From: Janthinobacterium sp. 64
GTDB taxonomy: Bacteria; Pseudomonadota; Gammaproteobacteria; Burkholderiales; Burkholderiaceae_D
DNA: 64,000 nucleotides
Direction of reading: 5' to 3'
NCBI RefSeq assembly: GCF_002813325.1
Contig: NZ_PHUG01000001.1
Span: 5,945,386-6,009,385 of the forward strand
Made by a program: the position numbers and the translations under genes. The notes under the pieces are model-generated. The model ran no database searches and had not been told where the DNA came from. It saw only the letters and a list, made by a program, of their open reading frames with translations. Below, one piece after another: positions 1-64,000 of the stretch; position 1 is the first letter of the stretch; every line of letters starts with the position of its first letter.

Positions 1-1
1 T

Positions 2-658
2 GAAGAAATGCTGGAACTGGCTTCGCTGGGTTCCAAAGTGCTGCAAACGCGTTCGGTGGAATTTGCCGGCAACTACCGCGTGCCCACGCGCGTGCTGTCG
101 TCGCTGACCGACCCGATGTTGCCGCTGGAAATAGAAGCCAATTCAGGCACCCTGATTTCGTTTGAGGAAGATACAAACATGGAACAAGCAGTCATCTCCG
201 GCATCGCCTTCAACCGCGATGAAGCCAAAATCACCGTGCTCGGCGTACCCGACCGTCCAGGCGTGGCGTACCACATCCTGGGACCGGTGGCGGATGCGAA
301 CATCGAGGTCGACATGATCATACAGAATCAGTCGGTCGACGGTAAAACGGACTTCACCTTCACCGTCTCGCGCGGCGAGTACACGCGCGCGCTGGCCGTG
401 CTGGAAGCGAACCGCGAATCGCTGGGCGCGGCCAGCATCACGGGCGACGCGAAAGTGTCGAAACTGTCCGTCGTCGGCGTGGGCATGCGCAGCCATGTTG
501 GCGTCGCATCGCAAATGTTCCGTACCTTGTCGGAAGAGGGCATCAACATCATGATGATCTCCACTTCCGAAATCAAGATCTCCGTGCTGATCGATGAAAA
601 GTACATGGAACTGGCCGTGCGCGCGCTGCATAAAGCGTTCGAGCTGGAAAAAGCTTAA
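2..658 (+). CDS. lysC: Aspartate kinase, C-terminal part (5' end outside window)
   Basis: This is the 3' portion of aspartate kinase, which phosphorylates L-aspartate as the first step towards lysine, threonine and methionine. The frame is open from the first bases, so the start lies upstream. About 219 residues remain, including the segment LGSKVLQTRSVEFA that closes the kinase domain. Two ACT-type regulatory modules follow, with AKITVLGVPDRPGVAYHIL at the first and KLSVVGVGMRSHVGVA at the second. Feedback by lysine and/or threonine through these modules is known for the family; which effector acts here cannot be read. The gene ends about 110 bases before a tRNA gene that has its own promoter. 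Confidence 0.93.
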   Translation, partial: EEMLELASLGSKVLQTRSVEFAGNYRVPTRVLSSLTDPMLPLEIEANSGTLISFEEDTNMEQAVISGIAFNRDEAKITVLGVPDRPGVAYHILGPVADANIEVDMIIQNQSVDGKTDFTFTVSRGEYTRALAVLEANRESLGAASITGDAKVSKLSVVGVGMRSHVGVASQMFRTLSEEGINIMMISTSEIKISVLIDEKYMELAVRALHKAFELEKA

Positions 659-684
659 ATATCTAAAAATATTGCCCCACGCCC

Positions 685-713
685 TTGACCAAAGGGGGGG
701 CAGTCGATATTAT
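685..713 (+). promoter_or_regulatory. Sigma-70 promoter of the tRNA-Ser gene
   Basis: TTGACC at 685-690 and TATTAT at 708-713 are separated by 17 bases, a near-consensus housekeeping promoter. The tRNA starts 56 bases after the -10 box. No other gene lies between, so this promoter very likely serves the tRNA. Confidence 0.7.
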
Positions 714-768
714 GACGTTCGTCGCTGCAGCGCAGTTAGCTACAGAGACATAGTTGAGTAATCAGCTA

Positions 769-861
769 GGAGACGTGGCCGAGTGGCCGAAGGCACATCC
801 CTGCTAAGGATGCATACGGCTTATACCTGTATCGTGGGTTCGAATCCCACCGTCTCCGCCA
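769..861 (+). tRNA. tRNA-Ser (anticodon GCU)
   Basis: The acceptor stem pairs GGAGACG (769-775) with CGTCTCC (851-857), followed by G and an encoded CCA (859-861). The anticodon GCT is at 803-805 in the loop CTGCTAA, and it reads AGC/AGU serine codons. A long variable arm, as expected for a class II tRNA, lies before the T-arm GTGGGTTCGAATCCCAC. The length, 93 with CCA, fits tRNA-Ser. Confidence 0.97.
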
Positions 862-876
862 GAATCAAATAAAAAA

Positions 877-900
877 GCCTCCCCTGCGGGAGGCTTTTTT
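877..900 (+). terminator. Rho-independent terminator after tRNA-Ser
   Basis: GCCTCCC (877-883) pairs with GGGAGGC (888-894) around a 4-base loop and is followed by six T. It is preceded by six A, so it could also act on the other strand. Confidence 0.9.
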
Positions 901-1240
901 ATTTGTCTGGACGGAACGGTGGGATTCGAAGACGGAGCGCCCTGAAGGGCGCGCAGGCTCTCCGAATCGCCCATCTGCCGCGCCCCGCGCGGCCCCGTTG
1001 GCCGCGCAGCGGCCAACGCCGTCCCCTCATCTCAGGCAATGGCGGCCAGCGCATCCGCCGGCCTCTGCGGGCGCATGCACCGAGCGTTGCTCAGCAAGAG
1101 ATTCTTTTTCACCGCATTCAGCCCAAGCCCCTTAAAAAGTTGCATAATCAGCAAATGCCGCGCAGAAACTTCATCCTGGCCAGCGCGGCCTATGCCGGCG
1201 GCATTGACGGCATGCTCCGGACAACCGAGGGGATACGCAC
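901..1240. other. Gap with an inverted tRNA-Ser T-arm fragment
   Basis: No gene is supported in these 340 bases. Bases 917-930 (CGGTGGGATTCGAA) are an exact inverted copy of 839-852 in the tRNA-Ser T-arm, and the similarity extends weakly to both sides. A short inverted repeat GCGCCCTGAAGGGCGC follows at about 937-952. The leader of the chemoreceptor gene fills the rest. Confidence 0.5.
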
Positions 1241-2806
1241 ATGCAGCTGCTACGCCAAGTCAAACTGTCGCGCCGGCTGGCCTTGTTGGTCGCCATCTTT
1301 TCGCTGGGCCTGATCGTGTATGGCGGCTGGTCGCTGCGCGTGCTGAACGAACTGAAAGTCAACGGTCCCGTGTACCAGCGCATCGTGCAGGGCAAGGACC
1401 TGGTGGCGGACGTGCTGCCGCCACCCGAATACATCCTCGAATCCTACCTGGTCGCCTTCCAGCTGATGGCGTCCGAAGACCGGGGCGTGCAAGACAAGCT
1501 GGTCGAACGCCTGCAGAGCTTGAAGGCCGAGTACGACACGCGCCATCAGTTCTGGCGCGCCCAGGGTCTCGATCCCGATATCGCCGAGGCCTTGCTGACG
1601 CAGTCGCACACCCCGGCCGTGGCTTTCTATGACACGGCATTCACGCGTTTCATTCCCGCGCTACGGGGGCAGGACAAGGCGGGCGTAGCCGCTGCCATGG
1701 CGTCCATGGCCGCCAGCTACGACAGCCATCTGGCGGCCATCAACCGCGTCGTCGACATGACCAGCAAGCGTTCGGCGGCATTCGAGACGGAATCGGCCGA
1801 CCGGGCGCGCTCGGCCACCGCGCTGCTGGCGGGCTTGCTGCTGGCATCGCTGGGCGTCAGCATTGCCGGCGCCGTGCTGATCAGCCGCAGCATTACCGGA
1901 CCCTTGCAGGAGGCGCTGCAGGCCGCGCAGAGGGTGGCGGCCGGTGACCTGAGCAATCGTGTCGACCAGCGCTTTTCCGACGAGCCGGGTCAATTGCTGC
2001 AAGCCCTTGAAGCGATGAATGGCAGCCTGTCGCGCACCGTGGGCCAGGTGCGCAGCAGCACGCAAAGCATCACCGTTGCCTCGCGCGAAATTGCGGCCGG
2101 CAATTTCGATCTGTCGTCGCGCACGGAGGCGCAAGCCAGTTCGCTGGAAGAAACGGCTTCCGCAATGAAGGAGCTGACCAGCACGGTAAAGCAGAATGCC
2201 GACAATGCAAGGCAGGCCAATCAGCTGGTGGTATCGGCATCGGCATTTGCCGTGCAGGGCGGACAGGTGGTCGGGCGCGTGGTCGAGACGATGGGCAGCA
2301 TCAATGCCAGCTCGCGCAAGATCGTCGATATTGTCGACGTGATCGACGGCATCGCTTTCCAGACGAATATCCTGGCCTTGAATGCGGCAGTGGAGGCGGC
2401 CAGGGCGGGCGAACAGGGACGCGGCTTCGCCGTGGTCGCCAGTGAAGTGCGCGGCCTGGCGCAGCGGTCGGCCAGCGCCGCGCGCGAAATCAAGGCCATG
2501 ATCGGCGACTCGGTCGAGCGCGTCGATGCGGGCAGCAAGCTGGTGGACGAGGCGGGCGCCACGATGGAGAAGATCGTGACGTCCGTCAAGCAGGTAGTCG
2601 ACCTGATGAGCGAGATCGCCGCCGCCAGCCAGGAGCAGAGCCTGGGCATCGAACAGGTCAACCAGGCCATCACGCAGATGGACGAGGTCACGCAGCAGAA
2701 CGCCGCCCTGGTCGAAGAGGCGGCCGCCGCTGCCGGTAGCCTGGAAGAGCAGGCGGCCAGCCTGGTGCGGGAAGTGGGGGTGTTCAAGCTTGATGCGGGC
2801 CGCTGA
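1241..2806 (+). CDS. Methyl-accepting chemotaxis protein
   Basis: A transmembrane chemoreceptor that signals to CheA/CheW. Residues 12-30 form a first membrane segment. A periplasmic sensor region of about 160 residues follows, predicted mostly helical, then a second membrane segment at about 192-215. A HAMP linker runs to about 268. The cytoplasmic signalling domain reaches the C-terminus and carries the conserved hairpin [18 protein letters not shown] at about 376-393. The C-terminus (KLDAGR) lacks the NWETF-like pentapeptide that tethers CheR in some receptors. The 521-residue length is normal. The ligand cannot be inferred. Che genes are absent from the window, so this is an orphan receptor locus. 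Confidence 0.95.
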
Positions 2807-2863
2807 CGGGCAGGCTGGCGGCCCGGATGTCGTTCGGCATGGCGTTTCCCGGACGTTGCTGCG

Positions 2864-3976
2864 CTATGGCGCGCGGGCTGCTGCCGTGGCTTGCTTGTCG
2901 CACGTCGCCAGGCTGCCTGTACAGGCGGAAAACGCTTCCAGATAAGCGATGGTTTTTTCATATTCGTCGATCAGGTAGCGCAACTGATAGGCCGCCTCGA
3001 CAGATTCGCCCGTGCCTTTGTCCCGCAGCCTGTACATATCTTTCACAAAGCGTTTTTGCCGCGCCAGTTCCGCCGCCAGGCGCGCTTTGCGCTCGGCGGC
3101 CGGTGGCAGCGGATAGGGCTTGCCATTGATGGAGTTGACGCCCTCGGGCGCCAGATCCAGGTCCTTGCCGGGAGCGCGAAATTCCACGCCCATGCTGCCA
3201 TCCGCCTGCACCAGTATCAGCAGTTCGCCGGCGTCGCCGCTGGCTGGCAAGGTCAGGGCCAGCACTTCAGGCTTGCCCTTGGGCAGCGAGCGATATTCGA
3301 GCTTGACCTGCAACGGCGCGGCAGCCTGCGCCGGCAGGTAGAAGCAGCAACTGGCGGCGCTGCTCATGTACGGGTGCAGGGGGTCGGTATCGACAGCGTT
3401 GTCGGGATTGCCGACGGAACTGATGCCCACCTGAATCATGCGCGGGCTGTAGTTCAAGGTGCTGACCGATACCTTGCGCTCACCGGTGCCGGGCGTGTAC
3501 GCGTGCAGGCCCCGCTCTCCGCGCTCGTCGTGGCCCGCAAGCAGCGGCCGGTGGAACAGGGGGGTAATGCCAAAGGTCGCGATATTGCTGATATAGCCGG
3601 TATCGGACGGGCCGACGCGCGAGGCGCTGTTTCCCGGCGTGTGGTAGAGGTAACCCATGTCTCCCAGCGATAGCGCGCTGACCATGCGGTCCTGCTGAAA
3701 CAGTGGTGGCGATGCGTAGCTGTCTCCATTCCCCATGACTTTTGCGTAGATGGGGCCGCTGTTCCACGGCCCCTGGCCGCCAAAGCGTTCGAGTACCACA
3801 TACTCGCCCAGCAGCGGTTTGACTTTCAGGACATCTTTGGTCTCGCCTGTGACAGGGTCGATGATGGAATAAATGCCCGGAAAGGGATTGGTGGCGACAC
3901 GCGACAGCGTGGGCAGGGCAAAGTAGAGTCCTGCAAGCACGGTGACGGCGCCGGCGATGGCGGTGGCGGCTTTCAT
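2864..3976 (-). CDS. Membrane-anchored protein of unknown function, coupled to PoNi-type genes
   Basis: I do not recognise the family. The N-terminus (MKAATAIAGAVTVLAGLYFA) is an uncleaved anchor or signal segment, and the rest, about 340 residues, should lie outside the cytoplasm. Acidic and glycine/proline-rich stretches and several Cys near the middle (AASCCFYLPA) and end (SACTGSLATC) are visible. I chose the ATG at 3976 because it overlaps the stop of the upstream PoNi-like gene as ATGA, which implies translational coupling. An in-frame ATG at 4006 would add MPKARKRPRR, a positive patch also compatible with an anchor. It is the last gene of a three-gene minus-strand unit whose first two members resemble T6SS-type immunity proteins, so a role beside them is inferred from position only. 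Confidence 0.75.
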   Translation of the reverse strand: MKAATAIAGAVTVLAGLYFALPTLSRVATNPFPGIYSIIDPVTGETKDVLKVKPLLGEYVVLERFGGQGPWNSGPIYAKVMGNGDSYASPPLFQQDRMVSALSLGDMGYLYHTPGNSASRVGPSDTGYISNIATFGITPLFHRPLLAGHDERGERGLHAYTPGTGERKVSVSTLNYSPRMIQVGISSVGNPDNAVDTDPLHPYMSSAASCCFYLPAQAAAPLQVKLEYRSLPKGKPEVLALTLPASGDAGELLILVQADGSMGVEFRAPGKDLDLAPEGVNSINGKPYPLPPAAERKARLAAELARQKRFVKDMYRLRDKGTGESVEAAYQLRYLIDEYEKTIAYLEAFSACTGSLATCDKQATAAARAP

Positions 3977-4803
3977 GCGCCGGGGCCGCTTTCTTGCTTT
4001 CGGCATAACGCCACCAGGTCGGCCGGATAAAAGGGCGCGCCGCGATAGCCGCTGTCGTCGATATCGAGCACGCAGGTGACGGCGGCCGCTTCCCAGGACC
4101 AGTAGCCCCAGAACGAGGTGTCGTGCCGGTGGCTGTTGTAATAGGGCTCGCGGCGGCTGGCCTCATACCATTGCTGCAGATAGGCTTGCATCAGCGCGGG
4201 ACGGGCCTCTTTTTGTGCCGCGAAGATCGCCAGCGTATTGGCGTAGGGCAGCTGGCGCGTGCACTTTGGCCAGGCGGCATCCCTGCCGGCAACGAAGCCG
4301 GCCAGCAGCCGCTCCAGCAAGCCATCCTTTTCATGGTTGTTGAAATCGATGACGGGCGCCAGCCGCGGCAGCAAACTGCCCCAGCCCAGCAAAATGCCGA
4401 GGCAGACCATGCGGTTGACCTGCTCGTAGCCGTCGCCGGCCAGGGCGAAGTGGGGAAATCCCTGTTCGGCCTCGCCGGCCTGAGCGTCAAATGCCATGTC
4501 ATGGCGGGCAAACGCCAGCCAGTAGCCGAGTATCGTGGGATACGCGGCGCGCAACTCGTCGAGCGCGTGGCCGGCGCTGTAGGCGAGGGCGAGCTGGTCG
4601 ACGCCATCCCAGGCCCGCTGGCGCGTCGCCGTCATAAAATTTTCTGGTGGAATATGTTGCAGTACTTCCGCCGGCTGTTCCAAGCCGGCTGCCACCATGT
4701 CGTAGCACTCGTCCTGGCTTTCCTTGCTTTCAAGGTAGATGGCGTAGGACAGCCGCGCTTCCCTGCGCCGGGCCAGAAAATCCTCTTCGTTCAGCGTCTG
4801 CAT
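3973..4803 (-). CDS. PoNi-type (DUF1910/DUF1911) immunity-like protein, copy 2
   Basis: A 276-residue protein that resembles the immunity family protecting against PoNe DNase effectors (DUF1910/DUF1911). The N-terminal part carries the RREARLSYAIYLE region. The C-terminal part ends with the typical WYEASRREPYYNSH, GYWSWEAAAVTCVLDIDDS and FYPADLVAL pattern. The start at 4803 is preceded by an AAGGGA ribosome site; longer readings upstream run into the neighbouring gene. The next gene upstream is a divergent paralog with the same terminal pattern. No cognate nuclease toxin is visible nearby, so immunity is inferred from family membership. Confidence 0.82.
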   Translation of the reverse strand: MQTLNEEDFLARRREARLSYAIYLESKESQDECYDMVAAGLEQPAEVLQHIPPENFMTATRQRAWDGVDQLALAYSAGHALDELRAAYPTILGYWLAFARHDMAFDAQAGEAEQGFPHFALAGDGYEQVNRMVCLGILLGWGSLLPRLAPVIDFNNHEKDGLLERLLAGFVAGRDAAWPKCTRQLPYANTLAIFAAQKEARPALMQAYLQQWYEASRREPYYNSHRHDTSFWGYWSWEAAAVTCVLDIDDSGYRGAPFYPADLVALCRKQESGPGA

Positions 4804-4819
4804 TGTTGTCCCTTGCTGA

Positions 4820-5743
4820 TTATGGTTGCGGCCATGCAGCTTCACTGGTGTAGCGCTCTTCTTTCCGTAGTCGTCGCGCATAGTCGACCAGATCCTTGGG
4901 GTACACCAGATGCCCTGTCTGGCTATCGTCCAGGTCGAGCATGAAAACCGTCGCCCCCGCTTCGAATGCCCAGTAGCCATAGTAGCCGGCATAGCCTTCT
5001 TCGCTGATATTGAGATGCTCGTTGTACCAGCGCGGATGATGTTTCATGGCCGGATACCATTGTTTCAGGTATTTCTGGAGCAGGGCCAGGGTAGCTTCCT
5101 CATCCTCCTCATAGAACACTTGCAGCAAGGTGTCATAGGGCCTGGCGATGATGCAGGCGTCGAGTGCCAGTCCATCCTCCAGATATCCGTCTATCAATTG
5201 CTCGAACAGGCCATCGCGGCCACGGTGGCTGCGCAGCACGTGGATGATGCGCAGTACTGAGCGCTGATCGCGCAGCAGGATGGCAATGCTCAGCAGTTGC
5301 AAGGTGTCCTGGTAGTCGGACAGGATGGAAAACTCCGGTGCCCCCTCATATTCGTAGGGGCCAAACTCGGGAAACTCAAGCGCCGCATCCTGCTGATAGA
5401 GCTGATCGACCGCATTCCATTCTTCAAATTTGTCCACGATGCCCGCGATGCGCGGCGCCAGGGCATCGATCGGTTCGCCCGCTGTATAGTCGAGCATCCA
5501 CAGCCAGAGCAGTTCCAGATACAAAAAATGATGAACGGAAGCACTTTCCTGCGTTGTGTCGGCGACTTTTTTGTTTTCCAGTCCTCCTGCAATCAGCGCA
5601 AATTGGTTGTTGCGCGTTTTGACATACAGTTCTTCATCAAGATATTGCTGGCGGCGGCGCTCGGGGAAGGGAAGATTGTTGGTCTGGCTGCCGTCGTGAT
5701 CGACACGTAACGACGACGCGCTTGCATGGAAAAATGCGGACAT
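4820..5743 (-). CDS. PoNi-type (DUF1910/DUF1911) immunity-like protein, copy 1
   Basis: A 307-residue homolog of the next gene downstream. The opening ERRRQQYLDEELYVKTRNN and the C-terminal WYPAMKHHPRWYNEHLN, GYWAFEAGATVFMLDLDDS and VYPKDLVDYARRLRK are characteristic of the DUF1910/DUF1911 immunity family. It is strongly acidic, as expected of an inhibitor that mimics DNA for a nuclease; that reading is inference. Sixteen bases separate it from copy 2, and both are probably co-transcribed. Copies 1 and 2 have diverged strongly, which suggests each answers a different toxin. Confidence 0.83.
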   Translation of the reverse strand: MSAFFHASASSLRVDHDGSQTNNLPFPERRRQQYLDEELYVKTRNNQFALIAGGLENKKVADTTQESASVHHFLYLELLWLWMLDYTAGEPIDALAPRIAGIVDKFEEWNAVDQLYQQDAALEFPEFGPYEYEGAPEFSILSDYQDTLQLLSIAILLRDQRSVLRIIHVLRSHRGRDGLFEQLIDGYLEDGLALDACIIARPYDTLLQVFYEEDEEATLALLQKYLKQWYPAMKHHPRWYNEHLNISEEGYAGYYGYWAFEAGATVFMLDLDDSQTGHLVYPKDLVDYARRLRKEERYTSEAAWPQP

Positions 5744-5957
5744 TGTCTGGAACTCCGTGTGGTGAGGTCAACGTATCGGCAGTTGAGGTAATAACTTGTT
5801 TGCAAGATTACACACTAGAAATAGTGATCGAACAAGCGCGATTCAATTGAATCGTGTGCCAGAAAGAAATATACAAAATAGCTAATATGAGCGACCCGAT
5901 GGCGTGCCGCAGGTGTTTTTCGGCCGCCATCGTCTTTTGACGTGAACCGGAGCAAGC

Positions 5958-6581
5958 ATGAGCAAGATGAAATACGCGGCCGCTGCGGCCTTGTGTGCCA
6001 GCCTGTCGCCCGCCATGGCGGCGGCCACCCCGGCCGCGCCGCCGTTCCCGTTCCCGTTTCCGTTCCTTGATGTGCTCGCCTATCAGTACGCCCATTGCGT
6101 CAAGCCTGCCTATCATCAGGCCGACCTGCTGGTACAGGACGGGACGGGGCGCTACCAGATCGACGTCAAGGGCGAGGCCTACACGGTCCAATTGCAGGAA
6201 CGCATGGGCTTTTCGCTGCAAGCGGGCATTGACGGTCCCGTGGCGGCCGTCGTCAAGCTCGACCGGCCACCAGCGGGGCAGTTCGAGGAGCAGGCGCGCT
6301 GGCGCGAGCGCTGGCTGCGCGATGTGGCCGAGCGCAGCGGCGTGGCGCTGGACGATAGGGCGCTTGCGGGCGGCGCGCGCCTGCTGACCGTAAACAAGGG
6401 CGAGATCAAGGGGAATTATGTGGGCCAGTCGCTGCTGATCGATCCGGCACGGCAGTTGTTCATCGATATGGCGTGGCCGAATACGCTGGGCATCTATCGC
6501 GGTGCCGACGGCTTGCAGCATGTGCGCGCAGTGCAGGATGACGTCTGGCAGCGCCTGCTGTCCTGCCCGCCGGCTGCGTGA
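5958..6581 (+). CDS. Exported protein of unknown function
   Basis: I do not recognise this 207-residue protein. A clear cleavable signal peptide is present (MSKMKYAAAAALCASLSPAMA), followed by a short repeat PFPFPFPF near the mature N-terminus. The mature part is soluble-looking, with two cysteines (AHCVKPAYH and LLSCPPAA) that may form one disulfide in the periplasm. A GGAGCAAGC ribosome site precedes the start. The promoter region is shared with the divergent PoNi-type unit. Confidence 0.7.
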   Translation: MSKMKYAAAAALCASLSPAMAAATPAAPPFPFPFPFLDVLAYQYAHCVKPAYHQADLLVQDGTGRYQIDVKGEAYTVQLQERMGFSLQAGIDGPVAAVVKLDRPPAGQFEEQARWRERWLRDVAERSGVALDDRALAGGARLLTVNKGEIKGNYVGQSLLIDPARQLFIDMAWPNTLGIYRGADGLQHVRAVQDDVWQRLLSCPPAA

Positions 6582-6629
6582 CGCTGGCGTCACCGCATAC
6601 CCCTGCTGCGCGCATGTGCATGCGCAAAT

Positions 6630-6648
6630 AATAATGATTCTCATTTAT
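6630..6648 (+). promoter_or_regulatory. Fur box
   Basis: AATAATGATTCTCATTTAT matches the 19-bp Fur consensus GATAATGATAATCATTATC at about 13 of 19 positions, with an intact ATAATGAT half and TCATT in the other half. It lies 65 bases before the DUF2325 gene and should repress it when iron is plentiful. Confidence 0.65.
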
Positions 6649-6712
6649 AATACAGGCAATGGGGGTAGCATGGGCTGGCGCCAGGGCGCCACGGGTGGTG
6701 AAGGAGGGCATG

Positions 6713-7390
6713 ATGGGTAGTAGGCATGGCAACGAGGACGCGATCGCGCATGAGCATCGCGTGCTGATGGGCGAATATGGACGGGCGCAGGCGCGCTGCA
6801 GTGCGCAGCTGGCCGCGCAGGCGGCGCGCATCGCACAGCTGGAGTCGGAATTGATGCGCGCGCGGGCGCAGGTCGTGATCCGCGATACGCAGCTGGCGCT
6901 GGCGCGCGACGCACTGGCCGACCTGGCGGCCAGCGTGCCGGGCTTGCCGACGCGCGTCCGGCTGGCGCGCAAGGTCGAGTGGCTCGGCGAGCGCGTGCAA
7001 GACCTGATGCGCGAGTTGCTGCGCCTGCAGTGGCTGCCCGCGCAATCCTTGCAGGCCGACGTGCGTGAAAAGGCCGTGCTGTATGTGGGCAGCTATCTGA
7101 CCCAGGATGCGGGCCAGGCGGCGGACGGCGCGCTGATGGCGCAGCAAGCCGTCGAGCAAGCTGGCGGGCGCTTCCTGCACCATGCTGGCGGCGACGATGG
7201 CGCCGACGACGTGGCGGCGCTGGAAGCGGGCCTGGTGGCGGCCGACTTGGTGATTTGCCAGACGGGCTGCGTCAGCCACGACGCCTATTGGCGCGTGCAT
7301 GACCATTGCAAGCGCACGGGCAAGCAGTGCGTGCTGGTGGACCAGCCGCAAGCCATGCATTTCGTGCGCAAGGAGGCGCTGCTTGCCTGA
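6713..7390 (+). CDS. DUF2325 domain-containing protein, probably iron-regulated
   Basis: The N-terminal half is helical and coiled-coil-like (repeated Ala/Gln/Arg heptads over about residues 15-100). The C-terminal half is the DUF2325 domain, with VLYVGSYL, FLHHAGGDDG and the conserved TGCVSHDAYWRVHDHCKRTG. The domain looks like a small Rossmann-like fold with Cys/His that could bind a metal; its biochemical role is not established. The start at 6713 was chosen because AAGGAGG at 6701-6707 gives a 5-base spacing; an ATG at 6710 is too close and the ATG at 6659 lies upstream of that site. The upstream Fur box links it to iron supply. Confidence 0.85.
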   Translation: MGSRHGNEDAIAHEHRVLMGEYGRAQARCSAQLAAQAARIAQLESELMRARAQVVIRDTQLALARDALADLAASVPGLPTRVRLARKVEWLGERVQDLMRELLRLQWLPAQSLQADVREKAVLYVGSYLTQDAGQAADGALMAQQAVEQAGGRFLHHAGGDDGADDVAALEAGLVAADLVICQTGCVSHDAYWRVHDHCKRTGKQCVLVDQPQAMHFVRKEALLA

Positions 7391-7465
7391 CCTTCGCACC
7401 GATTAACGCACGCTTAATCCGCATGGGCCACAATGGCCGTCCATTCGACGTCATAGAGAGCGCCC

Positions 7466-8296
7466 ATGCTGTCCCTGCAAATCGGCCCCCTGGCTTTGCC
7501 CACGGGCCTGGTCCTGCTGTTCGTTTCCCTGTGCGTCGCCTACGGCGTGGCATGGTGGTTGCGGCGCTACCGCCAACTGCCCGACGCCGGCCCCCTCGTT
7601 TCCGACCTGCTGATCGCCGCCCTGCTGGCGGCGCGCCTGGCGTTCGTGCTGCGCTGGCACGAACAATACTTCGCGGCTCCCTGGTCCATTTTGAATATCC
7701 GCGATGGCGGCTTCCTGGCGCCGGCTGGCATCGCCGCCGCGCTGGCGATCGCCGCGTGGCGCTGCCGGCGTGCCGCCATGGCGGCCATGCGCCGGCCCCT
7801 GGCCATCAGCGTGGCGTGCGGCGCACTGGCCTGGGGTGTGTTGAGCGCAGGGATGGGGCTGGCGTATGACAAGCCGACGGCCTTGCCGGCCGTGGCCCTG
7901 CAGACGCTGGCCGGCGCGCCAACGACCCTGGCGGCGCTGGCCGGCGGCAGGCCGATGGTGGTCAACCTGTGGGCCAGCTGGTGCCCGCCATGCCGGCGCG
8001 AGATGCCCGTGCTGGCCGCCGCGCAGCAGGCGCGCGCCGATATCGTCTTCGTGTATGCGAACCAGCGCGAGGATGCGGCTGCCGCCAGCGCTTTCCTGGA
8101 CCGGAGCGGCGTGACCCTGCGCAATGTGCTGCTCGACAGCGAGGCGGCGCTGGGCAAGGCTGCTGGTTCCTCGGCCCTGCCCACGACCCTGTTCTACGAC
8201 GCGCAGGGGAGATTGATCGATACTCACCTGGGCGAATTGTCCGACGCCTCGCTGGCCAGCAAGCTGCAAAAGATCGCGCCGTCCGGTTCTCTCTGA
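7466..8296 (+). CDS. Membrane-anchored TlpA-type thiol-disulfide oxidoreductase with Lgt-like N-terminus
   Basis: Residues 1-140 contain several membrane segments, and their order and the motif ILNIRDGGFLAPAG resemble prolipoprotein diacylglyceryl transferase (Lgt). Residues 150-276 are a thioredoxin-like TlpA domain with the active site WASWCPPCRREMP and the cis-proline loop SALPTTLFYD. The catalytic domain should face the periplasm, where such proteins reduce disulfides or help load metals. The full set of Lgt catalytic residues is not apparent, so the N-terminal part probably serves as an anchor or an electron entry. The stop codon runs into the dmeRF operator. Confidence 0.85.
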   Translation: MLSLQIGPLALPTGLVLLFVSLCVAYGVAWWLRRYRQLPDAGPLVSDLLIAALLAARLAFVLRWHEQYFAAPWSILNIRDGGFLAPAGIAAALAIAAWRCRRAAMAAMRRPLAISVACGALAWGVLSAGMGLAYDKPTALPAVALQTLAGAPTTLAALAGGRPMVVNLWASWCPPCRREMPVLAAAQQARADIVFVYANQREDAAAASAFLDRSGVTLRNVLLDSEAALGKAAGSSALPTTLFYDAQGRLIDTHLGELSDASLASKLQKIAPSGSL

Positions 8297-8317
8297 TAGT
8301 ATACCCCCCTATAGTAT
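8296..8317. promoter_or_regulatory. CsoR/RcnR-type operator of dmeRF
   Basis: ATAGTATA, CCCCCC and TATAGTAT form an 8-6-8 near-perfect inverted repeat (one mismatch) around a G/C tract, the architecture bound by RcnR/DmeR-type tetramers. It is 17 bases before dmeR, so binding would block transcription of dmeRF. Confidence 0.75.
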
Positions 8318-8333
8318 TTATCGAGGGTGAATC

Positions 8334-8609
8334 ATGGGACACACGGCGCATAACAAGAGCAAGCTGCTCAATCGCGTGAAGCGCATCCGGGGCCAGGTGG
8401 AAGGCCTGGAGCGGGGCCTGGAAGAGGGCCGCGACTGCGGCGAAGTGCTGCAGCTGATCGCCGCCGTGCGCGGCGCCGTCAATGGCCTGATGGCCGAAGT
8501 CATCGAAGAGCACTTGCGCGAACACGTGGCCAGTCCCGATATCTCCGGCGAGGAGCGGGCCAGGGGCGCCGACGACATCGCCGCCATCCTGCGCACCTAC
8601 CTCAAATAA
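8334..8609 (+). CDS. dmeR: Ni/Co-responsive repressor of the CsoR/RcnR family
   Basis: A 91-residue all-helical repressor. It has His3, Cys35, His60 and His64, exactly the ligand set known for nickel/cobalt binding in E. coli RcnR; formaldehyde sensors of the family lack the full set. The conserved RVKRIRGQVEGLER and DCGEVLQLIAAVRGAVN are present. GAGGG provides the ribosome site. Eleven bases separate it from dmeF, which it should repress from the operator at 8296-8317 until metal binds. Confidence 0.88.
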   Translation: MGHTAHNKSKLLNRVKRIRGQVEGLERGLEEGRDCGEVLQLIAAVRGAVNGLMAEVIEEHLREHVASPDISGEERARGADDIAAILRTYLK

Positions 8610-8619
8610 GGAGACCGTC

Positions 8620-9582
8620 ATGCAAACGCCATTCATCAAGGAAGACCTCTCCGCCTGGCAGCACGAACACGTCTTTGGCGCGGCCAGCGACAAGGCGGAA
8701 CGCCGCGCGCGCATCGTCATGTGGATCACGCTGGCCACGATGGTGCTGGAAATCGCCGCCGGCTGGTGGTACAACTCCATGGCCCTGCTGGCCGATGGCT
8801 GGCATATGAGTTCGCACGCGCTGGCCATCGGCCTGGCCGCGTTTGCGTATGCGGCCGCGCGCCGCTATGCGCGCGATTCCCGCTTTGCCTTCGGCACGTG
8901 GAAGATCGAGGTACTGGCCGGCTACACGAGCGCCATCCTGCTGCTGGGCGTGGCCGCACTGATGGTGTTCGCATCGCTGGAGCGCCTGTTCTCGCCGCAG
9001 CCCATCCACTATCCGCAGGCGATGGCGGTGGCGGCTTTCGGCCTGGCCGTCAACCTCGTATGCGCGCTGATCCTTGGCGGCCACCACGACCACGACCATC
9101 ATCATGGCCACGAGCATCACGACCATCATGATCACCACGGCCATGGCGAAGACCTGAACATGAAAGCCGCGTACCTCCACGTGCTGGCCGATGCCGCCAC
9201 GTCCGTGCTGGCCATCGTCGCGCTGGGCGGCGCGTGGGCTTACGGCTGGCAGTGGCTCGATCCCGTGATGGGCATCGCGGGCGCCGTGCTGGTGGCCCTG
9301 TGGGCGAAAAAGCTGATGCAGGAAACGGGCAAGGTCTTGCTGGACCGCGAGATGGACCACCCCGTGGTCGATGAAATCCGCGAGGCCGTGGAGGTGGCAA
9401 GTGCCGGCGACACGCCGCGCATCGTCGACCTGCACGTGTGGCGAGTCGGCAAGCAGCTGTACTCGTGCGCCCTGTCCGTCGTCAGCCGCGACCCCGCGCT
9501 GACAGGCGCCGAGCTGCGCGCGCGCATCGGCATCCACGAGGAAATCGTCCACAGCACCATCGAGATTATTCGCCGCCCTTGA
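8620..9582 (+). CDS. dmeF: CDF-family Co(II)/Ni(II) efflux transporter DmeF
   Basis: A cation diffusion facilitator exporting divalent metal in exchange for protons, in the inner membrane. Six membrane segments are evident, with ALLADGWHMSSHALAIG carrying metal-site Asp and His in TM2 and HVLADAATSVLAIVAL in TM5. A very His-rich cytoplasmic loop (about residues 151-175, GHHDHDHHHGHEHHDHHDHH) separates TM4 and TM5 and is typical of DmeF. The C-terminal cytoplasmic domain includes RIVDLHVWRVG. AAGGAG precedes the start. Pairing with an RcnR-type repressor supports cobalt/nickel rather than zinc. Confidence 0.92.
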   Translation: MQTPFIKEDLSAWQHEHVFGAASDKAERRARIVMWITLATMVLEIAAGWWYNSMALLADGWHMSSHALAIGLAAFAYAAARRYARDSRFAFGTWKIEVLAGYTSAILLLGVAALMVFASLERLFSPQPIHYPQAMAVAAFGLAVNLVCALILGGHHDHDHHHGHEHHDHHDHHGHGEDLNMKAAYLHVLADAATSVLAIVALGGAWAYGWQWLDPVMGIAGAVLVALWAKKLMQETGKVLLDREMDHPVVDEIREAVEVASAGDTPRIVDLHVWRVGKQLYSCALSVVSRDPALTGAELRARIGIHEEIVHSTIEIIRRP

Positions 9583-9672
9583 CAATGATGGTGAAAAAGC
9601 ACGCTGATGCGGGGCGTAGGCAGTATAATGTCGGCTTTTACAGCACGCGCTGTTCACCAGACAGAGAAAAAA

Positions 9673-10014
9673 ATGAGCACATTACCACCATGCCCGCAAT
9701 GCAAATCCGAATTCACGTACGAAGACGGCAGCCAGTTGATCTGCCCTGAATGCGCGCATGAATGGTCGGCCACGGCTGGCGAAGCGGTCGAAGAGGGCGC
9801 CAAGGTGTACCGCGATTCGGCCGGCAATATCCTGCAGGACGGCGACACCGTCAGCGTCATCAAGGACTTGAAATTGAAGGGCGGCGGCGGTGTCGTCAAA
9901 ATGGGCACCAAGGTCAAGAACATCCGCCTGGTCGACAGCGACCATGATATCGACTGCAAGATCGACGGCTTCGGCTCCATGAGCCTGAAAACGGAGTTCG
10001 TCAAGAAGGTCTAA
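9673..10014 (+). CDS. yjdM: YjdM/PhnA zinc-ribbon family protein
   Basis: A 113-residue protein with an N-terminal zinc ribbon (CPQC near residue 7 and CPEC near residue 29) followed by the conserved PhnA domain, including [19 protein letters not shown] and [20 protein letters not shown]. The E. coli homolog sits near the phosphonate genes but is not itself a C-P lyase component, and its role is unclear. The ATG at 9673 is preferred over 9607 because the zinc ribbon starts there and upstream residues have no family character. A strong terminator follows. Confidence 0.9.
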
Positions 10015-10031
10015 CGCTTTTACCCCTAACA

Positions 10032-10067
10032 CGGCGCGCTGGCTTCATTCCTGCGCGCCGTTTTTTT
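10032..10067 (+). terminator. Rho-independent terminator after yjdM
   Basis: CGGCGCGC (10032-10039) pairs with GCGCGCCG (10053-10060), and seven T follow. It isolates yjdM from the RlmN-like gene that starts 12 bases later. Confidence 0.88.
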
Positions 10068-10078
10068 ATTCAGACGCC

Positions 10079-11113
10079 ATGCAAATCGATACCATCCGCC
10101 AGCGCCTGCGCGCCTTGGGCGCCAAGCCCCTGCACGAACAGCGCGTGCTGCGCGACTGGATCCAGGGCCAGCCGCACGACCAGGGCCGGCGCCGCGCCGA
10201 GGATTTTTTGCCGCTGCCCGTGCGCGTGGCCTTGCCCGCGTTCGACCTGGAATTGCAAGGCATGCTGAAACTGCTCAGCACCCATCCGGGCGCGGACGGT
10301 TCCGCGCGCCTGCTGGTGGGACTGCACGATGGCCAGACGGTGGAAAGCGTGCTGCTGCCGCGCGACGGTTTGTGCGTATCGAGCCAGGTCGGCTGCGCCG
10401 TGGGCTGCCAGTTCTGCATGACGGGCCGCGACGGCTTGATCCGGCAAGTCACCAGCGGCGAGATCGTCGCGCAGGTGGTACTGGCGCGCACCATGCGTCC
10501 CGTGAAAAAAGTCGTCTTCATGGGCATGGGCGAGCCGGCGCATAACCTGAACAATGTGATGGAAGCGATCGAATTGCTGGGCACCGAGGGCAATATCGGC
10601 CACAAGAACCTCGTGTTTTCCACCGTGGGCGACCCGCGCGCCTTCGAGCGCCTGCCGCAAGGCAGGGTCAAGCCGGCGCTGGCGCTGTCTTTGCATACCA
10701 CCAAACCGGCGCTGCGCGAACAGCTGCTGCCGCGCGCGCCCAAGCTCACTCCGCGCGAACTGGTGGACTTTGGCGAGTCATATGCGCGCCTGACCGGCTA
10801 CCCGGTGCAGTATCAATGGACCCTGATGGAAGGCGTCAACGACGGTGACGATGAGATGGACGGCATCGTCGCGCTCTTGCAGGGCAAGTACGCGGTGCTG
10901 AACATGATCCCGTATAACACCATCGCCGACTTGCCGTTCAAGCGTCCCAGCTGGGAAAAGGCGCGCGCCATTGCCGCCGCGCTGCACGAACGCGGCGTGC
11001 TGACCAAGCTGCGCGATTCGGCCGGGCAGGACGTGGAAGGCGGCTGCGGGCAGTTAAGGGCGCGCGAAGCGAAGGGCAAGGTCATTCCCATCCGCGCCAG
11101 CGTGGCGGCGTAG
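10079..11113 (+). CDS. RlmN/Cfr-family radical SAM RNA methyltransferase, paralog
   Basis: A radical SAM protein of the family that methylates C2 of adenosine in 23S rRNA and some tRNAs. The cluster motif is CAVGCQFC (Cys106, 110, 113). The second mechanistic cysteine lies in GGCGQLRA (about Cys323). SAM-site residues occur in FMGMGEPAHNLNNV and LALSLHT. It is 344 residues, shorter at the N-terminus than canonical RlmN (about 380), and its neighbours are not those of the usual betaproteobacterial rlmN. I therefore treat it as a paralog whose RNA target is unknown. The stop codon lies in a dispersed palindromic repeat. Confidence 0.85.
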   Translation: MQIDTIRQRLRALGAKPLHEQRVLRDWIQGQPHDQGRRRAEDFLPLPVRVALPAFDLELQGMLKLLSTHPGADGSARLLVGLHDGQTVESVLLPRDGLCVSSQVGCAVGCQFCMTGRDGLIRQVTSGEIVAQVVLARTMRPVKKVVFMGMGEPAHNLNNVMEAIELLGTEGNIGHKNLVFSTVGDPRAFERLPQGRVKPALALSLHTTKPALREQLLPRAPKLTPRELVDFGESYARLTGYPVQYQWTLMEGVNDGDDEMDGIVALLQGKYAVLNMIPYNTIADLPFKRPSWEKARAIAAALHERGVLTKLRDSAGQDVEGGCGQLRAREAKGKVIPIRASVAA

Positions 11114-11196
11114 GTCGGATTAGCGTAGCGTAATCCGACATTCGCACATACGCCAAGAATGGTGTCGGATTACGCGGTGCCCGCTAATCCGACCTA
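11111..11196. repeat. Palindromic repeat, GTCGGATTA family, full copy 1
   Basis: TAGGTCGGATTAG at 11111-11123 is the exact inverse of 11184-11196, and inside lie a second inverted pair (AATCCGACA near 11132 and TGTCGGATT near 11163). The whole folds as a large hairpin. The same end sequences recur at 56563-56649 and, as one half only, at 43863-43875. The repeat supplies the TAG stop of the preceding gene. Confidence 0.85.
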
Positions 11197-11202
11197 CTCG
11201 GC

Positions 11203-11607
11203 TCACACCCCACCGAGCAAATCGTTTTCATTCAATATCGCAAACGCGATCTCGGGATGCGCGGCCAGGCAGCGGCGCACGGCGGCGGGAATGGCGGCGC
11301 GCGTCTTGCGGCACAGGCCGGGACGCTCCAGCAGGCGGATCTGGAAGCCGCGCACGGTGCGCACTTCGCCGCTGCCTGGCGCGATCTGCAATTGCACGCC
11401 GAGGTTTTTCTGCAGCAGCAGTTGCAGTTTCCGCAGCTGGGCAAGGGTGGCGATGCCTTCGATGTGCGCCAGTAAACGCTTTTCTTCCGTCAGGTTCAGG
11501 CGCAGGATGGACAGGTCCGCCTGCGGATCGTCGAGCAGGCGCTCGCGCTCGCAGTCGCACAGCTGCGGCGGGCACTCCTTGCGGACTTCAAAGTCGACGA
11601 TACGCAT
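11203..11607 (-). CDS. Small protein of unknown function
   Basis: I do not recognise this 134-residue protein. It starts MRIVDFEVRKECPPQLCDCERERLL, has a predominantly helical and basic middle (KRLLAHIEGIATLAQLRKL), and contains four cysteines, three of them clustered near residues 12-19 (ECPPQLCDC) in a pattern that could hold a metal. Codon use and GC3 resemble the neighbours, which supports a real gene. It is convergent with the RlmN-like gene. Confidence 0.6.
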   Translation of the reverse strand: MRIVDFEVRKECPPQLCDCERERLLDDPQADLSILRLNLTEEKRLLAHIEGIATLAQLRKLQLLLQKNLGVQLQIAPGSGEVRTVRGFQIRLLERPGLCRKTRAAIPAAVRRCLAAHPEIAFAILNENDLLGGV

Positions 11608-11828
11608 GTGCGGCTTCCAATGGCGATCCCGGATGAGTCAAGTATCGTCCGCCACCTGGCGCATGTCAATCGGCGCAGGCTGACGATCGGACGCCAAGGA
11701 GTCTGCCCTTGCTCGTCGCTGTGCTGGTGATGGTTTTGCTGCCGCATGACGCGGCCTTGACCGCGTGTCTTGGCGCGCGTGCCGCCCTGTGTTGTAATGG
11801 TGCTCATCCCATTTGAATACGCAAGGCC

Positions 11829-12506
11829 ATGAGAACCCGCATCAAGATTTGCTGCATCGCTTCCATCGACGAAGCGCAACTGGCGATTGCCGCCGGCGCC
11901 GACGCGCTGGGCCTGGTGGCGGCCATGCCGTCCGGCCCCGGCCCCATTCCCGACGCGCGCATCGCGCAGATCGCCGCCTGGACGCCGCCGCCCGTGGCCA
12001 CCTTCCTGCTGACGTCCGAGACGACGGCGCAAGCCATCGCCGAACACGTGCGCGCCACGCAACCGTCGACCGTGCAGATCGTCGGCCATATCGACCCCGG
12101 CGAAGTCGAGAAACTGGCGCGCTTGCTGCCGCATGTGCGGCGCGTGCAGGTGATCCACGTGGAAGGGCCCGAGGCTTTGGCGCTGATTCCCGCCTACGCG
12201 CCCCACGTGCATGCGTTTCTGCTCGATTCGGGCCGCCCCGGCGCGGCGGTGCCGGAACTGGGCGGCACGGGCCGCACGCACGACTGGTCCGTCAGTGCGC
12301 GCTTCGTGCGCGCCAGCCCCCGTCCCGTGTTCCTCGCCGGTGGGCTGGACGACACCAACGTTGCCGACGCGCTGCGCCAGGTGCGCCCCTATGGCATCGA
12401 CCTGTGTTCGCGCGTGCGCACGGATGGCCAGCTCGATGTCATGAAGCTGGCCTTGCTGATGGCGGCCGTGCGCGACGTCGATGCGGCGCTGTATGCGGAA
12501 GGCTAG
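11829..12506 (+). CDS. Phosphoribosylanthranilate isomerase-like (TrpF family) protein
   Basis: A TIM-barrel protein of the TrpF family. The family's catalytic cysteine is retained in RIKICCIAS (Cys8) and the catalytic aspartate in FLLDSGRPG (Asp133). The phosphate-binding loops are recognisable as ELGGTGRTHDW and VFLAGGLDDTNVADAL. TrpF isomerises N-(5-phosphoribosyl)anthranilate in tryptophan synthesis. No trp genes adjoin, and the N-terminal CC and VAAMPSGPGPI segments depart from the usual CGLT and VFYPKSPR. It may be a paralog acting on a related sugar phosphate. It overlaps the convergent LysR gene by four bases. Confidence 0.8.
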   Translation: MRTRIKICCIASIDEAQLAIAAGADALGLVAAMPSGPGPIPDARIAQIAAWTPPPVATFLLTSETTAQAIAEHVRATQPSTVQIVGHIDPGEVEKLARLLPHVRRVQVIHVEGPEALALIPAYAPHVHAFLLDSGRPGAAVPELGGTGRTHDWSVSARFVRASPRPVFLAGGLDDTNVADALRQVRPYGIDLCSRVRTDGQLDVMKLALLMAAVRDVDAALYAEG

Positions 12507-13399
12507 AGTGTATTCATCTCGCGCACGAACGCTTCCGTAAACGCGGCCACCATGCCGCCCGCCGCACGCGGCGAGATCAGTCCCACGACGGAATGCGACT
12601 CCTCGTCGGGCAGCGCAATAAAACGCACGCCGGGCGGCGCCACCAGGCGCATGCTGTCGGGGACGATGGCGATGCCCATGTTGGCCTCGATCAGGTTCAG
12701 CTGCGAGGTCTTGCGCGACAGGGCGCGCGCCGCTTTCGGAAAAAAGCCCTGCGCCAGGCACAGGCCCGCCACCAGGTAACTGAGGCCACCCCGGTCCTTG
12801 TGCGGGATCGAGACGAACGCTTCGTCGCGCAGGGCGGCTATCGTCGTGCGCTCCAGCGAGGCCAGCGGCGAGGCCGATGACACGGCCACCACCAGCTTTT
12901 CCGCAAACAGTTCGCGCACGACGATGTTGGCATGCTTGCGCAAGGTGGGCAGGCGCACGAGGCCCAGGTCGGCGCGGCCTTCCTCGATATCGGCAGCCTG
13001 GTTTTCCGACGATCCCTTCGATACGTCCAGCGTCACACCGGGGAACTGCGCCAGCAGGCGGTTCAGCACGGCGCCGATGGCAGGCGTGAGGGTGACGGAG
13101 CTTGAATGGAGCAGGCGGATGATGCCTTGCGCCCCTTGTCCCACGTGGCGCGTCTGGCGCACGGTTTCCTCGATGTCATCGAGGATGCGCCTGGCCCGTT
13201 CATAAAAAACTTGTCCTGCGGGCGTCAGTTCGATATGGCGCGCGTCGCGCGTCAGCAGCAGCGCTTGCACCTCGGCTTCCAGCTCCTTGATCTGCCGGCT
13301 CAGGGCCGACTGTGCGATGTACAGCTTTTCCGCCGCGCGCGAATAGCTGCCCGCATCGACGACTTCAACAAAGTAGCGGAACTGTCTGATGGAAATCAA
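12503..13399 (-). CDS. LysR-family transcriptional regulator
   Basis: A 298-residue regulator. The N-terminal winged helix (FVEVVDAGSYSRAAEKLY and AQSALSRQIKELE) is followed by the substrate-binding domain with IRLLHSSSVTLTPAIGAVL and the effector-pocket region. The start is a TTG at 13399: no ATG lies upstream in frame, and AAAAGG stands 7 bases before the TTG. LysR regulators usually control a divergent neighbour. Here the divergent side holds only a short open frame, so the target is not clear. The pattern of the effector domain resembles the NAC/CynR type, but the effector cannot be named. Confidence 0.9.
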   Translation of the reverse strand: MISIRQFRYFVEVVDAGSYSRAAEKLYIAQSALSRQIKELEAEVQALLLTRDARHIELTPAGQVFYERARRILDDIEETVRQTRHVGQGAQGIIRLLHSSSVTLTPAIGAVLNRLLAQFPGVTLDVSKGSSENQAADIEEGRADLGLVRLPTLRKHANIVVRELFAEKLVVAVSSASPLASLERTTIAALRDEAFVSIPHKDRGGLSYLVAGLCLAQGFFPKAARALSRKTSQLNLIEANMGIAIVPDSMRLVAPPGVRFIALPDEESHSVVGLISPRAAGGMVAAFTEAFVREMNTL

Positions 13400-13502
13400 T
13401 CGTATGCCTTTTCGAGATCGGAGACTGCCGGATTTGATATTGGCCCGGCCCCGCCGTTCGCGTTACAGTGGCCTGGTCTGCTGTCACTGCAAAGGAATGG
13501 CC

Positions 13503-13601
13503 ATGCTGGAATTGATCGGGGTGCTGGGACTGCTCGTCAGTATTATCGCAAAACTGATTTTCGTCCAGATTGGCGGTAGCGGCAAAGGGAAAGAAGATTA
13601 A
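13503..13601 (+). CDS. Possible 32-residue membrane miniprotein
   Basis: An ATG at 13503 follows AAAGGA with a 6-base spacing and opens a short frame of 32 residues. The first 21 residues (LIGVLGLLVSIIAKLIFV) would span a membrane once, and the tail (GGSGKGKED) is polar. It lies between the divergent LysR gene and the convergent phosphopantetheinyl transferase gene. Single-pass miniproteins of this form are common, but only translation evidence would confirm it. Confidence 0.35.
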   Translation: MLELIGVLGLLVSIIAKLIFVQIGGSGKGKED

Positions 13602-14125
13602 TATGCCAGGGTCGCGACGTACGGTGCAGGCAAGGGCAGCGCATGCGAGCGGCAAGCCGGTGCTGCCCCCTCCCACTCCGCCAATTGTAAACCCGCGCAC
13701 TTGAGCGCCGCCTCGCGCGCCGTCCACGCCTGCGCCAGCGCCAAGGGGCGCTGATCGGCGGGGCAGGCGCTCAGTGCTTCGGCCACCTGCGGCCCCAGAT
13801 AATCGCGCGCCAGATGGAACCAGTCGGGGATGTCCTGCACCCGCATCACGTCGATGCCAACGGCGCCATGCAGGTGGACTGCAGCCAGCGAGATGCCCTC
13901 GTCATGGCTGAGCGACAGGCCCGCGACGCCGCCGGCCAGCAGCAAGCGGGGAGAAGAACCCGGCGTCGACTCCACTGAAATCGCCTCGATGTCCAGGTTT
14001 TGCCACTGCGCCGCCGCTTCGCACACGGCCTGGCGCAGGCGCGCGCGCGCTTCCATGCGTGACGGCGGCGGCACAATGCCGATCGCCAGCACGCCGTCGC
14101 CCGCCCACAGCACGGTAAAATCCAT
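13598..14125 (-). CDS. 4'-phosphopantetheinyl transferase superfamily protein
   Basis: A 175-residue half-Sfp-like protein that would attach phosphopantetheine to a carrier-protein serine. The two magnesium motifs are visible: VGIDVMRV, and WTAREAALKCAG, which corresponds to W-x-x-K-E-A-x-x-K. The first motif has Met where GxDxE normally has Glu, so metal binding may differ. The start ATG overlaps the stop of the synthetase gene by one base (TGATG), which makes it a coupled partner and presumably the activator of that synthetase's carrier domain. Confidence 0.82.
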   Translation of the reverse strand: MDFTVLWAGDGVLAIGIVPPPSRMEARARLRQAVCEAAAQWQNLDIEAISVESTPGSSPRLLLAGGVAGLSLSHDEGISLAAVHLHGAVGIDVMRVQDIPDWFHLARDYLGPQVAEALSACPADQRPLALAQAWTAREAALKCAGLQLAEWEGAAPACRSHALPLPAPYVATLAY

Positions 14126-17100
14126 CAGCTACGCAAAGGTGCAGCCGGGCAGCCCGCCCAGTTGCTGCCGGCGGGGATGTGCTCACCCTTCATCACCAGG
14201 GTCAACGGACCCAGGCGCGCATTGTCGCCCACCCTGGCGCTGTACAGCACGGAGCTGCGCGGGCCCATGTAGACGCGCTGGCCGATCTCCACGTGGTCGA
14301 TCTTCATCACGCGGTCTTCGAACAAGTGCGTCTGCGGACAGGTAAGGGCGTTCAATTCGCTGTAGTCGCCGATGTGCACGCAGTCGAATTCCGTGATGTC
14401 GGTCGTGTCCATGTAGACGCCGCGGCCGATCTTGCAGCCCATCAGGCGGAAGGCCAGCGGCAGCCATGGCGTGCCGCGCAGGTAGCGCATGAAGTTGGGC
14501 ACGGCGATGCCTTCGTACAGATTGGTTACGCCTTCGGAAATCCACACGAACGGCGTCCACATGGGCGCCGCGTGCTTGCGGTAGCGTCCCAGCAGCAGCC
14601 ACTTGAACAGCACCACCACCAAAAAATTGCCGATGCCGTAGGCCAGGCCGGCAATGGCCAGATCGCCCACCACTTCGCCCCAGCGCCCGGCGCCCGCGAT
14701 CGGCATCACGTCCAGCACGAGGGTATAGCCGACGGCGATCACCACCGCGTGCGGCGCGACGATGCGGAATGCTTCGATCAGGCTGCGGCCCAGGCGGCGC
14801 AACAGCGATGGCTTGAAGGTCAGGTGCTCGGCAAAACCGCTGACCTGTTCGCGCGCGGGCAGGTGCATCGGGGGAGAGCCGAGCCAGGTATCGCCGCTGT
14901 GCATCTGCTCATTGCGCGGCGCATGCGTGTGCACGCCGATCAGCACGTGCTCGGGCAGCACGGTGCCGTCCGGGATATAGCTGCCGTTGCCGACAAAGCT
15001 GCGGTGCGAGATGACGGTGGGGCGCATGGTCATCCAGCCGCCGTCGATCTGCTCGTCGCCCAGCATGACGGCGTCGGCGATGAATGTGTCGTCGCCCAGG
15101 GTCAGCATGTCGGGCACCACGCCCAGCGCCGTGGAAATCTCGGCGCCCTTGCCGACCTTGGCGCCCAGCAGGCGGTACCAGTACGGCGCGTACACGGTGG
15201 CGTAAATGCCGTGCAGGACGTTCAGGCTCGATTCCTGGATATGGCTGACCAGCCACTTGGCGCAATAGATATTGCTGTGCACGGGCGAGCTGCCCGGCTT
15301 CAAGCGGGGCAGCGCGCCCCAGCGGATGGCAGCCGACAGCAGGGCGGTCAGTACGATCAGCACGGCGCTGGCGGGGAAGGCCAGCAGGAAGTAGCGGGCC
15401 AGCTGGGTCGTCACGTCGCGGCCCTGCAGCCATGGCATCATTTCGCGTTCGTCGAACCAGTCGATCAGCACGAAGCTGGGGAAGACGGGCATGAAGAACA
15501 GCACGGCGATGAGGACCATGCCGAAGCAGAAGAACAGGGTTTCGCCCGTCAGGCGCAGGCGCGAGACGGCGGGGCGCGGCGGCTGGCTGGCCCGGTCGTA
15601 GGGGCCGATGTCGCGCGCGGGCGAGCCAGTGTACACGCGCCCGTCCGGCACCGCCGCGCCATCGGCCAGCGCCGATTGACCTTCCAGGTGGCCGAAGGCG
15701 CCCACCTGGGTATTGCCTTCCAGGATCGCGTAAGAGCTGATGCAGGCATCGTTGCCGATGCGGATCTGGCCCAGCAACAAGCGGCCCCGTTCCACGCGGG
15801 CGTTTTCAAAGTTAACGGCATTGCCCACGCTGACGTTGTCGCCGATGGACAGCAGGTCGGGCGCGCGCAGGGTCATCGAGCCGATGACCACTTCCTTGCC
15901 CACTTTCGCGCCCAGCGCGCGCAGCCACCAGCTGTTCAGCGACGAGCCGCTGAGCAGGTAGGCGGGCGCCGATTCGACCAGGCGGTCGGCCAGCCACCAG
16001 CGGTAATACGTGACTCCCCACAGCGGATAGCTGCCCGGCTTCAAGCGTCCGGCGATCAGCCACTTGCCGGCAATCGCGATGGCAAATTCGGCCAGGGTCG
16101 CGAGTAAAAACACGCCGATGGAGGCGGCGATGGCGCGCGGCACGGTGTCTCCCGTGTCGCCCGTGAAGAAGTGGTAGGTGAAAAACGGCGCCATCCACTG
16201 CGCCATGCGCAGGGTGACGAGGCCCGGCACGGCCGCCGCCTGCGCCGCGCCGCACAGCCAGCGCTTCATGGCGGACGGCGGCGTCCAATCCGCTTCCGGC
16301 GTGGCCAGCGCGGGCGCTTCGTTCAGCACGGCGGCGATCTTGCCGATCTGGCGGTTCTGGTAAATGTCGCGCACCGTCATGTGGGCGTAGGCTGGATCGG
16401 CGCGCAGGGCGGACGCCAGGCGCGCGGCCAGGAAGGAGTGGCCACCGAGGTCACTGAAGAAGTCCAGCTGGCGCAAAATCGCCTGGCCGGGGAACAGCTT
16501 GGCCAGCGCCGCGAACAGGGCCGCTTCGGCCGGGGTTTCCGGTACGTCCGATTCCCCCGCCTCGCCAGCCGGCGGGGCGGACAGGGGCATGGCTTTCAAG
16601 GCTTTCCTGTCGATTTTTCCCGAGGTCAGGCGCGGCATCAGCGGCAGCAATTCAAAACGGCCCGGTACCATATACGGCGGCAAATGCAGGTTCAGGGCCG
16701 CGCGCAGGGTTTTCGCCGCCAGGGCCTCGTCGGGGGCATCGTCGCTGCCGACGATGTAGGCCACCAGCTGGTCGATGCCGTCATCCTTGCGCAGCAAGAC
16801 GGCCACCGTGCCCACGCCCGGTTGTTGCGCCAGCACGGCTTCGATTTCGCCCAGTTCCACGCGAAAGCCGCGGATTTTCACCTGGTCGTCGGCGCGGCCC
16901 AGGCACAGCACCTGGCCGTCCGCATCGATGCGGGCCAGGTCGCCCGTGCGGTACAGGCGTGCGTCGTCGGGCCCCGTGCTCCAGGGATTGGGCAGGAATT
17001 TTTCCACAGTCAGGTCGGGGCGGCCCAGATAGCCCTCGGCCAGGCCGGGGCCGATGATGCACAGCTCGCCCGTCTCGCCGCGCGGCAGCAGAACCAGAGG

Positions 17101-18180
17101 ACGGTTTTCTCCCGGTTCGCTCACCTGCAGCACCAGCAAGCCATAGTTGGGCAGCGGCGTGCCGATGGTCACCGGTTCGCCGGGCTGCAGGCGCGCCAGA
17201 CTGCACGAGACGGTCGCCTCCGTGGGGCCATAGGTGTTGAACATGGCGCGGCCCGGGCGCGACCAGCGTTCGACCAGGGACTCCGGGCACATCTCGCCGC
17301 CCAGGTTGATCAGGCGCAGACTCGGTACTTCCTCCGCAAACAGGGCCAGCAAGGTCGGCACGGCGTGCAGCACGGTGACGTGGTTGGTTGCCAGCGCGCG
17401 CGGCAAGGCTTCCGGGTCGCCCGAAATCTCCTTGGGGCCCAGCCACAGGGTGGCGCCCACCAGGTAGGCGATCCAGATTTCCTCGAACGACATGTCGAAG
17501 GCGACGGAAAAGCCCTGGTAGACGGTGTCGGACTGCGCCACTTCCAGCACGGCGTTTTCGCTGCGCAGGAAGTGGCAGATGCTGCGCTGGTTGATCAAAA
17601 TGCCCTTGGGTTTGCCCGTGGAACCGGAGGTGTAGATCACATACGCGGGGTGTTCGGGCAGCACGGCGCCGCGCGCAGGCAGCTGTTCGCCCGGCGCGGC
17701 GGGCGCCAGCAGGCTTTCCGCCGTCCACACGGGACGGCCAAGTCCTGCTTCTTCCAGGCGCGGCGCGAATTGGGCGCAGCTGACGACGCCAAAGCCGTTC
17801 GCGTCATCGAGGCACACTTGCAGGCGTTCGACGGGCGTGTCTTCATCGACGGGCAGCCAGGCGGCGCCCGCCTTGGCAATCGCCGCCTGCATCAGCAGCA
17901 GAGGCGCGCCGCGCGGCAGCCACAGTCCCACGATGTCGCCGGGCTTGACGCCGGCCGCCACCAGGCGAGCCGCGGCCAATCCCGCCTGTGCATCGAGCTG
18001 CGCATACGTGATGCGGCGTTCGCCATCGATCAGCGCGGTTTGCTGCGGGCAGCGGCGGGCCGTCGCTTCCAGCAGATCGGCCAGCACTTCCTCGCGCAGC
18101 AGATCCGGTCGCGGCGGGCCGTACAGGATGTCGGCGTGGGTGGAAGGGATGCCTGGGCTGACTGCGGTGAAATCGTTCAT
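14125..18180 (-). CDS. Pls/PosA-family single-module nonribosomal peptide synthetase
   Basis: A 1351-residue membrane enzyme with the layout of epsilon-poly-L-lysine synthetase (Pls). Residues 20-530 are an adenylation domain: A3 YVIYTSGSTGKPKG, A5 NTYGPTEATV, A7/A8 YRTGDLARI and QVKIRGFRVELGEIEAVL, A10 LTSGKIDRKAL. Residues 550-620 form a carrier domain with Ser582 in DLGGHSFLAARL. No condensation or thioesterase domain follows. Instead, pairs of membrane segments (about 655-710, 880-920, 945-975, 1160-1215) alternate with three soluble blocks rich in hexapeptide-type repeats (GAKVGKEV, GAKVGKGA, GCKIGRGV). By family knowledge such enzymes polymerise one amino acid. My alignment to GrsA gives specificity residues D229, M230, E233, H272, I291, L293, T316, V324, S325, K522; an acidic Glu near the pocket suggests a basic amino acid. 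The phosphopantetheinyl transferase gene follows directly. Confidence 0.9.
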   Translation of the reverse strand: MNDFTAVSPGIPSTHADILYGPPRPDLLREEVLADLLEATARRCPQQTALIDGERRITYAQLDAQAGLAAARLVAAGVKPGDIVGLWLPRGAPLLLMQAAIAKAGAAWLPVDEDTPVERLQVCLDDANGFGVVSCAQFAPRLEEAGLGRPVWTAESLLAPAAPGEQLPARGAVLPEHPAYVIYTSGSTGKPKGILINQRSICHFLRSENAVLEVAQSDTVYQGFSVAFDMSFEEIWIAYLVGATLWLGPKEISGDPEALPRALATNHVTVLHAVPTLLALFAEEVPSLRLINLGGEMCPESLVERWSRPGRAMFNTYGPTEATVSCSLARLQPGEPVTIGTPLPNYGLLVLQVSEPGENRPLVLLPRGETGELCIIGPGLAEGYLGRPDLTVEKFLPNPWSTGPDDARLYRTGDLARIDADGQVLCLGRADDQVKIRGFRVELGEIEAVLAQQPGVGTVAVLLRKDDGIDQLVAYIVGSDDAPDEALAAKTLRAALNLHLPPYMVPGRFELLPLMPRLTSGKIDRKALKAMPLSAPPAGEAGESDVPETPAEAALFAALAKLFPGQAILRQLDFFSDLGGHSFLAARLASALRADPAYAHMTVRDIYQNRQIGKIAAVLNEAPALATPEADWTPPSAMKRWLCGAAQAAAVPGLVTLRMAQWMAPFFTYHFFTGDTGDTVPRAIAASIGVFLLATLAEFAIAIAGKWLIAGRLKPGSYPLWGVTYYRWWLADRLVESAPAYLLSGSSLNSWWLRALGAKVGKEVVIGSMTLRAPDLLSIGDNVSVGNAVNFENARVERGRLLLGQIRIGNDACISSYAILEGNTQVGAFGHLEGQSALADGAAVPDGRVYTGSPARDIGPYDRASQPPRPAVSRLRLTGETLFFCFGMVLIAVLFFMPVFPSFVLIDWFDEREMMPWLQGRDVTTQLARYFLLAFPASAVLIVLTALLSAAIRWGALPRLKPGSSPVHSNIYCAKWLVSHIQESSLNVLHGIYATVYAPYWYRLLGAKVGKGAEISTALGVVPDMLTLGDDTFIADAVMLGDEQIDGGWMTMRPTVISHRSFVGNGSYIPDGTVLPEHVLIGVHTHAPRNEQMHSGDTWLGSPPMHLPAREQVSGFAEHLTFKPSLLRRLGRSLIEAFRIVAPHAVVIAVGYTLVLDVMPIAGAGRWGEVVGDLAIAGLAYGIGNFLVVVLFKWLLLGRYRKHAAPMWTPFVWISEGVTNLYEGIAVPNFMRYLRGTPWLPLAFRLMGCKIGRGVYMDTTDITEFDCVHIGDYSELNALTCPQTHLFEDRVMKIDHVEIGQRVYMGPRSSVLYSARVGDNARLGPLTLVMKGEHIPAGSNWAGCPAAPLRS

Positions 18181-18217
18181 GGATGACGCTTATCTGTAAT
18201 GCGGTGTGAGGAATCTG

Positions 18218-18244
18218 CTGTGCCGCGCAGGGTGCGCGGCACAG
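18218..18244. repeat. Perfect 12-bp inverted repeat between nrdG and the Pls-type gene
   Basis: CTGTGCCGCGCA (18218-18229) and TGCGCGGCACAG (18233-18244) pair perfectly with a 3-base loop. No T-tract follows on either strand, so a classical terminator is not shown. It lies about 40 bases upstream of the synthetase start, where it could separate the two transcription units. Confidence 0.6.
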
Positions 18245-18328
18245 TTGATACATTACAGTACGCAAGACGTTTCAGCGTTGCAGAACGGGGAAATTTGTGA
18301 GGCTTTCAGCAATTATGTGGCTGCAGGA

Positions 18329-19033
18329 TCAACCGCCATGATTACGGAATGTAAAACGGGGAAACATGGCGCCGATTTGCGCCACCGTGCTCGCCGCCGG
18401 ATAGCCGTGCAGGGGGCGATCGGCCAGCGCCGCATCCACGCAGCCTTCGGCGCGGAACTGCTGCAGCACGTAGTTGGCGACGCCTTTGGCGGCCAGGGTG
18501 CTGGCCAGGGCCAGCAACTGCTCGTCGGGCAGCAGGTCCGGATGGGTGGTGGTGCGGCATTCGTAGGCGACGCCGCTGGCAAGGATGGCGTCCAGGCAGG
18601 CGCGCGCCGGGTCGCCGCTGCCGGCCACGCGGGTCACATGACGATAGTCGGCAAACGGTGCCTTGATGTCGAAGCCGACCCAATCGACCAGGGGCAGCAC
18701 TTCCTGCAGGCGCTGCGGATAGATGCAAGCCGTGTGCAGGCCGATGCCGAAGCCCAGTTCCCTGACGTCGTGCATGGCGCGCGCCAGCGCCGGGTCCATG
18801 CACGCCTCGCCGCCGCTGAAGACGACGGCGTCGACCAGGCCCACGCGGCGGCGCAGCCAGGTCAGGACGTCCTGCCACGGCATGGCGCCTTCCGGCGTGC
18901 GCGCCTGCAGATGCGGATTGTGGCAATAGCCGCAACGCCAGGGGCAGCCCTGCACGAACACCACGGCGGCCAGCTTGCCCGGGTAGTCGGTGGCGGAAAA
19001 GGGCGTCAGGCCACCCACTTTCAACTCAGCCAT
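18329..19033 (-). CDS. nrdG: Anaerobic ribonucleotide reductase activase
   Basis: A radical SAM enzyme that uses a [4Fe-4S] cluster and SAM to make the glycyl radical on the class III reductase. The cluster motif is CPWRCGYC (Cys30, 34, 37) inside VFVQGCPWRCGYCHNPHLQ, and VVFSGGEACMDPAL supplies the SAM-contact Gly-Gly-Glu. The 234-residue length is normal. It overlaps the small glycyl-radical gene by eight bases, so nrdD, the radical segment and nrdG form one transcript. Confidence 0.93.
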   Translation of the reverse strand: MAELKVGGLTPFSATDYPGKLAAVVFVQGCPWRCGYCHNPHLQARTPEGAMPWQDVLTWLRRRVGLVDAVVFSGGEACMDPALARAMHDVRELGFGIGLHTACIYPQRLQEVLPLVDWVGFDIKAPFADYRHVTRVAGSGDPARACLDAILASGVAYECRTTTHPDLLPDEQLLALASTLAAKGVANYVLQQFRAEGCVDAALADRPLHGYPAASTVAQIGAMFPRFTFRNHGG

Positions 19034-19223
19034 GGCAGGCGGGCTGGCCCACGCGGGCGCTCGCTTCCGTAAAGTACTGGCGCTCGTGGAACTCGCCCTG
19101 CTTGCCGATGTTGAACGAGGCGACGGGGCGGTGGTAGCCCATCACGCGCGTCCAGATTTCGCAGCGCTGGCGTTCCGTGTCGAGCAGGGTGATGGCGGGA
19201 GTGAAGTCGGGACGTGCGTTCAT
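19026..19223 (-). CDS. nrdD: Separate glycyl-radical segment of anaerobic ribonucleotide reductase
   Basis: A 65-residue protein matching the C-terminal end of single-chain class III reductases: CEIWTRVMGYHRPVASFNIG followed by KQGEFHERQYFTE. The Gly of RVMGYH is the expected radical glycine. Its ATG overlaps the stop of the large nrdD frame as ATGA, so the two are coupled but lie in different frames. Either the radical domain is a true separate subunit, like the glycyl-radical spare part YfiD for pyruvate formate-lyase, or the gene was split by a frameshift. It is homologous only to the C-terminus of NrdD, not to a complete enzyme. Confidence 0.85.
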   Translation of the reverse strand: MNARPDFTPAITLLDTERQRCEIWTRVMGYHRPVASFNIGKQGEFHERQYFTEASARVGQPACHG

Positions 19224-20968
19224 GGCGTTTCCTTGAGTGGGTGAGCGAGATCGGACTGCTTGCGGGCGATCAGTTCCGCGTCGCAGGTGGGACAGAATTC
19301 ATGTTTGCCGGCCAGGTAGCCGTGGCGCGGGCAGATGGAAAACGTGGGCGTGACGGTGATGTAGGGCAGCGAGAAGCGGCTCAGCGCGCGTTTGACCAGC
19401 TCGCGGCAGGCGTTCGCATCCGACAGCGCTTCCGTCATGTACAGGTGCAGCACCGTGCCGCCCGTGTACTTGCGCTGCAGCGCATCCTGCAATTCCAGCG
19501 CCTCGAACGGGTCGTCCGTGTGGCCCACGGGCAGCTGCGACGAATTCGTGTAATACGGGTTGTCGCTTGTTCCCGCCTGCAGGATGGCGGGATAGCGCTT
19601 GCGGTCTTCGCGGGCGAAGCGGTACGTCGTGCCCTCGGCCGGCGTCGCTTCCAGGTTGTACATATGGCCCGTCTCTTCCTGGAATTGCACCATGCGGGCG
19701 CGCACGTGGTCGAGCAGGCGTATCGCCAGCGCATGGCCCTCGGCGGACGTGATGTCGTAAGCATCGCCGCTGAAATTGCGGATCATCTCGTTGATGCCGT
19801 TGACGCCCAGGGTGGAAAAGTGATTGCGCAAGGTGCCCAGGTAGCGTTTCGTGTACGGGAACAGGCCTTGCTGCATCAGTTCCTCGATGGTGCGGCGCTT
19901 GATTTCCAGGCTGGTCTTGCCCAGCTCCAGCAGGCGGTCCAGGTCGGCCATCAGCGCCGGCTCGTCGCCGCGCCACAGGTGGCCCAGGCGCGCGCAGTTG
20001 ATGGTCACTACGCCCAGGGAGCCCGTCTGCTCGGCGGAACCGAACAGGCCATTGCCGCGCTTGAGCAGTTCGCGCAAGTCCAGCTGCAAGCGGCAGCACA
20101 TGGAACGTATCATGTTCGGCTTGAGTTCCGAATTGATGAAATTCTGGAAGTAGGGCAGACCGTAGCGGGCCGTCATCTCGAACAGGCGTTCCGCATTCTC
20201 GCTATGCCAGTCGAAATCCTCGGTGATGTTGTAGGTCGGGATGGGGAAGGTAAATACGCGTCCCTTGGCGTCGCCCGCCATCATGATCTCGATGTAGGCG
20301 CGGTTGATCATGTCCATCTCGGCCTGCAGCTCGCCATAGCTGAAGTCCATTTCCTGGCCGGCGATGACGGGAATCTGCTCGCGCAAGTCGTCCGGGCAGA
20401 CCCAGTCGAAAGTCAGGTTGGTAAACGGCGTCTGCGTGCCCCAGCGCGATGGGACGTTGAGGTTGAAGATCAGCTCCTGCATGTACTGGCGCACGTCTTC
20501 GTAGCGCAGGCTGTCCTTGCGGATGTACGGCGCCATATAGGTGTCGAAGGAGCTGAACGCCTGCGCGCCGGCCCATTCGTTCTGCAGGGTGCCGAGGAAA
20601 TTGACGATCTGGCCGATGGCGCTCGACATGTGTTTCGGCGGGCCCGATTCGATCTTGCCCGGCACGCCATTCAAGCCTTCATGCAGCAGGGTGCGCAGCG
20701 ACCAGCCGGCGCAATAGCCCGCCAGCATGTCGAGGTCGTGGATGTGCAGCGCCGCTTCGCGGTGCGCCGCGCCCACTTCCGGCGGATACACCTGGTCCAG
20801 CCAGTAGTTGGCGATGACCTTGCCCGACACGTTGAGTATCAGGCCGCCCAGCGAGTAGCCCTGGTTGGCGTTGGCGTTGACGCGCCAGTCGCGCCGGTCC
20901 AGGTATTCATTGATGGACGCGGCAACGTCGACCTGGCCGCGTGTGGGGGGAACTGCATTCGTCGTCAT
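19220..20968 (-). CDS. nrdD: Anaerobic ribonucleoside-triphosphate reductase, catalytic part
   Basis: A 582-residue class III reductase that converts NTPs to dNTPs without oxygen, using formate as reductant in most homologs. Recognisable stretches include HIHDLDMLAGYCAGWSLR, FTNLTFDW, FPIPTYNIT and NFSGDAYDITSAEG. The zinc-type ending is CPRHGYL followed by CPTCDAELI. It lacks an N-terminal ATP cone, and it ends before the glycyl-radical loop, which is encoded by the next frame. The start at 20968 follows GGAGG with 5-base spacing; the upstream ATG at 20986 has no such site. Two NrdR boxes lie upstream. Confidence 0.92.
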   Translation of the reverse strand: MTTNAVPPTRGQVDVAASINEYLDRRDWRVNANANQGYSLGGLILNVSGKVIANYWLDQVYPPEVGAAHREAALHIHDLDMLAGYCAGWSLRTLLHEGLNGVPGKIESGPPKHMSSAIGQIVNFLGTLQNEWAGAQAFSSFDTYMAPYIRKDSLRYEDVRQYMQELIFNLNVPSRWGTQTPFTNLTFDWVCPDDLREQIPVIAGQEMDFSYGELQAEMDMINRAYIEIMMAGDAKGRVFTFPIPTYNITEDFDWHSENAERLFEMTARYGLPYFQNFINSELKPNMIRSMCCRLQLDLRELLKRGNGLFGSAEQTGSLGVVTINCARLGHLWRGDEPALMADLDRLLELGKTSLEIKRRTIEELMQQGLFPYTKRYLGTLRNHFSTLGVNGINEMIRNFSGDAYDITSAEGHALAIRLLDHVRARMVQFQEETGHMYNLEATPAEGTTYRFAREDRKRYPAILQAGTSDNPYYTNSSQLPVGHTDDPFEALELQDALQRKYTGGTVLHLYMTEALSDANACRELVKRALSRFSLPYITVTPTFSICPRHGYLAGKHEFCPTCDAELIARKQSDLAHPLKETP

Positions 20969-20982
20969 GAAACCTCCAATAA

Positions 20983-21029
20983 ACACAACATACGGTGTTT
21001 TTATGAAGATTATCCACTAAATGTAGTGC
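20983..21029 (-). promoter_or_regulatory. Tandem NrdR boxes upstream of nrdD
   Basis: ACACAACATACGGTGT at 20983-20998 and CCACTAAATGTAGTGC at 21014-21029 each match the 16-bp NrdR consensus ACACTATATATAGTGT at 12 of 16 positions. Their starts are 31 bp apart, three helical turns, the spacing typical of functional NrdR pairs. NrdR with bound ATP/dATP should repress nrdD when dNTPs are ample. Confidence 0.85.
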
Positions 21030-21086
21030 CGTCAAAGGTGGCGTGCAGTTGCGTGACGAATCCTTGATGCAGGTGAAAAAACTACC

Positions 21087-21503
21087 TCAGCCGGTTTTGT
21101 TCCAGCGCGTTTCGCGCAGGATCAGCCAGCTCGCGCAAAAGAACGCGGCGCCGCAGGCGGCGATGCTGGCGACGGAGGCGGGCAGCACGTGGGTCCAGAT
21201 TTCCAGCGGCGTATAGGTGCTCCAGCTGGCCACGCGCGCATCGAACGTGACGTAGTTCGCCAGCAGCCAGTAGATGGCCAGCAGGCCCGTGCAGATGGCG
21301 GCCTGGCGCAGCAGCGGCAATTGGCGGCGCGCGAACACGGCCAGCAGGAACAGCAGCAGCACGCCCGGATAGGCGCCCAGCACTTCGGGCGACAGCACAG
21401 AGAGGGTGTTTGCGTCATAGCCGTCGGCCGGGCCGGCCCACTGCACTTGCAGCGCGGTGAGGAACAGGGTCAGAAGAAAAATCAGCAGCGGTTTGCGGGT
21501 CAT
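21087..21503 (-). CDS. Small integral membrane protein of unknown function
   Basis: I do not recognise this protein. From the ATG at 21503 it has 138 residues and four likely membrane segments (LLIFLLTLFLTALQV near the start, VLLLFLLAVFA, ICTGLLAIYWLLANYV and ASIAACGAAFFCASWLIL). An upstream ATG at 21536 would add MPPFLPRRLPA; no clear ribosome site distinguishes the two. It is divergent from ubiU and lies between the ubiUVT and nrd genes, so an anaerobic role is possible but not shown. Confidence 0.6.
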   Translation of the reverse strand: MTRKPLLIFLLTLFLTALQVQWAGPADGYDANTLSVLSPEVLGAYPGVLLLFLLAVFARRQLPLLRQAAICTGLLAIYWLLANYVTFDARVASWSTYTPLEIWTHVLPASVASIAACGAAFFCASWLILRETRWNKTG

Positions 21504-21587
21504 GGCGGGCAATCGACGAGGGAGGAAAGGGGGCATTTTACAGCCAGGTCAAGCAAGTTGAAGGTGCGCCAGCCATGCATGCATTCC

Positions 21588-21630
21588 TTCACCTGCGTCA
21601 AGGACTGGGCAGTATCGGCGGGGCTATAGT
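21588..21630 (+). promoter_or_regulatory. Candidate FNR/Dnr-type class II promoter of ubiUVT
   Basis: TTCACCTGCGTCAA at 21588-21601 matches the FNR consensus TTGAT-N4-ATCAA at 7 of 10 fixed positions. A good -10 box TATAGT lies at 21625-21630. If transcription starts near 21637, the box is centred near -42, the class II activator position. The match is degenerate. Confidence 0.45.
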
Positions 21631-21664
21631 CTGCACCCTGAGCCGATACAGGACTGTGAACATC

Positions 21665-22702
21665 ATGATGCTTGAATCAACCACCGCCACCCGCGTGGCC
21701 GGACCGCTGGAACTGGTCTGCCCCGCCGGCAGCCTGCCTGCCCTGAAAGCGGCCGTCGACAATGGCGCCGACACCGTCTACCTGGGTTTTCGCGACGCCA
21801 CCAATGCGCGCAATTTCGCCGGCCTCAATTTCGACGAGAAGGCCATCGCCGAGGGCGTGCGCTACGCCCATCAATACGGACGCAAGGTGCTGCTGGCGCT
21901 GAACACCTATCCGCAGCCGCACAACTGGGCCGTGTGGCGCAGCGCCATCGACCGCGCCGCGCAAGCGGGCATCGACGCCATGATCGTCGCCGATCCGGGC
22001 CTGATGGCGTATGCGGCCCAGCACCACCCGCAGCTGCGTTTGCACCTGTCCGTGCAGGGTTCGGCCACCAACTACGAAGCCATCAATTTTTACCATGAAC
22101 ACTTCGGTATCGCCCGCGCCGTGCTGCCGCGCGTGCTGTCGATGGCGCAGGTCGAGCAATTGATCAGCAAGACGGAAGTCGAGATTGAAGTCTTCGGTTT
22201 CGGCAGCCTGTGCGTGATGGTCGAAGGGCGCTGCGCGCTGTCGTCGTACGCGACGGGCGAGGCGCCGAATACGCACGGCGTGTGCTCGCCGGCGAAATCC
22301 GTGCGCTGGCTGGAAACGCCGAACGGTCTGGAGTCGCGCCTGAACGGCGTGCTGATCGACCGCTATGCGCCCGGTGAAAATGCCAGCTATCCCACCCTGT
22401 GCAAGGGCCGCTTCGAAGTCAATGACGAAGAGTATTACGCGATCGAGGAGCCGGCCAGCCTGAACACGCTGGCGCTGCTGCCGCAGCTGATCGCCATGGG
22501 CGTGCGCGCCGTGAAGATCGAAGGACGCCAGCGCAGCCCCGCCTACGTGGCACAGGTGACGCGCGTGTGGCGCGAAGCGATCGACGCCTGCCGCGAAGGC
22601 AATGCGCGCTACGCCGTCAAGCCGGGCTGGATGGCGTCCATGGACAAGCTGGCCGAAGGGCAGCAGCACACCCTCGGTGCGTACCACAGATCTTGGAAAT
22701 AA
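21665..22702 (+). CDS. ubiU: O2-independent ubiquinone hydroxylation protein UbiU
   Basis: A U32-peptidase-like protein that, with UbiV, hydroxylates ubiquinone precursors without oxygen. Cys183, 190, 207 and 246 have exactly the spacing (7, 17, 39) of the four [4Fe-4S] ligands known in E. coli UbiU; they lie in CVMVEGRC, GVCSP and LCKGRF. The N-terminal ELVCPAGSLPALKAAVDNGA is the family opening. From the ATG at 21665 it has 345 residues. The ubiV start follows three bases after the stop. Confidence 0.95.
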   Translation: MMLESTTATRVAGPLELVCPAGSLPALKAAVDNGADTVYLGFRDATNARNFAGLNFDEKAIAEGVRYAHQYGRKVLLALNTYPQPHNWAVWRSAIDRAAQAGIDAMIVADPGLMAYAAQHHPQLRLHLSVQGSATNYEAINFYHEHFGIARAVLPRVLSMAQVEQLISKTEVEIEVFGFGSLCVMVEGRCALSSYATGEAPNTHGVCSPAKSVRWLETPNGLESRLNGVLIDRYAPGENASYPTLCKGRFEVNDEEYYAIEEPASLNTLALLPQLIAMGVRAVKIEGRQRSPAYVAQVTRVWREAIDACREGNARYAVKPGWMASMDKLAEGQQHTLGAYHRSWK

Positions 22703-22705
22703 AGG

Positions 22706-23608
22706 ATGAACATGCTGAAGCTTTCTTTGGGCCCCTTGCTCTACTACTGGCCGCGCGCCACCGTCTTCGAGTTTTACCAGCAGATCGCCGGCAGCGCCGT
22801 CGATATCGTGTACCTGGGCGAAACAGTCTGCTCGCGCCGGCATGAAGTGCGCCTGGCCGACTGGCTCGATATCGCCGACATGCTGGCCGCTGCCGGCAAA
22901 GAGGTGGTGCTGTCGACGCAGGCGCTGATCGAGGCGGGCGCCGAACTGGCGACTCTGCGCCGCATCACGGGCAATGGCCGCTATACGGTCGAAGCCAACG
23001 ACATGGGCGCCGTGCATTGCATGGAAAAGGGCACGTCCTTCGTCGCCGGTCCCCATCTGAACCTGTTCAATGGCCCCAGCCTGCAACTGCTGGCGCGCCT
23101 CGGTGCGCGGCGCTGGGTGATGCCGCTGGAAATGGGACAGACGGCGCTGGCTGAGATGCAGCGCCAGAAACCGGAAGGGCTGGAGACGGAAGTGTTCGCC
23201 TACGGCCGCATGCCGCTGGCGTTTTCCGCGCGCTGCTTCACGGCGCGCAACCGCAACCTGCCGAAGGACGATTGCGGCTACAGCTGCCTGGAAGAGCCGG
23301 ATGGCCTGCTGCTGCGCACGCGCGATGAAGTGCCGTTCCTCGTGTTGAATGGCACGCAGACGCAGTCGGCGCTGGTCTACAACCTGGTGCGCGAACTCGA
23401 CGCCATGCGCGACATGGGCGTATCCGTGGCGCGCATCAGCCCGCAGGCCATGCATACGGAACAAGTGATCGCCATCTTCGACCGCGCCCGCCGCGGCCAG
23501 GTCAGCGGCGTGGGCGCTCAGGCCCAGCTGGCGGCCTGCCAGCCGGCCGGCGCCTGCGACGGCTACTGGCACGGCCAGCCCGGCATGGAACAGCACGCCG
23601 CTCATTGA
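22706..23608 (+). CDS. ubiV: O2-independent ubiquinone hydroxylation protein UbiV
   Basis: The partner of UbiU, also U32-like and binding a [4Fe-4S] cluster. Cys42, 177, 190 and 194 correspond to the E. coli ligands 39, 180, 193 and 197, and the last three have identical spacing ([21 protein letters not shown]). The 300-residue length is normal. The C-terminus carries an extra Ala/Gly-rich tail with two Cys. It is translated immediately after ubiU and before ubiT. Confidence 0.94.
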
Positions 23609-23628
23609 ACGCATCGAAAGGAAGCACC

Positions 23629-24156
23629 ATGCAAGATCAACTGGAAAGATTGCCCATCCCGGCCAAGCCCGCCATGAGCAAGCCCGCCATGTCGTACCGG
23701 CTGCCCGAACCGCTGGCCGAATTGCTGTCCAAGCTGCCGCCGTATCCCGCCTCCTGGCTGTTCGTGCAAGGCTTGAACCGCTTGCTGGCGCCGCAATTGC
23801 CCGACGATGTGCGGTGCAGCCTGGAGGGGCGCAGCCTGCGCCTGCGCCTGGTCGACGCGGGCATCGCCTTCGATTTCGAATGGCAGGGCACGGTGTTCGT
23901 GGCCGAGCGCTATGTGGACGTGCCGGACCTGTGCATCGCCGCCAGCGTGCATGACCTGATGCTGCTGGCGCGGCGCCAGGAAGATCCGGATACGCTGTTC
24001 TTCAGCCGTCGTTTGAGCCTGGAAGGCGATACGGAGCTGGGCTTGCTGTTCAAGAATACGCTCGACGCCATCGAGTTGCCGCCATTCGATTTACAGGCGC
24101 TGGGACCGCGCCGCGTGCTGGCGCATCTGCGCGACCGGGGCGCGCGGGGAGGGTAA
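23629..24156 (+). CDS. ubiT: SCP2-domain ubiquinone biosynthesis accessory factor UbiT
   Basis: A lipid-binding SCP2-fold protein required with UbiUV for anaerobic ubiquinone synthesis. The SCP2 core runs from about residue 50 (LLAPQLPDDVRCSLEGRSLR) and includes FDFEWQGTVFVAER and HDLMLLARRQEDPDTLFFSR. The ATG at 23629 follows AAAGGA at a good distance; an in-frame ATG at 23605 overlaps ubiV and is less likely. The gene completes ubiUVT. Confidence 0.9.
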   Translation: MQDQLERLPIPAKPAMSKPAMSYRLPEPLAELLSKLPPYPASWLFVQGLNRLLAPQLPDDVRCSLEGRSLRLRLVDAGIAFDFEWQGTVFVAERYVDVPDLCIAASVHDLMLLARRQEDPDTLFFSRRLSLEGDTELGLLFKNTLDAIELPPFDLQALGPRRVLAHLRDRGARGG

Positions 24157-24187
24157 GCGGGAAGGTGGCGGCGCGCAGTGGCGGTAC

Positions 24188-24451
24188 TCAATGGCGGCAG
24201 TGACCGCAGGCGCCGCTGCAGGACGGCAGTTGTTCTTCATCGGAGGCCTCGCCCATGAAGCCGGCATCGTTGACGGCGGCCAGCAGGCGCTCCTGCGTGG
24301 CCAGGCGTTCGTCGAACTGCACCGTGGCGCCGTGGCGCGCCAGCGAGACGCACACGGTGGCCACACCCGTGACGGCCTCGAGCGCGCCCGTCAGCCTGTC
24401 GGCGCAGCCTTCGTGATCCATTCCGATGATATTCAAGCGTGCTGTCTGCAT
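24188..24451 (-). CDS. Heavy-metal-associated (HMA) domain protein with altered metal motif
   Basis: An 87-residue ferredoxin-like HMA protein (NIIGMDHEGCADRLTGALEA). The canonical GMxCxxC loop reads GMDHEGC, so the first Cys is replaced by His. A separate Cys/His-rich tail (SCSGACGHCRH) could add ligands. HMA proteins normally bind Cu(I) or similar soft metals, and this loop may bind a different ion. The ATG at 24451 has an AGAGGA site. No transporter gene adjoins. Confidence 0.8.
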   Translation of the reverse strand: MQTARLNIIGMDHEGCADRLTGALEAVTGVATVCVSLARHGATVQFDERLATQERLLAAVNDAGFMGEASDEEQLPSCSGACGHCRH

Positions 24452-24699
24452 GGGTTCCTCTTGTTTTTCAGATAAAAAAACAGCGTAGGCGAGGGGCGCG
24501 CATGCCGTCCAGAGCCGCACGCACGATTTATTTTCTATTTGCCGTTTTATTGATCTGGATTAATTTCCAACCCTCTTGGCCAGCCGGGAAGTGCTGTTGT
24601 TTTGTACACATTTTCCATATTCGAGTCGACAAGCGTGCTGTGCTGCGTGATACTGTCATTCTGATAAGAACGCTATGAAAGCGCTGGAAAGGAGGGGCC

Positions 24700-25569
24700 A
24701 TGCAGCGCCGCCCCCTGCTCAAGTTTGCCGCCCTGTGGCCGTTGGGCGCGGCCGCCGCCAGCCCGTCGCCGCCGCTGCCGCTCGTGTATCCGCGCCACCA
24801 GGCACTCAATGATCCGCAGCAAGGCTATGTGACGGCCTTGCTGCAACTGGCGCTGGCGCGTTCGGGCCAGGCGTATGCGTTGCGCCGTTCCGAACTGCGC
24901 ATGGTGCAGACGCGCGCCATGCAGGAAATTGCCACGGCGTCGGGCAGCGTCGATGTCGTGTGGACGATGACGAGCCGCGCGCGCGAAACGCAGTTGCTGC
25001 CGGTACGCATCCCCATCGACCGCGGCCTGATCGGCTGGCGAGTGGCCCTGATCCACGCGCGCCAGCCGCAGTTGCTGCGGGGCGTGCGCAGCATCGCCGC
25101 GCTGGCGCGGCTGTCGGCTGGCCAGATGCGCGACTGGCCCGATTGCGCCATTCTGCAGGCGAATGGCTTGCGCCTCGATACCTCGAGCACCTACGAAGGC
25201 CTGTTCCAGCAACTGGCGGCGGGGCGCATCGATTACTTTCCCCGCTCCGTGATCGAGGCGCAAAGCGAGCTGGCCAGCCACGCGCAATTGCCGCTGGCGC
25301 TCGATGCCCACCTGGTCATCCGCTACCCGGCCGCGCTGTACTTCTTTGTCGGCAAGCACCGGCCGGAACTGGCGCGCCATATTGAAATCGGACTGGAAAC
25401 CATGCTGGCCGATGGCAGTTTTGCACAGCTGTTCCAGCGCCATTTCGGCCGTCTTGCGGATGGCCTGAAGCTGTCCCGGCGCCATGTGCTGGAACTGGCC
25501 AATCCTGACTTGCCGGAAGAGACGCCGCTGCTGCGCAAGGCACTTTGGTATCGTCCAAAACATTACTAA
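24700..25569 (+). CDS. Periplasmic solute-binding-like protein
   Basis: A 289-residue protein with a short signal-like N-terminus (MQRRPLLKFAALWPLGAAAA) and a type-II solute-binding fold. Family features include the lobe-linking pattern STYEGLFQQLAAGRIDYFPR and the C-terminal HIEIGLETMLADGSFAQLFQRHF. Similar proteins bind amino acids for ABC uptake or act as stand-alone sensors, but no permease genes follow. The ligand cannot be inferred. GGAGGGGCC precedes the ATG. Confidence 0.8.
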   Translation: MQRRPLLKFAALWPLGAAAASPSPPLPLVYPRHQALNDPQQGYVTALLQLALARSGQAYALRRSELRMVQTRAMQEIATASGSVDVVWTMTSRARETQLLPVRIPIDRGLIGWRVALIHARQPQLLRGVRSIAALARLSAGQMRDWPDCAILQANGLRLDTSSTYEGLFQQLAAGRIDYFPRSVIEAQSELASHAQLPLALDAHLVIRYPAALYFFVGKHRPELARHIEIGLETMLADGSFAQLFQRHFGRLADGLKLSRRHVLELANPDLPEETPLLRKALWYRPKHY

Positions 25570-25841
25570 TAGTTTTATTGCTCAGTGTCAAACAAGCGCT
25601 TCAATCGTGCGCAGGATGTTTGATAAAACGCAAGGCGAGTTCAACAGAACACCTGTTGACACTTGTAAATTTTTCGCCGAAGATAATTCCAGATTGCAAT
25701 ACTTTGCAACATCTTCCCAGCACAAGCGGTGATACGCAGGTGCCGTGCGGGATCCGTGCGCCCGTTCAACAGCCAGCCGCCGCCAGCCGCCGAACGCTCT
25801 GTCCCCTTGTAACCAGCCGTAATCTTTTCGAAGGTTCGTCC

Positions 25842-27524
25842 ATGCTCGATTCGATCACGTCGGTATTGCACCAGGTGCCGGAACTGGCCCTGTTCCTGGC
25901 CCTGGCCCTGGGCTATGCGCTAGGGCAGATACGCTTCGGCCCCATCCAGCTGGGCGGCGTGTGCGGCACCCTGATCGCCGCGCTGCTGATCGGCCAGCTG
26001 GGCATCACGCTGGATGCCAGCGTCAAGAACGTCTTTTTCATGCTGTTCATCTTTGCCCTCGGCTATGCGGGCGGTCCCCAGTTCTTTGCCAACCTGAATG
26101 CCAAGGGCTTGCGCTTGGGGATACTCTGCGTGATCGAAGTGGTGGTGGTGCTGGCGCTGGTGCTGCTGGCCACGCGTTTCCTGGGCCTGGACCAGGGCAC
26201 GGCGGCCGGCATGATGGCGGGCGCGGCGACGGAATCGGCCGTCGTCGGCACGGCCACGGATGCCATCTCGAAGCTGGCGCTGCCGGCCGCCCGCATCGCC
26301 GAGCTGCAGGCCAACGTGGTCACCGCGTATTCCATCACCTACATCTTCGGCCTGATCGCCATCGTCATCGTCACCAGCCAGATTTTCCCTCTCCTGCTGC
26401 GCGTCAACCTGCGCGAGGAAGCCGATAAATTGTGGGAAAAGATGGGCGGCGCCCAGACCGATGGCGACGGGCTGCAGGCCACGCCGGAAATGGTAGGCCG
26501 CGCCTACCGCATCAGCCGTGGCGCGGGACGCCGTCTCGACGCCTTGCAGCATATTTTCGCGGGCCGCGCCAGCATCACGCGCGTGCGCCGGCACGGCAAG
26601 GTATTGCCTCTGGAACCGGCACTGCGCCTGCGCGCCAATGACGAAGTACTGGTGATCGGCCACCGTCCCGCGCTGGTGGCGGCCGAAGCCATCCTGGGCG
26701 AGGAATTTGCCGACACGACGGGCTTGAATATGGCGGTTTCCGCCTTGGAAGTGGTGCTGCAGCAAGCTTCGCTGGTGGGCCAGCCGCTGCGCCAGCTGGC
26801 CTTGCCGTCCGGCGTGCACGTGGCGGCCGTCGTCCGTGGCGAGCACAGCATGCCACCGCTGCCCGACCTGACCCTGCAGCGCGACGACGTGCTGCGCCTG
26901 TACGGCACGACGGAAGGGCGCGAACTGAACACGGCGCTGGCCGCCATCGGCAAGCGCGTGCCGACGGGCGACCGCAGCAATATCGTCTACGCCAGCATCG
27001 GCATCGTGCTCGGTGTATATATCGGCGGCTTTACCGCCAAACTGGGCGGCATCCCGTTTTCGCTGGGCACGGGCGGCGGCGCCTTGCTGACGGGCCTCGT
27101 GTTCGGCTGGTACCAGGCACGAAAACCTGGCATGCCGGGCATCCACCCCAGCGCGCTCGACATGATGAAAGATATCGGCCTGGCCACCTTCATCGCTTGC
27201 GTGGGCCTGGCCTCGGGGCCGCAGGCGATCGATCTGATCCGCCAGTACGGCCTGTCGCTGCCGCTGATGGGCGTGCTGATCGCCGTCATCCCCGCCTCGC
27301 TGTCGTTGCTGGTGGGCCACTTTTTCCTCAAGCTGGAAGCGCCCGTGCTGCTGGGCGCCATCGCCGGCCAGCAGTGCAGCACACCGGCCCTGTCGGCCGT
27401 GCAGAACGCGGCCGGCAACTCGACGCCCTTGCTGGGCTACACGATTACGTATGCGATATCGAACGTGGTGCTGCCCCTGTTGGGGCCGCTCATCGTGGCC
27501 CTGGCGGGGTCGGTGCACGCATGA
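25842..27524 (+). CDS. Aspartate:alanine exchanger (AAE) family transporter, first copy
   Basis: An inner-membrane antiporter of the AAE family, 560 residues. Two membrane domains with the signature GGPQFFANL and ALGYAGGPQFF-type loops flank a central cytoplasmic part with two TrkA-C-like segments (about residues 205-370). It shares the whole architecture with the next gene, but the family-conserved FIYAVGYESGPQFF is FIFALGYAGGPQFF here. Because it precedes aspT and aspD, it probably exchanges aspartate, alanine or a related acid; specificity is not provable from sequence. The start follows AAGG. Confidence 0.88.
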   Translation: MLDSITSVLHQVPELALFLALALGYALGQIRFGPIQLGGVCGTLIAALLIGQLGITLDASVKNVFFMLFIFALGYAGGPQFFANLNAKGLRLGILCVIEVVVVLALVLLATRFLGLDQGTAAGMMAGAATESAVVGTATDAISKLALPAARIAELQANVVTAYSITYIFGLIAIVIVTSQIFPLLLRVNLREEADKLWEKMGGAQTDGDGLQATPEMVGRAYRISRGAGRRLDALQHIFAGRASITRVRRHGKVLPLEPALRLRANDEVLVIGHRPALVAAEAILGEEFADTTGLNMAVSALEVVLQQASLVGQPLRQLALPSGVHVAAVVRGEHSMPPLPDLTLQRDDVLRLYGTTEGRELNTALAAIGKRVPTGDRSNIVYASIGIVLGVYIGGFTAKLGGIPFSLGTGGGALLTGLVFGWYQARKPGMPGIHPSALDMMKDIGLATFIACVGLASGPQAIDLIRQYGLSLPLMGVLIAVIPASLSLLVGHFFLKLEAPVLLGAIAGQQCSTPALSAVQNAAGNSTPLLGYTITYAISNVVLPLLGPLIVALAGSVHA

Positions 27525-27580
27525 GCAGCCTGCAAGAGCACACGCAGTAAAGAATTCCTTCAACACGAAAGGCGGTCCGC

Positions 27581-29269
27581 ATGGAATGGTTGCATGAGTT
27601 ATTCAAGAAGTCGCCCGAAATTGCCTTGTTTCTCTCCCTGGCAGTGGGTTACTACATCGGCAAGATCAAGTTCGGCTCGTTTCAGCTGGGCGGGGTCGCC
27701 GGTTCACTGCTGGTGGCGGTCCTCGTCAGCCAGGTAGGCGTGGCCATCGATCCTGGTGTCAAGTCGGTGCTGTTCGCGCTGTTCATTTATGCGGTCGGCT
27801 ATGAAAGCGGGCCGCAGTTCTTCAATTCGCTGGGGCGCCAGTCGGTGCGCGAAATCATCCTGGCCGTGGTGCTGGCCGTGACGGCGCTGCTGACGGTGGT
27901 CATCATGGCCAAGGTCTTTGGCCTGGACAAGGGCCTGGCGGCCGGCGTGGCGGCGGGCGGCTTGACGCAGTCGGCCATCATCGGCACGGCCGGCGATGCG
28001 ATTACCAAGCTGGGCCTGGCGGCCGACGAGGTGGCGCGCCTGCAGGGCAACGTGGCCGTCGGCTATGCCGTGACGTATGTGTTCGGCTCGTTTGGCGCCA
28101 TCATCGTCTGCGTCAACATCTTGCCTAAGCTCATGGGTCGCACCATCCGCGAAGATGCGATCAAGGCGGAAACGGCGCTGCAGGCGGGCGTGCAGGTGCT
28201 GGGACCTGGCCAGACGCCGGCCGCGCCCGACTTGATCGGCCGCATCTACGACGTGGGTCCCGGTGCCGGACGCTCGGTGGCAGAGATCGAAAGCGCCCAT
28301 CCGAACACGGCCATTACCATCGAGCGCGTGAAACGCAATGGCCAGATCATCGACGTCAGCCCGGACCTGGTGCTGGCGGCCGACGATATCGTGCTGCTCG
28401 TGGGCCGGCGCGAAGCCATGCTCAGCGTGTCTTCCCAGCTGGGCAAGGAATTGCTGGCCGTCGAAGGCATGGAACTGGTGATGCAGCGCCGCGACATGGT
28501 GCTGACCAACAAGGATTACCACAACAAGACGGTGGGCGAAATCCGCAGCGCGACAGCGCCCGGCGTGCGCCACGGCATTTTTGTCGTGCAGCTGAGCCGC
28601 ATGGGCAAGATCTTGCCCATGCAATCGGAAACCGTCGTGCAGACGGGCGACGTGGTGACCATTTATGGCGCCGAGCAGGACGTCAAGCGCGTGGCGGCCG
28701 AAGTCGGTTACATGATCGTGCCAAGCGCCAAGACGGACTTCGTCTACATGGGCGCCGGCCTCGTCGTCGGCCTGCTCGTGGGCTTGCTGGTGGCGCGCAT
28801 CGGCTCGATTCCGCTGACCCTGGGCAGCGGCGGCGGCGTGCTGCTGTCGGGCCTGGTATTCGGCTGGTTCCGCGCCAAGCGCCAGACGTTCGGCTACATG
28901 CCTAGCGGCGCCGTGCAAATCTTGAAAGACTTGGGCCTGGCCGGCTTCGTTGCCGTCGTCGGCCTCACGTCCGGCCTGCAAGCCGTGCAAACCGTGCGCG
29001 AACACGGCCTGACCCTGTTCGGCGTCGGCGTGGTGGTCACCATTCTGCCGATGATTTTGACCATGCTGATCGGCCGCTACATTTTGCGCTATGACAACGT
29101 GGCCATCTTTGCGGGCGCCTTGTCCGGCTCGCGCAGCGCCAATCCCGCGTTCGGCGAAGTGCTGAACGCGGCGCAAAACTCGATTCCTACCGTACCGTTT
29201 GCCATTACATATGCCTTGGCCAACGTTTTCCTGACCTTGCTGGGGCCGCTGATCGTGGCCTTCGTTTGA
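27581..29269 (+). CDS. aspT: Aspartate-alanine antiporter AspT
   Basis: A 562-residue exchanger that imports L-aspartate(1-) and exports L-alanine. The sequence FIYAVGYESGPQFFNSLG, the central RCK/TrkA-C-like block (about residues 200-385), and the terminal membrane half with GSGGGVLLSGLVFGW and SGSRSANPAFGEVL are typical. Directly downstream is the aspartate 4-decarboxylase gene, the classical partner. Together they create an electrochemical proton gradient, because decarboxylation consumes a cytoplasmic proton and the exchange is electrogenic. Confidence 0.93.
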   Translation: MEWLHELFKKSPEIALFLSLAVGYYIGKIKFGSFQLGGVAGSLLVAVLVSQVGVAIDPGVKSVLFALFIYAVGYESGPQFFNSLGRQSVREIILAVVLAVTALLTVVIMAKVFGLDKGLAAGVAAGGLTQSAIIGTAGDAITKLGLAADEVARLQGNVAVGYAVTYVFGSFGAIIVCVNILPKLMGRTIREDAIKAETALQAGVQVLGPGQTPAAPDLIGRIYDVGPGAGRSVAEIESAHPNTAITIERVKRNGQIIDVSPDLVLAADDIVLLVGRREAMLSVSSQLGKELLAVEGMELVMQRRDMVLTNKDYHNKTVGEIRSATAPGVRHGIFVVQLSRMGKILPMQSETVVQTGDVVTIYGAEQDVKRVAAEVGYMIVPSAKTDFVYMGAGLVVGLLVGLLVARIGSIPLTLGSGGGVLLSGLVFGWFRAKRQTFGYMPSGAVQILKDLGLAGFVAVVGLTSGLQAVQTVREHGLTLFGVGVVVTILPMILTMLIGRYILRYDNVAIFAGALSGSRSANPAFGEVLNAAQNSIPTVPFAITYALANVFLTLLGPLIVAFV

Positions 29270-29303
29270 GTCTGCAAGAACCGTGCACATTGTCTGTCTA
29301 TAA

Positions 29304-30926
<1,623 letters not shown>

Positions 30927-30951
30927 TTAGTTTGCTAAAGGCTTGACCGCA

Positions 30952-30980
30952 ACGGGCGCCCCGCAAGAGGCGCCCGTTTT
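30952..30980 (+). terminator. Rho-independent terminator after aspD
   Basis: ACGGGCGCC (30952-30960) pairs with GGCGCCCGT (30969-30977) and is followed by a T run. Confidence 0.85.
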
Positions 30981-31103
30981 CACATGCCGGCCGCAGTAAG
31001 CAATAGTGCAGGCTGAAATGGACATCCGTGGATATAATTGCTATTGTGAAAGTATAAACATGGCAACCCCGTGCTTTCCCCTCATTCATTGACTGGACGC
31101 TAC

Positions 31104-32513
31104 ATGGGCAGATTGCAAGGACACTTATCATTATTGCTGGCGGGCGCGCTGGGCGCGGCCATGCCCGCGCTGGCGGAACCGCTGACATTGAACGAAGCGC
31201 TGCAGCAAGCGGCCAGGGCTTCGGGCGCCGTGCAGGGCGCCGCACTCGACGTGCGCGCAAAAACACTGAAGGCGGAAGCCTTGTCGAATATCGATGGTCC
31301 GTCCGTGGACTTGACGGCGTTTCGCGGCCGCCTGTCGACGGACTTGAGTATCGATACGAGCGGCCTGGCCGGCGTGGTGGGCGGCATCGAATCGGTGCTG
31401 CCGCCGATTCCCGGCTTGCCCACGCCGCACATTCCCAATTCCCTGAACCGCGAAGTGGTGACGGATCTGACCTCGTTCGGTTTGCTGGGCATGTGGCCCA
31501 TCTACACGGGCGGGCGCCTGGACGCCGTCAAGGGACTCGCATCGAGCCTGACTCTGGCCGCGCAGGCCGAGCGTACGGAAGCGGAAGAGCAGCTGGCCAC
31601 CCTGGTGGCGCAGCGCTATTTTCAGTTGCTGCTGGCGAAAAGAGTGGTGGCCGTGCGGGCCGAAGTGACGGCCGGCGTGACGCAGCACCAGCGCGACGCG
31701 GCCCGGCTGGAAAAGGGCGGCCTGATTTCGCGCGCGGAACGCTTGCGCGCCGACGTGGCCCTCGACAGCGCCCGCAGCGACGAAGCGCAGGCGCGCAGCG
31801 ACGAGGAAATCGCCCAGGTGGCGCTTGACCGTTTGCTTGCCGTCAGCACGCAAGTGCTGCCCAGCACGCCGCTGTTCGTCAACAGCTTGCCGGTCGGCAC
31901 CTTGCAATCGTTCATCAGCACGGGCATGCGCGAAAACGCGAACTGGAAAAAGATCGACAGCAAGCGCGTGCAGGCCGAGCAAGCCTTGAAGCTGCATGGC
32001 AAGGAATACGCGCCCACCGTGTTTGCCATCGGAAACTACAATTTGAACCGAGGCAACGAAAAACTCGTGCGCTCGAACTGGGCCATCGGCCTGGTCGTGT
32101 CCGTTCCCCTCGTGCACCGCATCAACACGGGCAAGATGATCGCCGCCGCCAAGCTCGACCAGGAGCGGGTGGAAGTGGTGGCGCGCCAGGCCGAGCGCGA
32201 CATTCCCACCCTGATCGAAAAGAACTGGCGCGCGCTGGAAAACGCCCGCATCCAGTACCTGTCCACGGCGTCGTCGGTGGAGCTGGCGCGCGAAAATATC
32301 CGCTTGCAAACAGTGGCCTTCCAGCAAGGGCAAGTGACGTCGCTGGAAGTGGTCGACGCGCGCCTGAACCTGGCCAAGGTCGAAACCCAGCGGGCGCAGA
32401 CTGCCTATCACTATGTGATGGGCCTGGCGCAATTGCTGGAAGCGACGGGCGAGTCGCAACGCCTGGGCAGCCTGGCCGCCGCGGCCGATATCCAATTACC
32501 TGTGGACAAATAA
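31104..32513 (+). CDS. TolC-family outer-membrane efflux protein
   Basis: An outer-membrane channel of the TolC type, 469 residues, with signal peptide MGRLQGHLSLLLAGALGAAM. The mature N-terminus LTLNEALQQAARASGAVQGAAL and the paired repeats LEKGGLISRAERLRADVAL and VAFQQGQVTSLEVVDARLNL mark the duplicated helical hairpins. The ATG at 31104 gives a normal signal peptide; a GTG at 31071 in frame would add 11 residues before it. A -10-like TATAAT lies at 31033-31038. Three exporter genes follow, starting two bases after the stop. Confidence 0.9.
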   Translation: MGRLQGHLSLLLAGALGAAMPALAEPLTLNEALQQAARASGAVQGAALDVRAKTLKAEALSNIDGPSVDLTAFRGRLSTDLSIDTSGLAGVVGGIESVLPPIPGLPTPHIPNSLNREVVTDLTSFGLLGMWPIYTGGRLDAVKGLASSLTLAAQAERTEAEEQLATLVAQRYFQLLLAKRVVAVRAEVTAGVTQHQRDAARLEKGGLISRAERLRADVALDSARSDEAQARSDEEIAQVALDRLLAVSTQVLPSTPLFVNSLPVGTLQSFISTGMRENANWKKIDSKRVQAEQALKLHGKEYAPTVFAIGNYNLNRGNEKLVRSNWAIGLVVSVPLVHRINTGKMIAAAKLDQERVEVVARQAERDIPTLIEKNWRALENARIQYLSTASSVELARENIRLQTVAFQQGQVTSLEVVDARLNLAKVETQRAQTAYHYVMGLAQLLEATGESQRLGSLAAAADIQLPVDK

Positions 32514-32515
32514 TA

Positions 32516-33490
32516 ATGAGTACTTCCAAAAAACCCTTGGCCATCGTCGCCGCCATCATCGTCCTCGGCTTCGTCGGCTGGGGCCTGTACCAGGCCTTCC
32601 AGCCGCAGCGCCTGCCTTTGCAGGGGCAGATGGATGCGCAGGAAGTCAATGTCTCGTCGAAAGTGCCGGGCAGGGTGGGCGAGCTGTACGTCAAGCTGGG
32701 CCAGACGGTGCCGAAAGGTGAGCTGCTGTTCCAGCTGACGAGTCCGGAAGTGGATGCGAAGATCGCGCAAGCGACGGCCGCTACACAAGCGGCCGAGGCC
32801 GTGGCGCAAAAGGCGCAAGCGGGGGCGCGTCCGGAAGAAGTCGCCGCGGCCAAAGCCAACTGGGAGCGGGCGCAAACGGGCGCCACCATCGCCAAAACCA
32901 CGTACACCCGCGTCAATAATATGTACGAGCAAGGCGTGATCGCCCAACAGAAACGCGACGAGGCGCAAGCGCAATGGCGCGCCGCCGAGCAGCTGGCGCA
33001 AGCGGCCCGCGCGCAATATGACATGGCGCAAAAGGGTGCCCGTCCGGAAGACAAGACGGCGGCCGCCGCCCAGGCGCGCCAGGTGGGGGCAGTGCTGACG
33101 GAAGCGCAGATCGCCCTGGCCGAGACGAAGATCGCCGCGCCCGTGGCGGGCCAGGTCAGCAAGATCCAGATACAGCCCGGTGAACTGGCGCCGCAAGGTT
33201 TCCCCGTGATTACCCTGGTGAACCTCGATGACGCCTGGGCCGTGCTGCAAGTGCGCGAAGATGAAATGGCCGCGTTTGCCATGGGCAGCACGCATACGGC
33301 CAACGTGCCGGCGCTGAAACAGCAGCTGAGTTTCAAGGTCAGTTCGGTCGCCGTGCTGCCGGATTTTGCCACGTGGCGCGCGGCCCGTCCGGGCGGCACG
33401 GATTTGCGCACGTTTGAAATCCGCCTGCGCCCCGCCATCAAGGTCGATGGCTTGCGTCCGGGCATGTCGGTCGTGTTTCCACCGCTCTGA
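32516..33490 (+). CDS. HlyD-family membrane fusion protein
   Basis: A periplasmic adaptor anchored by one N-terminal helix (LAIVAAIIVLGFVGWGLY). The lipoyl halves VNVSSKVPGRVGELYVKLGQ and IAAPVAGQVSKIQIQPGEL flank a long coiled-coil hairpin (about residues 80-195) with the repeated ARPEE segments (AGARPEEVAAAKANWERA and KGARPEDKTAAAAQA). It should bridge the inner-membrane permeases and the TolC-type protein encoded just upstream. Confidence 0.92.
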   Translation: MSTSKKPLAIVAAIIVLGFVGWGLYQAFQPQRLPLQGQMDAQEVNVSSKVPGRVGELYVKLGQTVPKGELLFQLTSPEVDAKIAQATAATQAAEAVAQKAQAGARPEEVAAAKANWERAQTGATIAKTTYTRVNNMYEQGVIAQQKRDEAQAQWRAAEQLAQAARAQYDMAQKGARPEDKTAAAAQARQVGAVLTEAQIALAETKIAAPVAGQVSKIQIQPGELAPQGFPVITLVNLDDAWAVLQVREDEMAAFAMGSTHTANVPALKQQLSFKVSSVAVLPDFATWRAARPGGTDLRTFEIRLRPAIKVDGLRPGMSVVFPPL

Positions 33491-33496
33491 TACGAG

Positions 33497-34678
33497 ATGA
33501 ACGACGCGGATAAAGGGCCGGTTTCAGCGCTGGCACGCGAGTGGACGCGGCTGCGCGGCGACTTCTGGGACTTCGGCATGCTCAGCTGGATTCCGGTGGT
33601 GCTGTGCGGCATGTTGTGGCTGGTGTTTTCCTCCGGCATCGCGCGCGACTTGCCCATCGTCGTCATCGACAACGACAATTCCACTTTGTCGCGCCAGCTG
33701 ACGCGCTGGCTCGACGCCTCGCCCGGTATCGAAGTGGCGGCGAAAGTGGCCTCCAGCGACGCAGCCCTGCACCGCTTGCGCGAACGCACGGCGTTTGGCT
33801 ATCTGCTCATCCCCAACGATTTCGAGCAGAAACTGCTGGGTGGCCGTCAAGCCACCGTGCAATGGCTGTACAACGCGCAGTTTTCTTCGCACGCGGGCGC
33901 TTTGCTGCGCGACGTGCGCACGGTCAGCACGACCTTGTCGGCCGGCATCGAGATGACGGCGCGCGCAAAAAAAGGCATGTCGGGCGTGCAGGCTGCCGCG
34001 CAGTTCGAACCGATACGCACGACCTTGAACAGTTTATACAATGAAAACACCAGCTATGAAGCGTTCCTGACTCTGGCCCTGATGCCGGCCATGCTGCAGA
34101 TTTTCATCGTCGTCGCCGTCGTCACTTCCATCGGGCGCGAGTTGCGCGACGGCACGGTGCCGCAATGGCTGGCCTCGGCCAACGGTAGCTGGCTGCGCGC
34201 CGTCGGCGCCAAGCTGCTGTTTCCCTTGCTTGCTTATGTTGCGCTGGCGCTGCTGTACCTGCTGTTCTTCAGCCTGGCGCGGGGCTGGGCCGTGGCGGGC
34301 AGCTTGCCGGCCTTGCTGCTGAGCATGCTGTTGCTGGTGCTGGCCTATTGCGGCCTGGCCACCTTGCTGATCGCCGCTACCTTGTCCCTGCGTCTGGCCC
34401 TGTCGGGCGCGGCATTTATTACCGCACCGGCCTTCGCGTTTGCGGGCCAGGCCTTTCCCTTGATGGCCATGCCGGCGCCAGCGCGCGCCTGGGCGCAAGC
34501 CTTGCCGCTCACGCATTATCTGCAATTGCAAACGAAATACTGGCTGGCCGGCGCGCCGTGGCGTTATGGCGTGCAGGAAATGCTGATTTTGGCCGGCTTT
34601 GCCATCGGCTGCGGCGCCGTGGGCGTGTTCCTGCTGGCGCGCCGCGCGAATGCGCCTGCCGCCTGGGGGCGCGCATGA
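33497..34678 (+). CDS. ABC-2-type transport permease, first copy
   Basis: An integral-membrane permease of 393 residues. One helix near residues 25-45 is followed by a periplasmic domain of about 140 residues (VVIDNDNSTLSRQLTRWLDA), then five C-terminal helices, the layout of YhhJ/YbhS-type ABC-2 permeases. It overlaps its paralog by four bases (ATGA). No ATP-binding subunit is encoded in this operon, so it may borrow one encoded elsewhere or be driven differently. Confidence 0.87.
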   Translation: MNDADKGPVSALAREWTRLRGDFWDFGMLSWIPVVLCGMLWLVFSSGIARDLPIVVIDNDNSTLSRQLTRWLDASPGIEVAAKVASSDAALHRLRERTAFGYLLIPNDFEQKLLGGRQATVQWLYNAQFSSHAGALLRDVRTVSTTLSAGIEMTARAKKGMSGVQAAAQFEPIRTTLNSLYNENTSYEAFLTLALMPAMLQIFIVVAVVTSIGRELRDGTVPQWLASANGSWLRAVGAKLLFPLLAYVALALLYLLFFSLARGWAVAGSLPALLLSMLLLVLAYCGLATLLIAATLSLRLALSGAAFITAPAFAFAGQAFPLMAMPAPARAWAQALPLTHYLQLQTKYWLAGAPWRYGVQEMLILAGFAIGCGAVGVFLLARRANAPAAWGRA

Positions 34679-35826
34679 TGTGGCCGGCCTTTCTCGCCAC
34701 CTGGCGCGCCATGCTGACGGACAAGGGCGCGCTGACCTTGCTGTTCATCGGCGGCATCATTTATTCCTTCTTTTATCCGCTGCCATACTCGACGGAAATC
34801 GTCCAGCGCGTGCCCGTGGCCGTCGTCGACCAGGACCGCAGCGCCATGTCGCGCCAGCTGACGCGCTTTGCCATGGCCCATCCATCCTTGCGAGTGATCG
34901 CCGTCACGCCGGACCTGCCCGTCGCGCAAGATTTATTGTGGCGCGACGAGGTCATGGGCGTCTTGATCCTGCCCGACGGCTTGCAGACGGACGTGCTGGC
35001 CGGGCGCGCCGCCCACGCGCAAGTGGCGGGCAACGGCTTGTATTTGATGCTCAACAAGGTGGCCTTAAACGGGCTGGCCGAAGTGGTGGGCACCGTGTCG
35101 GCCGGTATTGAATTGAAACGTTTGGGCGCGGGTACGCCATCGACCGTGCAGGCCAACCAGCAGCGCTCGCCCATTGTGTTTGACGCCGTACCCCTGTTTA
35201 ACGTCAAGGAAGGCTATGGCGCCTATGTCGTGCCGGGCGTGGCGACCTTGATCGTGCAGCAGACCTTGCTGATCGGCATGACCATGCTGTTCGGCACTTG
35301 GTACCAGCGCAAGAGTTTCCCCGTGGCCGGCAAGCGCACGGCGGATGGTTACATCGGCATGCTGCTGGCGTTTGCCTGCGTGGCCTTTTTGAACTGCTGC
35401 TATTTCTTCGGCTTCGTCTTCTGGTTCCAGGATTATCCCCGTGGCGGCAACTTCGGCGGCATGCTCTTGCTGCTGGTGCTGTTCTCGCTGGCGGAAGCGG
35501 CCTTCGGCATGCTGCTGGGCATGCTGTTCCGCACGCGCGAACGGGGCACGCAGCTGATGATCGCCACCTCGATGCCCGTGCTGTTCCTCGCTGGCCTGAC
35601 CTGGCCCGTGTCGTCCATGCCCGTCGTGCTGCAATGGCTGCGCTGGCTGCTGCCATCGACGGCCGGCATCCAGGGCTTTGTCGCACTGAACCAGATGGGC
35701 GCGTCCCTGTATGAAATCCGCCATGAAGTGGCGGGCTTGCTGGCCTTGCTCGTGGCCTGCGTGGCGCTGGGCTGGTGGCGCTGGCGCAAGATCGATGAAA
35801 CCGTTGTTGATTTGAACAAGGCGTAA
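34675..35826 (+). CDS. ABC-2-type transport permease, second copy
   Basis: A 383-residue paralog of the preceding gene, sharing VVDQDRSAMSRQLTRFAMA in the periplasmic domain and five C-terminal helices (LPVLFLAGLTWPVSSMP-type loop). The ATG at 34675 overlaps the upstream stop as ATGA. The two permeases probably form the heterodimer of a multidrug-type tripartite exporter with the adaptor and TolC-type proteins. Substrate unknown. Confidence 0.88.
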   Translation: MMWPAFLATWRAMLTDKGALTLLFIGGIIYSFFYPLPYSTEIVQRVPVAVVDQDRSAMSRQLTRFAMAHPSLRVIAVTPDLPVAQDLLWRDEVMGVLILPDGLQTDVLAGRAAHAQVAGNGLYLMLNKVALNGLAEVVGTVSAGIELKRLGAGTPSTVQANQQRSPIVFDAVPLFNVKEGYGAYVVPGVATLIVQQTLLIGMTMLFGTWYQRKSFPVAGKRTADGYIGMLLAFACVAFLNCCYFFGFVFWFQDYPRGGNFGGMLLLLVLFSLAEAAFGMLLGMLFRTRERGTQLMIATSMPVLFLAGLTWPVSSMPVVLQWLRWLLPSTAGIQGFVALNQMGASLYEIRHEVAGLLALLVACVALGWWRWRKIDETVVDLNKA

Positions 35827-35874
35827 TGTGGCCGATATGTAATAATTTCGTTTCCACATTAAATAACAACGCCT

Positions 35875-35979
35875 GACAAAACCGTAGCGAGCGGAAGGGA
35901 GTTGCGGCCGAGAAGCGCAACTGTACGAATGTACAGTGAGCATCGCAGGCCGTAAATACCGACGCGCAGTAGGTTTTGA
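35875..35979. repeat. Dispersed ~105-bp palindromic repeat, copy 1
   Basis: This segment, between the exporter and the moxR-like gene, is closely similar in reverse complement to 59113-59219. It contains a hairpin ACTGTAC-GAAT-GTACAGT (35920-35937) and imperfect terminal inverted ends around CAAAACC and GGTTTTG. No coding function is apparent. The moxR-type gene starts 17 bases later. Confidence 0.75.
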
Positions 35980-35995
35980 CAAGCGTTAGCCAATC

Positions 35996-37576
35996 ATGTC
36001 CCCCTTCAATCTGTTCCAGCGCATCTCCCAGGCCCCCACCAAACCCAAGTCCGCGCCCGTTGCGCGGCAGTTCGACGTGGCGGACCTGTACCAGGGCCCC
36101 ATCGCGCTGGGAGCGGAAGGCGAGACGCAGGCGCGGCCTTTCGATGAAAAGCTGCGCCAGGCGTATTTTTGGATCGTCAACCACGCCATCATCAGCCCCC
36201 ATTACGACATCGAGTACAACGACGGCCCGTCGCAGACGTATTCCGTGGGCGACAGCCGCCGCACCTTGAATCTGCCGTCGGCGCAAAGCTATTCGAGTTT
36301 CATTTTGCTGCCGCTGCTGACGTTTGCCACGCGCCGCAAATGCCTGTTCGTCGGCGGACCGGGACGGGGCAAGACGGCCAGCGCCTTGCTGATGGGCGTG
36401 CTGGCCGGCTCCACCGTCAAGGAAGTCAAACGCGCCATGCAGCATGGCCACCCGCAGATGACGGTGGCCGACTTGCTCGGCAACCCGCTGCCGGCGGACC
36501 TGGTCAACGCGCAAAGCATGGACGATATCCGCATCGCCTGGCGCGCCTGGCTGGGCATGCGCGTAAAAATCGTCGATGAATACAACCGCATCCCCACGCG
36601 CACGCAAAGCGCGCTGCTGACCGTCATGGGCGACAATTACGCGGAAGTGCTGAACCACATTTACGAGTGTCCGGAAGCGGCCTGGTATCTGACGGCCAAC
36701 GACGACCAAGGCGGCGGCACCTACCAGGTGATCGAAGCGCTGCGCGACCGGGTCGACGTGACGGTGCAGGCGCTGGCCTTCAACCCGCGCTTCCTGAACG
36801 AGTTGCTGCTGCGCGTGGAAGAAAACGTGCGCCCCGAAGAGCTGGTGCCGCCCGATATCATCTTCACGGAAAGCGAGGTCGATCAGATCGGCGAGGCGAT
36901 CCGCCAGGTGGGTATCCCCGACGCCGTGCGCCGGCGCCTGGAATTTTTCGCCAGCCAGTTCGAGCTGTTCGAGACGGCCGGCGGCCAGTTCGAATACATG
37001 ACCAAGGACACTGCCCGCCTGGCCGGCGCCGACCGGGGGCAGGCGCAGGCGGCCGACAATGGGCGCGACCGCCTGAAGGATCTGGGCTGCCAGACCCTGA
37101 ACGGCATCTCCGTGCGCACCTTGATGGCACTGATGATCTACGCCAAGGCCATGGCGTATTTCCGCGGCAATGGCGAGGTGGAGCTGGAAGACTTGCGCCA
37201 GGTGCTGCCGTTTGTGTTGCATAACAAGCTGCAGCCGGATCCGGACGCGCCATTTTTCGCGCTGCCGGAAAACGCCGCCTACCGCAGCGACAGGCTGGGC
37301 TGGCTGCGCCGTTTGTTCGATCTGTCGAACGATGAATTCAACCGCCTGGACCTGGACCGCGACGATCCTGTCGGCGTGCTGTCGGCCGAATTCGACCTGG
37401 GCCTCGATGGCGTCAGCGAACGCGAAACCCTGGCGCGTTTGAACCGCATCGAAAAACTGATCGGCGAGCGCACGAAAGGGCGAAAACTGTACGGTCCCCT
37501 GTACGACGATTTGTTGAAACTCAAATACCTGCACCAGCGCTATACCAACTACCGCAGCTGGCTGCGTTCGCAATGA
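35996..37576 (+). CDS. MoxR-type AAA+ ATPase, first gene of the VWA/NadR operon
   Basis: A 526-residue AAA+ ATPase. Walker A is GGPGRGKT (about 120-127), Walker B is VKIVDEYNRIP (Asp194, Glu195), the sensor segment is YLTANDD, and a trans-acting arginine lies in ALRDRVDV. MoxR-type ATPases remodel or insert cofactors into targets together with VWA-domain proteins, and such a protein is encoded three genes downstream. The N-terminal 100 residues and C-terminal 200 residues are not standard MoxR and may bind the partners. The next gene overlaps by four bases (ATGA). Confidence 0.88.
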   Translation: MSPFNLFQRISQAPTKPKSAPVARQFDVADLYQGPIALGAEGETQARPFDEKLRQAYFWIVNHAIISPHYDIEYNDGPSQTYSVGDSRRTLNLPSAQSYSSFILLPLLTFATRRKCLFVGGPGRGKTASALLMGVLAGSTVKEVKRAMQHGHPQMTVADLLGNPLPADLVNAQSMDDIRIAWRAWLGMRVKIVDEYNRIPTRTQSALLTVMGDNYAEVLNHIYECPEAAWYLTANDDQGGGTYQVIEALRDRVDVTVQALAFNPRFLNELLLRVEENVRPEELVPPDIIFTESEVDQIGEAIRQVGIPDAVRRRLEFFASQFELFETAGGQFEYMTKDTARLAGADRGQAQAADNGRDRLKDLGCQTLNGISVRTLMALMIYAKAMAYFRGNGEVELEDLRQVLPFVLHNKLQPDPDAPFFALPENAAYRSDRLGWLRRLFDLSNDEFNRLDLDRDDPVGVLSAEFDLGLDGVSERETLARLNRIEKLIGERTKGRKLYGPLYDDLLKLKYLHQRYTNYRSWLRSQ

Positions 37577-38040
37577 GCGTCCTGCATTGTCAAGGCTTCC
37601 TCGAAGCGCTGGCGCTACTCAATAGTGAAGCGAGCGATCTGTGTGCGAGCTATGAGTTGCGGCGCCTGCCCGAGGCGCCCGACCTCGCCACGGCGCTGGG
37701 CTTGCGCGTGGAAGATCATGCCTTGCGCGTCATCGCACCCGCGCGCGACTTGCCGGCGGCCCTGTGGCACATCAAGGTGGTGCCGTGCGGGCGCGCGCAG
37801 CTGGAACAGGTATGCCAGCGCTGGTTTTTCTCATCGCAGCACATGCAGGCGGCGCCGGCCGGGCGCTTGCGCGCGCAGCTGGTGGCCGCTTTTCTGGAAT
37901 CGCTCGACGCCGCGCTTGGTGGATTTTCCCTGCACGCCGTGACGATGACGCCACCAATGTGGTACGCGATTCACTGGGACGAGATCGCGTTCGAGCGCGA
38001 TGGCGAACGCTATCTGCTGCACTTTTCGCATAGCGACTGA
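37573..38040 (+). CDS. Protein of unknown function in the MoxR/VWA operon
   Basis: I do not recognise this 155-residue protein. It has no membrane segment or signal peptide and looks globular and acidic, with several Cys (VVPCGRAQLEQVCQRWFFSS). The C-terminal part (MTPPMWYAIHWDEIAFERDGER) is the most distinctive. It is embedded between the ATPase and the next unknown gene with a four-base overlap upstream and nine bases downstream, so it is probably an obligate component. Confidence 0.75.
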   Translation: MSVLHCQGFLEALALLNSEASDLCASYELRRLPEAPDLATALGLRVEDHALRVIAPARDLPAALWHIKVVPCGRAQLEQVCQRWFFSSQHMQAAPAGRLRAQLVAAFLESLDAALGGFSLHAVTMTPPMWYAIHWDEIAFERDGERYLLHFSHSD

Positions 38041-38049
38041 AAGGCTGCG

Positions 38050-39021
38050 ATGATTTCTCCTGCCTTTGCCTCGATCCTTGCCAGCGGCCGCGCCCAGTTC
38101 AATGCGCGCGCGGCGGAAGCGCGCCGGCGCTTTCCCGCGCTCGACATGGCCGCCTTCGGCGCCTTCTTGCACGATGGCGTCGATCCGCTGGTGGTGGCCG
38201 TGGCCGCTGCCGCGCCCGAGCGCGTGGGCGGCGCGACCCTGGCCGCCTACGACATGGCCCTGGAACTGGTGGGCCATGGCCTGGCCGGTCCGGCCGCGAA
38301 AAACCCGTTCTTGAATACCGTGTGGCGCGAACTGGCGCCGCAGTTTGCGCCGCTGCTGGCGACGGCGCCCGTGGATGTATTGGGCATGCTCAGCAACGCC
38401 GCCATCCACATAGCCTCCGTGGCGGGCGCGCGGCCCGCGCAGTGGCAGGCCGGGATGGCTGCCGTGGCGCCGCAAGTGGGCAGCGTCGCGCAGCTGCGCG
38501 CCGTGGGCCAGGTGCTGGCCTGGCGCGCCGGCGTCGCGCATTTCCGCCTGGGCGCGCTGGCCGCCGCCGACACCTTGCCGCCCGCCTTGGCGCTGGCCGC
38601 GTTTGGCGAACCCGGTGCGCAGTGGCCGCAGGTGCATGCGCAGCTCATGGCGAATCCATGGCGCGGCAATGCCGATGGCCGGGAGTTCGGTTCCTTTACG
38701 GGCCTGGGAGGCGACTTCGGCACGCCGCCGCAAGTGCGCGCCACGGCTGACGGTTTTGTCGTGCGCAGCGCCGAGCGTCACTACCTGCTGGTGGCCGACG
38801 CCTGTGGCGCCGTGCTGCATAGCGCCACGGCGCAGGAGTACGAGCAAGCCAATACCGGCATGCCGCCGTCCGTGCGCCTCGATGGCGCGACCGTGCACGT
38901 CGGCGCGCGCAGCATCGCGCTCGACCTGCCGGCCGGCGACATCGCGCTTGCCGCGAATGCGCATACGCTGGCCATCACGTCGCCATGGACGCACGCGATC
39001 CGCCTGCTGCCGCTCGCATGA
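38050..39021 (+). CDS. Ala-rich helical protein of unknown function in the MoxR/VWA operon
   Basis: I do not recognise this 323-residue protein. The first 190 residues are alanine-rich and probably helical, of a HEAT-like or repeat-adaptor character. The last 110 (VRATADGFVVRSAERHYLL) look beta-rich. There is no signal peptide. It overlaps the VWA/metallopeptidase gene by four bases (ATGA), which makes it a likely adaptor for that protein or for the ATPase. Confidence 0.75.
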   Translation: MISPAFASILASGRAQFNARAAEARRRFPALDMAAFGAFLHDGVDPLVVAVAAAAPERVGGATLAAYDMALELVGHGLAGPAAKNPFLNTVWRELAPQFAPLLATAPVDVLGMLSNAAIHIASVAGARPAQWQAGMAAVAPQVGSVAQLRAVGQVLAWRAGVAHFRLGALAAADTLPPALALAAFGEPGAQWPQVHAQLMANPWRGNADGREFGSFTGLGGDFGTPPQVRATADGFVVRSAERHYLLVADACGAVLHSATAQEYEQANTGMPPSVRLDGATVHVGARSIALDLPAGDIALAANAHTLAITSPWTHAIRLLPLA

Positions 39022-40781
39022 AGACTACCGCCGACAGCGCGCTGATCGACGCCTGGCGCGCCGCCTGGCGCGAGGCCCTGGCCGTGTGGAGCAAATTTAC
39101 GCGCCTGCGCGACCCGAATCTGTGCGCCAGCCGCGTCGAGGCCAGCAAGCAGGGCTTGTCCGGCAGCTTCGCCATGATCCGCCTGCTGGACCAGAGCGTG
39201 GTGGTCGACTTGCCGCTGGTGACGGAACTGGGGCTGGACGACTATGCGCTGGAAATCCTCGCGCATGAAATCGGCCACCACATCCTCGCGCCGGGCAGCG
39301 CCAGCGACCAGTTCCGCCTGCTGGCGCGCATGCGCCGCGCCTTGCCGACGCTGGAGCAGCACGCGCCCATGGTGGCCAATCTGTACACGGACCTGTTCAT
39401 CAACGACCGTCTGCAGCGCCAGGCGAATTTGCGCATGGCCGACATCTACCGCAAACTGGAGCAGGGGCGCTCTGTGGAGGCCAAGGCCAGCGGCGGCGTA
39501 TGGACCCTGTACATGCGCATCTATGAAAACCTGTGGCAGCTGGAAAAGGGAGAGCTCGGTGGCGGCCAGGCCGACGAGCGCCTCGACACGGATGCCTGGC
39601 TCGGTGCGCGGCTGATCCGCGTCTACGCGAATGACTGGATGCTGGCGGCGGGCCGCTTCGCCACCTTGCTGCTGCCCTATCTGGTGGAAGACACGGACGC
39701 GTTGAGCCCGAGCCGCTATCTGCTCGACACGCGCGACGCGGCCCGTGGCTGCCAGACGTACGGCGCGCAGCAGATCGAGGATGACGAGGAGGACGGCGCC
39801 ATCCATCCCGTGCACGACAAGCGCATCTCCGGCCTCGATGGCGAAGAACCGCAAGCCGAGGCGCCGGCCAGGCAAGGCGGCGGGCAACTGCGCGAACCGT
39901 TCGAGCTGGGCGACATTTTAAAGGCCTCGGGCATCGACCTGAGCGACCATGAAATCGCCATCCGCTATTATCGCGAGCGGGCCTTGCCGCACCTGGTGGC
40001 GTTTCCCAGCCGCCCCGCACCCGAGTCGCAGGAGCCGCAGATGGAAGGGCTGGAGCAGTGGGAAATCGGCGACCCGTTGGAAGACATCGACTGGCTGCAA
40101 TCGGTGATGCAGTCGCCGCGCCCCGTGCCGGGCGTGACCACCGTGCGCCGCGTATATGGCCGCGAGCCGGCGCGCGCCATCGATGCCGTGCCAGTCGACC
40201 TGGACATGTACGTGGACAGTTCCGGATCCATGCCGAACCCGCAGGCGCATACCTCGTTTTTGACACTGGCCGGCGCCGTCATCGCGCTATCGGCCTTGCG
40301 CGCCGGCGCGAAAGTGCAAGTGACCCTGTGGAGCGGCAAGAACCAGGTGATGCAAACGCCCGGTTTCGTGCGCGATGAAGACCTGATCCTGGGCGTGCTG
40401 ACGCAATTTTTTGGCGGCGGCACCTGTTTTCCCATCCACTGCCTGCGCAAGACCTATGCGGGCAAGCGCGAACGGCCCGCGCACATCTTGATGATTTCCG
40501 ACGATGGCATCACCACCATGTTCGACAACGATGAGCTGGGCAACAGCGGCTGGGATATTTCGGCGAAAGCGCTGGCCCAGGGCGGCGCGGGCGGCACCAT
40601 GGCCCTGAACCTGGAGCGCGACTGGGAGGGCGCGGCCAGCCACACGTGGCTGCAGAAAACCTACGACGATTTGAAGCGCGCGCGCCGCGAGCAGGGCTGG
40701 GATATCCATGCCGTCGAGCGCTACGAGGACTTGCTGGACTTTGCGCGGGCGTTTAGCCGCAGGCATTATGTGAAGAGTTAA
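39018..40781 (+). CDS. Zinc metallopeptidase-like/VWA fusion protein
   Basis: A 587-residue two-domain protein. Residues 1-230 resemble the metallopeptidase-like domain of DUF2201-type proteins, with HEIGH (83-87) in ILAHEIGHHIL and the downstream NLYTDLFINDRLQ that may supply a third ligand. An acidic linker (about 252-295) follows. Residues 390-587 form a von Willebrand A domain with the MIDAS motif D400-S-S402-G-S404 (DMYVDSSGSM). MoxR/VWA pairs act as chaperone-like machines; here the VWA partner itself carries a putative protease site. Whether it cleaves anything is inference. The start at 39018 overlaps the previous stop (ATGA). Confidence 0.87.
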   Translation: MKTTADSALIDAWRAAWREALAVWSKFTRLRDPNLCASRVEASKQGLSGSFAMIRLLDQSVVVDLPLVTELGLDDYALEILAHEIGHHILAPGSASDQFRLLARMRRALPTLEQHAPMVANLYTDLFINDRLQRQANLRMADIYRKLEQGRSVEAKASGGVWTLYMRIYENLWQLEKGELGGGQADERLDTDAWLGARLIRVYANDWMLAAGRFATLLLPYLVEDTDALSPSRYLLDTRDAARGCQTYGAQQIEDDEEDGAIHPVHDKRISGLDGEEPQAEAPARQGGGQLREPFELGDILKASGIDLSDHEIAIRYYRERALPHLVAFPSRPAPESQEPQMEGLEQWEIGDPLEDIDWLQSVMQSPRPVPGVTTVRRVYGREPARAIDAVPVDLDMYVDSSGSMPNPQAHTSFLTLAGAVIALSALRAGAKVQVTLWSGKNQVMQTPGFVRDEDLILGVLTQFFGGGTCFPIHCLRKTYAGKRERPAHILMISDDGITTMFDNDELGNSGWDISAKALAQGGAGGTMALNLERDWEGAASHTWLQKTYDDLKRARREQGWDIHAVERYEDLLDFARAFSRRHYVKS

Positions 40782-40809
40782 ATAAGATGAATATGCGCAG
40801 CAAAATTCC

Positions 40810-40836
40810 GGGGTCAGACCCGGCGGGTCTGACCCC
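40810..40836. repeat. Palindromic repeat GGGGTCAGACCC, copy 1
   Basis: GGGGTCAGACCC (40810-40821) and GGGTCTGACCCC (40825-40836) pair perfectly across a GGC loop. An identical 27-bp copy lies at 61143-61169. This copy sits in the only sizeable gap (87 bases) of the MoxR/VWA operon, where it could act as a transcript-processing or attenuating hairpin. Confidence 0.88.
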
Positions 40837-40868
40837 AGCATTTGCCGTTGGGTTGAGGTAACGACATC

Positions 40869-41462
40869 ATGATGCAAATCGGTCCCCACCTCGAAACCCT
40901 GACCCACCGCCTGGCCGACACGCCCGTCGAATTCCTCGCCGAGCCCCGTATCGCCGGCGTCGCCAATGCGCAGGCGGTGGCGGTGGCTGCACTGGTCAAC
41001 GACATTTTGCTGCTGCATGGCGCGCGCGCGCCGGCCGCGTCCCTGCAGGGTTTTATCGGCGCGCAAGTGAAGGCGGACCGCAACCGGCTGGCGCTGGCCA
41101 TGATCGTGTGCTGGCTGCTGGCCGACGACTGGTTCACCGGGCAGCAGTTGCCGCAGCATGATCTGCTGCAGGTGCTGGGCGAGGCGGCGCGCGAACTGGC
41201 CGCCAGTACGCCCGCCCACCAGTTCACGCAAGACCCCGAGCGGCGCGAGGAACTGGCGCGCATCGTGCTGGCGCGCCTGGGCTTTCGGCCCCGCGACGAA
41301 AGCGTGGCGCAGGCCACGGACAGGTTGTCCGCCATCAGCGGCACGGAACGGCGCCGCTTGCTCGAAGCGAGCCGGCTGGCCGAGCAGCGCGCGCGCGAAA
41401 TCCGCGAGGCGCTGGCGAAAAAGGCGGCCGAGGAATCGGCCGACAAGTGGTCGCGCGAATGA
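40869..41462 (+). CDS. Helical protein of unknown function in the MoxR/VWA operon
   Basis: I do not recognise this 197-residue protein. It is almost entirely helical: an N-terminal Ala/Leu-rich half with a Cys-Trp patch (LALAMIVCWLLADDWFTGQQ) and a C-terminal arginine/glutamate-rich coiled-coil-like half (RRRLLEASRLAEQRAREI). No signal or membrane segment is visible. The C-terminal codons overlap the start of the adenylate-forming gene by four bases (ATGA), so it is translated together with it. Confidence 0.7.
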   Translation: MMQIGPHLETLTHRLADTPVEFLAEPRIAGVANAQAVAVAALVNDILLLHGARAPAASLQGFIGAQVKADRNRLALAMIVCWLLADDWFTGQQLPQHDLLQVLGEAARELAASTPAHQFTQDPERREELARIVLARLGFRPRDESVAQATDRLSAISGTERRRLLEASRLAEQRAREIREALAKKAAEESADKWSRE

Positions 41463-42838
41463 CGCTCGCTGGCAAACCTGACGTCAATCTGCCGGGCGGC
41501 GCGTGGGAATCGGACCGCGACTACTGTCCCACCCTGACACCGGCGGGCGCGCGCATGCTGGAAAAACTGCGCGGCCATCCTTGCGCCCCCGTCTATCGCA
41601 ACCGCAGCGGCAACAAGCTGCAGGCGGCGGAAGTGGCGGCCTTGCACGCCTATGAGCGGGAAGTCATGGACGCGGTAGTCGCCTGGAGCGCGGCTGCGCC
41701 GCCATCCTGGCTGCCCGATTTTCTCAAGGTGACTTATGCCACGGTGCCGTACTACCGCGCCTGCGGTTCGCCCCCGGCGCGCCTGGCGGACGTGGCGCCC
41801 ATCAGCCGCGCCGAGCTGGCGCACGATATCGCCGCCTTTGTGCCCGACGATGCGGATCTGGCGCGCATGATCAATTTCCAGACCACGGGCACCACGGGCC
41901 ACCCGCTGCTGATCGCCTCGCACCCGCTGGTGGCGGGCCGTTACCTGGCCTTCCACAAGCGCGCGCTGCGCCGCTTCGGCGTGACCCTGCGCCATGGCGC
42001 GGGCCAGGTGGGCGTCATGCTGCTGGGGCACCAGCGCCGCTGCTTCACCTATGTCTCCGTCACGCCCACGATGGACGAATCGGGCCTGGCGAAGATCAAC
42101 CTGCACCCGGACGACTGGCGTCAAGCTGAAGACCGCGCGCGCTACCTCGACGCCATGGCGCCCGAGCTGATCGCGGGCGACCCCATCTCGTTTGCCGAGC
42201 TGCTGACCCTGCCCATGACGCATAAGCCGGCCGCATTGATGTCCGTTTCGATGATGCTGTTGCCGGGCATGCGCGCGCGCCTGGAACAGCGTTTCGGCTG
42301 CCCCGTGCTCGACATCTATTCGCTCAATGAAGTGGGACCCGTGGCCGTGTACGACGAGCAGGCGGGCGGCCACGTGCTGCTGCAGCACCGGCTGTACGTG
42401 GAAATCCTCGATAGCGCGGGCCAGCCCGTGCCGGATGGCGCGCGCGGCGAAATCACGGTGACGGGCGGTTTTAACTTTTGCCTGCCGCTGGTGCGCTACC
42501 GCACGGGCGACTACGCTTCGCTGGCGCATGGCCCGCACGGTCCCGTGCTGGTGGGCCTGGCGGGCCGCAGCCCTTTGCGCTATCGCACGGTCAACGGCGA
42601 GTGGATCAACAATATCGACATCACGCACGCCTTGAAACCGCTGGCCATCGCCCTGTTCGGCGTGCACCAGCATGGCGACGGCAGCGTCGCGCTGCGCCTG
42701 GCGCCGGGCGCCATGCCGCAGGCGGATCGGGCGCGCGCCTTGCTCGCGCCTTTTTTCGGCGCCATCGCGGTCGAGACTTTGCTGGCGGAAGACAAGATCA
42801 TTCAATACACCTCGGATTTGCAGGAAGCAGCAGTATGA
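41459..42838 (+). CDS. PaaK-like adenylate-forming enzyme
   Basis: A 459-residue member of the acyl-adenylate superfamily, closest in feel to phenylacetate-CoA ligase/CapK types. The ATP-binding loop is FQTTGTTGHPLLI, the adenine motif is YSLNEVGP (YxxxE), and the ribose motif is VRYRTGDY. The C-terminal subdomain is short. It should activate a carboxylate as AMP ester; the acceptor is unknown. The ATG at 41459 overlaps the preceding stop, and its own stop overlaps the NadR-like gene by four bases. Confidence 0.85.
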   Translation: MTLAGKPDVNLPGGAWESDRDYCPTLTPAGARMLEKLRGHPCAPVYRNRSGNKLQAAEVAALHAYEREVMDAVVAWSAAAPPSWLPDFLKVTYATVPYYRACGSPPARLADVAPISRAELAHDIAAFVPDDADLARMINFQTTGTTGHPLLIASHPLVAGRYLAFHKRALRRFGVTLRHGAGQVGVMLLGHQRRCFTYVSVTPTMDESGLAKINLHPDDWRQAEDRARYLDAMAPELIAGDPISFAELLTLPMTHKPAALMSVSMMLLPGMRARLEQRFGCPVLDIYSLNEVGPVAVYDEQAGGHVLLQHRLYVEILDSAGQPVPDGARGEITVTGGFNFCLPLVRYRTGDYASLAHGPHGPVLVGLAGRSPLRYRTVNGEWINNIDITHALKPLAIALFGVHQHGDGSVALRLAPGAMPQADRARALLAPFFGAIAVETLLAEDKIIQYTSDLQEAAV

Positions 42839-43866
42839 ACAGATACAAACGGGGTCTGGTCGTGGGCAAATTCTGTCCGCTGCACCTGGGCCATGAGTTA
42901 TTGATACAGCGCGCCACGGACGGGTGCGAAGAACTGCTGGTGGTCAGCTACACCAGGCCTGAGTTTCCCGGCCTGGAACCGGCGCGCCGGGAAACCTGGC
43001 TGTGCGCGCAGTTCCCGCAGGCGCACATCGTGGTGCTCGACGATGCGCGCCTGGCCGCCCTGTGCGCGGCGCGCGGCGTGCCTGCGCGTTCGCTGCCGCA
43101 CAACGACGACGAGGGCGACGCGCATCGCCACTTCATGGGCTGGCTGTGCTGGACGGTGCTGGCGCTGCCCGTCGATGCGGTGTTTACCAGCGAGGATTAC
43201 GGTCCCGGCTTTGCGCAGGTGCTGGAAAGGCATTACGCGCTGGGCGCGGTGGCGCACGTCAGCGTGGACCAGGCGAGAACGCTGGTGCCCATATCCGGCA
43301 CGCTCGTGCGGCAAGACCCGCAGGCGCACAGCGCCTTCCTGTCGCCCGTCGTGCGCGCCGATCTTGTTACGCGCGTGTGCGTGCTGGGGGGCGAATCGAG
43401 CGGCAAGACCACCCTGGCCGCCGCGCTGGCAGCGCATTTCGATACCGGCTGGGTAGCCGAGTATGGCCGCGAGCTGTGGGAAAGCCAGGATGGCATTTTG
43501 GTGTATGACGATTTGCTGAAGATCGGCCGGGAACAGCTGCGCCGCGAAGCGCAAGCGCTGTTGGCTGCGCGGCGCTGGCTGTTTTGCGACACCTCGCCCC
43601 TGACCACGTATTTTTACTGCGTCGAGATGTTCGGCAGGGCCGAGCAGGAACTGGCGCAGCTGGCCGGATATCGTTACGACCTGGTGCTGCTGTGCGCGCC
43701 CGACTTTCCCTTCATCCAGGATGGCACGCGCCGCGACGGCGATTTCCGCGCGCGCCAGCATGCGTGGTACCAGGCCGAGCTGGCGCGGCGGGGGATCGCC
43801 TTTGTCAATGTGTCGGGCACGGTCGCAGACAGGGTCGGGCAAGTCGCCCAGTTGCTCGCGCGCTAA
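42835..43866 (+). CDS. NadR-like bifunctional NMN adenylyltransferase/ribosylnicotinamide kinase
   Basis: A 343-residue two-domain protein. Residues 1-165 are a nucleotidyltransferase with the HxGH motif (KFCPLHLGHELL, His17/His20) and ISGTLVR (153-159), both diagnostic of NMN adenylyltransferase. Residues 180-343 form a P-loop kinase with GGESSGKT (185-192), like the NadR ribosylnicotinamide kinase. It lacks the N-terminal helix-turn-helix of enterobacterial NadR, so it is an enzyme rather than a regulator. It would turn nicotinamide riboside into NAD. It is the last gene of the MoxR/VWA operon, and its stop lies within a half-copy of a dispersed palindrome. Confidence 0.88.
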   Translation: MNRYKRGLVVGKFCPLHLGHELLIQRATDGCEELLVVSYTRPEFPGLEPARRETWLCAQFPQAHIVVLDDARLAALCAARGVPARSLPHNDDEGDAHRHFMGWLCWTVLALPVDAVFTSEDYGPGFAQVLERHYALGAVAHVSVDQARTLVPISGTLVRQDPQAHSAFLSPVVRADLVTRVCVLGGESSGKTTLAAALAAHFDTGWVAEYGRELWESQDGILVYDDLLKIGREQLRREAQALLAARRWLFCDTSPLTTYFYCVEMFGRAEQELAQLAGYRYDLVLLCAPDFPFIQDGTRRDGDFRARQHAWYQAELARRGIAFVNVSGTVADRVGQVAQLLAR

Positions 43867-43875
43867 TCCGACCTA
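43863..43875. repeat. Half of a GTCGGATTA-family palindrome
   Basis: CTAATCCGACCTA matches exactly the right arm of the repeats at 11111-11196 and 56563-56649. Here only one arm remains. It holds the stop codons of two convergent genes: TAA of the NadR-like gene at 43864-43866 and CTA (TAG on the other strand) of the TetR gene at 43873-43875. Confidence 0.75.
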
Positions 43876-44430
43876 CGTCGTAAAAGCCGTGTTTACGGCT
43901 TTCAGGATCTCATCCGAAAACGCGTCATCATCGACGGCGCGCGCCAGCGCCACGGCGCCCACCATGGCCGACAGCATGACGATGGCGTCCTGCCGTGGGT
44001 TGCGCTTTTTTTGCCACGGAAAATGCGTCGTCAGCTTGCCGATGATGGATTTCAGGTGGAAGGTAAAGGCGGGGCGCACGGCCGGCTGCTTGCGCGCGTC
44101 GCCGGCCAGGGCCGCCAGCAGGCAGCCATCGCCTGGTGCATCGCGGTGGGCCGCGCTCACGTAATCGCGCACATACTGGCGCATCGCTTCCGGGCTGAGG
44201 GTTGCCGCATCGAGCGCCGCGCGCGAGTGTTCCGAGCCGTGCAGGGTGCTTTCCGCCATCAGCGCTTCCTTCGAGGCGAAGTGGTTGTAGAAGGGGCCAT
44301 GCGTGAGTCCCGTCGCCTGCATGATCTGCCCCACGCTGACGCCGTCGTAACCTTTTTCACGGAACAGCCGCGCCGCCTGCGTCAGGATGCGCTGGTGCTT
44401 TTCGGCGGTTTCTTCGGCGGGATAACGCAT
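43873..44430 (-). CDS. TetR-family transcriptional repressor
   Basis: A 185-residue repressor. The N-terminal helix-turn-helix (ILTQAARLFREKGYDGVSVG and QIMQATGLTHGPFYNHFASK) is typical, and it is followed by a ligand-binding domain with SPEAMRQYVRDYVSAAHRDA, as in the NemR/AcrR branch. It is divergent from the SDR gene, with three copies of a palindromic site between, so it very likely represses both genes until a ligand binds. Confidence 0.92.
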   Translation of the reverse strand: MRYPAEETAEKHQRILTQAARLFREKGYDGVSVGQIMQATGLTHGPFYNHFASKEALMAESTLHGSEHSRAALDAATLSPEAMRQYVRDYVSAAHRDAPGDGCLLAALAGDARKQPAVRPAFTFHLKSIIGKLTTHFPWQKKRNPRQDAIVMLSAMVGAVALARAVDDDAFSDEILKAVNTAFTT

Positions 44431-44475
44431 GGCAGGCTCCTGATCGCGGTGTAAAAATAATGGTTGACATCATAC

Positions 44476-44551
44476 ATGATGTTCGTCATGCTTCAACACA
44501 TTAAACATGATGACCGTCATATTTAATGTGTTGAAGCATGATGGCTGTCAT
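44476..44551. promoter_or_regulatory. Three TetR operators spaced 31 bp apart
   Basis: ATGATGTTCGTCAT (44476-44489), ATGATGACCGTCAT (44507-44520) and ATGATGGCTGTCAT (44538-44551) share ATGATG-N2-YGTCAT. Their starts are exactly 31 bp apart, three helical turns. A perfect 19-bp inverted repeat (44487-44505 with 44522-44540) is centred on the middle site. Confidence 0.75.
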
Positions 44552-44594
44552 GTTTGATGGCCTCAACCTACCCCATACTCAAGAAGGAATGATC

Positions 44595-45398
44595 ATGAAT
44601 GCAGTTACTACCCAAGGCACGGCCCTCGTCACTGGCGCATCGTCTGGCCTGGGCGCCGTGTACGCGGACCGCCTGGCCGCGCGCGGCTTCGATCTGATCC
44701 TGGTGGCGCGCCGGGTCGAGCGCCTGGGCGTGCTGGCCAAGTCGCTGGCGGAAAAGTATGGCGTGGCCGTGCGCGCCATGGCGGCCGACCTGGCCGCACC
44801 GGCCGACCTGCAGCGTGTGGCCGATGAACTGGCAGGCAACCCGGCCATCACCATGCTGGTCAATAACGCGGGTGTCTCGACCCTGGGTGCCGTGGTGGAC
44901 TCGCCGCGCGAGGGCATCGCCGCGATGGACCGGGTCAACGTGGCGGCGCTGGCCCAGCTGACCTACGCCGTGCTGCCTCAATTCAAGCTGCGCAACAGCG
45001 GCACCATCATCAACATCGGTTCCGTGCTGTCCTTCCACATCCTGCCGGTCAGCACGATCTACAGCGCCACCAAGGGCTATGTGATGAATTTCACGCGGGG
45101 CTTGCAGCAGGAACTGGCCGGCACGGGCATCACGGTGCAGCTGGTGCTGCCCGCATCGACGGCGACGGAAATCTGGGAATTGAGCGGCGTGCCGCTGGCG
45201 CAGCTGGACCAGGCCACCATCATGCGCGCGGAAGACTGCGTCGATGCGGCGCTGGCAGGCCTGGACCAGGGCGAGCTGGTGACCTTGCCTTCCGTCGAAA
45301 ACCAGGAACTGTGGGAGCGCTTCGACGCGGCCCGCCTTGCCCTGTTCGCGGGTGCGATGCACGGCAAGCCGGCATCGCGCTACGGCCTCACTGGCTGA
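44595..45398 (+). CDS. SDR-family NAD(P)-dependent oxidoreductase
   Basis: A 267-residue short-chain dehydrogenase. The cofactor motif is TGASSGLGAVYADRL, the structural motif is LVNNAGVS, and the catalytic residues are in INIGSVLSF (Ser), STIYSATKGYVMNF (Tyr and Lys) and VNVAALAQL (Asn). The start at 44595 follows AAGAAGGA with 6-base spacing; 44589 is a less well placed ATG. Substrate unknown. It is under the TetR-type repressor divergent from it. Confidence 0.92.
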   Translation: MNAVTTQGTALVTGASSGLGAVYADRLAARGFDLILVARRVERLGVLAKSLAEKYGVAVRAMAADLAAPADLQRVADELAGNPAITMLVNNAGVSTLGAVVDSPREGIAAMDRVNVAALAQLTYAVLPQFKLRNSGTIINIGSVLSFHILPVSTIYSATKGYVMNFTRGLQQELAGTGITVQLVLPASTATEIWELSGVPLAQLDQATIMRAEDCVDAALAGLDQGELVTLPSVENQELWERFDAARLALFAGAMHGKPASRYGLTG

Positions 45399-45419
45399 CC
45401 GGCGGGCTGACAGCACCGG

Positions 45420-45542
45420 CATGGACGCGTTTTTCGCGGCAACGCCGGCGCGCCAGGCCGTCGGCGTACAACCGAATTTCAGTTTGAAGGCGCGCGCATA
45501 TTCGGCGCGGAACTGGCCACGGAACTGGCAGGATACCGGCTG
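45420..45542 (-). pseudogene. Remnant of an AraC-family regulator (C-terminal helix-turn-helix)
   Basis: The minus strand reads FRGQFRAEYARAFKLKFG followed by CTPTAWRAGVA, the end of an AraC-type DNA-binding domain (compare the usual FSRAFKRRFGMSPSAYR). No start or upstream part of the gene exists: the frame is bounded by a 17-bp hairpin on one side and the SDR gene end on the other. It is therefore best read as a decayed fragment. Confidence 0.5.
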
Positions 45543-45555
45543 TTCAGGGGAAGCA

Positions 45556-45598
45556 GGAGGGGACTTCATGCCGCCGGTTATGGCATGAAGTCCCCTCC
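45556..45598. repeat. Perfect 17-bp inverted repeat upstream of the AraC remnant
   Basis: GGAGGGGACTTCATGCC (45556-45572) and GGCATGAAGTCCCCTCC (45582-45598) pair perfectly around a 9-base loop. It is not followed by a T-tract. It separates the AraC remnant from the glpF 3' end, where it may stabilise or end transcripts. Confidence 0.8.
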
Positions 45599-45689
45599 GT
45601 GCGGTTTGGGTTTGAAATGTCGGCTTCAGTTGGTATGCAAGGCAATCGGGCCAGCCTGTTTGAGCAGGCTGAGATTTCCTGCGGATTAC

Positions 45690-46397
45690 TTAGAATTTAT
45701 AGTTGTACAGCAGTGCCGCCAGGACGGCGCCCAGCAGCGGGCCGACGACCGGCACCCAGGCATAGCGCCAATCGCTGTCGCGCTTGCCCGGGATGGGCAG
45801 GATCGCGTGCATGATGCGCGGACCGAAGTCGCGCGCCGGGCTCATCGCGTAACCGGTGGTGCCGCCGAGCGACACGCCGATGCCCAGCACCAGCAGGGCG
45901 ACCGGCAAGGCGCTCATGGCCCCCAGTCCGAAGCTCGGCGCCGCCATGTTCAGCACGGCAAACACGAGAACGAAGGTGGCGATCATTTCGGAAGCCAGGC
46001 TGCCGAAGGTGCCACGGATCGCCGGGCCGGTGCAAAAGACCGCCAGCTTGGTGTCGCCATCGGAGGTGGCCTCGAAGTGTTTGTAATACATGACCCATAC
46101 CAGAAACGCTCCCATCATGCCGCCGAGCATCTGCATGGCGACATAGGCGGGGACATTTGCCCAGGGAAATTTTCCAACCACCGCCAGCGCCACGGTGACC
46201 ACCGGATTGAGGTGGCCGCCGCTGGCGGTGGCGGTGCACAGCACGGCGACAAAGACCGCCATCGCCCAGCCGATGGCGATCACGACCAGGCCGCTGTTGT
46301 GGCCCTTGGTTTTTTGCAAGATGACGTTGGCGACCACGCCATTACCGAGCAGGACGAGCAAGGTGGTGCCGATGAATTCGGCGAATAAAGGATGCAT
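45690..46397 (-). CDS. glpF: Glycerol uptake facilitator (MIP channel)
   Basis: A 235-residue aquaglyceroporin of the inner membrane that lets glycerol in by diffusion. Six membrane segments and the glycerol-facilitator signature GHLNPVVTVAL and YAMSPARDFGPR are present. Both NPA boxes deviate: the first is NPV and the second is SPA. This is known for some MIP members but unusual. GlpK is encoded 42 bases upstream in the same direction, so import and phosphorylation are coupled. Confidence 0.93.
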   Translation of the reverse strand: MHPLFAEFIGTTLLVLLGNGVVANVILQKTKGHNSGLVVIAIGWAMAVFVAVLCTATASGGHLNPVVTVALAVVGKFPWANVPAYVAMQMLGGMMGAFLVWVMYYKHFEATSDGDTKLAVFCTGPAIRGTFGSLASEMIATFVLVFAVLNMAAPSFGLGAMSALPVALLVLGIGVSLGGTTGYAMSPARDFGPRIMHAILPIPGKRDSDWRYAWVPVVGPLLGAVLAALLYNYKF

Positions 46398-46439
46398 GTG
46401 AAACTTCCGGTGAGGTGTGGGGGATGGGCGTGTGGTCGA

Positions 46440-47954
<1,515 letters not shown>

Positions 47955-48086
47955 GTCTTCTTCTCCGTCTATAGTTGATTTTTTTTGCCGGTCTTTGCCG
48001 CGCCGGTCATTCGGTAAAACTGGTATCCCGTGTCCAGGGAGATGGCCCGGGCAAGGCAAAGCCGCCTGGCTCTCAGGCTTGTTTTT

Positions 48087-49640
48087 TCAAGTGCTCATCT
48101 CAGGCACCGACATCTGTCTGATCCACTCCTCCAGACGCGCCACATGCCGCGGCTGGCAGTACAAGCCGCATTTGGTTCTGCGCCAAAGGATGTCTTCGGC
48201 GCTGCGCGCCCATTCCACCTCGAACAGATAGCGCGCTTCCTGTTCGTACACGCCGGGCGTCAGTTCTTCGCCCAGATCCGTCATCTTCTTTGCCGTGCCG
48301 AGCATGCGCCTGGCGCGGGTGCCATAACAGCGCGCATAACGCTGCGCCAGCTTGCCCGGCAGCCATGGGTACTGTGCATGCAGTTGTTGTGCAAAGCGCT
48401 CGAAGTCGATGTCCTCAACCAGCGCGCCCGCCTGCTGCAGGTCGCCGCCCGGCAAGGGTGCCGAAGCGGTCCAGTCCGGCGCATTGCCGCCCAGGCGCGG
48501 CTGCAGCATGGCCAGTGCTTCTTCCGACAGTTTCCGGTAAGTGGTGATCTTGCCGCCCCAGATATTGAGGAAGGGGGCGGTGTTCGGGTCGCATTCGAGC
48601 AGGTAGTCGCGCGTCACCGCCGAGGCGTTTTGCGCGCTGTCGTCGAGCAGCGGCCGTACCCCGGAATAGGTCCAGACCACGTCGCTTGGTGCAATCTGTT
48701 TGGTGAAATAACGGTTGGCCACCTCGCACAGGTAGCTCACTTCGCCGTCGCTGATCGTCACCTTGCCGGGCGCGCCGGTGTATTCCAGGTCGGTGGTGCC
48801 GATCAGGGTGAACTCGTCCTGGTAGGGAATGGCGAAGATGATGCGTTTGTCCTGGTTCTGGAAAATATAGGCGTAGGGATGATCGAACAGGCGCGGCACG
48901 ATGATGTGGCTGCCCTTGACCAGCCGCAGGCCGTGCGTATTGCTCACGCCCGAGGCGGCGTTGGCGAATTGCGCGGTCCAGGGGCCGGCGGCGTTGACGA
49001 TGGCGCGCGCCGTCACCTCGATGCGGCCATGCTGCTCGCTCTCCAGCGTGGCGTGCCAGCCCTGGCCTTCCTGGCGTACCGCCGCGCAGCGGGTGCGCGT
49101 CAGGATGTTGGCGCCGCGTTCGCTGGCGTCGAGCGCATTGAGCACCACCAGGCGCGCATCGTCCACCCAGCCGTCGGAGTAGACGAAGCCCTTGCGGAAA
49201 TCGCCTTTCAGCGGGCCGCCCGCCACGTGCTGGCGCAGCGACACGCCTTGCGAGGCCGGCAGGAAAGCGCGTCGCGCCAGATGGTCATACAGGAACAGTC
49301 CGGCACGGATCATCCAGGCCGGCCGTTGTCCGGCATCGTGCGGCATGACGAAGCGCAGCGGCCACATGATGTGCGGTGCCGTGCGCAGCAGCAATTCGCG
49401 TTCCTGCAAGGCCTTGCGCACCAGCTTGAATTCGTAATACTCAAGGTAACGCAGGCCGCCGTGTATCAGTTTGGTGCTGGCCGAGGACGTGTGCTGGGCC
49501 AGATCGTGCTGCTCGCACAGGATGACGCGCAAACCGCGGCCGGCCGCATCGCGCGCGATACCGACGCCGTTGATGCCGCCGCCGACGATTAAAAGATCAC
49601 AGTCCTGTTGCGCTAGCTGCTTGATTGTCGATTGCATCAT
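48087..49640 (-). CDS. glpD: Glycerol-3-phosphate dehydrogenase, aerobic
   Basis: A 517-residue membrane-associated flavoenzyme that oxidises glycerol-3-phosphate to dihydroxyacetone phosphate and passes electrons to quinone. The FAD site is LLIVGGGINGVGIARDAAGR near residues 16-35, and conserved segments include TSSASTKLIHGGLRYLE, VNAAGPWTAQFAN and WTYSGVRPLLDD. It is the first gene of a glpD-glpK-glpF unit; a 132-base gap separates it from glpK. Confidence 0.95.
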   Translation of the reverse strand: MMQSTIKQLAQQDCDLLIVGGGINGVGIARDAAGRGLRVILCEQHDLAQHTSSASTKLIHGGLRYLEYYEFKLVRKALQERELLLRTAPHIMWPLRFVMPHDAGQRPAWMIRAGLFLYDHLARRAFLPASQGVSLRQHVAGGPLKGDFRKGFVYSDGWVDDARLVVLNALDASERGANILTRTRCAAVRQEGQGWHATLESEQHGRIEVTARAIVNAAGPWTAQFANAASGVSNTHGLRLVKGSHIIVPRLFDHPYAYIFQNQDKRIIFAIPYQDEFTLIGTTDLEYTGAPGKVTISDGEVSYLCEVANRYFTKQIAPSDVVWTYSGVRPLLDDSAQNASAVTRDYLLECDPNTAPFLNIWGGKITTYRKLSEEALAMLQPRLGGNAPDWTASAPLPGGDLQQAGALVEDIDFERFAQQLHAQYPWLPGKLAQRYARCYGTRARRMLGTAKKMTDLGEELTPGVYEQEARYLFEVEWARSAEDILWRRTKCGLYCQPRHVARLEEWIRQMSVPEMST

Positions 49641-50147
49641 GATCCTGGAGGTGGTGATAGGCCGCTATGGGCTATAAAAAGTGCATGGTTTCAGGTGTTT
49701 CTCATCCCGCCGCGCAGTCGCTGCCATGCGCCTGCCTGCCACTGCCATGGGCGCATCCGGGCGTTCATGCGAACAGGAAGAGAACTGCGCTGAAGTGAAG
49801 AATGGCGCGCTTTTTTTGTTTATTTTACGCACGTTCGAAAATTTAACAACATTTAATTCTTCTTTTTTGTTCGTTTAGATTCGTTTTCACAACATGCCCA
49901 TACCGACCATGAGCGGCGGCGCATACGTCAGCTGCCCGCCACTTGCCATGGCATAGGCGTGATATAAGGGGATGCGGGAAGGGGGGAAGGAGGTTCCGGG
50001 TTGGACCGGGGGGCGATCCAGTGCAAGCATGGGGAGGATGACAGAAATGACAGACGCGTCGCTGGCGCTCTGCGTGAACGCCGGCTTCGCTTTGCGGCAT
50101 GCAGGAACCTATCCCGGCGGGGGCTGCATGCCTATGCCGGGACGAGC
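49641..50147. other. glpD upstream region without a supported gene
   Basis: These 507 bases contain no gene I can support; the short frames here lack coding character. An AT-rich stretch at about 49808-49890 should carry the glpD promoter. Two related TTCGAAAA/TTCGTTT-type elements at 49833-49841 and 49870-49885 are conceivable GlpR operators, but no glpR gene is in the window and the match is weak. A small GC-rich tract follows up to the tandem repeats. Confidence 0.35.
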
Positions 50148-50202
50148 TTTCAACCTGATTTCAACCTGATTTCAAGCTGATTTCAACCGAATTTTAACCT
50201 GA
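50148..50202. repeat. Five tandem 11-bp repeats behind metY
   Basis: Units TTTCAACCTGA (twice), TTTCAAGCTGA, TTTCAACCGAA and TTTTAACCTGA run from 50148 to 50202, one helical turn each, and end two bases before the metY stop codon on the minus strand. Point differences show that the array is old or under weak constraint. Confidence 0.85.
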
Positions 50203-50203
50203 T

Positions 50204-51490
50204 TCAGGCGGCGTTCAAGGCCTGTTCCAGGTCTTCGCGCAAGTCATCGATATGCTCGATGCCGACGGACAGGCGCAGCATGTCTTCGGACACGCCGGCC
50301 TTGGCCAGTTCCTCGGGATTGAGCTGGCGGTGCGTGGTGGACGCCGGGTGCGTGGCCAGCGACTTGGCGTCACCGATGTTGACCAGGCGCGTAAACAGCT
50401 GCAGGGCGTCGAGCACGCGGGCGCCGGCAGCGCGCGGATCTTCTGCGTCGGCCAGCTTCAGGCCGAAGGACAGAATGCCCGAGGCGCGGCCGTTCATGTA
50501 TTTTTTCACCAGCGCGTGGTCCGGGTGGTCTTCCAGGCCCGCGTAATTGACCCACGCGACTTTCGGATGCTGTTTCAGGTGCTTGGCCAGGGCCAGCGTG
50601 TTGTCGCAGATGCGGTCCATGCGCAAGGCCAGTGTCTCGATGCCCTGGATCAGCTGGAAGGCGGAGAGTGGCGAGATGGCCGCGCCCATGTTGCGCAGCG
50701 GGACGACGCGCGCGCGGCCGATGAAGGCAGCGGGGCCGAACGCTTCCGTGTAGACGACGCCGTGATACGACACGTCCGGCTCGTTCAGGCGCTTGAAGCG
50801 TTCCTTGTGCTCGGCCCAGGGGAACTTGCCGCTGTCGACGATGGCGCCGCCCACGGTGGTGCCGTGGCCGCCCAGGTATTTGGTCAGCGAGTGCACGACG
50901 ATGTCGGCGCCATGCTCGATGGGGCGGAACAGATAGGGGCTGGGCACCGTGTTATCGACGATCAGCGGGATGCCGTGCGCGTGCGCGATTTCGGCCAGTT
51001 TCGCTACATCGGTGACATTGCCCAGCGGGTTGCCGATCGATTCGCAGAAGATGGCCTTGGTGCGCGCGTCGATCAACGCGGCGAAGGTCTCGGGCTGGCG
51101 CGCGTCGGCGAAGCGCACTTCGATGCCGATCTGCGGCAGGGTGTGGGCAAACAGGTTGTAGGTGCCGCCATACAGCTGGCTGGCGGAGATGAAATTGTCG
51201 CCCGCTTCGGCAATCGTCTGGATCGCGTAGGTAATGGCCGCCATGCCCGAGGCGACGGCCAGTGCGGCCACGCCGCCTTCGAGCGCCGCGACGCGCTTTT
51301 CCAGCACGTCCTGCGTGGGGTTCATGATGCGCGTGTAGATATTGCCGGCCACCTTGAGGTCGAACAGGTCGGCGCCATGCTGGGCATTGTCGAAGGCGTA
51401 GGCCACCGTCTGGTAAATGGGGACGGCGGCGGCCTTGGTGGTCGGGTCGGGGGTGTAGCCGGCGTGCACGGCCAGGGTTTCGATTCTCAT
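50204..51490 (-). CDS. metY: O-acetylhomoserine sulfhydrylase/aminocarboxypropyltransferase
   Basis: A 428-residue PLP enzyme that makes homocysteine from O-acetylhomoserine and sulfide, giving methionine. Family segments include [60 protein letters not shown] (PLP lysine) and [18 protein letters not shown]. The start at 51490 follows GGAGA with 5-base spacing. It stands alone, divergently from nothing close, and its 3' end meets the tandem repeats. Confidence 0.94.
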
Positions 51491-51584
51491 GTGGTCTCCG
51501 GTGTCGATGGTATGCGGTGGTGAAATCCGCAGCCATTGTGCCATGCGTCCGTTAGCCCGTTGCTACGCTTGATAGAATATTAAG

Positions 51585-52496
51585 TCATAAGCTAGTGCTG
51601 TCTTGATATAAGTCATGCAGCTCTGCTTGGCCGATAAACCGTTCATGCGTGCCATGCTGGGCGCAGGCGAATGCGCCGCCGATGGCGCCGCGGCGCATGG
51701 CGGCGTCGATGCCCGCGCCGCCGAGCCAGGCGTGCAAAAAGGCGGCCACGAACGAGTCGCCCGCGCCATTCGTGTCCACCACGGGCAGCGTCAAGCCTGC
51801 CGTCGGGTAGTGCCGCACTTCGCCGCTGGCGCGTTCCAGCACGTAGGCGCCGTCGGCGCCGGCCATGGCGATCACTGCCTGCGCGCGGCCTTGCGAGATG
51901 ATGGCGCGCATGACGTCGTCGCGACGCTCGTCCAGCGCGGCCGTACTGAGAAAGACCAGGTCGGCGCGCAGCGCGAATGTCCTGTGGTGCGGGTTGACGC
52001 CGTCCCAGTCGTGCAGATCGGTCGACACCGTGGTGCCGCACACCAGCGCATCGTCAAACAGTTCGGCCACCCAGCCCATGATGGAAAAGTGCGCGTGGCG
52101 CGCCGGTCCCAGGTAGGGCAGATAAAAGGCGGCCGGCATGCGCAGGTCTTCCGGGTGGCGGCCGTCGTACAGCGACATCCGGCGTCCCTGCGGGTCGACC
52201 AGGTTGACGCTGCGCCGCGTGCCCGAGGGTTCGACGATGTGCGAGAAATCGAGTTTGGCTTCCTTGTAGCGCTGCAGGATGGCCGCGCCTTGCGCATCGT
52301 CGCCGATGAAATCGATGAACTTGCAGCGCAAGCCCAGCGCGTGGCAACCGAGCGCCACGCCATTGCCCGTGTGCGCCACGTAGTCGCGGATGGGCGGCAC
52401 GTGCAGCGAATCGGCGACGGGCAGTCGCAGGTCGGGGACGCGCACTATTGTGTCGATGCCGGCGCCGCCGACCACTAAAATGTCATAGCTGCTCAT
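51585..52496 (-). CDS. PfkB-family carbohydrate kinase
   Basis: A 303-residue ribokinase-type sugar kinase. The N-terminal GGAGIDTIVRVPDL and the catalytic signature DTNGAGDSFVAAFLHAW (Asp as base) are intact. It overlaps the amylase gene by four bases (ATGA), so it belongs to the maltodextrin operon, where it might phosphorylate a sugar released by the glycosidases; glucose or fructose are only guesses. Confidence 0.9.
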   Translation of the reverse strand: MSSYDILVVGGAGIDTIVRVPDLRLPVADSLHVPPIRDYVAHTGNGVALGCHALGLRCKFIDFIGDDAQGAAILQRYKEAKLDFSHIVEPSGTRRSVNLVDPQGRRMSLYDGRHPEDLRMPAAFYLPYLGPARHAHFSIMGWVAELFDDALVCGTTVSTDLHDWDGVNPHHRTFALRADLVFLSTAALDERRDDVMRAIISQGRAQAVIAMAGADGAYVLERASGEVRHYPTAGLTLPVVDTNGAGDSFVAAFLHAWLGGAGIDAAMRRGAIGGAFACAQHGTHERFIGQAELHDLYQDSTSL

Positions 52497-54127
52497 GGTG
52501 CTGCCTTTTCTAACAGGACGGTGCCGGCCGCGTGTACCGCGACGGCGCCGTCCTTGACTATGTAGGTTTGGTTTGTATAGGCGTCGCGCAGCGGGGTGCC
52601 GTCCGCGAACACGCCGTGGACCTGCAACGAGATGGCGCCCTGTGCTTCGGGCACGGCGATGATGGCGTCGCCATCGATCACGCGGGCAAACGCATACGGC
52701 TGTTCATGGATTAATCTGTGCTTTCCGCGCGCCAGGGCAGGGTGGCGCAGCCGGAACTGGCCCAGCTTGCGCGCATGCGTCAGGGTGGCAGCGTCCAGCG
52801 ACGACCAGTTCATGTCGGAGCGCGTGGCCTGCTGTTCGTCGCCGACGGGCGCCGCGCCAGGCTGGCGCGCGCTTTCATCGCCATAGAACAGCTGCACGCC
52901 GCCCGGCGCCAGTAGCAGGGCGGACAAGCCATGCTTCAATCGGTCGCGCGGGAACAGGCTGGTGTCGTGCGAGGAGATATACGACAGGATGTCGTAGCGG
53001 GGGCCCGGGCTCTTGTTCAGCAAGCCCGCGTACTGGCGGTACACGCCATCGATGCTTTTCCAGTCGCCGCCAGCGCGGCTTTGAAAGTCGAAATTGATCA
53101 TCGAGTCGAAGCCAGCGTCATGCCAGCTGCTGCGCTCGGGGCCATGGCCCCACGCTTCGCCCGTCATCCAGAATGGCGCATCGTCGATTTTCTGCTGCGG
53201 GTGGCGCGCCTTCCAGTCGGCCAGGGCATCGGTGGCGGCCGCGCGCAGGGCCAGCCAGCTGGCTGGCTCCACGTGCTTGACGGTGTCGGCCCTGAAACCG
53301 TCGACGCCGAATTCGCGCACCCAGTCGGCCAGCCAGTGGACCAGGTAACCGCGCACGGTGGTGTCGGGCAGGGCCACGGCGCGCGTGTCGGCTTTGTGTT
53401 GCAGGATGGGCGGCAAGCCCACGGCCTTGCCGCTTTCCGTGCGGAAGTCGGGCAGGTAGGCCAGTTGCATCGTGTAGTCGTCCTTGCCGCCATCGGAATA
53501 GCCGGGCAAGCCCGCGCGCACCCAGTCCGGACCCCACCACTGCGCGAATGCGAAGTTGTTGTAGTCGATGAAGCTGTGATAATCGCGCAGGGTGGCCTTT
53601 TCATGGCCGGGCCACAGCACGGGCACCTTGTACTGCGCCAGGGTGCGCAGGTCCGCGTAGCCGGGGTGATTGAGCACCACGTCGAACAGCACGCGGATGC
53701 CTTGCGCGTGGGCCGTGTTGATCATCTCGCGCAATTCTTCGCGCGTGCCCATGTTTGCATCCATCGTCGTGTAGTCGAGCGCCCAGTAGCCGTGGTAGGC
53801 GTAGTGCTGGAATTGCTGCTTGCCGCCCACCACCCAGCCGTGGATCTGCTCGTACGGAGCCGTGATCCACAGCGCGTTGACGCCCAGCTCTTGAAAATAG
53901 CCGGCCTTGAGCTGCTGCGTGATGCCGGCGATGTCGCCGCCGTGAAAGCTGCCGACGTCGCCGCCTTGCGGGTCGGCCGCGCGGCCATAACTGTGGTCGT
54001 TGCCGGGATTGCCGTTGGCGTAGCGGTCTGTCACGGCGAAGTAGACGATGGGGTTGTCCGCGAAGCTGCCCGCCTGCGCCGGCAGGCTGACGAGCAAAGC
54101 GGCGAGGGCGGTCAGCACGGTCTTCAT
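52493..54127 (-). CDS. Periplasmic GH13 alpha-amylase
   Basis: A 544-residue secreted glycoside hydrolase with signal peptide MKTVLTALAALLVSLPAQA. The four conserved regions are DVVLNH (149-154), GFRADTVKH (nucleophile Asp281), TGEAWG (acid/base Glu324) and SSHD (His387, Asp388). The length and domain pattern fit MalS-like periplasmic amylases that cut maltodextrins after outer-membrane entry. It lies directly behind malG with a one-base gap, so it is part of the mal operon. Confidence 0.92.
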   Translation of the reverse strand: MKTVLTALAALLVSLPAQAGSFADNPIVYFAVTDRYANGNPGNDHSYGRAADPQGGDVGSFHGGDIAGITQQLKAGYFQELGVNALWITAPYEQIHGWVVGGKQQFQHYAYHGYWALDYTTMDANMGTREELREMINTAHAQGIRVLFDVVLNHPGYADLRTLAQYKVPVLWPGHEKATLRDYHSFIDYNNFAFAQWWGPDWVRAGLPGYSDGGKDDYTMQLAYLPDFRTESGKAVGLPPILQHKADTRAVALPDTTVRGYLVHWLADWVREFGVDGFRADTVKHVEPASWLALRAAATDALADWKARHPQQKIDDAPFWMTGEAWGHGPERSSWHDAGFDSMINFDFQSRAGGDWKSIDGVYRQYAGLLNKSPGPRYDILSYISSHDTSLFPRDRLKHGLSALLLAPGGVQLFYGDESARQPGAAPVGDEQQATRSDMNWSSLDAATLTHARKLGQFRLRHPALARGKHRLIHEQPYAFARVIDGDAIIAVPEAQGAISLQVHGVFADGTPLRDAYTNQTYIVKDGAVAVHAAGTVLLEKAAP

Positions 54128-54128
54128 G

Positions 54129-55019
54129 TCAGCCCTTCACGCCGCCAGCCGTCAGGCCGGAGATCATCCACTTCTGCGCCAGCAGGAACACGGCCGTGAT
54201 GGGCAAGCCGGACAAGATGGCTGCCGCGGCGAAGTCGCCCCACAGGTATTTTTGCTCGTACAGGAACAGCTTCGAGCCGACGGCCAGGGTCAGGTTGTTT
54301 TGTTCATGCAGCAGCACGGAAGCGATCGGGTACTCGATGATGGCGCCGATGAAGGACAGCAGGAATACCACCATCAAAATGGGCACCGTCATCGGCAGCA
54401 GCACGTAGATGAAGGCCTGCCATTGCGTGGCGCCGTCGACCTTGGCCGCTTCCTCGATCTCGATGGGGATGGTTTGGTAGTAGCCCTTGATGGTCCAGAT
54501 GTGCAGGGCGATGCCGCCCGTGTAGGCCAGCACCAGGCTGCCGTGGTGGTCGATGCCCAGCCATGGCACGTAGCTGCCCAGCACGTCGAAGATGGCGTAG
54601 ATGGCCACCAGGGCCAGCACGGCGGGGAACATCTGCAGCAGCATCAGCGCGGACAGGGTCTGCGACTTGAAGCGGAATTGCATGCGCGCGAATGCATAGG
54701 CGCAGGTGGTCGACAGCAGCACGGTCACGGTGGCGCTCATGCTGGCCACCTTGATGGAATTCCATAGCCACAGCAGCACGGGGAAGTCCGGCTCGACGAG
54801 GGCGCCGTTGGGCGCCTGGTAAGACATGCCCAGCGCCAGACGCCAGTGCTCGAAGCTGATCTCGGGCGGTATCAGGCTGCCCGAGGCGAAGTTGCCGGGG
54901 CGCAGGGAGATCGACAAGATCATCAGGAAGGGGAACATCACCAGCGCGATCAGCGCGATCACGGCGACGTGGGCCGCCAGGATGCGCCAGCGGTTGGAAC
55001 GGTCGACAACGATAGCCAT
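54129..55019 (-). CDS. malG: Maltose/maltodextrin ABC permease MalG
   Basis: A 296-residue inner-membrane permease with six segments. The coupling loop is [20 protein letters not shown], the EAA motif that docks to the MalK ATPase. It forms a heterodimer with MalF, whose gene lies just upstream. GC content and codon use match the neighbours. Confidence 0.94.
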
Positions 55020-55028
55020 GGCTGTCCT

Positions 55029-56540
55029 TTATGCTTTGTTCATGCGCGTCAGGCGCATGTTGACCAGCGAAATCGCGGCCACGAGGAAGAAGATCAGCGT
55101 CGAGATGGCGGCGGCCAGGCCAAAGTTCTGGCCGGAATCCTCGAACGCGATGCGGTAGGTGTAGGACACAAGCAAGTCCGTCGTGCCGGCCGGTAAAGTC
55201 GTGTCGAGGAAATCGGGACGCCCGCCCGTCAGCAAACTGATCAGCACAAAATTGTTGAAATTGAAACCCAGGCTGGCCACCATCAGCGGCGTCAGCGGCT
55301 TGATGATCAATGGCAGGGTGATCTTGAAGAAATTCGTCAGCGGTCCCGCGCCGGCCAGGGCCGAGGCTTCGTACAGGTCCGACGGAATCGCCTTGATCAA
55401 GCCCATGCACACGACCATCATGTAGGGGTAGCCGAGCCATGTATTGACGATCAAAATCATGGCCTTGGCCAGGGTGGTATCGGAGAACCAGGCGGGCTTG
55501 ATGCCGAACAGGGCGTCGAGCACGAGGTTGATTTCGCCGAAGTTATTGTTAAATAAACCCTTGAAGACCAGGATGGAAATGAAACCGGGCACGGCGTAGG
55601 GCAGGAACAGCAGGGTGCGGTACAGGCCGCGGAAGCGCAGCGCATCCCAGTTCAGCAGTACAGCCAATACCATGCCCAGGCCTGTCGTCGTGGCCACGCT
55701 GATCAGGGCGAAAACGATGGTCCAGACAAAAATGCGCAGGAAGGGGCCGCGGAACGCTTCGTCGGAGAAAATCTTGACGAAGTTGGCGAAGCCCACGTTG
55801 ACCTTGAAGCCCGGTTCCAGCTTGCTACCGTCCGGCATTTCATAAAAGCCCGTCTTGAAGTTCGGCGTGACCAGTTCGCCCGTGGCGATCTTCTTCAAGG
55901 TCTTGTCCGGCAATTGCTTGTAGACGTGAGCGACAGGGCCGAATTCGCGCAAGCCCACCATGCGCAGCTCGATCTTGTTCGGCAGCACGAGGGTGAGCAG
56001 CTTGATATCCTTTTGCAGGGCGATGATGTCCTTGATGCCCAGCGGCGGGGCCAGCACGGGCGCCTGCACGGGGTCAGCCGGCGCCACTTCCACGGTCAAA
56101 GGCACGGCGCGCTTGAGGGCCAGCGGCTGCGTCAAGAGCACTTCGCCCGTGTCCGGGCTTTCCAGGCGCAAGCGGTATTCCTTGTTGTCGGCATGCACGG
56201 TCATCGCATAGCCGGCGCTTTCCACCCGCTGCGTCTCGTCCAGCAAATATTGCGTGGCCCGTTCATAGGTGAGCAGGTTGCGCGAACTGAAATTGGTAAA
56301 GCCGATCGACACCGTGTACACCATCGGCAGCAGCACGAAGACGATCACCGCCGTGATGCCGGGAAACAGATAACGGTAGGCATAGGCGCGCGGCGACGTG
56401 AAGACGAACGTCGTCAGGGTCAGCAAGCCGAGGAAGACGGCGGCCAGCATGGTCTGGCCGGAAATGTACAACATGAAGAGCAGATACAGACCCAGCGCCA
56501 TGCTGATGGTCAATACCGTAGGGCCGATAAACTTGCGCAC
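55029..56540 (-). CDS. malF: Maltose/maltodextrin ABC permease MalF
   Basis: A 503-residue permease. Three N-terminal segments are followed by the large periplasmic P2 loop (about residues 90-270) that contacts MalE, then five more segments. The coupling loop is SDLYEASALAGAGPLTNFFK. It starts downstream of a palindromic repeat in the malE-malF gap and is 9 bases from malG. Confidence 0.93.
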   Translation of the reverse strand: MRKFIGPTVLTISMALGLYLLFMLYISGQTMLAAVFLGLLTLTTFVFTSPRAYAYRYLFPGITAVIVFVLLPMVYTVSIGFTNFSSRNLLTYERATQYLLDETQRVESAGYAMTVHADNKEYRLRLESPDTGEVLLTQPLALKRAVPLTVEVAPADPVQAPVLAPPLGIKDIIALQKDIKLLTLVLPNKIELRMVGLREFGPVAHVYKQLPDKTLKKIATGELVTPNFKTGFYEMPDGSKLEPGFKVNVGFANFVKIFSDEAFRGPFLRIFVWTIVFALISVATTTGLGMVLAVLLNWDALRFRGLYRTLLFLPYAVPGFISILVFKGLFNNNFGEINLVLDALFGIKPAWFSDTTLAKAMILIVNTWLGYPYMMVVCMGLIKAIPSDLYEASALAGAGPLTNFFKITLPLIIKPLTPLMVASLGFNFNNFVLISLLTGGRPDFLDTTLPAGTTDLLVSYTYRIAFEDSGQNFGLAAAISTLIFFLVAAISLVNMRLTRMNKA

Positions 56541-56562
56541 GATGGATACCTGTAATGATACG

Positions 56563-56649
56563 TAGGTCGGATTAGGCCCAAAGGGCCGTAATCCGACAAC
56601 ATTGTTGGCGGCACATGTCGGATTACGCGCTACACGCTAATCCGACCTA
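56563..56649. repeat. Palindromic repeat, GTCGGATTA family, full copy 2
   Basis: TAGGTCGGATTAG (56563-56575) and CTAATCCGACCTA (56637-56649) have the same ends as the repeat at 11111-11196, and the inner TGTCGGATTACGCG is shared. It lies between malE and malF, where such hairpins could protect the malE message and reduce malF expression relative to it. Confidence 0.85.
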
Positions 56650-56668
56650 CGCTCAAACAAAATATGGC

Positions 56669-57889
56669 TTAATTGGCGGTCGTAATCCGCTTCGCCGCCG
56701 CGTCCAGGCCATCCTTGGTCGTCTGGCGGCCTTGCGTGATGTTTTCCAGCGCCGATTGCATCGACGACCAGAAGCGGCCCATTTCCGGGTTGTTCGGCAT
56801 CGGGCGGCCCGCTTGCGCGCTTTCCATCGTCGCCTGGATGTTCGGATTGGCTTTCAATTCCGCGAACAGTACCTTGTTCGCTGGCGTGCCCAGCGGGACG
56901 TCGGCGTTGATGGTTTTCAAGCCGTTGAGCTGCAGCATCTGGTTTTCCAGGAATTCCGTCGCCAGGTCCTTGTTCGGGCTGGCTTTCGAAATCATCGCGC
57001 CCAGCACGCCCACGAATGGGGTGGCCGTCTTGCCTGCCACGGTAGGAATCGTTGCCACGCCGTAATTGATCTTCGATTTGCGCGCATTGTCCCACGACCA
57101 TGGGCCATTGATCATCATGGCGATCTTGCCCTGGTTGAAACCGGCTTCCATTTCCGCGTAGCCGGCGCCCTTCGGCATGGCGCCGCTGTTGATCAGGGTC
57201 ATCAGCGCATTCACGCCCGCCTGCGAACCGGCATTGTTCACGCCCGTCTTGGCCGCATCGTAGCGGCCGTCGGACTTGACTTCAAACGGGAAGCCGCCGC
57301 CCGCACCCAGCAAAGGCCACGTGAAATAGGTATTCGTGTAATCCCACAGGATGGCTTTCTTGCCTTGTGCCGAGAGTTTCTTGTCCAGCGCGGCGATTTC
57401 CTCGAAGGTCTTGGGCGGATTCGGCACCAGGTCCTTGTTGTAGACGAGGGCGACGGCTTCGATGGAGATCGGATAGCCCCAGGTCTTGCCGCCCACGGTG
57501 AAGGCGTTCCAGGCCAGCGGCAGGATGGCGGCGCGCGCTTCCTTGCTTGGCGTCACTGGTTGCAGCAAACCGGCGTCGATCCAGCCGCCGATGCGGTCAT
57601 GCGGCCAGATCCAGATGTCCGGGCCCTTGCCGGCGGCCGCTGCTTGCTGGAATTTGTTCGGCGCATCTTCCGGGTGTTCGACGACGACCTTGATGCCCGT
57701 CTTCTTGGTAAATTCCTCGCCGACCTTGGCCAGACCCTTGTAGCCTTTGTCGCCATTGATCCAGATCAGGAGGGTGCCTGCTTCGGCCGCGTGCGCCATG
57801 CTGACGGCGGCCAGGTTGCCGATGCCGGCCAGGGCGGCGGCGATCAGGGTGGTTTTGATGAAGCTGCGTTTCGGGTGCGTGAAGGACAT
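56669..57889 (-). CDS. malE: Maltose/maltodextrin-binding protein
   Basis: A 406-residue periplasmic binding protein. The N-terminus [20 protein letters not shown] is a signal peptide ending near ASMAHA, and the mature part shows family segments [57 protein letters not shown] and [20 protein letters not shown]. It delivers maltodextrins to MalFGK. It is the first gene of the mal transport operon, and its short leader (57890-57998) has no LacI-type palindrome. Confidence 0.94.
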
Positions 57890-57998
57890 GTCAATCTCCA
57901 GTATCTTTTTTTATGCTAAGTTTATGTTGAGTATCAAGGCTGAAACGATGCAACCAGGCCAGGCGGCGCCTGTAGCGCCTGGCCCCTTAAATGCGTAA

Positions 57999-59084
<1,086 letters not shown>

Positions 59085-59112
59085 GTCGTCCTCACTCTCA
59101 CTGAATGTGCCT

Positions 59113-59219
59113 GGCCAAATCTACTGCGCGTCGAGATTTGCGGCTGGCGATGCTCACTGTGCGTTCGCACAGCTGCGCTTCTCAGCCACAACTCTCATCC
59201 GCTCGCTACGATTTTGCCA
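59113..59219. repeat. Dispersed ~105-bp palindromic repeat, copy 2
   Basis: Its reverse complement is closely similar to 35875-35979. The central part CACTGTGCGTTCGCACAG forms a hairpin like the ACTGTAC-GAAT-GTACAGT of copy 1, with compensating changes in the two arms (GTGCG/CGCAC here), which suggests selection on the fold. It lies between malK and the alpha-glucosidase gene. Confidence 0.75.
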
Positions 59220-59302
59220 AGCACTGATACTCTGTTGTTCGGCCCCGCTGATGCGCGGGGCTCGTTATTGTAATTGGCGGCATGGCCGCCAAAGCCTGCG
59301 AT

Positions 59303-60940
59303 TTACGCCAGGGTGCCGAACCAGCCGCCATGCGGGGGCAGGCTGATCTGCTGGCCATCTTTGCTGCCTGGCAAGCCGTGACCGGCCAGGTCGGCCGCTG
59401 CTGCGGCGGCCCGCAAGTCAAACGTGACCGTTTCGGTGCCCAGGTTGAAGGCGGCCAGCACGGACGGTTGGCCGGCCAAGTCGCGGCGCAGGGCCAGCAC
59501 GGGTTCTGGCGCATCGAAGAAGACGATATCGCCGCGCAGCAATTGCGGCAGGGTGCGGCGCCAGGCGAGGATGTTCTGCGCAAACGTCAAGGGCGAGGCG
59601 CTATCGCGCTCTTCCACGTCGACGGCGCGCGCCAGATGCTCGGGCGGCACGGGCAGCCAAGGTTTGGCATTGCTGAAACCGCCATGCGGCGCATCGGCCA
59701 CCCACGGCATCGGCGTGCGGCAGCCGTCGCGGCCCTTGAACTGTGGCCAGAACGGGATGCCGTACGGGTCTTGCAGCGCCTCGAAAGGAATGTCCGCTTC
59801 CGTCAGGGCCAGCTCGTCGCCCTGGTACAGGCACGGCGTGCCTTTCAGCGCGGCCTGCACGGCCAGCACCACCTTGGCCAGCGAGGGCGATGGATTCTCG
59901 CCGCCCCAGCGCGTCATGACGCGCACGCTGTCGTGGTTGCCCACAGACCAGGAAGCCCAGCCGTCGGCCACTTGCGCCTCGAACTCTTCCACCTGGGTGC
60001 GGATGTGCGCGGCGGAAAACTCCGCCGTCAGCAAGTTGAAGCTGTAGGCCATGTGCAGTTTGTCGACGCCCGTGTAGGCAGCCATGGTGGCCAGCGCATT
60101 GTCGTCGCCCACTTCGCCGATGGAAATGGCCTGGTATTCATCGAGCACGGCGCGCACGCGCTGCAGGTAGGCGATGTTTTCCGGCTGCGTCTTGTCGTAC
60201 ACGTGCGCCTGCATGCCGTACGGGTTGATGGCCGATACGCTGCTCGCGTCGCGCTGGGCGGCTGGCGGATTATCGCGCAGCAATTGATCGTGATACGGGA
60301 AGTTGCAGGAATCGAAGCGGAAGCCATCGACGCCGCGTTCCAGCCAGAAACGCAGGTTGTCCAGCTGCGCTTGCTGCACGGCCGGATGATGGAAATTCAG
60401 GTCGGGCTGGCTGACGAGGAAATCGTGCAGGTAGTACTGGCCGCGGCGCGGCTCCCATTGCCAGGCGGAACCGCCGAACACGGACAGCCAGTTGTTCGGC
60501 GCCGTGCCGTCCGGTTTCTGGTCGGCCCACACATACCAGTCGGCCTTGGGATTGTCGCGGCTGGAGCGGCTTTCCACGAACCATGGGTGGACGTCGGACG
60601 AGTGCGACAGCACCTGGTCGATCATTACTTTCAAGCCCAGTTCATGGGCGCGCGCCACCAGGCGGTCGAAATCGGCCAAAGTACCAAACATGGGATCGAC
60701 ATCGCAGAAATCGGCCACGTCGTAGCCGAAGTCTTTCATCGGCGACGTGAAGAAGGGCGAGATCCAGACGATGTCGGCACCCAGGGCGGCGATGTAGTCG
60801 AGCTTGGAGGTAATGCCGGGCAAGTCGCCGATGCCGTCGCCATTGCTGTCGAGGAAGCTGCGTGGATAGACCTGGTAGATGACGGCGCTGCGCCACCAGT
60901 CGGCGGGCAGGTGGGCGAGATTGTTCTGGATGGTCGGCAT
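59303..60940 (-). CDS. GH13 alpha-glucosidase
   Basis: A 545-residue cytoplasmic alpha-glucosidase of the oligo-1,6-glucosidase/alpha-glucosidase branch. Region I is DQVLSH (108-113), region II is GFRFD with nucleophile Asp210, region III is GEVGDD with acid/base Glu276, and region IV is NHD (335-337). The motif QPDLN (178-182) and NGDGIGDLPGI are typical. It converts imported maltodextrins to glucose. Two LacI-type operators lie at 61024-61067 just upstream. Confidence 0.93.
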   Translation of the reverse strand: MPTIQNNLAHLPADWWRSAVIYQVYPRSFLDSNGDGIGDLPGITSKLDYIAALGADIVWISPFFTSPMKDFGYDVADFCDVDPMFGTLADFDRLVARAHELGLKVMIDQVLSHSSDVHPWFVESRSSRDNPKADWYVWADQKPDGTAPNNWLSVFGGSAWQWEPRRGQYYLHDFLVSQPDLNFHHPAVQQAQLDNLRFWLERGVDGFRFDSCNFPYHDQLLRDNPPAAQRDASSVSAINPYGMQAHVYDKTQPENIAYLQRVRAVLDEYQAISIGEVGDDNALATMAAYTGVDKLHMAYSFNLLTAEFSAAHIRTQVEEFEAQVADGWASWSVGNHDSVRVMTRWGGENPSPSLAKVVLAVQAALKGTPCLYQGDELALTEADIPFEALQDPYGIPFWPQFKGRDGCRTPMPWVADAPHGGFSNAKPWLPVPPEHLARAVDVEERDSASPLTFAQNILAWRRTLPQLLRGDIVFFDAPEPVLALRRDLAGQPSVLAAFNLGTETVTFDLRAAAAAADLAGHGLPGSKDGQQISLPPHGGWFGTLA

Positions 60941-61023
60941 GAATGATTTCTTAAAAGTTGCCTGTAGCCTTGGCTATCAGGGCGGCGCTGCTGGTTGGTA
61001 GGCGAACGTCTTATTTTAAAATT

Positions 61024-61067
61024 CAAAGCGCTTTGGGTATGAAATGAGTATAGTTCAAAGCGCTTTG
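61024..61067. promoter_or_regulatory. Two LacI-type operators before the alpha-glucosidase gene
   Basis: CAAAGCGCTTTG at 61024-61035 and 61056-61067 is a perfect 12-bp palindrome, 32 bp apart (three helical turns). Identical sites occur before the maltoporin gene (63800-63832). The nearby LacI-family gene is the likely binder. Confidence 0.85.
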
Positions 61068-61142
61068 AAAAGTAAAGCGATACACGCGCCAGACATACGA
61101 TTTTTTTATGAGGGTGATTCAGGACAACAAGGTGGGAGGACC

Positions 61143-61169
61143 GGGGTCAGACCCGGCGGGTCTGACCCC
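61143..61169. repeat. Palindromic repeat GGGGTCAGACCC, copy 2
   Basis: Identical to 40810-40836, with perfect 12-base arms and a GGC loop. It lies between the operators and the LacI gene. Confidence 0.88.
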
Positions 61170-61201
61170 AGCTTTCTGCTGCGGGCCAATGCAATATTTA
61201 A

Positions 61202-62212
61202 CTACCTAATTACCGGGCCCGCCGACTCCCCCGGCAACAGTTCGCACGGCCACAGTTCCTGCAAGTCGCTAACGGGCGTGCCGTCCATCAGGGCCAGCAG
61301 CATGTGGATCATCTTCGCGCCGGCGCCGCGCGGGTCGGGCTGGACGACGGTGGTGACGTTGTGGCCGGCCAGGGAATCTTCCATCACGCCCCAGACGATC
61401 AGCGACATCTCGCTGCCGATGGCGATGCCCGCGTCGAGCAGGGCGCGCACGGCGCCCACGCCCGACATGTGATTGTCGACGATGACGGCGGTAGGGCGGG
61501 GCGAGCGGGCCAGCAGGCGCTGCATGGCCTGGTAGCCGGCGCGGCGGTCGTGGGCATTGTCGACCAGGTTGTCCGGGTCAACGGCCAGGCCGCCCGCCTG
61601 CATGGCGTGCTGGAAACTGTCGACGCGCTGGCGCACGAAGTTCAGGTCCGGCGTGGCGCTGATCAGGCCGATGCGCTGGTGGCCCAGCTGCGCCAGGCGC
61701 TCGACGGCCAGGCGCATGCCGGCCTCGTTGTCATAGTCGAACCAGGCGTGCGGCTGGTTCAGCTGCGTGCGGCCATGCGCGACAAACGGCATGCGCTGCT
61801 GCGCCAGGTAGGCGATGCGCTCGTCGTACGGTTTCGTGCGTCCGACGATCAGGCCATCGATGCGGCGGCCCTTGACCATGCGTTGATAGGTGTGGAATTC
61901 ATTGGTGGCCGAGGCGGGCGCGATCATCATGTCCATCTGCTGCGCTTCCAGCGCTTCCGACATGCCGCCCACGATGTCGATGAACATGGGGTCGGCCAGG
62001 TCGTTCGGCATCAGCGGGTAGATGATGCCGACGATATTCGTGCGTCCCACGGCCAGGCTGCGCGCCATGGGATTGGGGCGGTAACCGGCGGCCTGCGCGG
62101 CGGCCAGCACCCGCTCGCGTGTGCGTTCGCTCACTTCCGGATAGCCATTCAAGGCGCGGCTGACGGTGGTTTCGGATATTCCTAGCGTTTTGGCGAGATT
62201 TTTGAGGTTCAT
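61202..62212 (-). CDS. LacI-family transcriptional regulator of maltodextrin genes
   Basis: A 336-residue regulator. The N-terminal helix-turn-helix (LKNLAKTLGISETTVSRALN) and hinge (AGYRPNPMARSLA) are typical, and it is followed by a periplasmic-binding-like effector domain. Effector-domain landmarks are VVQPDPRGAGAKM and LIVGRTKPYDERIAYLA. It sits beside alpha-glucosidase and maltoporin genes, each with CAAAGCGCTTTG palindromes, which supports a role like the maltose-responsive AglR/MalR repressors. Confidence 0.92.
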   Translation of the reverse strand: MNLKNLAKTLGISETTVSRALNGYPEVSERTRERVLAAAQAAGYRPNPMARSLAVGRTNIVGIIYPLMPNDLADPMFIDIVGGMSEALEAQQMDMMIAPASATNEFHTYQRMVKGRRIDGLIVGRTKPYDERIAYLAQQRMPFVAHGRTQLNQPHAWFDYDNEAGMRLAVERLAQLGHQRIGLISATPDLNFVRQRVDSFQHAMQAGGLAVDPDNLVDNAHDRRAGYQAMQRLLARSPRPTAVIVDNHMSGVGAVRALLDAGIAIGSEMSLIVWGVMEDSLAGHNVTTVVQPDPRGAGAKMIHMLLALMDGTPVSDLQELWPCELLPGESAGPVIR

Positions 62213-62307
62213 GGATGCTGCGTCTGGGGTGGATCGGGAGCGATGCAGAGTAGTTTATCTGATAAATGCCGGAATGATCAGGGGGATGACCGGCGGCGGC
62301 AGCGCCC

Positions 62308-62342
62308 AAAAAAATACGCGGGCAAACCCAGGGGCGCCCGCG
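62308..62342 (-). terminator. Rho-independent terminator on the minus strand, downstream of the maltoporin gene
   Basis: On the minus strand CGCGGGC (62342-62336) pairs with GCCCGCG (62323-62317), and after two bases a run of seven T (62314-62308) follows. It lies about 160 bases after the maltoporin stop and before the LacI gene, so it ends the maltoporin transcript. Confidence 0.75.
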
Positions 62343-62455
62343 CTAAAAGAGGATACTGCTGAATCACTACATTGAAGCTGCCGGCCATCGCGTGCAGCGG
62401 CGAAATGGTGGGTCCGGATATTCCTTGCCCCTGGATGAGCGGGCGGTGTTGCTGC

Positions 62456-62487
62456 CATTGGCAAGCATCTATGGATGCTTGCCAATG
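62456..62487. repeat. 13-bp perfect inverted repeat just after the maltoporin stop
   Basis: CATTGGCAAGCAT (62456-62468) and ATGCTTGCCAATG (62475-62487) pair perfectly with a 6-base loop. It may act as a 3' stabilising hairpin for the maltoporin message; no T-tract is on the minus strand. Confidence 0.7.
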
Positions 62488-62503
62488 TTTTAGAGGCCTG
62501 CGA

Positions 62504-63724
62504 TTACCACCAGCTTTCCACTTGGAAACCAACCGAGCTGCCGTTGGTCTTGCCACCAAACACGCCCGTCGACGACAGCGCGGTTTCCGCGGCGGCGGCC
62601 GACTGGGCTGCCTTGTTCCATTTGGCGTAGGTGTAGAAGGCGCGCAGCACGGGGCGCGACCAGAAGCTGTTGCCAGCCGACAGTTGCGGGGCAATCGTCA
62701 GCTTGGTCAGGTTGCGGCTTTCTCCGCCTTCCGGCTTGACGATGTCGTGGCCCAGTTCCACGGCCAGGCTGTAGTTGTCCGTGAAGTGGTAGACGGGACG
62801 CGCGCCGATCGAGGTCCACTTGCTGCTGACGCCCGCCGTTTCCTTGTCTTCATAGACGAAGGTGCCCATGCCCGACCAGGCGCCTTTGGGCTGGATCATG
62901 ATCTGTTCCGTCAGACGCACGACCTTGTCGTCCTTGTCGGCGCCCAGGCTGAAGCCGCCCGTGTTGGCGGCGCTACCCTTGCCGAACTGCAATGCCACCT
63001 TGTTGAAGCCGCCCAGCAGGTTGCCTTGTGTATGCATGATGGTCAGCAAGTGGCCGCTGGCGATGGGGGCTGCGCCTTGTGCGTTGCGTTTCTGATTGAA
63101 TTGCAGGCCCAGGGTCAGTTCACCGTCCGGGTTGACCTTGATGCCGGAAAAGCGCAAGTCGTGGGACAGGCCCATGCGCTTGCTGTCCTTGTCGTCGGCC
63201 GTGCGCACGACGGCGTAGGCCAGCTTGGCGGCGCCCAGGTCGATGTTTTCCAGGCCGGCGCCAGGGCCGCTGTTATTCCAGAAGTAGTAATCGGTGATGT
63301 GCACGTCCTGGCGGTCGTAGTAGCGCTTGCCGACCCAGGCGCGCGCTTCGGCGAAGGCGCCCGTGCCGATCTTGTCGGCGACGACGTTCATTTCGCGCCA
63401 CGACGGGTCCGATTGTTCCCAGTCCTGGTTCTGGTTGACGGAAAACGCCACCAGGGTATTGATGCGGAAGGTGGTGCCGTTGGCAGCCTTGAAGGCTTCG
63501 CCGCCGAATTTCAGCTCGCCGTAGGTTTCGCACTCATTGCCCAGACGATATTTGGACGAGGCGCCGGCCAGGCCGAAACACGCTTCCTTGCCGCCTTCGC
63601 TGCTGGTGCCGAAGCCCGAGCGGATGTAGCCGCCGAAATCGATCGGCAGGGCGGCCTGGGCAGCCGAAGCGCTCAAGGCCAAGGCCACGGCGGCAGGCAA
63701 AGTTTTCAAGAAATGTTTGTTCAT
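62504..63724 (-). CDS. lamB: Maltoporin-like carbohydrate porin
   Basis: A 406-residue outer-membrane porin with signal peptide ending near SASAAQA. The mature N-terminus IDFGGYIRSGFGTSSEGGKE and the repeated beta-strand pattern with C-terminal VGFQVESWW (aromatic last residue) fit the LamB family. Family segments include RYYDRQDVHITDYYFWNNSG and SKYRLGNECETYGELKFGGE. The start at 63724 follows GGAGA. Three CAAAGCGCTTTG-type operators lie upstream. Confidence 0.93.
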   Translation of the reverse strand: MNKHFLKTLPAAVALALSASAAQAALPIDFGGYIRSGFGTSSEGGKEACFGLAGASSKYRLGNECETYGELKFGGEAFKAANGTTFRINTLVAFSVNQNQDWEQSDPSWREMNVVADKIGTGAFAEARAWVGKRYYDRQDVHITDYYFWNNSGPGAGLENIDLGAAKLAYAVVRTADDKDSKRMGLSHDLRFSGIKVNPDGELTLGLQFNQKRNAQGAAPIASGHLLTIMHTQGNLLGGFNKVALQFGKGSAANTGGFSLGADKDDKVVRLTEQIMIQPKGAWSGMGTFVYEDKETAGVSSKWTSIGARPVYHFTDNYSLAVELGHDIVKPEGGESRNLTKLTIAPQLSAGNSFWSRPVLRAFYTYAKWNKAAQSAAAAETALSSTGVFGGKTNGSSVGFQVESWW

Positions 63725-63778
63725 TGCGTCTCCAGTGTTTTTATAGGTGTGGGATCGGTGCGCATAACTTCGCACAAC

Positions 63779-63832
63779 CAAAGCGCTTTAGTTATGTTTC
63801 AAAGCGCTTTGAGTATAGTTCAAAGCGCTTTG
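63779..63832. promoter_or_regulatory. Three LacI-type operators before the maltoporin gene
   Basis: CAAAGCGCTTTA (63779-63790), CAAAGCGCTTTG (63800-63811) and CAAAGCGCTTTG (63821-63832) are spaced exactly 21 bp apart, two helical turns. They match the sites at 61024-61067, so one LacI-type regulator should control both. Confidence 0.87.
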
Positions 63833-63847
63833 ATCAGTAAACTAGTT

Positions 63848-64000
63848 TTATTCCTTGAAACTTTTGAGGTGTTGCGGAGAAACATCAACGGTGGGCAGGG
63901 CGGTGCTGTCCGCCCTGGCGCCGGCCGGATGGCGCAGGAATGCCAGGATCAGCAGGGCCGAGGCGGTGGTGATGCTGGCCAGCACATACAGCAAGTGGCG
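63848..64000 (-). CDS. C-terminal end of a membrane protein, probably a transporter (5' end outside window)
   Basis: The last 50 codons of a minus-strand gene are present, ending SFKE and a stop at 63848-63850. They contain one hydrophobic helix (YVLASITTASALLILAFLR) followed by a polar tail, typical of the final segment of an MFS-type sugar transporter. Identity cannot be settled from the tail alone; the position upstream of the maltoporin suggests a saccharide carrier. Confidence 0.65.
   Translation of the reverse strand, partial: RHLLYVLASITTASALLILAFLRHPAGARADSTALPTVDVSPQHLKSFKE

Follow-up and report, generated by a model that had tools for sequence, protein, structure and literature searches.

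Relation to described MoxR-vWA systems

MoxR AAA+ ATPases encoded together with a vWA partner, NorQ/NorD among them, are presented in excerpts of two studies as chaperones of assembly or cofactor insertion (PMC9976466, PMC13036017). In group 2.2 jumbo phages a vWA protein with an N-terminal metallopeptidase adjoins a MoxR ATPase, and the excerpted text proposes a role in virion assembly for this pair (PMC7824862). The MoxR-vWA ternary conflict systems join MoxR and vWA proteins to a third conserved protein; as excerpted, some of them include radical SAM proteins and zincin peptidases, and one class has a helical/beta-propeller third component (PMC7159879).

The operon of Janthinobacterium sp. 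64 described here resembles NorQ/NorD in its MoxR ATPase with a vWA partner, but differs from that pair, as excerpted, in the N-terminal HEXXHH of the vWA protein (g4) and in having two further proteins (g3 and g5) and an adenylating enzyme (g6) as fixed companions. The putative metallopeptidase-vWA architecture of g4 resembles that of the jumbo-phage pair; however, neither g4 nor the MoxR protein (g1) has a phage relative by tblastn at E<=0.01, and the excerpt describing that pair mentions no g3, g5 or g6. Points in common with the ternary conflict systems, as far as they are excerpted, are a third conserved protein besides MoxR and vWA, one that is helical and beta-propeller-like as in one of their classes, and the radical SAM proteins of some members. 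Unlike them, the proteins are strongly conserved here, and g1 lacks the motifs of the MoxR proteins in those classes: the N-terminal WxxxG and PxWR (VMAP class) and the P-loop GxxxTAKS often seen in the FtsH and propeller classes each occur in 0 of 71 g1 proteins.

Organization of the operon

The window, i.e. the whole stretch of 64,000 nucleotides analysed from this 6.3 Mb genome, contains seven co-directional ORFs on the plus strand (35996-43866):

g1, 35996..37576, plus strand: MoxR-type AAA+ ATPase, 526 aa (Pfam profiles and motifs)
g2, 37573..38040, plus strand: 155 aa protein without a family, found by tblastn in Janthinobacterium only
g3, 38050..39021, plus strand: 323 aa protein, proposed scaffold
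g4, 39018..40781, plus strand: putative HEXXHH metallopeptidase-vWA fusion, 587 aa (conserved motifs)
Dispersed palindromic repeat, 40810..40836, no strand: within the g4-g5 gap
g5, 40869..41462, plus strand: 197 aa all-helical protein, marker of the system
g6, 41459..42838, plus strand: PaaK-like adenylate-forming enzyme, 459 aa (AMP-binding profile, ANL-type motifs)
g7, 42835..43866, plus strand: NadR-like NMN adenylyltransferase/ribosylnicotinamide kinase, 343 aa (TIGR01526, motifs)

Start and stop codons overlap as ATGA at four junctions (37573, 39018, 41459 and 42835), exactly as the preliminary description had it, and its reading of the gene content (MoxR, HEXXH/vWA, PaaK-like, NadR-like and three unrecognised proteins) was borne out by profiles and motifs. 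The remaining gaps measure 9 bases (g2-g3) and 87 bases (g4-g5). The palindrome in the latter has a second copy at 61143-61169, with none expected by chance; in 6 of 19 Janthinobacterium loci this gap is a single base and the palindrome is absent. The repeat is thus an insertion in some strains and no part of the system. Among the best 120 of 3035 homologues of g4, most are named Janthinobacterium, the top ones being 96–97% identical. Hereafter, "core" refers to g1, g3, g4, g5 and g6.

Conservation and distribution

A genome scan, using a g4 alignment and two short peptide patterns, provided 161 confirmed relatives, of which the best 80 were kept; these loci lean towards Janthinobacterium kin (19 of 80), and many are metagenome bins named by their submitters. 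Scored by tblastn at E<=1e-4, g3 was present in 79 loci, g5 in 76, g1 and g6 in 74 each, g7 in 65 and g2 in 15; where more than 5.5 kb follow g4 (73 loci), the counts for g5, g6 and g7 are 71, 70 and 63. The order g1-g3-g4-g5-g6 with gaps below 400 bases recurs in 67 of the 80 loci (19/19 in Janthinobacterium, 48/61 elsewhere), and therefore the arrangement is not due to chance. The MoxR/vWA pairing and the coupling of the genes stand as first proposed, and the outcome named beforehand as a refutation, a gene order confined to this genome, did not come about in the gene-order search. That the system is undescribed also stands, in so far as a search of open-licence papers found none on this gene set.

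Among the 13 exceptions to the order, seven have g4 at most 1.3 kb from a contig end. Locus L081 lacks g5 and g6, and there a contig end is no explanation; L055 keeps g1, g3 and g4 and is missing g5 and g6 with 10 kb available. Other variants carry g5-g6 twice (L074), have the radical SAM gene described below upstream (L063) or have genes on the opposite strand beside the operon (PnuC and radical SAM in L069, PnuC and NadR in L071).

In a g4 tree of 66 rows (5 of the 19 Janthinobacterium loci and all 61 others), eight phylum labels taken from record titles (Pseudomonadota, Verrucomicrobiota, Acidobacteriota, Chloroflexota, Actinomycetota, Gemmatimonadota, Thermodesulfobacteriota and Cyanobacteriota) require 9 label changes against a minimum of 7. 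Two loci labelled Acidobacteria (L020 and L021) are placed among Pseudomonadota and may be misbinned or transferred. Within the genus, g4 is found in 32 of 40 genomes, one with an in-frame stop; in the family it is found in 14 of 145, exactly the genomes that hold an operon-type g6 (>590 bits); and in 398 genomes of the phylum the g5 profile gave three strong matches, its own genome included, and one broken fragment. The system is rare and patchy, yet recurrent in distant bacteria.

The MoxR ATPase and the HEXXH-vWA protein

The g1 protein exceeds the Pfam cut-offs for AAA_3 (32.2 against 27) and AAA_lid_2 (31.7 against 22.7). Its relatives keep Walker A in 71 of 71 sequences tested and DEYNR in 70 of 71, and those outside Janthinobacterium are 63–82% identical to the g1 of the window. 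The g4 sequence contains both HEIGHH and a vWA MIDAS motif. HExxHH is present in 80 of 80 relatives, and among 43 aligned members H83, E84, H87 and H88 are invariant, as are D400, S402, S404 and D495, which we take to be the MIDAS positions; a stricter text pattern recovered the MIDAS in 70 of 80.

Profile support for the vWA domain is weak. VWA_2 scores 15.8 in g4, under the Pfam cut-off of 27 bits, and vWA profiles match 26 of 43 members at E<=10 (best 1.5e-4); a wider g4 profile had no match among solved chains at E<=10. The N-terminus, which carries the HExxH motif, matched a Pfam peptidase family in 0 of 43 members.

Proteins without a known family

No Pfam match at E<=1 was obtained for g2, g3 or g5. 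Profile searches including PADLOC assigned g2 to no family either, and its tblastn matches lie in 15 of the 19 loci from Janthinobacterium and in 0 of 61 others, because of which we do not consider it a general component; judged by this distribution, it is probably outside the conserved system. On this point the preliminary description is corrected. In g3, residues 1–201 are helical and residues 208–323 beta-propeller-like; of all core genes it is conserved least, with a median of 45% against the best-scoring query for loci outside Janthinobacterium, and no hypervariable gene was seen in the system. The predicted structure of g5 is all-helical (pLDDT 92.4) and gave no useful match in the PDB. 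Found in nearly every locus, g5 is the best marker of the system, and with g3 it makes two families without a Pfam model that now have a firm context.

A radical SAM gene in many relatives

Many relatives have a further operon member between g4 and g5, a radical SAM (rSAM) protein of about 322 aa found in 27 of 80 loci and directly before g5 in 22. None of the Janthinobacterium loci has it, and the protein found no match in the Janthinobacterium sp. 64 genome at E<=0.001. CxxxCxxC is present in 24 of 24 rSAM relatives, one of three proteins scanned has a weak SPASM match, and other weak matches include maturases of peptides and cofactors. A viperin-like identity was rejected (44–58 bits against a cut-off of 180).

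The adenylate-forming enzyme and the NAD genes

The likeness of g6 to PaaK and to the DVU_1553 family of AMP-dependent CoA ligases lies in its AMP-binding fold and adenylation motifs: it barely exceeds the Pfam AMP-binding cut-off (30.3 against 29.9), and ANL-type motifs are kept in 71–72 of 72 relatives. Its scores, however, are far under both equivalog cut-offs, with 44.9 of 646 bits for the PaaK phenylacetate-CoA ligase and 80.5 of 300 bits (1.2e-22) for the DVU_1553-type AMP ligase.

The last gene, g7, exceeds the Pfam AAA_28 cut-off (123.3 against 27), matches solved NadR proteins and scores 165 of 341 bits (2e-48) with TIGR01526 NadR, under the equivalog cut-off. All 64 of its relatives have the NMNAT motif HxGH, and 60 of them the pattern of the kinase P-loop; of the four misses, L071 has by eye a variant P-loop and three are NMNAT-only proteins from Chloroflexota loci (L072, L075 and L077). 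In 29 of 80 loci there is a gene for PnuC, a nicotinamide riboside transporter of about 187 aa, which in many relatives lies between g6 and g7; it directly precedes g7 in 27. This PnuC, next to a NadR with both domain motifs, recalls known PnuC-NadR salvage, from which the present case differs in being joined to a MoxR-vWA operon and, in the three Chloroflexota loci, in keeping the NMNAT half only. On sequence grounds, PnuC-NadR is a nicotinamide riboside salvage module attached to the operon. No Janthinobacterium locus has an operon PnuC. The Janthinobacterium sp. 64 genome has two PnuC genes outside the operon, and one of them, which shares 61–70% identity with the PnuC encoded in the operons of L022, L034 and L052 and 35% with its counterpart in L074, we read as an operon-type PnuC that was probably relocated.

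Two-domain NadR also occurs apart from the operon. It is present in 20 of the 145 family genomes, the 14 operon-bearing ones and six others (G038, G138, G111, G094, G029 and G067), and in four of these six (G038, G138, G111 and G029) PnuC adjoins it; in G038 the PnuC-NadR pair still adjoins a broken remnant of g6. Conversely, nine related genomes have no NadR linked to their operon: a two-domain match lies elsewhere in four (G539, G540, G544 and G546), G542 has a partial match, G541 a kinase-only one, and three have none.

Co-variation of the parts

We compared pairwise distances by Spearman correlation, using intact, unduplicated genes and omitting g7 where it is NMNAT-only. Uncorrected for shared ancestry, rho was 0.91 for g1-g4 (0.86 outside Janthinobacterium), 0.89 for g5-g6 (0.85) and 0.75–0.91 for all core pairs (0.68–0.86), and the rSAM protein gave 0.84 with g5 and 0.83 with g6. 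Equally uncorrected, NadR reached 0.60–0.72 with the core (0.47–0.61 outside Janthinobacterium; 0.61 with g6), PnuC 0.46–0.75 with the core, and PnuC-NadR 0.68. The NAD module is associated with the core, but more loosely than the core genes are with each other, because PnuC-NadR also occurs without the operon and co-varies more weakly. For the same reasons the earlier proposal of one machine made of all seven genes is too strong.

Genomic setting

The 19 Janthinobacterium loci share their upstream flank in 18 cases (L014 is cut there) and their downstream flank in 13. The window's own flanks look metabolic, with amylase, maltose-transport, porin, carbohydrate-kinase, aquaporin and efflux families among the 25 listed of 60. 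No operon gene matched a PADLOC family at E<=0.01 (0 of 7; the best was g7 to mad8, E 0.051). The window flank set, 46 ORFs, was derived from 47 automatic ones by dropping a large ORF and replacing a reverse one with a permease gene; it matched C3a214/GlgB in two ORFs and mad3, mad8, AriA and pVip in one each, five families that we read as generic relatives. For the flanks of the relatives we scanned 83 ORFs, 81 of them from 150 of 184 automatic ORFs and two chosen by eye for their defence-like look (L068 and L080), and 25 of the 45 matching PADLOC families were listed; in L080 a ThsA/SIR2-like gene follows the operon. The association with defence islands for which a check had been suggested was not supported, there being no PADLOC match in the operon and metabolic-looking flanks; on these two points, on the flanks shared within Janthinobacterium and on the presence of g4 in 32 of 40 genus genomes, we dismissed defence as the principal interpretation.

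Possible function

To our knowledge, MoxR-vWA pairs with a known client are few. We infer, with a probability of roughly 0.45, that the MoxR-vWA-protease machine and an acid-activating enzyme act together on a client, with NAD salvage attached. We prefer this reading because the core order recurs in 67 of 80 loci with motifs intact, g1 co-varies with g4 and g5 with g6, g4 and g6 co-occur in the same 14 of 145 genomes, and NorQ/NorD offers a precedent. The proteins would form a complex in which g1 is the ATP-driven ring, the vWA MIDAS of g4 would hold the client, and the HEXXHH site would act on it, presumably by proteolysis; g3 and g5 may be adaptor or scaffold subunits. The g6 enzyme would activate a carboxylate to an acyl-adenylate, and in many species the rSAM enzyme would contribute a radical step. 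The effect would be to mature or repair the client, or to load it with a cofactor, and PnuC-NadR would import nicotinamide riboside and convert it to NAD, which may serve the client as cofactor or make up for NAD that has been consumed. Counted against this machine were the weak vWA profile support, the lack of rSAM in 53 of 80 loci and in the Janthinobacterium sp. 64 genome, the g6 scores far under the PaaK and DVU_1553 cut-offs and loci such as L055 with g1, g3 and g4 and without g5 or g6. The operon links MoxR-vWA and a putative protease to carboxylate adenylation, often radical SAM chemistry, and NAD salvage across phyla; given these ties and a culturable, harmless host, the client can be sought by gene removal.

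The strongest rival, unlikely in our estimate, alters only the NAD part: the core would work alone, and PnuC-NadR would be an independent salvage cassette on a shared transcript. Its occurrence without the operon in G138, G111 and G029 and beside the broken g6 of G038 fits such a passenger, as do the separate location of PnuC in Janthinobacterium sp. 64, the absence of g7 from 10 of the 73 loci whose sequence continues for over 5.5 kb past g4, and a co-variation with the core (NadR 0.60–0.72, PnuC 0.46–0.75, ancestry uncorrected) lower than that among core genes. Yet NadR is contiguous with the ordered core in 59 of 80 loci, the rearranged copies of L069 and L071 still lie beside the operon, and five of the nine genomes that have no NadR linked to the operon carry a match elsewhere, two-domain in four and partial in one. 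The rSAM gene leads to another alternative, quite improbable, in which a peptide-derived cofactor or modified peptide would be altered by rSAM, trimmed by g4, activated at its carboxylate by g6 and delivered by MoxR-vWA. The weak matches to peptide and cofactor maturases, the CxxxCxxC motif in all 24 relatives and the co-variation with g5 and g6 agree with it; however, just 27 of the 80 loci carry rSAM, the Janthinobacterium sp. 64 genome contains no match to it, and neighbouring ORFs above 70–80 aa include no further conserved gene.

Defence is an unsupported possibility, and we hold it to be similarly improbable that MoxR-vWA forms an anti-phage or stress threshold switch freeing an effector (the protease or the adenylating enzyme) while PnuC-NadR restores NAD. 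The system's infrequent and patchy occurrence (in 14 of the 145 genomes of the family, with three strong matches in 398 of the phylum) and the ThsA/SIR2-like gene behind the operon in L080 would suit such a switch, and excerpts on published conflict systems place MoxR-vWA together with radical SAM and zincin peptidases (PMC7159879). Against it, the operon genes all fall short of the PADLOC families, g1 is 63–82% identical outside Janthinobacterium, unlike hypervariable effectors, g4 occurs in 32 of 40 genus genomes with flanks shared in 18 of 19 loci upstream and 13 of 19 downstream, and tblastn found no phage match and, for g4, no plasmid relative. Most doubtful of all is a role of g7 and g6, with g5, in making or attaching a group derived from NAD or an adenylate, which MoxR-vWA-protease would install in a client or strip from it. 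If true, the NMNAT-only g7 of Chloroflexota would point to NMN adenylylation, not riboside uptake, as the conserved need. One of those three Chloroflexota genomes has a kinase-only relative elsewhere, and NadR-g6 co-variation, uncorrected for ancestry, is only 0.61.

PnuC and NadR outside an intact operon

PnuC and NadR, the nicotinamide riboside salvage pair that accompanies the operon core (g1, g3–g6) more loosely, also occur where the operon is not intact. At L111, a locus in a genome of the same family (G038), a broken fragment of the PaaK-like gene g6 adjoins a retained PnuC-NadR, and a search across this genome for the HEXXH-vWA gene g4 found none; the core has apparently been lost and salvage kept. 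The Janthinobacterium sp. 64 genome (G000) itself contains the following locus:

L123, G000:C1:1824983-1826061, second PnuC-type gene locus

There, the PnuC-type gene adjoins a protein having the NadR-like kinase domain only, with a TonB-type receptor ORF nearby, and L123 is possibly a separate uptake locus for a nucleoside or vitamin.

Radical SAM genes and variant relatives

Two ORFs with a CxxxCxxC motif lie in the window flanks:

10079-11110, +, flank ORF with CxxxCxxC motif
18332-19033, -, flank ORF with CxxxCxxC motif

Pfam Radical_SAM was matched by two flank ORFs and the anaerobic ribonucleotide reductase family by one, and the radical SAM-type ORFs of these flanks show no close kinship to the operon radical SAM protein of relatives.

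Some related operons vary in layout. L074:11725-18324 (labelled Acidobacteria) has two copies each of g5 and g6, flanking the radical SAM gene. In L028:11776-17100, g4 and the radical SAM gene are separated by other ORFs that span about 5.4 kb, the remaining downstream order being preserved. In L080:13053-16932 (an Acidimicrobiia bin), g6 is followed by two ORFs, the first a different radical SAM-like one and the second SIR2-like; a ThsA match at 5.2e-31 came from the flank ORF set that includes the SIR2-like ORF.

A palindromic repeat in the window

The g4-g5 gap contains one copy of an inverted repeat pair:

40810-40836, copy 1, g4-g5 gap
61143-61169, copy 2

The 12-base inverted repeat arms form a palindrome with a 3-base centre, found as two identical copies in the window against 0 expected. 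It resembles a dispersed intergenic element, and is present in this gap in some Janthinobacterium strains and absent from others.
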